IMG/VR virus record: IMGVR_UViG_3300027801_000204
Coordinates: 1 to 20,634 of that record
Reading direction: 5' to 3' (one strand)
Length of the DNA stretch: 20,634 bases
Origin: a virus
Shown here: in pieces, positions 1-20,634 of the stretch
Position numbering within the stretch: the first letter of the stretch is position 1
How the letters are laid out: each line of letters starts with the position of its first letter
Program-made: the position numbers and the translations under genes
The notes under the pieces: model-generated
Told to the model about the DNA's origin: nothing
Seen by the model: the letters and a program-made list of their open reading frames with translations, nothing else
Database searches by the model: none

Positions 1-603
1 TTCTGAGAATGACAACACGCTTTCACCGCTATCTTCATCTCGATCTGGATCACCAGTGAATGACTCAGTGGCGTTTTCGCTAGCCCTCTTAGACATGTTG
101 TTCACGCTATACTCATCACCTGCCACCCAGTTGCGCTGCTCTATATTATCTCTCCACCCTTCAAAAGTGTCAGAAAACTTGCCCTTCATTTTATCGTAAG
201 CTAACGGAGCCAATAGTTCATTAAAGTCTCTCTCCTTAGCACCCATGCTCATGGTGTCAAACAATCCACGATGAGACAAATCACCAGTGTAAGTGTCATC
301 CCCAGCCTTCTTCACTTGCTCATGCTCGTATTGCACAGCTGTAAGTATGGCATTTGCGCTTCCTTTTCCTGTTTTGGATCTAGATAGCAGCCCTTTACGC
401 ACCCTGGCCACCACACCACGCTTAGCGGAGTTTGTCATATCCTTAACACTGCTAGCATCTTTATTCTTAACAGCATCTTGAAAAGCCCAATCGTTATGGA
501 GCTGATCAATGGTAAATATGCTGTATTCCTGCTTATTGCGAAGCTCGTTAGGATCTGTAGTAGGGGCCTCTGGCTCTGGTGTAATGTTTGGATTAAATGA
601 CAT
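1..603 (-). CDS. Partial gene, N-terminal 201 codons of an unrecognised phage protein (possible internal virion protein)
   Basis: An open frame starts at ATG 603 and runs to the left edge without a stop, so at least 201 residues are seen and the C-terminus is missing. The protein starts MSFNPNITPEPEAP. It is hydrophilic and rich in D, E, K, S and N, with no signal peptide, no membrane segment and no motif I recognise. Its leader, AACAGAAAACAAAACAT before ATG, is A-rich without Shine-Dalgarno, like other starts here. It lies 28 nt after the 360-aa gene and shares that gene's charged character. Inference: a member of an internal or ejection-protein group at the distal end of the structural operon. 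The true length and any enzymatic domain (for example a lytic transglycosylase) lie outside the window. Frame and start are secure; function is not. Confidence 0.75.
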   Translation of the reverse strand, partial: MSFNPNITPEPEAPTTDPNELRNKQEYSIFTIDQLHNDWAFQDAVKNKDASSVKDMTNSAKRGVVARVRKGLLSRSKTGKGSANAILTAVQYEHEQVKKAGDDTYTGDLSHRGLFDTMSMGAKERDFNELLAPLAYDKMKGKFSDTFEGWRDNIEQRNWVAGDEYSVNNMSKRASENATESFTGDPDRDEDSGESVLSFSE

Positions 604-631
604 ATGTTTTGTTTTCTGTTTTGTTTAAAAG

Positions 632-1714
632 TTATTCGCCTGTTTCACCAACTGAAGATGAATTATCTGCACCAATGGCCTGTCCATGGGTAAATATGAT
701 TTCATCAAGAGAGGTAGCTCCAAATAGTGAGTTCTCAGCGTTTCTAGCTTCCTGTATATCGGACTCAAGATCACCAACTCTCTTCTTGTATTCAGCGTTA
801 TCCTTATCGCTAGCTAAATCCTTCTTAGCAAACTCAAGTGACTTCTCTTTACTGCCAATATAGGAAATAATAGATCTCATAGCATAAGGCTTAGCCTCTT
901 TAATACCCATACTCTTCAGCTTACGAGATGAAGTCATTGATTCAGCCATTTGCTCCAGGTATTGCCCTACAGCAGGGAGCACCTTACTCAACTCAACTGG
1001 GTTTTGATACTTCTCATCCATTGGGTCGTATCCTAGCTTCTTCATCACTAGACCAATCTTGTTATCATTACTAGCGCCCTCCTCCACTCCAAAGAAAGAA
1101 GAAAGATTGTTCCCTGAGTCTGAAAAGTAAGCAGCATTTATGCCACTACTGGCCTTCGTGTTATTAACGCCCGCCACATCACCAACCAATGTGTTGTATA
1201 TTTCAGATATGTCCTCCTGAGTTCTGGATTTATTCACAGCCTGTCCGGCTTGCATAGCTAACTGCGATGTGGCTTCATCCTTAGCCAAAGACTTAATATA
1301 CCCAATAGCACTAGACTTAGCTAAGCCTATTTCTTGCTCCACCCTGTTTTCTTCTCTCGCTATCCCAGTAGAAGCAAGCGCAAACACACTCTGAAATGCT
1401 TTGTTCTCAAAAAGGTCTTCATGCATGTTACTCATAAACCCCTGTAGTTGCTCTCTAGCCTCAGGGTTACTATAGGTTATGCCTGAAATATTCTTAATAA
1501 GATCACCCATCACGTTATCCGTCATCTCATCAAGCTCCATCTTGTTGTCCCAGTCGTAGTCCTTTCTTAAGGCAGCTTTCTTGCTCTCTGCTAGGTTAAA
1601 CTGAGCAGCGTCATGCTGTAGTCTCTTCATGTCTCCCTGAATAGCTTGATTAAGGAGCGCTGATTCGTGCCTAAGGCTAGGAAGGCTCACTGATGATGTT
1701 TGTTGGATAGGCAT
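632..1714 (-). CDS. Hydrophilic, probably helical protein, candidate internal virion/ejection protein
   Basis: This gene encodes 360 aa starting MPIQQTSSVSLPSLRHES. The sequence is dominated by polar and charged residues in a pattern suggesting long amphipathic helices, including residues 20-75 and 265-330. There is no signal peptide, membrane span or cysteine cluster. I do not recognise a family. It follows the 286-aa gene after 31 nt and precedes the truncated gene by 28 nt, all on the same strand. In podoviruses the long helical proteins encoded downstream of head-tail connector genes are usually internal core or DNA-ejection proteins, and the position after a probable adaptor gene agrees with that. 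The role is inferred from context only; a structural or tail-hub protein is possible. Confidence 0.75.
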   Translation of the reverse strand: MPIQQTSSVSLPSLRHESALLNQAIQGDMKRLQHDAAQFNLAESKKAALRKDYDWDNKMELDEMTDNVMGDLIKNISGITYSNPEAREQLQGFMSNMHEDLFENKAFQSVFALASTGIAREENRVEQEIGLAKSSAIGYIKSLAKDEATSQLAMQAGQAVNKSRTQEDISEIYNTLVGDVAGVNNTKASSGINAAYFSDSGNNLSSFFGVEEGASNDNKIGLVMKKLGYDPMDEKYQNPVELSKVLPAVGQYLEQMAESMTSSRKLKSMGIKEAKPYAMRSIISYIGSKEKSLEFAKKDLASDKDNAEYKKRVGDLESDIQEARNAENSLFGATSLDEIIFTHGQAIGADNSSSVGETGE

Positions 1715-1745
1715 GATAGTTGTAAGTTAATTAGTGGGAGTCTCC

Positions 1746-2606
1746 CTAGCCCATTTGAGTGGGACGAAAACCTGGGTTAAATGAAGACTGAAAGCCTTTG
1801 TTCTTCTTATTTTTCAAATCGTTAATAGATGGAACCATTGGGCTCACTCCTGTCCTGACATCGTTTGGTCTTTGCATAGAAGCAACTAGCTTAGAAACGG
1901 GTTGCTCAAAAGGATTCACCACACTTGATTTGTCTCCAAAGTTAAAAACTGAAGTTGTGCCTCCAGCGACCTCCTTGTATCCAGCATCACCTTTGTTTAT
2001 GTAATCGTCGTTATTAAATGATCGAGACGGATCAACCTGCTCATCCAAGCCCTCAGAGTTAGTGTCTGTGTAAGCAGGTGCGGACTCTTCAGTCCCAGTT
2101 AATTGATCAAAGTTTTTAGTCATCATGTTATCAATAAAGTTGCTACGAAAAGGGTTTGGAGTTTCATCCTTGTCCTCATCAGGCTTAACCACTTCAGCGT
2201 CACCATCAACACGCTTCCTGTTCTTCTCGTTCTCTTTAGCTTGAAACACCCTTTCTTGACCTATGTTAGCGAAAGATTTCTGCCTATTGTTTATGTTGCT
2301 AGATAAATCAATACCGTTAGCATGGCCATCCTTAACGAGGGCCAATGCGGCTTTGAAGTCTCCGGCCTTCCTTGCTTTTCTAAACGCCTTGCGCCCAATA
2401 GCATGTAGTTGCCTTTTACTAGTAAGGTCATTAAGGTCATCTTGTCTTTTGTCGCCAAGAAACCTATCATTCTTAAATGCTTTGGTTTTAGTTTCCTGCG
2501 CTTTCACTTCTTTATCGCGAGTCTTCTGATATTTCGCCTTAGATTCCTTTATCTGGCGATCAGCTGCTGTTCTCCCTTCGGAGTCTCTAAATGGTTGCTT
2601 TTTCAT
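1746..2606 (-). CDS. Highly charged, low-complexity protein, candidate internal virion protein
   Basis: This gene encodes 286 aa. The N-terminal third (about residues 1-80) is strongly basic, with many K and R. The middle and C-terminal parts (about 130-286) are rich in D, N, S, G and P and look disordered. No catalytic motif, membrane segment or signal peptide is visible, and I recognise no family. The start ATG at 2606 follows the adaptor stop (2612) by only 5 nt, in the context TAAATAATATG, which implies translational coupling. A basic, flexible protein next to neck genes could contact packaged DNA or line the portal channel, but that is inference from composition and place. Start and frame are well supported. 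Confidence 0.75.
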   Translation of the reverse strand: MKKQPFRDSEGRTAADRQIKESKAKYQKTRDKEVKAQETKTKAFKNDRFLGDKRQDDLNDLTSKRQLHAIGRKAFRKARKAGDFKAALALVKDGHANGIDLSSNINNRQKSFANIGQERVFQAKENEKNRKRVDGDAEVVKPDEDKDETPNPFRSNFIDNMMTKNFDQLTGTEESAPAYTDTNSEGLDEQVDPSRSFNNDDYINKGDAGYKEVAGGTTSVFNFGDKSSVVNPFEQPVSKLVASMQRPNDVRTGVSPMVPSINDLKNKKNKGFQSSFNPGFRPTQMG

Positions 2607-2611
2607 ATTAT

Positions 2612-3274
2612 TTAATAAACATTCTTGGTTACAGAGTCAAACAATGGATCTCTAAAACTAAAGATAGGATAGGATGATCCTCTATACTCCCGGGCATCGT
2701 AGGTGGCTTCATTCACAGCTAGTTGCCAGTAGTTGGCTGCATCCGTGGCGTCTCCTTGGTCTTCGTAAAACACAGCAATCATAGCTTGCTTAATAGCACC
2801 CACAGAATCAAATGGAAGTAGGTCTGTATCTAAGGACACTGAAGTGTAGCACTTCTTAACAAGGCAATCCATTTCATCTCCAACTACAATAGAGTTGTCT
2901 GAGGGCGCTGAGTAGTAGTGGTAGAAGCCAACAGTGCTATCAATGCCTTCATCAACAAAAGAAGCGCCACCCGTTTTGCCATCTAAATATAAGCTAGAAA
3001 CTGGGATGATGTCATACACACTGTTTTCCTTCTTTAAGGAGATTAGGTTCTCATACAGGTTTGAGTCCAACCTAATGGCCACATCGTTAACGGCGTCTGC
3101 TTCAATAGTGAGAGTTTTCCTACAAATGAGGTTAGGCATGGGGGCTCTCGCTATAAGGCGCTTAGCGGCCCTATTTAAGAGCTTAGCGAACTCTGCCTGG
3201 TCATTCACGTTTTGATACGGCAGCACGCTCTGAGCCTCCTCATATGCCTCTAAAAATGTAATTGGTTTGCTCAT
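2612..3274 (-). CDS. Probable head-tail adaptor (connector/tail-tubular-A-like) protein
   Basis: This gene encodes 220 aa. The N-terminus (ITFLEAYEEAQSVL, about 5-18) and the helical segment at 155-195, with a pattern like AIKQAMIAVFYEDQGD then ANYWQLAVNEA, resemble adaptor proteins of podoviruses. In those, a long helical hairpin with a YWQLA-type motif docks on the portal ring. The middle (about 50-150) looks beta-rich. Length is close to the usual 180-230 aa. It precedes the hydrophilic internal-protein candidates, a common order for a neck gene. No Shine-Dalgarno precedes ATG 3274 (leader ATACAATTAAACC). The assignment rests on remembered family resemblance and context, not a search; another minor neck or head-completion protein is the main alternative. 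Confidence 0.5.
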   Translation of the reverse strand: MSKPITFLEAYEEAQSVLPYQNVNDQAEFAKLLNRAAKRLIARAPMPNLICRKTLTIEADAVNDVAIRLDSNLYENLISLKKENSVYDIIPVSSLYLDGKTGGASFVDEGIDSTVGFYHYYSAPSDNSIVVGDEMDCLVKKCYTSVSLDTDLLPFDSVGAIKQAMIAVFYEDQGDATDAANYWQLAVNEATYDAREYRGSSYPIFSFRDPLFDSVTKNVY

Positions 3275-3315
3275 GGTTTAATTGTATCTTAGTTTGGTGA
3301 GTTTTCAATGCTAAA

Positions 3316-3381
3316 CTAAACAGTGGTGGATATGTAGTAGTTGAATCCTGGTCTGAATCTTTTTATTATGTTGTTTATCAT
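3316..3381 (-). CDS. Possible 21-aa micro-ORF in an intergenic gap
   Basis: The 182-nt gap 3275-3456 has no long gene. It holds one ATG frame, MINNIIKRFRPGFNYYISTTV, ending in TAG. Its leader, AATAACAATATAAATC, resembles A-rich leaders of real genes here. The peptide is basic in its centre and has no known motif. The rest of the gap is A/T-rich; the only inverted repeat I see is TTAGTTT/AAACTAA at 3289-3319, without a T-tract. The ORF may be chance in A/T-rich DNA, and nothing but the leader argues that it is translated. Confidence 0.2.
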   Translation of the reverse strand: MINNIIKRFRPGFNYYISTTV

Positions 3382-3456
3382 GATTTATATTGTTATTTAA
3401 GTTTAGTCTATTGTGGCTTATTAGTAGGTGATGCAGGGAGTCTACGCGGTTAATTA

Positions 3457-4152
3457 TTAGGGGTAAGTGTAAAATTCAAAAGGTCCGCCGTTAGCCAGTA
3501 GGTTAACTTCGGTTGTGTAGTCGATCGATCCGATTGTAATGGCGTTCTGGACGTGTAGATTGGCTGCATCAGCGGTGGATGTTCCAGCGGTCGGGACGTG
3601 AGCCTCCACAAAAAAGTGGATGCCATTAACATCCACGAAAGCGGTGTCGGCAGCAAATCCGACAGAAGCGCTTTCGTATGATCTAAGGAGTAAATATGAA
3701 GACAGGCTCCCTGCACCCGTTGGCGTCGATTCTCCAATAATTCCGTGGATTCCACCCGAGAATCCATAACCTATAAAATTAGCTTCATCCGTTGTAATGC
3801 CATCATAAAACCTGTCGGGGGTGGCAAAAAATAAGCGCAATTGAAAGTTCGCGTCTGTGAATGAAGGGGGCGATTCATCACATACACGCTCAAAAGGCTC
3901 GTCAGCAGCGAGGACTTCACTTAGGGAACCTGATCCCGTGCCTGACCTCGACCAACTAAGGTCGCCCTTTAATGCATACAGGTTCCAGTAAATTTTCATC
4001 GCGGCAGCTAGTTCTAGATCCTCATCCACCACAGTAGAAACACCCACCTCATAACCACCTAATGTTATCACGTTACCTAATGCTGATATGTCCAACTTTA
4101 AGGGGCAAAACGGAAAGGCGGAATCAGTGGAGAATTTATCGGCTACAGGCAT
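3457..4152 (-). CDS. Unrecognised, probably beta-rich virion protein (231 aa)
   Basis: This gene encodes 231 aa starting MPVADKFSTDSAFPF. It is rich in G, S, T and aromatic residues with alternating hydrophobic positions, a composition typical of beta-sandwich virion or appendage proteins. There is no signal peptide, membrane span or catalytic motif. Its ATG overlaps the stop of the 235-aa gene by one base (TAATG at 4154-4150), so the two are translationally coupled and probably made in similar amounts. It ends the three-gene unknown block between lysis and neck genes and is followed by a 182-nt gap. Inference: a tail-tip, appendage or head-decoration component. I do not recognise the family. 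Confidence 0.75.
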   Translation of the reverse strand: MPVADKFSTDSAFPFCPLKLDISALGNVITLGGYEVGVSTVVDEDLELAAAMKIYWNLYALKGDLSWSRSGTGSGSLSEVLAADEPFERVCDESPPSFTDANFQLRLFFATPDRFYDGITTDEANFIGYGFSGGIHGIIGESTPTGAGSLSSYLLLRSYESASVGFAADTAFVDVNGIHFFVEAHVPTAGTSTADAANLHVQNAITIGSIDYTTEVNLLANGGPFEFYTYP

Positions 4153-4859
4153 TATAGTGGGCGTAAGGTTTTAATACCCGTGCCATCATAGCAGACGGCG
4201 ACAAGGGCGTAATTATTTCGTGCTATTTGATACACGGTTAGCGCTGCTGGATCTACTAGTCCAGCTAGTATTTGAGCTACAGGTGTAACACTTGTTGTAA
4301 CTTCACCAGCTGCCTCAGTGAAAGGTTCATAGGAAACAGAGGTTCTGGTTTCAACGGTGATGATTTCTGTTGCATAGGTGTAAACTAGGCACACATAATC
4401 ACCAGCAACAACTGCTGGAGTGGAATTCGTGAAGCCCAACTCAGTGATGGAGAGAAGAGAATCATATATTTTGCCCTCATAAATAATGGCATTACTGCTC
4501 TCATCAATTGATGTTTTCCATGGATGACTACTCCCTGCAACGGCTGTCACATCTTCATCAAACACTTCTTCTCTATCTTCATCGAAATCAATGCTTATCA
4601 TGAAGTCAGCACCAGTTTGAGCTATGTTCACACCGTGGCCAGCAGACACAGTGACAGGCTCTACATCTTCTTTCACTCCATGTCTTTCACGATTAGCCTC
4701 ATGGTTGCCAATAGTTATGACAGCATCAGGAATAGCCTCCTCTATAGCCTCCTTGTTATCGTTATTCTTCTCGTCTTCGGTCTTGCTGCCTTGCACACCA
4801 ATAGCTCCTTCCATGCCACTAGAACCAAACTTATTACCTCTTATATTACCGGTAACCAT
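4152..4859 (-). CDS. Unrecognised, probable virion protein with a beta-rich C-terminus (235 aa)
   Basis: This gene encodes 235 aa. Residues 1-60 are glycine-rich then strongly charged (E, K, N, D) and look flexible. From about residue 70 the sequence turns beta-like, with repeated T/V/S stretches and the segment VTVSAGHGVNI, which recalls phage fibre or baseplate-type domains without matching one clearly. There is no membrane span or signal peptide. It begins 4 nt after the stop of the 396-aa gene (stop 4864, start 4859) and ends in a TAATG overlap with the next gene, so the trio 6054-3457 is one tightly coupled group. A structural role is inferred from coupling, composition and neighbourhood. 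Confidence 0.75.
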   Translation of the reverse strand: MVTGNIRGNKFGSSGMEGAIGVQGSKTEDEKNNDNKEAIEEAIPDAVITIGNHEANRERHGVKEDVEPVTVSAGHGVNIAQTGADFMISIDFDEDREEVFDEDVTAVAGSSHPWKTSIDESSNAIIYEGKIYDSLLSITELGFTNSTPAVVAGDYVCLVYTYATEIITVETRTSVSYEPFTEAAGEVTTSVTPVAQILAGLVDPAALTVYQIARNNYALVAVCYDGTGIKTLRPL

Positions 4860-4863
4860 GTTA

Positions 4864-6054
4864 TTAGGTGCCAGGTTTATATACGGTGACAGTTTTCCTC
4901 ATCCAACCTTTGGCAGTAGGTGAGACGGTGCTTGAGATAATTAAATCATCTGGCCATTCAGTGTAGTTTGTGGCGGGATAGGTCCAAGTAGTTGTGCCAT
5001 TTGCCCAAGGTGAACTAGTTCCTCTAGTCTCAGTGTAAGTAAATGCAATATGAAGAGTGGCTCTAATGTTAAGACTAGAAAACACACCTCTTGCTGTAGT
5101 GGCTTCAGGAAACATGGGCTCATCCGTTGCAGCTGGTGCTGGTGCACTCAGCCAATCCACATCATCAAAGAGTTCTTCAAGCACCAACGCGCGACAAGGA
5201 CCAGAGTATGGGTTTTTAACAATAGCGTCTTGGAAGAGAAACATTTCTTCAGGCTCTATGTCGGCCTTAGTGGTGATGGCTGGTATAGTTAATCTCTCAA
5301 GCACTGCTGGCCATGAGTAGTTAATGTAGGTGGTGTATGACCTGCTAGTGTAATCATTAGCATCACCCTTCCTCCTAGTAACCAGCCTAGTCCATGAAGC
5401 GTTTATAGGAGTGGCTTGTATGAGCAAGGGAGCTACAAGGCTCAACCCACCATTGTTAGTCGCTTCATTATAATCACCAAAAACAAATGTTTCCTCATAA
5501 GCGTAATTTTCCTTTAGTTTAGCATCATATGTGATGCCATTAAGGATGCCTGGCAATATGTAAGTGCTTTGGCGCATGACATAAATGCTATCAAGCTCCT
5601 TAGAACCAGTGGTGACTAATTTAGTGTCATACAGCACGTAATCCGAAGCAACAGCGTCAGCAGTATTTAAGGGGATAACCACCTCAGCTGTGAGAGCGGC
5701 TCTCTTTATTAAATACTTACGAGTGAATTGCTTATACTGGGAACCGCTATATCCACTATACACCCAGTTGTAATCATCCTGATCTACACCAATAGCGGCG
5801 TAGTAAAAATCCACAACCTTAATGCCTTCTTTAGTCACTCTCTCAGTGCTAACATACACCAACACATGGGCTGGAAACTTAGTGATGTCCGGGTGAGCAT
5901 CTCCATAGTTAATGGCATTGCCATCCACACCACTATCCCAGCTCTTGGCTATAGGGCTGTTAGCACTATGGCTTTCACTAAATATGTAGTCAGCAAGATT
6001 AGGGGTGAGCCTAGACTTGTTTTGCTTTAGGTCTGATGGTGGCTGTATAGGCAT
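4864..6054 (-). CDS. Unrecognised, probable virion/appendage protein (396 aa)
   Basis: This gene encodes 396 aa starting MPIQPPSDLKQNKSRL. It is rich in T, Y, W, N and D with moderate hydrophobic alternation and no charged helical stretches, suggesting a mostly beta structural protein. No Walker motif, protease triad, hydrolase motif, signal peptide or membrane span is visible. It starts 9 nt after the stop of the 63-aa membrane protein (stop 6064) in the context TAATAGTAAATC before ATG, again without Shine-Dalgarno. It opens a coupled trio with the two genes that follow. Inference: a large neck, collar or tail-appendage protein. I cannot name the family. Confidence 0.75.
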   Translation of the reverse strand: MPIQPPSDLKQNKSRLTPNLADYIFSESHSANSPIAKSWDSGVDGNAINYGDAHPDITKFPAHVLVYVSTERVTKEGIKVVDFYYAAIGVDQDDYNWVYSGYSGSQYKQFTRKYLIKRAALTAEVVIPLNTADAVASDYVLYDTKLVTTGSKELDSIYVMRQSTYILPGILNGITYDAKLKENYAYEETFVFGDYNEATNNGGLSLVAPLLIQATPINASWTRLVTRRKGDANDYTSRSYTTYINYSWPAVLERLTIPAITTKADIEPEEMFLFQDAIVKNPYSGPCRALVLEELFDDVDWLSAPAPAATDEPMFPEATTARGVFSSLNIRATLHIAFTYTETRGTSSPWANGTTTWTYPATNYTEWPDDLIISSTVSPTAKGWMRKTVTVYKPGT

Positions 6055-6063
6055 GATTTACTA

Positions 6064-6255
6064 TTACTTCTTCCTAAGGTCTTTGATTATCTTAAACACA
6101 GTGAGGATACCAACAAGGAGGGCAATGGCCCAACTAGTCCAAATTCTAAAGCTCTCTCCATCGAAACTAGTGCCTAATTGAAAATTGGCATTCCACCAAG
6201 AAACTACATTTGCTCCGGCTATTTTTATATAATTATATGTCATGTGTTTGTTCAT
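6064..6255 (-). CDS. Small single-span membrane protein at the end of the lysis cassette
   Basis: This gene encodes 63 aa (59 if translation starts at Met5, ATG 6243). Residues 1-37 are polar with aromatic residues (VVSWWN). Residues about 38-56 (IWTSWAIALLVGILTVFKI) form one clear transmembrane helix, followed by the basic end KDLRKK, so the positive-inside rule predicts an inside C-terminus. Its ATG overlaps the endolysin stop (TAATG at 6257-6253), which couples it to the endolysin. It may be a second holin or antiholin, or an inner-membrane partner of the small lipoprotein at 6857-7036. It lacks the long periplasmic coiled coil of classical i-spanins, so the spanin idea is weak. Confidence 0.65.
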   Translation of the reverse strand: MNKHMTYNYIKIAGANVVSWWNANFQLGTSFDGESFRIWTSWAIALLVGILTVFKIIKDLRKK

Positions 6256-6854
6256 TATGCGCGGCGGTAGCCCCGAAATCTGCTTGTTGAATACTTCTTT
6301 ATATTCACTCCATTAGATTGGTTTCCCCCTAATACGTAAATGTAACCATTGCCAGCTAAACCAATAAATAGCCCCACATGACCTTGCCATGATCCTTGCT
6401 TCCCTCGATCAAATACAACGATGTCTCCCTTCTGTGGGTTCTCCGCCTTAGTTCCCCAATTAAGGAATGATTTAGCATTTGCTTTGCCTGTGCCTTCTAT
6501 TCCAGAAAGCTTGAGCATTTCGTTGATGAATATGGCGCACCATGCGATTTCCCCGTCATTTGTTGCCCAGGAAAACCACTTCTTAATCCAGCCTAGTATG
6601 GTTGGGTGTGATCCAATACCGGCCACCTCGTTAATGCCCACATACTCTTGAGCATGTATCAGGTGAGCAGGAATGGATTTCTTGCTAGGCGGGTTAAGGG
6701 AGCGATAGGACAACTGTAGGGCTCGGTTGGTGTTAGGGCCAAGTAGTCCATCCAACCCATTAGGAGAGAAGCCATGAGCCTCTAGTCCGTATTGCATGAA
6801 ATAAACCTGCAACTCCTTAAGTGTGTCAACGCTGGCCGGTATTGGTTTTTCCAT
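6255..6854 (-). CDS. Endolysin, TIGR02594-like cysteine peptidase/amidase with N-terminal peptidoglycan-binding region
   Basis: This 199-aa protein should cleave host peptidoglycan at lysis. Residues about 10-52 look like a peptidoglycan-binding repeat (GLDGLLGPNTNRALQ). Residues 60-199 match the TIGR02594 family, a CHAP/NlpC-P60-related fold. The catalytic Cys is C106 in EIAWCAIFINEML and the His is H159 in GHVGLFIG; the conserved ends YVLGGNQSNGVNIKKY and FRGYRRA are present. There is no signal peptide, so export should depend on a holin; the holin-like gene lies two genes upstream. ATG 6854 follows the lipoprotein stop by 2 nt. An AAGGAGG lies 13 nt before the ATG (6874-6868), inside the lipoprotein gene; it is the only strong Shine-Dalgarno match I saw near a start. 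Family call is firm; the exact bond cleaved is not determined. Confidence 0.88.
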   Translation of the reverse strand: MEKPIPASVDTLKELQVYFMQYGLEAHGFSPNGLDGLLGPNTNRALQLSYRSLNPPSKKSIPAHLIHAQEYVGINEVAGIGSHPTILGWIKKWFSWATNDGEIAWCAIFINEMLKLSGIEGTGKANAKSFLNWGTKAENPQKGDIVVFDRGKQGSWQGHVGLFIGLAGNGYIYVLGGNQSNGVNIKKYSTSRFRGYRRA

Positions 6855-6856
6855 TA

Positions 6857-7036
6857 CTACTTACTAGCCTCCTTGAGAGATTCATTAGCTTTATCAACAC
6901 CGACCTTAATTGCTCTGTTAATAGCTTCATTATCTGCGCCAAAGATAGGTTTGCCGTTAGCGTCCAGAGTGAGGGTGCATGAGTTAAGAGCGACTATTGC
7001 CACTGCTACGATTAGTATTTTGATTTTATTTTTCAT
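6857..7036 (-). CDS. Small lipoprotein in the lysis cassette (o-spanin candidate)
   Basis: This 59-aa gene starts MKNKIKILIVAVAIVALNSC. It has a basic n-region, a hydrophobic stretch (residues 7-17) and a lipobox LNSC with the lipidated cysteine at residue 20. The predicted mature peptide is 40 aa, polar and helical near its end (KANESLKEASK). It sits between the holin-like gene (13-nt gap) and the endolysin (2-nt gap), where phages of Gram-negative hosts often encode an outer-membrane spanin. Against that, it is not proline-rich and no clear i-spanin is nearby. An exclusion lipoprotein is the main alternative. A lipoprotein in a lysis cassette points to a host with an outer membrane, but does not prove it. 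Confidence 0.7.
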   Translation of the reverse strand: MKNKIKILIVAVAIVALNSCTLTLDANGKPIFGADNEAINRAIKVGVDKANESLKEASK

Positions 7037-7049
7037 GGTATGTGTGTGT

Positions 7050-7259
7050 TTATGCTTGTTTGTATGCTTCGGTTGACTTACGAATGATGCCCCATATCGC
7101 TCCAGCTACTCCAACTATTGATAGTAGGTTTAGCTCGATATTTGAGGCTTGGATAAAGGCGGGGATGATCTCTGCCTGTGCTGTAATTAGTCCTGCAATT
7201 ACCGATGTTAGGCTGATATTGGTCAGCCAGCCCTTTAGTTTAGTTTTTAGTGCATTCAT
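7050..7259 (-). CDS. Holin-like small membrane protein
   Basis: This gene encodes 69 aa. The N-terminus is short and basic (MNALKTKLKGW). Two hydrophobic segments follow, about residues 15-36 (SLTSVIAGLITAQAEIIPAF) and 43-59 (LNLLSIVGVAGAIWGII), then a basic/polar tail (RKSTEAYKQA). Size, two-span layout and position just upstream of a lipoprotein and endolysin are typical of holins, which form the membrane lesion that lets endolysin reach the cell wall. The gene is 20 nt after the protease-adhesin stop. Leader CTAAATAAAATAAC lacks Shine-Dalgarno. Holins share little sequence, so the name rests on topology and context. Confidence 0.65.
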   Translation of the reverse strand: MNALKTKLKGWLTNISLTSVIAGLITAQAEIIPAFIQASNIELNLLSIVGVAGAIWGIIRKSTEAYKQA

Positions 7260-7279
7260 GTTATTTTATTTAGTTGGTG

Positions 7280-9217
7280 TTAGGGTAAGGTTAATCCTGT
7301 TGCTGTTTCCCAGAGGTTTTTGAGTGCTAGGGTGAAGTCATCACTATCAGCTAGTGTCATGCCTGTTCCTGCAAACCACGCACCAAATTGGTCGTCAGTG
7401 AAACCTACGGGCGAGTCATTCACATTAACCGCCATTGTGTAAAAGTTCACAGTAGGTGTTGCGCCGCTAGCAGTGTAACTTTGGGAGACGAGGCTGGATG
7501 TTGACGATGAGTCTCGTTTTGAGATGAACGCATCGCCTGATAAATACGACACAACTAAAATACCCTCAAGCCCTGAGCTACCATCGTTGATCGTATCGCC
7601 ACCATTGATGGCATACAGACCACCACCGCTGGAGGTATTAAACCTGCATTGATTACTTCCCTCACGCGATGCAATTATGTTTTGACTAGCTCCTAGTTCT
7701 GTTCGTAGTAGTCCGCCCAAAATCACCGAGTCAGTAGTGACTCCGATTGCCGCTGGGTCAACTCCCACATCAAAATAACCAGTCGAGCCATCACCCTCTA
7801 CATATCCAGCCGAGTGAGTCACGCCACCATTAAACGTGCCAGTGGCAAGCGTAATCATGTCGATAGCATTTGCCGCTTCCACCGCCCAGATAGGTAGATA
7901 CATGCGCTTGAGTGACGTGTAGTAACCGTCTGATTTAGCCGCCTTGTAGAATGTGTTTAGTGCAGTTTCTTGAGTAGCTGACACTGTAGCTCCCGCCGTG
8001 CGAACATCTGCTATGTATGCCACCGCGTCAGTGTCTGTCCCGTAGTTAGGAAAAGCTGAGAAATCCGCCTCTACCACTGTCAGCCCTGTGAAGACACTAG
8101 CCTGAGTGTCGGCGGTGGTGATCATTGTGTTGATGTCTGAGATGAAATCTGCAACTGGTGTGCCTGATCCTGCCCCGCCGTAAGTCCACATGGTTACAGA
8201 CACAAACTCACCGTCAACAATCACCCCTGCTGGGTTGCCTGAGTCACCGCTTATTATATTTTCATGGAAAATGAGCCTGTCTAAGTCAGTTGGAGTCATG
8301 AAGTTACCGCCGCCTGTCCAGTCTATAATCAGGGCTTTTTCTTCCTGATCAAGTCCAATCGCTCCCGGTCTGTTGCTGCTATTCTCTACAAGATAATCTT
8401 CGTAGTCGGACGGCATTAGCTTACATGGTGTAATGCTAGATGGCAATGCTGAGTCTAGCACAGCCACTCTCAAGTCAGGGTAGTAAGGAGAATAGTCGGG
8501 ATGGTTCACCACTCCTGTGATGGTGCGCGTGAGGACAGTATTGTCATTAGCAACAAACCTCACGGTGTCGCCAATGTAAAGCGGGTAGTGTGACGCCATA
8601 AGCAGATGCTGTGCTGTGATAAGCGTTCCTGCTCTCTTGCTGCCACCTCTGCTATTCCAAGGAGAGGCGCAAGTGAGGTCCACATCGTCACACCATAGAT
8701 TAGTATTGCGAACGTAGGTAGATGTCACGTGATTCTGAGTGCTGTAAATGCCACCATTAGTAGCCATAGACATAGTGTCATCTATACGGCTGTCTATCTC
8801 GTTTGATACGTGTTCAGCGAGTGATCCGACTACGGCATTAGCATAGGATTCAGTATCTCCCTGAGTCTGATCTGCTAGGTTTAGGTCGATGCCGATTGTT
8901 ACACCGTTTTTAACTAGGACTCTGCATTGACCAGAGGCAACCCTAGTTATCACGCCATCTGATGCAATAGTTGCAATATCTGTATTTAGGCTTTCAAACG
9001 TGGCTTGAGTGCCAGTTACTAAAACGCTCCCGCCATTGTAGAATGTGCCACCGTTGTAAACGTCAAACACTGCATCATCATTAGTCACCGTAGTGCTAGT
9101 TGATCCGGTTAAGACAATCACCTCTGGACTATATGACACCGACAAGTTTGGCTCGTCCGCCAATACTGGCGGACGAAATGTGATTGCTGATGCGTTGTGT
9201 GTGAGAGTGAGTGCCAT
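7280..9217 (-). CDS. Tail adhesin/fibre with an embedded trypsin-like serine protease and a C-terminal lectin-like region
   Basis: This 645-aa protein looks modular. Residues about 30-112 resemble a bacterial Ig-like (BIG_2) domain (DIATIASDGVITRVASG). Residues about 190-350 match a chymotrypsin-fold peptidase: H210 in LITAQHLLMASH, D248 in YPDLRVAVL and S326 in ISGDSGNPAG stand in the order and spacing of a catalytic triad. Residues about 394-475 resemble a connector common in environmental phage tail proteins (DAVAYIADV, then FYKAAKSDGYYTSLKR). Residues about 470-645 look like a concanavalin/LamG-type lectin region (YVEGDGSTGYFDVG). No signal peptide is seen, as expected for a virion protein. 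It starts 4 nt after the fibre stop. Likely role: a receptor-binding protein that binds and cuts a surface protein, or cleaves itself during maturation. Domain calls are from motifs, not a search. Confidence 0.75.
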   Translation of the reverse strand: MALTLTHNASAITFRPPVLADEPNLSVSYSPEVIVLTGSTSTTVTNDDAVFDVYNGGTFYNGGSVLVTGTQATFESLNTDIATIASDGVITRVASGQCRVLVKNGVTIGIDLNLADQTQGDTESYANAVVGSLAEHVSNEIDSRIDDTMSMATNGGIYSTQNHVTSTYVRNTNLWCDDVDLTCASPWNSRGGSKRAGTLITAQHLLMASHYPLYIGDTVRFVANDNTVLTRTITGVVNHPDYSPYYPDLRVAVLDSALPSSITPCKLMPSDYEDYLVENSSNRPGAIGLDQEEKALIIDWTGGGNFMTPTDLDRLIFHENIISGDSGNPAGVIVDGEFVSVTMWTYGGAGSGTPVADFISDINTMITTADTQASVFTGLTVVEADFSAFPNYGTDTDAVAYIADVRTAGATVSATQETALNTFYKAAKSDGYYTSLKRMYLPIWAVEAANAIDMITLATGTFNGGVTHSAGYVEGDGSTGYFDVGVDPAAIGVTTDSVILGGLLRTELGASQNIIASREGSNQCRFNTSSGGGLYAINGGDTINDGSSGLEGILVVSYLSGDAFISKRDSSSTSSLVSQSYTASGATPTVNFYTMAVNVNDSPVGFTDDQFGAWFAGTGMTLADSDDFTLALKNLWETATGLTLP

Positions 9218-9221
9218 TATG

Positions 9222-10313
9222 TTATGATATTGATCCTAATGAGAGTGATTTGATTGTCCCTGCGTCATTTACGTATAAAGTCATCGCATCCCCGTTGCGC
9301 TGTATAGTCATCATTTCCCGACCTAAAGTTCCGTCTGCCTCACTACCCGCCGTTGCTCCGCCGTCTGTTGGTGCTGTGGCTGTGTCTTTAATTGTGTAAG
9401 CTACCTGACCATCACCTTGTGTTCTCAAAGATGTTGCTCTAGTTGTCGCGCCAGACCAGTGTCCGATTTCTTGAGTGTTGTTCACTGTGGTTTTAGTAAA
9501 ACTACCACTTGCTACTGAGTTAGCCCCGCTCGCTACTGAGCCACTACCACTAGCTACTGAGGCACTACCACTAGCTACTGAGCCACCACCACTAGCTACT
9601 GAGGAATCACCACTTGCTGTTGAGTAAGCACCGCTTGCTACTGAGGAAAAACTGCTTGCTGTTGAGTTAGCCCCGCTTGCTACTGAGGACTCACCGCTCG
9701 CTACTGAGCCACTACCACTAGCTATTGAGTAAGTACCACTTGCTATTGAGTAAGCACCACTTGCTGTTGAATTATCACCACTAGCGTCTGAATTTAACCC
9801 AATGGCTAGTGAATCCGTTCCAGTGGCTGTAGAGAGCGCCGCCGCCCTCATTACCACCGCTTTACCACCAGTGGTCACACCATCACCAATGACAGGGATA
9901 TTGCCAACCTCGCCAAGTGTGCCTTCGGCTGGAACTATGCCAGTCATGTCTGCGAGCTCCATATTCACCACAACGTTTCCAGTCGGGTCGTAAATGTTAT
10001 TTCCAAGCGGTTCGAATAGTCCTGATTTGACTTCTAGCAATGAGTCGAGAGCATACCAAACACCTCCGACCGCTCCAGCCGTGGCCACTTTGTAGCGCGC
10101 GCCGTCTGCTAGACTGGTAGGATCAACGTCAAATGCTCCAGCTACCACGTTCACATCTGTGTAAATGTATTTATTGTCCCCTTCATCATTAAAAAATGAA
10201 AGTAATAGAGCTGTTTGCTCGTCATCCCATCTAGACCCTAGCGCCTCATCCATTGTGAGTGTGCCGTTATTGCCTTTTGCTACCAAGGCTTCATAGTTTG
10301 CTGAATTGCTCAT
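9222..10313 (-). CDS. Tail fibre with YadA-like head repeats
   Basis: This gene encodes 363 aa. Residues 1-43 are a short anchor-like segment, also encoded separately just upstream (10319-10450). Residues 44-120 form a second region containing the motif GGVWYALDS. Residues 161-272 are sixteen tandem heptads of the form S(V/T/I)ASGxx, the pattern of YadA-type left-handed beta-roll adhesins, here with a strict 7-residue period. Residues 278-363 (EIGHWSGATTRATS, then GGATAGSEADGTLGREM) resemble a C-terminal module shared by many environmental phage fibres. Probably a trimeric fibre that contacts the host or carries the next gene's product. It starts 5 nt after the mini-gene stop; leader GATTAAACACT has no Shine-Dalgarno. 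Confidence 0.75.
   Translation of the reverse strand: MSNSANYEALVAKGNNGTLTMDEALGSRWDDEQTALLLSFFNDEGDNKYIYTDVNVVAGAFDVDPTSLADGARYKVATAGAVGGVWYALDSLLEVKSGLFEPLGNNIYDPTGNVVVNMELADMTGIVPAEGTLGEVGNIPVIGDGVTTGGKAVVMRAAALSTATGTDSLAIGLNSDASGDNSTASGAYSIASGTYSIASGSGSVASGESSVASGANSTASSFSSVASGAYSTASGDSSVASGGGSVASGSASVASGSGSVASGANSVASGSFTKTTVNNTQEIGHWSGATTRATSLRTQGDGQVAYTIKDTATAPTDGGATAGSEADGTLGREMMTIQRNGDAMTLYVNDAGTIKSLSLGSIS
9498..9833 (-). repeat. Sixteen tandem 21-bp units encoding YadA-like heptads
   Basis: Within the fibre gene the DNA repeats with a 21-bp period. On the plus strand, units such as GCTACTGAGCCACTACCACT recur with scattered substitutions. Each unit encodes one heptad (SVASGSG, SVASGAN, STASGAY and so on). 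The reading frame is unbroken, and the units nearest the fibre C-terminus are the most alike, as expected for recent unequal crossover or slippage. Confidence 0.9.
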
Positions 10314-10318
10314 AGTGT

Positions 10319-10450
10319 TTAATCTTTAAAGAATGAAAGGAGAAGAGCTGTTTGTTCAGGTGTCCATCTAGACCCTAGCGCTTCATCCATTGTAAGGGTG
10401 CCGGCTACGCCCTTAGCTACTAGGGCTTCAAAAGTTGCTGAGTTGCTCAT
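10319..10450 (-). CDS. 43-aa protein duplicating the fibre N-terminus
   Basis: The frame runs from ATG 10450 to TAA, giving 43 aa that start MSNSATFEALVAKG and end LLLSFFKD. By my hand alignment it matches residues 1-43 of the following fibre at 36 of 43 positions without gaps. At DNA level 101 of 129 bases match; of 18 changed codons, 11 are synonymous. That pattern suggests both copies were kept under protein-level selection rather than one being a decaying remnant. The stop lies 5 nt before the fibre ATG. The gene is the first cistron after the capsid terminator. It may be a free copy of the virion-anchoring peptide, or the head of an older fibre gene whose body was lost by module exchange. 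Too short for most gene finders. Confidence 0.65.
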   Translation of the reverse strand: MSNSATFEALVAKGVAGTLTMDEALGSRWTPEQTALLLSFFKD

Positions 10451-10453
10451 AAT

Positions 10454-10481
10454 ATTATAATTTGGTTATCTGATTGTAGAA
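10454..10481 (-). promoter_or_regulatory. Weak promoter candidate for the fibre/lysis unit
   Basis: A perfect TATAAT (minus strand 10459-10454) lies three bases before ATG 10450, downstream of the capsid terminator. The hexamer 17 nt further upstream, TTTCTA, is a poor -35 match. If used, the transcript would begin at about the start codon and be nearly leaderless. Read-through of the terminator could supply the transcript instead, and the hexamer may simply be an A/T-rich translation leader. Confidence 0.25.
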
Positions 10482-10500
10482 AGGTTCACGCCGAAGCGAG

Positions 10501-10560
10501 AAAAAAGAAAAAAATAGCCAACCCCGAATACAAAACAGAAGAAAAATATCAGGGCTGGCT
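10501..10560 (-). terminator. Intrinsic terminator after the major capsid gene
   Basis: On the minus strand AGCCAGCCCT (10560-10551) pairs with GGGGTTGGCT (10525-10516) in a ten-base-pair stem with two G-T wobbles and a 25-nt loop. It is followed by ATTTTTTTCTTTTTT (10515-10501). The hairpin begins 9 nt after the capsid stop codon. The loop is long for a textbook terminator, but stem plus U-tract and the position are convincing. Confidence 0.8.
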
Positions 10561-10569
10561 AAAAATGGA

Positions 10570-11727
10570 TTAACAAGCAGTTAGTCCAAGGTCGTTAGGG
10601 CAACGTAGGTGACGAATAGTAATGCCAAACTCAGTGTGACGAGGTCTGACAGCTGATCCGAGTGTTGCACGGAAGAATCCGTTCTTACCGTCAGGGTTAT
10701 CTGTGCGGTGAGCAATGTTCTTCCATTGGATTTCTCCAATATAGTTCTGAGCTGTGAAGCTGGCTTTATCCACATTAGAGATAGATCCAGGAACAAGACA
10801 GTCATAAACGCTCTTAACAAAGATCATAGTGTCTTCGTGGTCAGCGGCTACATAGTCAGGGTTCTCATCAGCAGCTGTTCCAGCGCCGGTGTCCACCCAA
10901 GGTTGACTTCTCACCCACTGAGTTCCACCAGAATCCCAGTCGTAACGTCTAGGGGTGTCGTCAATCATGTGAACAAAACCATTGTAAGTATGAGTGTAGC
11001 CCATACCAAGTAGTAGTTTGTCAGCTTGTGAAGACTCTCTGAAGTCAGTGCGGGTAGCAGCATCTTCCTTGATAAGCGCTCTTGATGTTTCCATTGAGCA
11101 AACTAGGGCAAAGATAGGCTGACCGTTAAGCATTGTAGCTGCGTCTTGACGGGCTCCATTACGCTGAAGGTAAGCATAGAAGTGATCTAGTGCTTTATTA
11201 GTCAGGATAGAAGTGGCCGGCTCAAGAGGAAACACATCTCCAGCAGCTTGGTTAGTTTCTGGAAGAGAAGCGTTGAGAACAACCTTGCGGTTGGACACCT
11301 TAGCATACCAGTCACGCTTGTAGTCAATCCAAATGTTACGGATGTTTTGTCCGAGCATGTCAACAACGTTGCGCATTTGCTCTTTCATTCTCCACTTAGC
11401 ACGTAGGTCATCAATACAGAAATCGAGAGTTTCGATAGCTGTGCTTTCCAAACTAACGGTTTGGCGAGTTTGATTAAACTGAATGCTAGTAGTTGGCGGA
11501 GTACAGATGTTGGTAGATCCATCAGCTGTAGCGTGGGCTTGCCAGGTTTGACCAGCACTCGGAAGAGTTCTTTCAAACGTGACGGCTTCAAACGAGTGAC
11601 CGATTTCGTCAGGCCACTGAGTTTTGTTAACCATGGAGATCCACGGTGAGCTTGGGTAGATCTTTTTGTCGATCTCTAGAGCTAGGGCTCCGGTAATTTC
11701 TTGTAGTTGATTTTCGATGTTAGGCAT
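10570..11727 (-). CDS. Major capsid protein
   Basis: This 385-aa protein should form the icosahedral shell. It follows the scaffold gene, as major capsid genes of HK97-fold phages do. The N-terminal region (residues about 15-70, with KKIYPSSPWISMVNKTQWPD then VTFERTLPS) resembles capsid proteins of environmental short-tailed phages. The C-terminal third is beta-rich (KNGFFRATLGSAVRP, then FGITIRHLRCP). There is no protease domain or signal peptide. Size fits an HK97-fold subunit without a long delta domain, consistent with the separate scaffold. The gene stands alone between two terminators with its own promoter candidate and a structured 200-nt leader, an arrangement suited to very high expression. 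ATG 11727 has leader CTATATAATAAT without Shine-Dalgarno. Confidence 0.8.
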   Translation of the reverse strand: MPNIENQLQEITGALALEIDKKIYPSSPWISMVNKTQWPDEIGHSFEAVTFERTLPSAGQTWQAHATADGSTNICTPPTTSIQFNQTRQTVSLESTAIETLDFCIDDLRAKWRMKEQMRNVVDMLGQNIRNIWIDYKRDWYAKVSNRKVVLNASLPETNQAAGDVFPLEPATSILTNKALDHFYAYLQRNGARQDAATMLNGQPIFALVCSMETSRALIKEDAATRTDFRESSQADKLLLGMGYTHTYNGFVHMIDDTPRRYDWDSGGTQWVRSQPWVDTGAGTAADENPDYVAADHEDTMIFVKSVYDCLVPGSISNVDKASFTAQNYIGEIQWKNIAHRTDNPDGKNGFFRATLGSAVRPRHTEFGITIRHLRCPNDLGLTAC

Positions 11728-11762
11728 ATTATTATATAGTTTAGTTGTGATCTATTGATCGT

Positions 11763-11925
11763 TTAAGATAAGTTTCATCTTAACTATCCGCTTTATAGAC
11801 AAAGGGACATTTATTCCACCGCTCACGTATGAGTTTAGAAAAGAAACTCTGTGTATTTTAGAACGATAAACGCTATCGAGCTTGGGCGGAATGACTATAT
11901 TTAGAGCTTGCCATATCTGAAGCTC
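11763..11925 (-). promoter_or_regulatory. Structured 5' leader of the capsid mRNA
   Basis: The 298-nt gap 11728-12025 has no credible gene. On the minus strand it holds four hairpins in a row: GAGCTT/AAGCTC (11925-11904, loop 10), CGATA/TATCG (11878-11864, loop 5), GAGTTT/AAACTC (11849-11831, loop 7) and TTAAGAT/ATCTTAA (11783-11763, loop 7). With the promoter candidate just upstream, the first hairpin would sit at the very 5' end of the transcript, as in mRNA-stabilising leaders. CGAGCTT (11926-11920) can also pair over seven bases with AAGCTCG (11883-11877), so an alternative fold exists. Stems are short; function is inferred. Confidence 0.45.
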
Positions 11926-11932
11926 GCACACA

Positions 11933-11960
11933 TCTATACATTTTTCCTAGGACAAGTCAA
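11933..11960 (-). promoter_or_regulatory. Promoter candidate for the major capsid gene
   Basis: On the minus strand TTGACT (11960-11955) and TATAGA (11938-11933) are separated by 16 nt, a near-consensus sigma-70-type pair. It lies just after the scaffold terminator and about 200 nt before the capsid ATG. Expected start of transcription is near 11926. A Bacteroidota-type promoter (TTTG with TAnnTTTG) was not found as a clean match. Confidence 0.45.
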
Positions 11961-11972
11961 ATACATTCGACT

Positions 11973-12002
11973 AAAAAGGGCCAGAGGAAGCCCCTAGCCC
12001 TT
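11973..12002 (-). terminator. Intrinsic terminator after the scaffold gene
   Basis: On the minus strand AAGGGCTAG (12002-11994) pairs with CTGGCCCTT (11984-11976) over nine base pairs with one T-G wobble and a 9-nt loop, then runs into a T-tract (CTTTTT, ending at 11973). It starts 23 nt after the scaffold stop. Stem, loop size and U-tract are all standard. Confidence 0.75.
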
Positions 12003-12025
12003 GAAAATAGCGTTTAAATGGAAAT

Positions 12026-13237
12026 CTAACTAATTCCATCAATAATTCGATCCATGGCGTCTGAGGGCGATTCTCCGCCCCTAAGGTAGCCTTGCGGGCT
12101 ATCACCGGATCTAGGAGCAGGAGCAGAAGCGCCTCTAGGGTTGATGCTATCATCAATAACATCTCTAGCAGACAAAGCGGCCAGCTTCTTAGTCATCTCC
12201 CTATACTTGGTGATCATAGGAGCCAAAGAAACAGCTGACATGGCAGCAAAGGCCTTTTGATCAACAGTCATACCCTCAAAATCAACAGCAGATGCTTGAT
12301 CCTTAAGAGACTTAGATAACGGGCTCTCAGTTCCATCGTCAGCAATAAATAGAGGGATTTGATCTTGGTAGGTGTCAAAGGTGGTAGATACAGACTTCTT
12401 GTAAGCCACATCATTCCTCTCACGCTCTTGTGCTGACAACGCTGCACTAGATGACCTAGACTCCTCAAGAAGAGTAGTAGCATTTTGCTCAATCTGAGAC
12501 TCACGCTGGTAAAGAACAGTCATGTCATCAGCCATTTTGATTATGGAAGCGTATGATCTGTCATCCAGGTCAGCCTTAAGGGCATCAATGGCAGAAGATT
12601 GCTCAGAGTAGTCCCGGGATGAAACAGCGCTAAGAATGTCACCAGCATCAACACCAGTTTTCTCAGCAAGAGTTTTAGCTAGTGATGCAATGTCATCATA
12701 AGGAGCCAGTATGTTGTTTTTATAATCAGCTGTTTCGCGGTAATCCACGGCAGACACTTTATCAGACAACTCCTTATTCTGTTTGATCATCTCATCATAA
12801 GAATCAAGTTTGGCTTTAATCTTCTCATACTCAGGAGACGACTCAATGTCACCAGACTCATAAGACTTAATCTTCCTCTCAAGCTCCTCAATGCGAGTGT
12901 TACTCTCTTTAAGTTTGCCCCTAACCTTCTTGAAGCCCTCGCCGGGGTGAGCAGCTTTACTCATCTCCTCGATCTCGCGTTCTGTCTGCTTCTCAAACTC
13001 CTCATCCGGGTTAGCATTGGGATCAACCTCCACCACTTCCTCCTCTTTCTTATCAAAAGGGCTTTCAAATGGCTTGTCTACAGGATCTGCCGGAGCTGGT
13101 GTGTCTGTAGGAGTTGCTAGATCGGCCGGTGTGTCTGTGGTTGAAATGTCGTCCACCTCTGCCATGCTGTCTAGCGCGGAATCCAAGGGGGAATCTGATC
13201 CACCTCTTAACTGTTGTATTGTGCTTTGTTCGCTCAT
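12026..13237 (-). CDS. Scaffolding protein
   Basis: This 403-aa protein should guide capsid assembly and then leave or be degraded. Residues 1-80 are acidic and low in complexity (D, P, T, A; TPTDTPAPADPVDKP). Residues about 80-180 are strongly charged and coiled-coil-like (KLKESNTRIEELERKIKSYE). The middle is helical, and the C-terminus (about 370-403, NPRGASAPAPRSGDSPQGYL) is flexible. Composition, helix content and position between portal and major capsid genes are the hallmarks of caudoviral scaffolds. No protease motif is seen. ATG 13237 has the leader CCAGATAATAAT. A terminator follows the stop. Family identity is by composition and synteny. Confidence 0.75.
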   Translation of the reverse strand: MSEQSTIQQLRGGSDSPLDSALDSMAEVDDISTTDTPADLATPTDTPAPADPVDKPFESPFDKKEEEVVEVDPNANPDEEFEKQTEREIEEMSKAAHPGEGFKKVRGKLKESNTRIEELERKIKSYESGDIESSPEYEKIKAKLDSYDEMIKQNKELSDKVSAVDYRETADYKNNILAPYDDIASLAKTLAEKTGVDAGDILSAVSSRDYSEQSSAIDALKADLDDRSYASIIKMADDMTVLYQRESQIEQNATTLLEESRSSSAALSAQERERNDVAYKKSVSTTFDTYQDQIPLFIADDGTESPLSKSLKDQASAVDFEGMTVDQKAFAAMSAVSLAPMITKYREMTKKLAALSARDVIDDSINPRGASAPAPRSGDSPQGYLRGGESPSDAMDRIIDGIS

Positions 13238-13257
13238 ATTATTATCTGGTTTGTTTG

Positions 13258-13521
13258 TTATTCAAATTCGCCATAATGGTTAAATGGCTTTAGTGTTTGA
13301 CTTAGTTCTTGTGAATCAGTGTTTGCAGCTGCTTGATCAACCCACCTAAAGAAGTTTCTCACCCCCACATCATGAACGTAGGCTCTAGACACTATGTTGT
13401 CTGATTCAGAGGCGATAAGTGAAACGTTGGATGACAGGTCTTGCATTAAGGCTTCCTTGAGGAGCTTGTAGCTCGGATTGGACGCCAAATCCACTGCTGC
13501 TTGTGTGTATTGTTTTTTCAT
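13258..13521 (-). CDS. Unrecognised small protein between Tad2-like gene and scaffold
   Basis: This gene encodes 87 aa starting MKKQYTQAAVDLASNP. ATG 13521 is preferred to an in-frame TTG at 13539 because its leader, ATAACAAAACA, is identical to that of the preceding gene. The protein is soluble, without cysteines, membrane spans or known motifs. The N-terminal half looks helical, the middle contains RAYVHDVGVRNFFRWVD. Spacing is 18 nt after the Tad2-like stop and 20 nt before the scaffold ATG. It may be a small head-assembly accessory or, given its neighbour and shared leader, a second counter-defence gene. Nothing in the sequence decides this. Confidence 0.65.
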   Translation of the reverse strand: MKKQYTQAAVDLASNPSYKLLKEALMQDLSSNVSLIASESDNIVSRAYVHDVGVRNFFRWVDQAAANTDSQELSQTLKPFNHYGEFE

Positions 13522-13539
13522 TGTTTTGTTATTTATCAA

Positions 13540-13902
13540 TTAGCCCAAAATCCAATCTAGTGCAAAAGTGTCACTACTAGACGCCACCCAGTTATCAATA
13601 GATCCGTCTGGCTTCACAATCACCATTTGATTCTGGTAGTCTGGTGAAACACCCTCCAGCTGCATCCTATCTTTTACAGACTGAGGCAATGAGGACATCT
13701 TAGGGACTATATTAGCCGGAACCTTAGAGGGAACTTGTTTAAATGCATACATGCCTGTGCCGTTCCAACCTTCACGCTGGACATAGCCGCCATCTCTCAT
13801 GTGTTCAATCGCCTCACCAAAGGTGTGGGAAATGGTTTGCTTTAATGGCTTCGCAGGTGTTGCTGTTCCTACTGTATCTGGATTGTAATTATCGTTCTTC
13901 AT
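13540..13902 (-). CDS. tad2: Tad2-like (DUF2829) protein, candidate anti-Thoeris signal sponge
   Basis: This gene encodes 120 aa. Residues 27-120 carry the DUF2829 pattern in order: TFGEAIEHMRDGG (27-39), then REGWNGTGMY (43-52) and, near the end, NQMVIVKPDGSIDNWVASSSD (91-111, W105) and FALDWILG (113-120). DUF2829 is the family of Tad2, a phage protein known to sequester the cyclic ADP-ribose-type messenger of Thoeris immunity; some homologues bind other cyclic nucleotides. A polar 26-aa extension precedes the domain. The gene begins 7 nt after the portal stop and has the leader ATAACAAAACA, so it is part of the head-gene operon. Domain assignment is confident from motifs. Anti-defence activity is inferred, since many DUF2829 proteins are untested. 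Confidence 0.85.
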   Translation of the reverse strand: MKNDNYNPDTVGTATPAKPLKQTISHTFGEAIEHMRDGGYVQREGWNGTGMYAFKQVPSKVPANIVPKMSSLPQSVKDRMQLEGVSPDYQNQMVIVKPDGSIDNWVASSSDTFALDWILG

Positions 13903-13909
13903 TGTTTTG

Positions 13910-16300
13910 TTATGGTGTTCGTTTTATTTTGGATGTGCTGTCTAAATCCTTCAATGCTCTGTCTTGAGCTGCCTCCATTGTCTTAATCATAATCTCATGC
14001 TCAGACTTCTGCTGAGCGAGAGCCATCTTAAGCTCATGGTCTTGTGTTTTAATCTGCTGAGATAACTCAGCTTGCATAATTTTAATCTGAGCGTCTGCCT
14101 GAGCCTTAACCATAGCTGAGTCATTAGATGATTGCTCCTCACCTCCCTGTGGTTGCTCTTGTTGCTGCTCCTGCTGTTGGCGTTGTTGCTTCTGAATAGC
14201 TTTAAGGCCATTAGATACAATCTCACCAATTTGCTGGAGCGCTTGCTTAGCGTTGTTTAACTCAGCCACTGATTCGTCAGGAACCTGAGCCACTGAGAAC
14301 GTTTCAACAGCATGATCATAAACCGGCTTCATCTTCATCACTGCTTCAGTGAGTTCAATCTCTCCCTCTTCCACAGCCTGGTGTATTTGCCACAACCATT
14401 GAATGTGAATCTTAAGGTGCACCATAAAGTCTTCTCCGTTATCAATAGATATGGGTAGCCCAATAGAAAGCTGGTTATTCTCCATCTCTGCCACCTTAGC
14501 GTCAATAGGAGGTCTTTCCACTCCATCAAGAGGAACCAAATAGGCTGCATTTTCTTCACCAAACAAATTGATGGCTTTAAGTGCTGCAAACCTTCTGCGA
14601 CCGGCATCATCCATGTAAGGAAGTAATTCTGCTCCCTTAGCAAAGATAGCCTCCTTAGCCGCCTTGTCTCCAAGACCAAGAGGAACGTCAACCATAGCTA
14701 GATCAAAGTCTATGCCATTCTTAAGCACTTCCTCAGGGACACCCCGGGCCACACAAGCTGCCCTCATCTTACCGGCAGCCACACCAAAGTCAGCACCAGA
14801 CGCAGGTGAAGTAAATGCTCTTCTAGCTGAGTTAGATAAAAGCTGTCTCCATGGACGCATGAAAAGCCGCATTGCTGCGGCCGTGATGGCTGATAAGTAT
14901 TCAATCGCTGCACTAACTTCAAACTTAGAACGCCTGTCTGAGCCTTCTGTGAGAGTGCTAGCCATAGATGAGGCTGATGACATTCTGTTAAGCTGTTCCT
15001 TGAGCAGGTTCATTGCCGGAATAGCTGTCCTAGATAGGTCCGGGCTATGCTGGTTCTCTGCAATCTGTAAAGTGGAAGGGATGAGCCTTGCTGAGCCAGC
15101 ATGAATAATAGGAAGTGTGTCCAGGTTCTGCTCAGTGTTCACAACATAGGTTGTAGCCATGGCATCTCTAGCACTATCCATCATACCGCACTGGAGCAGG
15201 TTTGATCCCTGCACTTGAGGGAAGACAATGTGGCCTAGTCCTCTAATGGTGTGAATATTACCGTTATTACCAGTAAAGAAAGGAAAGATTTGAACTGCCT
15301 CACTCATGCTCTTGTAGGCCTTCTTCTTCCTAAACAACCAGTTGTCTGTGATCTTACCATTACCGTCATCCGGGCCAAGGTCAGAGCAAATGTAATGGCT
15401 GATTGTGCCATCATACTCTTCCACTCTTGCATTGATTATCTTAACTGATGCTGTTGGGCTGGCGGTATCAAAGTCATGAGCTTTAATTCTCTCTTCAATC
15501 TGCTCCGGAGACTCCTTATTATACTTATTATCACCAGCTCTAGCTGCATTAACAATGGCAGATCTCACTGCTTCAGGGTTCCAGCCTTTCTTCACTGCCT
15601 CAGCCTCGTTCTTAATGTTACCATACAAAGTAGTGGCTTCCATTTGCTCTTCTGAAGCTATTATTTGGATTGATGAAGAAGTGGCTTTCGATCTAGATGG
15701 CACTTTAAACTCACTTAGTCCACCTGCACTCCATCTCCAGTCATCACCGGGACGAAGGGAACTGAAACCAACACCGTGGGTGACAAATTGCTGAACAAGC
15801 TCAAGGAAGGTAAATTGAGACTCATCCCAACCTCTCACCATCCTAGCATATTCATTAGATATAATATCACTCCACTTCTGTCTATCAATAGGGGTGCCAT
15901 AACCCTGCTTAATTGGCAACTTGATCAATGATGCTGGGTTTGTAAATATGTCCAGGTAGTTGTTAACCACATTGTTAACCGATGCAGCTCCCTCACCAAA
16001 GTTAATATTGAATTGGCTGCCACGACCTAGTTGATCAAGTGTTTTCTGATTATAAGGAGGCTTATAGTCAACCATGGCCTGAACCTTAGCTCTATTACCT
16101 GAATTGGAGTAGTCATCAGTGAGCATGGTGCCATAGATAGATCTAAGCAATGCAGGTGAGCTCATTCTTTCCTCAGCAAAACTCTCTGGGCTAAAATCGT
16201 CTCGTAGGGCTGAGTCTAGGGAGTTTTTAGCGTCATCAATGGCTGAAAAGTCAGTTGATTTAGGGGCTCCCTTAAACATGTTTTTGGTTTCGGCTTTCAT
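13910..16300 (-). CDS. Portal protein
   Basis: This 796-aa protein should form the dodecameric ring through which DNA is packaged and ejected. Residues about 77-115 (VDYKPPYNQ, then GSQFNINFGEG) resemble portal proteins of environmental podoviruses. The central region is mixed alpha/beta. The C-terminal part has a Q-rich stretch (about 698-717) and a long charged helix (about 718-790), suited to a barrel or crown. It lies between terminase and scaffold genes. It is larger than many portals (400-700 aa), mostly through the C-terminal extension. ATG 16300 is 8 nt after the preceding stop. No separate small-head-protein domain was recognised. Identity rests on size, synteny and partial motif resemblance. 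Confidence 0.75.
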   Translation of the reverse strand: MKAETKNMFKGAPKSTDFSAIDDAKNSLDSALRDDFSPESFAEERMSSPALLRSIYGTMLTDDYSNSGNRAKVQAMVDYKPPYNQKTLDQLGRGSQFNINFGEGAASVNNVVNNYLDIFTNPASLIKLPIKQGYGTPIDRQKWSDIISNEYARMVRGWDESQFTFLELVQQFVTHGVGFSSLRPGDDWRWSAGGLSEFKVPSRSKATSSSIQIIASEEQMEATTLYGNIKNEAEAVKKGWNPEAVRSAIVNAARAGDNKYNKESPEQIEERIKAHDFDTASPTASVKIINARVEEYDGTISHYICSDLGPDDGNGKITDNWLFRKKKAYKSMSEAVQIFPFFTGNNGNIHTIRGLGHIVFPQVQGSNLLQCGMMDSARDAMATTYVVNTEQNLDTLPIIHAGSARLIPSTLQIAENQHSPDLSRTAIPAMNLLKEQLNRMSSASSMASTLTEGSDRRSKFEVSAAIEYLSAITAAAMRLFMRPWRQLLSNSARRAFTSPASGADFGVAAGKMRAACVARGVPEEVLKNGIDFDLAMVDVPLGLGDKAAKEAIFAKGAELLPYMDDAGRRRFAALKAINLFGEENAAYLVPLDGVERPPIDAKVAEMENNQLSIGLPISIDNGEDFMVHLKIHIQWLWQIHQAVEEGEIELTEAVMKMKPVYDHAVETFSVAQVPDESVAELNNAKQALQQIGEIVSNGLKAIQKQQRQQQEQQQEQPQGGEEQSSNDSAMVKAQADAQIKIMQAELSQQIKTQDHELKMALAQQKSEHEIMIKTMEAAQDRALKDLDSTSKIKRTP

Positions 16301-16308
16301 AGGTGGTG

Positions 16309-17181
16309 TTATTTAGATGATGCTATTTGAGCTTTAGTGCGTCTCTTAGCTCTTTTCTTTTTAGTGGCTTTCTTGGCGGCTTTCTTAGCCACCTTCTTAA
16401 CTGGCTTGTCTGGCTTCTCATACATTGAAGGCATGTTATCAGATGCACCCAAAGAAGCTTTAAGGTCCTCCTCAGACGTGTCACCAAATACAGGGAGCAC
16501 TAGTTCTGCAACAGCCACCTCTTCAGGTGCTGGCTCAGGAGCTTTAGCAAACGCATCCACCTGGGCTTTATCAACCGTAGATGTTTTAATGAATGGATAA
16601 TTGTCAGCGGATGCATGACAACCAAACTTCTTGAATTCCCAGCCAAGTCGGTTTAGGAGAATAGAGTCTTTAATGTATTTCTTGTAGTTGTAAAACACAC
16701 TAAAGAAATTAGCTGAATAACCTAAGTTACCACTGATCTCAGATGGTTGCTCTGCATACTTAATGCCAAGAGCGATTGCTTCACTCTGGTCAACTCGCAT
16801 AGCAGCAATAAAATCATCGGCCCAGTAGTCTTTATTCGGGGCCCACTCAGGATCAATATAAATCCCTGCGCCAAAGACCTGAAAGTTAGGCCAAGCCGTC
16901 ATAAAGCAGTAAGAGGTGAACTTGTGAACCTCTTCCAAATTATTTGGTGATGGCTTAAATTTAATAATTTCGACAAATTCGTCAAATACCTCCTTAGCGC
17001 GCTGGGTAAATGCCCTATATCGCTCCGTGTCACAGCTTGAAGAGGAAATAACCACTAGCCGCGAACGCAGCTGAGTTGGCTTATGCTTAGCACATGATTC
17101 AATCCATGCTGTTTGGTCTATCCCGGTGGCTTCCCCGCAATATGGCAGGACAATGTTTAGTGTTTCTTTAGTATCGCTCAT
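16309..17181 (-). CDS. Glycosyltransferase-like protein with a histone-H1-like basic tail
   Basis: This gene encodes 290 aa. Residues about 6-200 look like a GT-A-type nucleotide-sugar fold: an opening strand LNIVLPYCG, a second strand RLVVISSSS, and a later FGAGIYIDPEWAP (103-115) where such enzymes place the acidic metal-binding region. The canonical DxD is not obvious. Residues about 210-255 are an acidic/alanine-rich linker. Residues 256-290 are a tail in which 17 of 35 residues are K or R, with KKxAKK repeats as in histone H1-like proteins. The gene overlaps the preceding one by 14 nt and lies between terminase and portal, so it is made with packaging genes. A role in modifying or binding DNA or capsid is inference; the fold call is tentative. 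Confidence 0.5.
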   Translation of the reverse strand: MSDTKETLNIVLPYCGEATGIDQTAWIESCAKHKPTQLRSRLVVISSSSCDTERYRAFTQRAKEVFDEFVEIIKFKPSPNNLEEVHKFTSYCFMTAWPNFQVFGAGIYIDPEWAPNKDYWADDFIAAMRVDQSEAIALGIKYAEQPSEISGNLGYSANFFSVFYNYKKYIKDSILLNRLGWEFKKFGCHASADNYPFIKTSTVDKAQVDAFAKAPEPAPEEVAVAELVLPVFGDTSEEDLKASLGASDNMPSMYEKPDKPVKKVAKKAAKKATKKKRAKRRTKAQIASSK

Positions 17182-17395
17182 AATATGTTTCTTCTGTTTG
17201 GTCTAGTTCTTTGTCTATTCTCTTTCTGAGTATATCGAGGTATATGGACATCACTGAATATTGGTCCTCCACGTCTCTCTGATCATCATCAGACATGTTG
17301 TCAAAATTGTAACTATCCATAAAGGCAATGATTTCATCAACCTCAACCTCCATGTATTCGGCTTTCCTGCTTAACTGTGTTGTGTATGATTCCAT
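17168..17395 (-). CDS. Small acidic helical protein after terminase
   Basis: This gene encodes 75 aa, MESYTTQLSRKAEYMEVEVD onward, rich in D and E, probably two or three helices with no cysteine or membrane span. ATG 17395 lies 6 nt after the terminase stop, and the 3' end overlaps the next gene by 14 nt, so translation is coupled on both sides. No family is recognised. Its size and place would suit a packaging accessory. The overlap and clean coding frame support it as real. Confidence 0.65.
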   Translation of the reverse strand: MESYTTQLSRKAEYMEVEVDEIIAFMDSYNFDNMSDDDQRDVEDQYSVMSIYLDILRKRIDKELDQTEETYYERY

Positions 17396-17401
17396 GATTA
17401 T

Positions 17402-19234
17402 TTATGTAAAGTAAAGATTTGAGCCAGATAGTATATCATGACCATTAACTGCTTTTTGCCATGATGGCGAGCTTCTTTTTTGTATATTTTCAACCTCAGC
17501 ATCAAAAATAAGACCATTAAGTATTGCTGTTTCTAGCAAAATGAACAAACAATCCGCGTGATCCGGGCTATATCCCTCTCTCTTCTTCATGTCACTTTTG
17601 CTCTCAATGCACACCTTAACTCCGGCGCCACCTCTGGTTTGGGTGTTATAACGTCTGGCACACATTTGCGACACCATCTTGTCAGTTAATCCTCTAATCC
17701 TGCCCTCTCTTATCAATCCCTTGGCCTTCACCCATAATTCACTCACCCTGTTACGGTAAACATCATGGGATTTCCTTGTGTCTGAAGCTCCAGCTTGTCG
17801 GGAAGAAGCGGCTCCACCAAAATGAATGTCCTTACATAACGATGACCACTCAGCAACCACAACATCACGAAATGCTAAGCCGGTGCCGGTGGCGTCATAA
17901 CCAAAGTGAGAAGGTTCAACTGAAAACTTGGAGCAATTAGCCCTAAGTTGATCAACCATCTTATGTGATCTAGGCCTCATATCAGATAAGTCATCCTCAA
18001 GAGCCTTACACCACTTAATCTCCAAATATGTTTTGCCCTTAGTATTTGTCACTACCTCACCAAGAACTTGCGGGAATTCATCACCCCCCTGAGTGAAGGC
18101 CGGATCAGCAGCTGAAACACTCTTCCTGCTCACCACTTCACCGTCTCTCTCTGCACTATATGGCTTGTTACAGTAGTTTATAATTATCTCACTCTCAGTG
18201 TAAATAGTTTCCGTGGATGCCTCTCTATACCAAAAAGCCTTATACTGCTTGTAAAACATGAGGGATTTCTCTCCCCACCTTGATTTAGCCTTAATAATGG
18301 CGTCTCTAGAAGGATACCAGGAGTATAAATCTTCACCCCTAAGAATGTTTGGGTTTCTCTCTGCATCAAACCTGTGCACCACGCCACGCTCAGTGAGCCA
18401 AGTGTCGTCACTCTCATCAACGCTATTCCATCCATCCAATGGTTCACACATGTCACCAAATGCATCAGTCATAAGGTTTGGGTTTCCCATGGCCACCATC
18501 TTAAATTCCTGCTTATCCTTATTGGTTCCGTTTACCATGTTACCAAAGGCAGCCTCAACAATCATCTTTGGAAGTTGTGGTAGCTCATCAGCAATCAAAT
18601 ACATTCTCTCCTGTTTAATACCAATAAGAGTGTCGTAAGCGTCTTTCTCAGAGCCAGAGCCAGCAGCTACAATTTGTATGCCCACACTATCTGACTTATT
18701 CCCTGACTTGTCCCAACCTCTCACCATGCACTTAGAGTAAACCATGTCACCAAACTGAGCCATTTTAGGTAGGGCGTGCCAATATTGAGATAAGCACTTC
18801 CACACTCGAAGCTGAGCTCCTTTAATAGATGTAGATGTGATGAGGATAAGAGATTCATTTGGAGCGCAAAGAAACTGAACAATAGCATATATGGAAGCTG
18901 CCATACTCTTCCCGGAAGAAGCACATCCAGCTAAAGACACCACGTCATTCTCAATCATACTCCTAAGCATGCGGTCGGTCCACTCGTTCCATATCACTCT
19001 CTGAGCATTGGCGCCATCCTCACCATCATTCCAATTCCAAAGTATGTCGACTATGTTACAGAAATGATACCACTTATTCACGCGCTCCCCTTCATCCCGG
19101 ATAGTGTTGTAATTATCTCTCCTGTCTTCATGAGAGCACTCAAACTCCTTCTCAGGACGAGTGTCATACATATATGCGAAGATCTCGACAGCTAGCCTGT
19201 GAGTGTCGCCAAATTCCATTCCATAAGCTACCAT
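17402..19234 (-). CDS. terL: Terminase large subunit (packaging ATPase and nuclease)
   Basis: This 610-aa motor protein pumps DNA into the prohead and cuts the concatemer. The ATPase half shows a Walker A GCASSGKS (103-110), a Walker B YLIADE (212-217, with catalytic E217) and a coupling motif MVAMGN (246-251). The RNase H-like nuclease half shows acidic residues D377 in SAADPAF, D447 in GYDATGTG and D558 or D561 in YSPDHADC. All elements are present in order, so the enzyme looks intact. Length is at the upper end of the usual 450-650 aa. No small terminase subunit is recognised upstream. ATG 19234 follows the leader AAATGAAATT, 26 nt after the preceding stop. Confidence 0.93.
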   Translation of the reverse strand: MVAYGMEFGDTHRLAVEIFAYMYDTRPEKEFECSHEDRRDNYNTIRDEGERVNKWYHFCNIVDILWNWNDGEDGANAQRVIWNEWTDRMLRSMIENDVVSLAGCASSGKSMAASIYAIVQFLCAPNESLILITSTSIKGAQLRVWKCLSQYWHALPKMAQFGDMVYSKCMVRGWDKSGNKSDSVGIQIVAAGSGSEKDAYDTLIGIKQERMYLIADELPQLPKMIVEAAFGNMVNGTNKDKQEFKMVAMGNPNLMTDAFGDMCEPLDGWNSVDESDDTWLTERGVVHRFDAERNPNILRGEDLYSWYPSRDAIIKAKSRWGEKSLMFYKQYKAFWYREASTETIYTESEIIINYCNKPYSAERDGEVVSRKSVSAADPAFTQGGDEFPQVLGEVVTNTKGKTYLEIKWCKALEDDLSDMRPRSHKMVDQLRANCSKFSVEPSHFGYDATGTGLAFRDVVVAEWSSLCKDIHFGGAASSRQAGASDTRKSHDVYRNRVSELWVKAKGLIREGRIRGLTDKMVSQMCARRYNTQTRGGAGVKVCIESKSDMKKREGYSPDHADCLFILLETAILNGLIFDAEVENIQKRSSPSWQKAVNGHDILSGSNLYFT

Positions 19235-19260
19235 AATTTCATTTAGTTGGTTGTTTAAAG

Positions 19261-19530
19261 TTACTCTTCGATCATTTTGGCTGTCTCCGCTGATAAGTAT
19301 TCCACCAATAAAACAGCTTCTCTCTTATCTAAACTAAATGTAGATCTATGTTCTTCTCCTTTATCTTCTCTGATGCAATCTATGGTTATCCCAAAACCCT
19401 CTGATTTACCATCAAAGTTCCTCATCTCCAGCTGCATCCCTTTAGTTTCTGAAGTGCATTCTTCTTTTATAATGAAATGATTAACCACTTCATGAGAATA
19501 ATCTTTGTATTCTGTTTTCGTCGTAATCAT
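19261..19530 (-). CDS. Unrecognised small protein upstream of terminase (89 aa)
   Basis: From ATG 19530 the frame gives 89 aa starting MITTKTEYKDYSHEV. A longer in-frame start at 19587 would overlap the previous gene by about 50 nt, so the internal ATG, 5 nt after that gene's stop, is preferred. The middle is beta-like and polar (GFGITIDCIREDKGEEHR) and the end is helical (REAVLLVEYLSAETAKM), as in small alpha/beta regulators, but no family is recognised. It is the last gene before terminase (26-nt gap). A small terminase role is possible from position alone. Confidence 0.6.
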   Translation of the reverse strand: MITTKTEYKDYSHEVVNHFIIKEECTSETKGMQLEMRNFDGKSEGFGITIDCIREDKGEEHRSTFSLDKREAVLLVEYLSAETAKMIEE

Positions 19531-19535
19531 ATCGT

Positions 19536-19787
19536 TTAAATTGGTTGAGGTAATGCTGCTCTTGCGAATGAATCGTCTGTAAAGCACTTACCAAATGGAT
19601 AGCCTTCCTTTAACTCGGAGATTAATTCAGGCCGGGTTATTGTGCTCCACACGGTTCCATCAATTAAATCCTGAGCGTAATAAACATCAATACCGTGGTT
19701 TGTTTGGCAATAATCCACACAACCCACATGGAGCCATTCAAAAACAACTCCAGATTCCAGCTTCTCTATAATATATTTAACACTCAT
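19536..19787 (-). CDS. Unrecognised small protein (83 aa)
   Basis: ATG 19787 gives 83 aa starting MSVKYIIEKLESGVV. An in-frame TTG at 19796 would overlap the previous gene and is less likely. The junction reads TAATTATG, the same as the gene before it. The protein has three cysteines (in GCVDYC and GKC), several aromatic residues and no membrane span. No family is recognised. Confidence 0.6.
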   Translation of the reverse strand: MSVKYIIEKLESGVVFEWLHVGCVDYCQTNHGIDVYYAQDLIDGTVWSTITRPELISELKEGYPFGKCFTDDSFARAALPQPI

Positions 19788-19789
19788 AA

Positions 19790-19999
19790 TTACCAAGTGG
19801 TGGCTAATTTAGGGGTGAATGAGAATAACCTCCCCTTACCCACGCATGTGGGGCACCGCTGATCTCCAGCACTAGCACTCCCATCACAAGAAGGACAAAC
19901 ACTACTAGCTATCCCCTTGCTCTTCAGGTGCTCCTCGCTTCTATTTGCCGGGTTAAACCCAAACAACTGGATGACTCTATTTGATGTGATTTGCTTCAT
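19790..19999 (-). CDS. Small zinc-ribbon protein with DnaJ-type CxxC motifs
   Basis: This gene encodes 69 aa. Two cysteine pairs, CPSC and CPTC, lie 11 residues apart, and the second reads CPTCVGKG, the CxxCxGxG form seen in DnaJ zinc fingers. Together they can bind one zinc ion. The N-terminus (RVIQLFGFNPANRS) is short and unremarkable; there is no J-domain, so this is not a chaperone cofactor of the full DnaJ type. It starts 2 nt after the preceding stop (TAATTATG). Small phage zinc ribbons often bind nucleic acids or a partner protein; which applies here is unknown. Confidence 0.65.
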   Translation of the reverse strand: MKQITSNRVIQLFGFNPANRSEEHLKSKGIASSVCPSCDGSASAGDQRCPTCVGKGRLFSFTPKLATTW

Positions 20000-20001
20000 A
20001 A

Positions 20002-20613
20002 TTAAATTGTGTGTGGGGGTAATTCTCCGTCATACTCTACGTCCGTAGTGGCTATCAACCTATCACCAACAAAGGTGTCTATCGTCACTGTGTAGGGAGG
20101 TTTAAATGTTCTTTTAGATAAGTCGTCCAAAGCGGCCTGGTATGATGTGCTAACAACACCATGAAGCTTCCTCTCGTATTCAAGGGCCATACTATTTGTC
20201 AGTTCTTCATAAGCATCGTCTATGTCATCAGGTGCAGGAGTGATGCTGAAGTTTCCTCCACCCACTCCCTCACAAATGGCTCTATCCACATGATGGTCAA
20301 CGTAGGCTCGCCTCCTAAGCTCCACAAGCTCATCCCTAGTTGGCCCGCCATGATATGCCACTTGAAGTTCATCAGCTTCCTTGGCTATACCCTGCATGGT
20401 TTCTATTAAGGTATGTCTCATATTCTCGCGCTCATCCCTCTTAAGTTTGTCATATTTCTCTTTAAGGTAATCACTCACATAGCGAACATCAAATCCTTCA
20501 TGCCAAACACATTCATTACTAATAAACCCGCAACCCAAGCACAGCCCGCTAGTATGGCTCAAGTATAAATCATTAAACCCGCATGTGGGGCATTGGTATT
20601 CTGTATTGCTCAT
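20002..20613 (-). CDS. Protein with N-terminal zinc ribbon
   Basis: ATG 20613 gives 203 aa starting MSNTEYQCPTCGFND; an in-frame TTG nine bases upstream is less likely. Residues 8-28 carry CPTCG and CLGCG, a classic four-cysteine zinc ribbon. A charged helical region follows (about 50-90, YLKEKYDKLKRDERENMRHT), then a C-terminal part ending in a beta-like stretch (YTVTIDTFVGDRLI). No enzymatic motif is seen. The gene is the first in the window and is followed 2 nt later by another CxxC protein, so the two may work together, perhaps in late gene control or DNA binding. Function is not recognised. Confidence 0.65.
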   Translation of the reverse strand: MSNTEYQCPTCGFNDLYLSHTSGLCLGCGFISNECVWHEGFDVRYVSDYLKEKYDKLKRDERENMRHTLIETMQGIAKEADELQVAYHGGPTRDELVELRRRAYVDHHVDRAICEGVGGGNFSITPAPDDIDDAYEELTNSMALEYERKLHGVVSTSYQAALDDLSKRTFKPPYTVTIDTFVGDRLIATTDVEYDGELPPHTI

Positions 20614-20634
20614 AACCAACAATTACTCAATTCC

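Follow-up and report, generated by a model that had tools for sequence, protein, structure and literature searches.

The window, by which we mean the whole stretch of viral DNA analysed here (20,634 nucleotides), encodes on its minus strand a protein of 645 residues, defined by the list of open reading frames and its translation, and another record of this virus carries the same peptidase gene. The first-pass annotation had described the product as a tail adhesin with an intact trypsin-like catalytic triad, and the three residues it named in order, His210, Asp248 and Ser326, all lie at exactly those positions in the reading frame (Table 1). The gene sits between one for a YadA-head fibre and one for a CHAP lysin, and upstream of it lie genes for a probable major capsid protein and a probable portal, both read from position, size and sequence and not from a profile match. 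Profile searches found no tail gene in the window, where the peptidase gene lies by capsid, fibre and lysis genes. The term "adhesin" is supported by gene neighbourhood, a YadA-head fibre gene here and fibre or tail genes in other phages and in prophages; for "tail" we are left with an inference. Two further small proteins are encoded in the window: one matches the crAss001_48 family, and the other has a Tad2-like (Thoeris anti-defence) domain, its gene lying within the structural set and flanked by the likely portal and scaffold genes.

Table 1. Coordinates of the peptidase gene, its parts and neighbours in the window, and of selected genes at related loci (positions are those of the window unless a locus label precedes them)
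Feature	Position	Strand	Basis or remark
Whole peptidase gene, 645 aa	7280..9217	-	Ig-like N-terminus, predicted S1-like peptidase domain, C-terminal extension
Probable Big (bacterial Ig-like) domain, residues ~23-130	8828..9151	-	
Predicted chymotrypsin-fold serine peptidase domain, residues ~150-395	8033..8770	-	Model, Foldseek, VIA-align, profile
Putative catalytic His210 (MASH)	8588..8590	-	46/46 domains; trypsin-like His register
Putative catalytic Asp248 (YPDLRVAVL)	8474..8476	-	46/46 domains; trypsin-like Asp register
Putative catalytic Ser326 (GDSGNP), preceded by invariant Asp325	8240..8242	-	46/46 domains; trypsin-like Ser register
C-terminal extension, residues 396-645	7283..8032	-	Absent from every other member
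YadA-head-repeat fibre gene, adjacent upstream, 363 aa	9222..10313	-	Pfam YadA_head, E 2.7e-17
CHAP lysin gene	6255..6854		
Probable major capsid gene	10570..11727		Upstream; position, size, sequence reading
Probable portal gene	13910..16300		Upstream; position, size, sequence reading
Small Tad2-like-domain protein	13540..13902	-	PF11195, E 6.7e-15
Small crAss001_48 family protein	17168..17395	-	PF21825, E 9.8e-9
Sec-signal-like N-termini	L031 90-2326; L057 1554-4118; L076 6124-8595		Heuristic scan
Sec-signal-like N-termini	L078 8268-10819; L080 7805-8671; L086 7217-11588		Heuristic scan
Small secreted-protein gene	L077 8100-8738; L082 7669-8307; L084 2331-2978; L094 7354-7941; L096 7732-8463		
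Divergent peptidase paralogues	L019 7488-8699 and 10013-11311; L023 3748-4995 and 6312-7610		Alternate with fibre genes
Subtilisin-like protein, 1524 aa	L028 7306-11880		PHROG 3677 "protease", E 1.9e-27

By predicted fold and catalytic register, the central domain is an S1-like peptidase of clan PA. An AlphaFold2 model built from residues 130-403 together with 15 relatives reaches a pLDDT of 90 and a pTM of 0.88, and a Foldseek search of the PDB with this model returned S1 peptidases throughout the matches listed, at E values of about 1e-8. Alignment to delta-chymotrypsin with VIA-align gave a Z score of 18.6 over 183 residues with an rmsd of 2.7, and a 17-row family profile reaches PDB trypsins by sequence at E 1.6e-4. 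The fold expected by the first-pass annotation is thus the one predicted, chymotrypsin-like and with the triad in catalytic register. The best structural match in a viral library is BFVD A0A6J7XEP5 (TM 0.79), from an uncultured Caudovirales phage.

Conservation of the putative catalytic site across the family is far beyond chance, since the triad and Asp325 alone are invariant (H210, D248, D325 and S326) among 46 domains whose median pairwise identity is 27%. Gly324 and Gly327, which complete the GDSGNP motif of the window protein, are kept in 42 of these domains, and in a small number of sequences the oxyanion loop differs ("LYDSGNP" in L025, "GGDSSNP" in L017). In a joint alignment the His, Asp and Ser are in register with those of ordinary secreted trypsin-like proteins; that alignment and the PDB profile match supersede a weak hhalign match of the profile to a single trypsin sequence (probability 1.2%, E 0.046), in which His and Asp were in register. 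The family was gathered with a profile that already conserves the triad, which introduces a small bias toward these residues, but a member with a strong score would not be hidden by the loss of one of them. The retention of all three residues in every family member agrees with what the first-pass annotation had proposed.

At the same time, we do not file the domain as an S1A trypsin, because it has no IVGG start, has no Asp189 and scores below the Pfam cut-off. No conserved IVGG activation start is found in the family or at the domain start where the structural alignment begins, and Arg170, considered as a substitute for the Ile16 N-terminus, was rejected: the structural alignment does not put it at that position, and 8 of the 46 domains lack it or have another residue in its place. 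The position six before Ser326, Asn320 in the window protein, is not Asp189 and varies across the family, and for this reason we claim no cleavage specificity. Against the Pfam Trypsin model (PF00089) the window protein scores 17.7 bits, under the gathering score of 20.6, and 3 of 16 family members match that model at E values up to 0.1. Likeness to the chymotrypsin and trypsin family (clan PA, family S1) therefore lies in the predicted fold, in the order and register of His, Asp and Ser and in the GDSGxP motif, whereas the departures are an identity of about 14-20% and fusion to phage fibre-type domains. PHROGs and NCBIfam hold no model of this family, and Pfam holds no usable one. In the open-licence literature we found no description of a fibre-borne S1 peptidase family; two T4-like Rhizobiaceae phages are mentioned in one review as having a trypsin-like serine protease (PMC10783043), and the word "trypsin" is absent from a review of jumbo phages that lists other virion peptidases (PMC7824862).

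The regions that flank the peptidase domain are of different standing. The Ig-like domain proposed for the N-terminal side draws a Pfam Big-like score of 18.7 bits at residues 71-104, below the cut-off of 27, which lends such a domain weak support. Residues 66-106 weakly match an S-layer protein (E 0.0042), the one PDB match of a single-sequence search, and the Ig-like region is all-beta in the full-length model, with a pLDDT of about 60-80. The lectin-like character proposed for the C-terminus found no support in profile, homologue, PDB or structure searches. The extension of about 250 residues is unique to the window protein among family members; it has no homologue or match in viral contigs, phages, PDB, Pfam or PHROGs, and residues 434-626 stay below a pLDDT of 50 in the full-length model, with no confident fold. 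A lectin or LamG identity was considered for it, and the Pfam, PHROGs, PDB, viral-contig, phage and structure searches all failed to confirm it.

What emerges around the peptidase domain is an un-named family whose members occur in phages unrelated to one another, in prophages of bacteria and in proteins that bacteria secrete. A tblastn search of a phage collection returned a single podovirus, MW202510.1. Its hypothetical protein UOF78081.1 shares 26% identity with the window protein, belongs to the same family by sequence and keeps the triad without the C-terminal extension; like A0A6J7XEP5, it is uncharacterised. Iterated profile scans of viral contigs found 6, then 25, then 26 loci. Contigs of T4-like, siphovirus-like, podovirus and large-phage type all contain members: L006 is a T4-like phage whose near-copies carry tail-sheath and terminase genes, L007 is a siphovirus-like contig of 67 kb, and L019-L026 are contigs of 80-160 kb. 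Most viral relatives are about 390-430 residues long and end in the peptidase followed by a D[FL]SxF tail. Fibre genes adjoin the family member in the window and in L007, L019, L023 and L024, and a module (MELADxTGxVP...GDGVTT) is common to the YadA-head fibre of the window and a fibre gene near the L007 peptidase. For some relatives a recognisable fibre neighbour is absent, and a count of fibre motifs across the viral loci (14 of 67 near genes, 10 of 163 far genes) used a pattern too loose to carry weight.

On the bacterial side, the 17-row profile, run over 84,980 species genomes, reached one Planctomycetota and one Verrucomicrobiota contig; an earlier genome scan with a 4-row profile gave no bacterial relatives, and no relatives were found on plasmids. 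In samples of the two phyla, 42 of 289 Verrucomicrobiota genomes match at E values up to 1e-3, with some twenty strong matches, as do 6 of 294 Planctomycetota genomes, two strongly; the weak ones probably reflect general kinship with trypsins. With prophage and chromosomal labels assigned by eye from neighbouring genes, seven Verrucomicrobiota prophages (L074, L075, L076, L078, L079, L080 and L086) have the peptidase gene in a cluster with genes for tape-measure, head, tail or fibre proteins. The chromosomal members L077, L082, L084 and L092-L096 are secreted proteins, often large, with the peptidase at the C-terminus and in some cases with DxDxDG repeats, while L056 and L091 are shorter Planctomycetota chromosomal proteins. 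No phage genes surround the secreted Verrucomicrobiota and Planctomycetota proteins that end in the peptidase module. A tree of 41 domains does not separate the copies of viruses, prophages and chromosomes, which are intermixed. It requires 8 changes of the virus label, at least 3 of which are forced by well-supported branches; the window sequence clusters with five other viral sequences (support 99/100).

A heuristic scan marked Sec-signal-like N-termini on the peptidase and/or neighbouring fibre-like genes in several Verrucomicrobiota prophages and in viral contig L031. Such an N-terminus is unusual for tail fibres, and the fibres of the window, L006 and L007 have none. Directly after chromosomal members comes a gene whose small secreted product, about 200-240 residues long, could be a substrate, a partner or an inhibitor.

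Overall, we believe that some phages probably carry a protein-cutting enzyme, as predicted from the catalytic site, on their attachment apparatus. For the window protein we lean, with some reservation, toward a fibre-borne extracellular serine peptidase that would act on a host-surface or matrix protein. The N-terminal Ig-like part would attach the protein either to the virion itself or to the adjacent YadA-head fibre, the C-terminal part may aid binding, and the peptidase would cut host-surface or extracellular-matrix proteins during adsorption, by way of a His210-Asp248-Ser326 charge relay and an oxyanion loop around Gly324-Ser326. Extracellular work is suggested because the module also forms the C-terminus of bacterial secreted proteins encoded away from any phage genes, and for the same reason digestion of surface proteins appears the better of the two roles put forward in the first-pass annotation, the other being self-processing of the fibre.

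Self-processing would make the domain a maturation protease that cuts its own polypeptide or the neighbouring fibre during assembly, after which the finished fibre could do without the activity. Unrelated fibre domains are known to cleave themselves, and the peptidase of the window protein is internal, so that cleavage around residue 395 would release the C-terminal extension; in most relatives, however, the peptidase is C-terminal with nothing behind it to release, no conserved cleavage junction is seen in the family, and the presence of the module in secreted proteins outside any phage context also speaks against this role, which we regard as unlikely. We see slightly less reason to place the protein off the virion altogether, as an effector, either made late and freed at lysis or exported, that would digest proteins in the surroundings or on neighbouring cells. 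The signal-like N-termini of some Verrucomicrobiota prophage members and their neighbours would fit export, as the adjoining CHAP lysin gene would fit release, but the window protein starts without a signal-like segment, as do L006 and L007, and the genes are placed in structural clusters beside fibre genes.

It is also conceivable that the chymotrypsin fold serves as a receptor-binding scaffold that no longer catalyses. Binding-only proteins with an S1 fold exist, and the altered oxyanion loops of L025 and L017 could be taken in the same sense. Nonetheless, we consider this very improbable, because a relic should have lost a catalytic residue somewhere, and the catalytic residues are the sole invariant columns in 46 domains, a point that the profile bias softens only a little.

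A broader proposal, which we advance tentatively and would not yet rely on, is that aquatic phages and Verrucomicrobiota prophages could commonly use a previously un-named family of fibre-borne serine peptidases for adsorption, that these have been exchanged repeatedly between phage fibres and secreted bacterial proteins, and that they may cut proteinaceous envelopes or matrices as depolymerases cut capsules. Known phage adsorption enzymes mostly target polysaccharide or peptidoglycan, and a conserved, widespread peptidase module in fibre cassettes would be their protein-directed counterpart. Like tailspike depolymerases and virion peptidoglycan hydrolases, the window peptidase would clear a surface layer during adsorption, but those enzymes have other folds, and the substrate expected here is protein, not polysaccharide or peptidoglycan. 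Protease-type activity is also found in phage fibre proteins that carry the Peptidase S74 chaperone, a self-cleaving C-terminal fibre chaperone with a Ser-Lys dyad; a Pfam search gave no S74 match in the window protein. The family would give a handle on the phages of poorly cultured Verrucomicrobiota and Planctomycetota, entry through proteinaceous surfaces would become testable by one point mutation, and many "hypothetical" phage proteins missed by public family libraries would gain a probable function.

The subtilisin-like phage proteases of PHROG 3677 (S8) are likewise serine proteases among phage fibre genes, but their fold is unrelated and their catalytic residues occur in a different order. 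In L028, a large protein of this kind directly follows the family member, so that the fibre region of this phage has adjacent genes for serine proteases of two unrelated kinds. In L019 and L023, two divergent paralogues of the peptidase alternate with fibre genes, as if each were paired with a different fibre.

Follow-up and report, generated by a model that had tools for sequence, protein, structure and literature searches.

The short reading frame and its genomic setting

The window, i.e., the whole analysed stretch of 20,634 nucleotides from an uncultivated phage (virus record IMGVR_UViG_3300027801_000204), carries on its minus strand a fibre-like gene that is directly preceded by a short ORF of 43 codons. 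In the direction of transcription, the features of this region are:

10570..11727, minus strand: inferred major capsid protein, 385 aa, assigned from gene order and size only
10515..10561, minus strand: terminator-like hairpin and T-run separating the short ORF from the inferred capsid gene (-22.8 kcal/mol, z -6.6)
10451..10468, minus strand: AT-rich leader of the short ORF, TAACCAAATTATAATATT, resembling the leaders of 10570-11727 and 12026-13237
10319..10450, minus strand: short ORF of 43 aa, stand-alone copy of the fibre N-terminus (blastp to the fibre E 8e-22; best AF2 pLDDT 87.4)
10314..10318, minus strand: 5-nt gap from the TAA of the short ORF to the fibre ATG (TAA-ACACT-ATG); the frames differ, 137 mod 3 = 2
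10185..10313, minus strand: fibre codons 1-43, second repeat copy (codon alignment; tandem period 137 nt)
9222..10313, minus strand: fibre-like protein, 363 aa, with residues 1-43 homologous to the short ORF, YadA-head repeats at about 161-290 and a short beta C-terminal part (PF05658, PDB matches, low-confidence model)
7280..9217, minus strand: 645-aa protein encoded after the fibre, weakly similar to Ig-like (PF22359, 0.0022) and trypsin-like (PF00089, 0.0034) families, both matches below cut-off

The short ORF has the sequence MSNSATFEALVAKGVAGTLTMDEALGSRWTPEQTALLLSFFKD and runs from position 10450 down to 10319, from ATG to TAA. Its description in the initial annotation as a stand-alone copy of the fibre N-terminus was confirmed: the blastp E value of 8e-22 rules out chance similarity, and a repeat finder reported two head-to-tail copies of 137 nt (10182-10318 and 10319-10455, 77%). 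The counts given there were reproduced exactly by codon alignment, with identical residues at 36 of 43 positions and with 18 of the 43 codons differing, 11 of them synonymously and seven nonsynonymously. At the nucleotide level, 28 of 129 positions differ, distributed as 6, 6 and 16 over codon positions 1, 2 and 3. A repeat pair of a diversity-generating retroelement was rejected because the differences are not adenine-specific (the fibre copy has A at 13 of the 28 sites but not at the other 15). Since 137 is not divisible by three and the short ORF stops at once, its product would be a free peptide and not a fusion. A two-headed fibre made by frameshifting is likewise unlikely, as the frames are offset, the fibre frame is open for only four codons upstream of its ATG and inspection by eye revealed no convincing slippery site. 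Short ORFs of this type are missed by gene finders with length limits.

The fibre gene matches the Pfam family YadA_head (PF05658, 2.7e-17, above cut-off), and its best matches in the PDB are heads of trimeric autotransporters, led by 7o23 (1.5e-29). The protein thus contains the head repeats of trimeric autotransporter (YadA) adhesins. Their C-terminal membrane anchor domain was not found in a whole-protein Pfam scan to E 1, and NCBIfam matches were partial and far below cut-off. The same Pfam scan returned YadA_head and LbR_Ice_bind only and no T4gp10-like domain. The YadA-head part is encoded by twelve overlapping register copies of a repeat with a 21-nt period (9466-9833), a tract that is a likely site of length variation and has the same length in both known contigs.

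The inferred capsid gene comes after a large terminase-like gene and then putative portal and scaffold genes. In tblastn, the terminase-like gene (17402-19234) resembles annotated terminases weakly (E 3e-3 and 7e-3); the capsid, portal and scaffold candidates gave no usable match in family or solved-structure libraries. In phage phi29, the p8.5 gene follows the capsid gene. On the other side of the fibre, residues 132-338 of the 645-aa protein share 26% identity with a protein of a Manatee Spring podovirus, and beyond this gene lie small ORFs and then an endolysin- or tail-lysozyme-like gene. Gene order allows both a head fibre, which would adjoin the inferred capsid gene, and a tail fibre; the latter is as possible because the genes after the fibre have the appearance of a block for host recognition and lysis. 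Within the structural module, beside the inferred portal gene, the gene at 13540-13902 (minus strand) codes for a protein of 120 aa that has a domain like Thoeris anti-defence 2 (PF11195, 6.7e-15).

Expression signals and relatives

In the window, the leaders of most minus-strand genes are rich in AT or A and lack a Shine-Dalgarno-like motif, and the host may therefore belong to a group with initiation independent of such motifs. When leaders were compared, the pair formed by the short ORF and the inferred capsid gene (10570-11727) tied for second among 210 pairs, and the start context of the short ORF is like that of the inferred capsid and scaffold genes. The leaders of the short ORF and the fibre are only weakly alike, with 23 of the 210 pairs scoring at least as high, so that the comparison falls short of demonstrating a clean tandem duplication with the leader included. 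The fibre start has the poorer context and the stronger local structure (-5.5 versus -3.0 kcal/mol for the short ORF).

The hairpin at 10515..10561 comprises 13 pairs and is the only strong site of its kind on either strand of the window, with one hit in 20 Markov controls; it was absent from a second terminator scan, whose loop limit was 8. The short ORF is thus the first ORF behind the only strong terminator-like hairpin of the window. A weaker terminator-like hairpin with five T residues lies before the inferred capsid gene (11976-12002, minus strand, z -3.3). The capsid gene is accordingly flanked on both sides by such hairpins, as if it formed its own transcription unit, and the gap before it measures 298 nt. 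A promoter scan of the window yielded 24 sites where 25.5 were expected, and Rfam gave no match. Many neighbouring genes are less than 10 nt apart or overlap.

Scans of viral and genome contigs for relatives yielded two other contigs, of which only one, L001, covers the region of the short ORF. L001 (10,845 bases) is 99.95% identical to the window and represents the same species. None of its five differences falls into the short ORF or the fibre gene; the two that fall in genes are silent and one lies in the region upstream of the short ORF. Queried by tblastn with the capsid candidate, the fibre and the portal candidate, a phage collection gave no matches. Two apparent relatives were discarded: MT838946.1, with E 0.3, is a chance match inside an ORF judged glycosyltransferase-like by eye, and at E <= 1e-5 the 645-aa protein is all that the Manatee Spring podovirus (L009) has in common with the window, its annotated capsid protein having no match. 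The second contig, L004, covers only the terminase end (83%). It carries the only diverged terminase relative (L004:1264-2640, plus strand), which is interrupted close to its nucleotide-binding loop; the insertion is an intein (Pfam Intein_splicing, 1.2e-8, just below cut-off). The terminase of the window is free of an intein. Antisense to the middle of the L004 intein lies an ORF of 253 aa with an HNH domain (1796-2557, minus strand; HNH_3, 1.7e-10), and it seems that the homing nuclease is encoded antisense.

Protein-level constraint and predicted structure of the head

dN and dS between the two copies were computed with three estimators. The estimates were 0.144 and 0.841 (NG86), 0.152 and 0.691 (YN00), and 0.133 and 0.847 (LWL85), i.e., dN of 0.13-0.15, dS of 0.69-0.85 and ratios between 0.16 and 0.22. 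In simulations, a neutral short copy was combined with a constrained fibre and the share of substitutions on the short branch was varied. When at least half of the substitutions fell on the short branch, seven or fewer changed residues were obtained at P <= 0.009; with a quarter on this branch and an omega of 0.05 on the fibre, P rose to 0.12-0.19. For a neutral short ORF, the simulated probability of containing no stop was 0.37-0.75, and the open frame by itself is therefore weak evidence. The initial annotation had stated that the pattern is not simple decay, which the simulation of neutral drift supports. Its further statement that the ORF is apparently under selection is also supported: the low dN/dS and the rejection of a neutral short copy at half or more of the changes speak for it, while the quarter-share case leaves the support short of proof. 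Taken at the level of codons, the pair shows good signs of constraint on the protein, and the pairwise ratio may have arisen while both heads belonged to full fibres.

Residue changes cluster strongly. In codon pairs 15-16 and 30-31, 11 of 12 nucleotides are changed, and equal clustering occurred in none of 20,000 permutations. The remaining residue changes are two at positions 6-7 (one of them F/Y) and one at position 42. Large hydrophobic positions are largely spared, 12 of 14 being the same in both heads. The best AF2 model of the short peptide (pLDDT 87.4, pTM 0.62) is compact, with helices at residues 3-16, 21-24 and 31-41; its input consisted of the two copies in the window only, and the other four models reached pLDDT 72-75. 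On this model, the clustered changes sit where helix 1 ends and helix 3 begins. Five of the seven changed residues lie within the predicted helix limits, but 15, 16 and 31 are at helix ends. In terms of the model, the substitution pattern is that of a fold that is kept and turns that are free. Modelled at full length, the fibre gives a poor result (mean pLDDT 38), yet shows the same three helices at its N-terminus, with confidence dropping below 50 from residue 43. As this collapse begins where the short ORF ends, the latter spans just the predicted head unit. Because 12 of the 14 large hydrophobic positions are kept and the differences lie mainly at helix ends, the short peptide probably folds like the fibre head.

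The short peptide had no match in PHROGs, Pfam or NCBIfam. Its predicted fold gave none at E <= 0.001 among the 46 BFVD matches listed and nothing usable in the PDB (best Z 2.6 among 20 chains aligned). This lack of fold matches is no evidence of a new fold. Neither family nor fold searches produced a match linking the head to known capsid- or tail-binding domains. The model of the short peptide and the comparisons of starts and copies support the short ORF as a real duplicated head that is domain-sized, self-contained and equipped with its own start context.

Possible roles of the stand-alone head

We tentatively favour the view that the short ORF is a translated, head-only paralogue of the presumed attachment domain of the fibre, whose product would occupy the same site on the virion. 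It could have originated when some 137 nt were duplicated head to tail or when two fibre heads were joined. Out of frame with the fibre, it would be made as a free three-helix peptide of 43 residues that binds the fibre's own site on capsid or tail. There it could fill sites left empty by the fibre or compete with the fibre, and it is proposed, as the initial annotation had also suggested, that the number of fibres per particle would be set in this way. A stricter version, in which a dedicated anchor peptide is expressed upstream of the fibre from a start resembling that of the capsid gene and sets the fibre number per virion by competing for or filling sites, appears rather doubtful to us.

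An explanation that fits almost as well as the head-only paralogue is that the short ORF is the retained head of a displaced fibre. The homologous heads would have diverged on two fibres of different phages before recombination placed a new fibre behind the old head and the old body was lost. We regard this as a real possibility, though a somewhat less probable one. The short ORF may then be young and either lack a role of its own or serve as a recombination docking place for new fibre bodies. Low dN/dS would follow without any function of the short form because each head would have been under the constraint of a complete fibre at that time, and the position directly behind the inferred capsid gene, with a capsid-like leader, is where an older fibre is expected. 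There is also a published parallel in the truncated second receptor-binding protein (RBP) of phage KpV767, discussed below. What argues against a displaced fibre is the precision of the arrangement: the short ORF ends exactly at the predicted domain end and no more than 5 nt from the next start, which is tidier than a random truncation, and no second fibre body or fragment lies between the two heads. As to an intact version of the lost RBP in related phages, the scans offered only the same-species contig for comparison.

Alternatively, the short ORF could act as a translation leader that delivers ribosomes to the fibre start 5 nt past its stop, the peptide itself being unimportant. The spacing TAA-ACACT-ATG, the poorer and more structured fibre start and the position of the short ORF as first behind the hairpin agree with this. 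However, such spacing is ordinary in this phage, because many neighbouring genes are similarly close or overlap, and a leader leaves unexplained why amino acids are conserved amid many silent changes; we consider this explanation unlikely. Least probable of all, and in our estimate very improbable, is a neutral tandem duplicate that is being lost, with the silent excess stemming mostly from the constrained fibre branch. Only the simulation that assigned a quarter of the substitutions to the short branch accommodates it, whereas an equal share, the natural expectation for equally old copies, does not, and the sparing of hydrophobic positions also speaks against it.

The idea of a retained head or docking site is already in print for Klebsiella phages (PMC6872550). 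In that study, truncated RBPs of Klebsiella podoviruses are proposed to serve as a 'temporal docking site', and KpV767, from group C of the KP32virus phages, carries a truncated second RBP of 69 aa (AOZ65520.1). As in our case, a separate short ORF consisting of little but an N-terminal segment, putatively for attachment here, resides beside an intact RBP gene (PMC6872550). The Klebsiella gene is what is left of a second RBP that is assumed to dock on a T4gp10-like domain of the first (PMC6872550), whereas the short ORF described here is a copy of the head of the very fibre that it precedes, and the Pfam scan of this fibre gave no gp10-like match. Note that our search was a Pfam scan to E 1 and the Klebsiella study used the more sensitive HHpred, so that a diverged gp10-like domain in the fibre could have been missed (PMC6872550).

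Other comparisons concern fold and architecture. Like the predicted short peptide, the decoration protein pb10 of T5 has a small, all-helical, self-folding N-terminal domain, which in pb10 binds the virion and is joined to a displayed C-terminal domain; it differs in having five helices (construct 1-77) and in being part of one protein (PMC5292684). Our searches found no sequence or fold link between the two, and the capsid binding of the pb10 domain renders a cap plausible without implying a relationship (PMC5292684). The p8.5 protein of phi29 forms a trimeric fibre attached to the head, though as a supercoiled helix-turn-helix fibre and not with YadA-head repeats as found here, and there is no family match (PMC11476376). 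A marine phage tail fibre resembles our fibre in pairing a YadA-like adhesive portion with a conserved N-terminus; its N-terminus is of the T7-like PF03906 type, which is unmatched in our fibre, and a stand-alone copy is not mentioned in the accessible text (PMC3909814). Among the open-licence papers listed in our literature searches, we found no report of a stand-alone duplicate of a fibre head beside the same fibre. Should the free head occupy fibre sites, the phage would have an easy genetic route to adjust how many fibres it carries, and display work would gain a handle. A remnant would instead mark the domain boundary at which one fibre was exchanged for another.

Follow-up and report, generated by a model that had tools for sequence, protein, structure and literature searches.

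We identified a Tad2-family gene lying between a putative portal gene and putative scaffold and capsid genes in the window, that is, the whole stretch of DNA analyzed, which is an entire IMG/VR virus contig, 20,634 bases long (Table 1). The classification of the protein as a further member of the known Tad2 family, of the SptTad2/HgmTad2 type, is solid, and its most likely role is to soak up signals of Thoeris and/or CBASS as a sponge. Its position in the window is recurrent rather than unique. Taken together, we favor (with a probability of roughly 0.7) the reading that this is a Tad2-family sponge acquired as a cassette into a head-gene slot that is favored for capsid-timed supply.

Table 1. 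Features of the Tad2 locus and its surroundings in the window
Feature	Position	Strand	Remarks
Tad2-like gene (PF11195/DUF2829)	13540..13902	-	120 aa plus stop; domain at residues ~26-120
N-terminal extension, 25 aa	13828..13902	-	low model confidence, pLDDT ~60 at residues 1-20
Insertion between core strands, SptTad2/HgmTad2 type	13630..13734	-	~residues 57-91, motif IVPKMSSLPQSVKD
16-bp perfect direct repeat ATAACAAAACAATGAA, copy 1	13898..13913	-	covers Tad2 start codon
16-bp direct repeat, copy 2	13517..13532	-	covers likely start codon of the small gene downstream
Small gene between Tad2 and putative scaffold	13258..13521	-	~87 aa from ATG at 13521; no family
Putative scaffold, 403-aa ORF	12026..13237	-	label from position only; acidic, coiled-coil-like sequence
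Putative major capsid protein, 385-aa ORF	10570..11727	-	label from position only
Putative portal, 796-aa ORF	13910..16300	-	label from position and size only
PF21825 (crAss001_48 related) protein, 75 aa	17168..17395	-	Pfam match
Putative large terminase, 610-aa ORF	17402..19234	-	weak tblastn to phage terminases

The ORF encodes a Tad2-family protein

The Tad2 ORF is a real gene. The motifs quoted in a previous sequence-only reading of this DNA (TFGEAIEHM, REGWNG, NWVASSSD and ALDW) are all present in the 120-aa ORF on the minus strand (13902-13540), and its proposal of a Tad2/DUF2829 homolog is borne out by sequence, through Pfam, PHROGs and PDB chains, and by predicted structure. Residues 27-119 matched the Pfam family PF11195 (Tad2-like) with E=6.7e-15 and 55.8 bits (cut-off, 25), placing the protein above the curated cut-off across the whole domain (profile positions 2-72 of 73). 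The PHROG matches were phrog_872 and phrog_1048. The best solved chain by sequence was HgmTad2/AcrIIA7 8kbi (3.6e-13), followed by SptTad2 8wjd (1.5e-12), AcrIIA7 9kzr (5.2e-12), and then ModTad2 and SPO1 Tad2.

An AlphaFold model of the protein, built from 46 sequences, had a mean pLDDT of 87.9, with 87 of the 120 residues at 90 or above. Comparison with solved Tad2 structures had been suggested as a check from the sequence alone; at Foldseek E<=0.001 the model returned 24 matches, all of them Tad2/AcrIIA7 entries, led by SptTad2 with cGG (8wjd, 4.5e-10) and HgmTad2 with 1',2'-cADPR (8kbj). In VIA-align, ten Tad2/AcrIIA7 entries scored Z 11.8-13.1 against this monomer model, and the entry ranked after them scored 6.2. 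The ligands present in the matching PDB entries were cGG, 1',2'-cADPR, gcADPR isomers and hisADPR.

Between core strands 52-56 and 92-96 the model places an insertion with helices at residues 63-68 and 74-83, and its IVPKMSSLPQSVKD stretch lines up with the equivalent segment in HgmTad2 (8kbi) and SptTad2 (8wjd). The window protein therefore has the long insertion of the HgmTad2/SptTad2 type, the meaning of which we take from a review: in passages of that source, Tad2 is described as binding cyclic dinucleotides via a long beta2-beta5 insertion, apart from the gcADPR pocket (PMC12043709). The earlier remark that some Tad2s bind other cyclic nucleotides finds support in that this copy carries the dinucleotide-binding type of insertion.

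For the core pocket we compared the beta1-beta2 loop, the beta4-alpha3 loop and alpha3, the elements named in a review. F28, G38, R43, W46, S108, D111, D116 and W117 were invariant in 22 homology-gathered sequences, the window included, and the same eight residues were invariant in a domain-only alignment (n=21). Judged by family conservation, the window protein keeps R43, W46, N47, W105, S108, D111, D116 and W117, and has T in place of K49. Of the pocket surroundings to which attention had been drawn, both tryptophans W46 and W105 are retained, and the change at K49 is the exception. Position 49 is K in 200 of 205 survey sequences, a figure inflated since the survey motif contains this K, and it belongs to an otherwise nearly invariant GWNGKGM motif.

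Many long Tad2 proteins carry a recurring N-terminal module of the YIGTK...GYLVEY...GYISWSP type ahead of the Tad2 domain, for example in L010 (4783-5208), L046, L008 and L009. In Vibrio phage 1.205.O the YIGTK-type module is a separate gene adjoining Tad2, with no Pfam family there. At a guess, VGTATPAKPL in the window protein may be a remnant of this module.

Gene order and neighboring genes

On the minus strand the order runs from the 610-aa putative terminase through the 75-aa PF21825 protein, a 290-aa ORF and the 796-aa putative portal to Tad2, the small gene, the 403-aa putative scaffold and the 385-aa putative capsid. A second contig, L002, is 99.95% identical to window positions 8000-18844 (10,845 bases, with 5 mismatches and 0 gaps) and shows its genes in an identical order, which makes an assembly join specific to the window record unlikely. 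The location between portal and scaffold proposed from the sequence agrees with this gene order; the labels themselves rest on size and order, without profile support. The claim that Tad2 directly adjoins the scaffold did not hold, as the small gene intervenes (a 93-aa ORF if started at TTG, or ~87 aa from the ATG at 13521).

The 796-, 403- and 385-aa ORFs gave no credible Pfam match and no match in NCBIfam or to head-function PHROGs, and tblastn with the putative portal and the putative capsid found 0 matches in 50,697 phage records. In hhalign comparisons of the window proteins with portal, terminase, capsid and scaffold profiles that we built, the probability was at most 4.8%. An AlphaFold model of the putative portal alone was set aside at a mean pLDDT of 38.5. 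A search of IMG/VR by peptide patterns for relatives of the portal, capsid and terminase gave only the near-identical L002 and a short terminase relative in L006; a terminase motif scan (23 stretches) likewise gave unrelated loci except for these two. For the 610-aa ORF, tblastn found weak matches to terminases (E of 3e-3 and 7e-3), and it contains GCASSGKS and GYDATGTG, which we take to be Walker A and nuclease motifs. The terminase label is therefore a little better supported than the portal, scaffold and capsid labels. The relative in L006 is 83% identical and sits within a 932-aa open frame, compared with 610 aa in the window.

Further observations concern the PF21825 protein. In Vibrio phage 1.205.O this domain forms the N-terminal part of a fusion with Tad2, and in Alcaligenes phage QDWS595 (gp06) it adjoins Tad2. 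A general link between PF21825 and Tad2 was considered and dropped: it was strong in the first phmmer round, later rounds drifted into Tad2 via fused proteins, and most of the first-round matches that were scanned belonged to PF13876 by Pfam. Of 66 long Tad2 proteins, 1 carried a fused PF21825 domain and 2 a fused PF13876 (N4 gp49/Sf6 gene 66) domain, and PF13876 genes overlap or abut Tad2 in L256, L072, L078, L196, L034 and others.

Only 1 of the 24 gene starts in the window has a Shine-Dalgarno-like sequence, and the leaders are A/T-rich; A/T-rich leaders lacking a Shine-Dalgarno sequence resemble those of Bacteroidota. Bacteroides phages and a Tenacibaculum locus are also among the nearest Tad2 relatives; on these grounds a host within the Bacteroidota may reasonably be inferred, and no more than that. 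A PADLOC search gave weak, unrelated matches only. Elsewhere on the minus strand, a 363-aa protein (9222-10313) with many SxASG-type repeats and PHROG matches of unknown function is possibly a fiber, and a 645-aa protein (7280-9217) with a beta-rich N-terminus and no NCBIfam match looks like a trypsin-type serine protease, by its GDSGN motif.

A direct repeat flanks the gene

The Tad2 gene is bounded by the two copies of a perfect 16-bp direct repeat, 381 bp apart. This is the longest short-range repeat in the window outside the repetitive 363-aa gene, and a repeat of at least 16 bp within 500 bp arose in 1 of 200 Markov shuffles. Were the two copies to recombine, exactly the Tad2 gene would be lost. 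Because the perfect repeat flanks Tad2 in this way, the arrangement suggests insertion as a cassette. In the 186 of the 198 listed survey loci covered by this test (12 were left out), repeats of at least 12 bp shared between upstream and downstream flanks were found at 8 of 186 Tad2 genes and at 7 of 1283 other small genes (Fisher p=1.7e-4). Vibrio phage 1.205.O has a 25-bp repeat at its head-slot Tad2, the sole case of at least 12 bp among 22 annotated phages.

Tad2 genes recur downstream of portal and minor-head genes

The sequence-only reading had called the position of this gene unusual. This was not upheld, as Tad2 is found repeatedly in unrelated phages just after a portal or minor-head gene, among them Vibrio phage 1.205.O, SpaA1 and the loci L110 (portal-Tad2-scaffold-capsid) and L172 (minor head-Tad2-scaffold). 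None of the papers returned by our literature searches was seen to comment on where Tad2 lies with respect to head genes. For phage AP-20-A, parts of one report number Tad2 (p015) between p014 and p016, which are the holin and the autolysin in whichever order (PMC13299392).

We examined two samples. The annotated sample comprised 22 phage records, drawn from the 40 that were listed out of 75 having a tblastn match; near-duplicates, unannotated records and the annotated records H8, H20, H22 and H37 were left out. The slot between portal or minor-head genes and scaffold plus capsid genes was occupied by Tad2 in 2 of the 22 (Vibrio phage 1.205.O and SpaA1), with the other 20 elsewhere. One further record, BS-TP2, has Tad2 among head-tail connector genes, and in the remaining phages it lies near the terminase, lysis or tail-end genes, in replication or early regions, or among unnamed genes.

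The larger survey searched for the motif GWNGKGM[FY], absent from the window protein itself, and yielded at least 239 loci, 236 of them with a Tad2 ORF and 198 non-redundant at 80% identity. Searching 47 IMG/VR records with the Pfam families for portal and capsid recovered head genes too rarely to be of use (5, 3 and 1 of 47), and neighbors were therefore scanned against PHROGs. Among 96 upstream proteins of at least 200 aa within two genes of Tad2, the commonest families were minor head, portal, head-tail adaptor, head morphogenesis and head protease; the 89 corresponding downstream proteins gave portal, scaffold, terminase and capsid families, together with methyltransferases. Since genes were called as simple ORFs and head labels came from phmmer chains starting at annotated or PHROG-scanned seeds, the head-slot counts are lower bounds.

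In at least 18 of the 198 listed loci, a portal or minor-head gene lay one or two genes upstream of Tad2; for other small genes in the same loci the figure was 24 of 1514 (1.6%; odds ratio 6.2, Fisher p=1.9e-7, within-locus permutation p=2e-4). With a scaffold or capsid gene also within three genes downstream, the counts were at least 8 of 198 listed loci and 5 of 1514 (permutation p=4e-4). Because the loci are centered on Tad2, this comparison somewhat favors Tad2. A mirror test, which sets upstream against downstream counts in the listed loci, is without this centering bias. It gave 12 upstream and 0 downstream for minor-head genes (p=0.0005) and 2 upstream and 10 downstream for scaffold or capsid genes (p=0.039), with no significant difference for portal alone (7 upstream, 5 downstream). 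The upstream minor-head genes of the listed loci form two homologous groups, of 7 and 5.

The head-slot placement is scattered over the Tad2 tree

In a tree of 205 Tad2 domains, 21 of the 204 labelled rows, window included, carried the head-slot label. This label needs 20 changes on the tree (shuffled mean 20.3), and the well supported branches alone force 6. The upstream portal or minor-head proteins of the 18 listed head-slot loci fall into 7 groups with no detectable mutual similarity. Because head-slot copies are scattered over the tree, the placement appears to have arisen repeatedly. With few alignment columns and many open forks, the fine detail of the tree is loose; it nevertheless speaks against a single head-slot clade.

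Proposed mechanism and alternatives

In the mechanism we propose, the Tad2 protein would sequester the cyclic ADP-ribose isomers of Thoeris in its core pocket, and it probably also binds CBASS cyclic dinucleotides such as cGG, because its insertion is of the SptTad2/HgmTad2 type. The gene may have been acquired as a small cassette that entered the head operon downstream of the putative portal gene and upstream of the putative scaffold and capsid genes. There, as a late, strongly expressed and presumably co-transcribed gene just ahead of scaffold and capsid, it could supply abundant sponge as the capsid trigger appears. We suggest that the slot couples sponge synthesis to the trigger, since Thoeris is able to detect the major head protein: in parts of one study, staphylococcal ThsB1 binds the major head protein, so starting signal synthesis, and streptococcal Thoeris likewise recognizes major head proteins (PMC12578639). 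Perhaps the capsid also triggers further signalling defenses besides Thoeris.

The timing part of this explanation, as distinct from the sponge itself, has a competitor to which we give somewhat less than even odds. The gap after portal and minor-head genes could be a neutral landing site that tolerates small accessory genes, leaving position uninformative on function or timing. A short flanking direct repeat is typical of a cassette, and Tad2 occurs too in replication, lysis and tail-end regions. Closeness to head genes overall was only weakly enriched (a head gene within two genes in 29 of 198 listed loci, permutation mean 23.7, p=0.063), and a very similar pattern would result if these sites did no more than tolerate accessory genes. 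In phage PhiNM1, the gene in the slot between minor head and scaffold, gp41, is described in parts of the same study as the sole gene of its block that can be deleted without stopping particle formation (PMC12578639). Against neutrality, other small genes were rarer in the slot than Tad2 in the comparison above, with the reservation that those loci are Tad2-centered. Placement in a head operon could also mean that the protein has been domesticated for structure or assembly, keeping the Tad2 fold and losing ligand binding. The change of K49 to T would fit such a history, which we think improbable: the window protein keeps W46, S108, D111, D116 and W117, all 18 listed head-slot copies keep these and W105 (W46 by construction, being part of the search motif), and head-slot copies form no separate clade.

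A virion-packaged Tad2, bound to the portal or procapsid and entering the cell along with the DNA so that signalling is disarmed immediately, is in our judgement very unlikely. The gene adjoins the putative portal, and model residues 19-120 aligned with chain s of 8qkh, a phage 812 neck protein (Z 6.2, rmsd 3.1, 71 residues); we set this weak similarity aside as evidence since a Z of 6.2 is within the level VIA calls common. The related suggestion, made from the sequence, that the N-terminal extension is a capsid-targeting segment found no backing, as extensions of head-slot Tad2s are neither longer nor commoner than elsewhere (18 head-slot and 180 other listed loci, Mann-Whitney p=0.51), and 9 of the 18 listed head-slot copies have 12 or fewer residues ahead of the domain. 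Few packaged copies would moreover do little, because sponges act by amount or stoichiometry and not by turnover, according to passages of a review (PMC12043709). It is also very unlikely that the protein is an AcrIIA7-like anti-CRISPR inhibiting Cas9 instead of a signal sponge. The PDB entries 8kbi and 8kbk of a close relative are titled AcrIIA7, and the sequence relative 9kzr is AcrIIA7; however, that relative has also been solved in complex with 1',2'-cADPR and with cGG, and AcrIIA7 is listed among Acrs with conflicting activity reports in the part of a 2026 review that covers it (PMC13131331).

The favored reading of a sponge acquired as a cassette into a capsid-timed slot can be carried a step further. 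Unrelated phages may repeatedly have placed a sponge upstream of scaffold and capsid genes for its co-synthesis with the Thoeris-triggering capsid, a form of trigger-coupled counter-defense that we regard as tentative and rather unlikely. If true, head-operon gene order would record which defense the capsid triggers, and small unknown genes in the slot, such as the ~87-aa gene here and gp41 of PhiNM1, would be candidate counter-defense genes. Operon structure could then guide the way both to what a defense senses and to undiscovered counter-defense genes. It is the recurrent slot, rather than the protein itself, that is worth pursuing.

Comparison with known Tad2 systems

SptTad2 (8wjd, with cGG) and HgmTad2/AcrIIA7 (8kbi, 8kbj, 8kbk) share the fold, core-domain length and core residues of the window protein, together with the insertion and its SLPxxxK motif. 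They differ from it in sequence (30-37% identity), and the window protein has T for K49 and the 25-aa N-terminal extension. Tad2 of Bacillus phage SPO1 (gp34.65; 8sme-8smg, 8wje) agrees with the window protein in its core fold (Z 11.8-13.1) and in its conserved residues but is shorter, with 73-86 residues aligned compared with 96-98 for SptTad2 and HgmTad2; it does not bind 3'3'-cGAMP, according to parts of one report (PMC11722364).

In gene placement, Vibrio phage 1.205.O and SpaA1 (P7) resemble the window, with Tad2 between portal or minor-head genes and scaffold plus capsid genes, labels that are putative in the window. Their head proteins are unrelated to those of the window by phmmer. The 1.205.O Tad2 has an N-terminal PF21825 domain, and SpaA1 P7 has no extension. 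The nearest annotated relatives are the Tad2-like proteins of Bacteroides phages BS162P1, BS-TP2 and BS-TP1 (43-49% identity over 80-86% of the query). They have the IIPKMQSLPQSAKD-type insertion as in the window and join the window protein in one supported clade of 10 rows (SH-aLRT 98). Their N-terminal parts are longer than that of the window protein, and their placement differs: Tad2 lies among genes without recognized head function in BS-TP1 and among head-tail connectors in BS-TP2.
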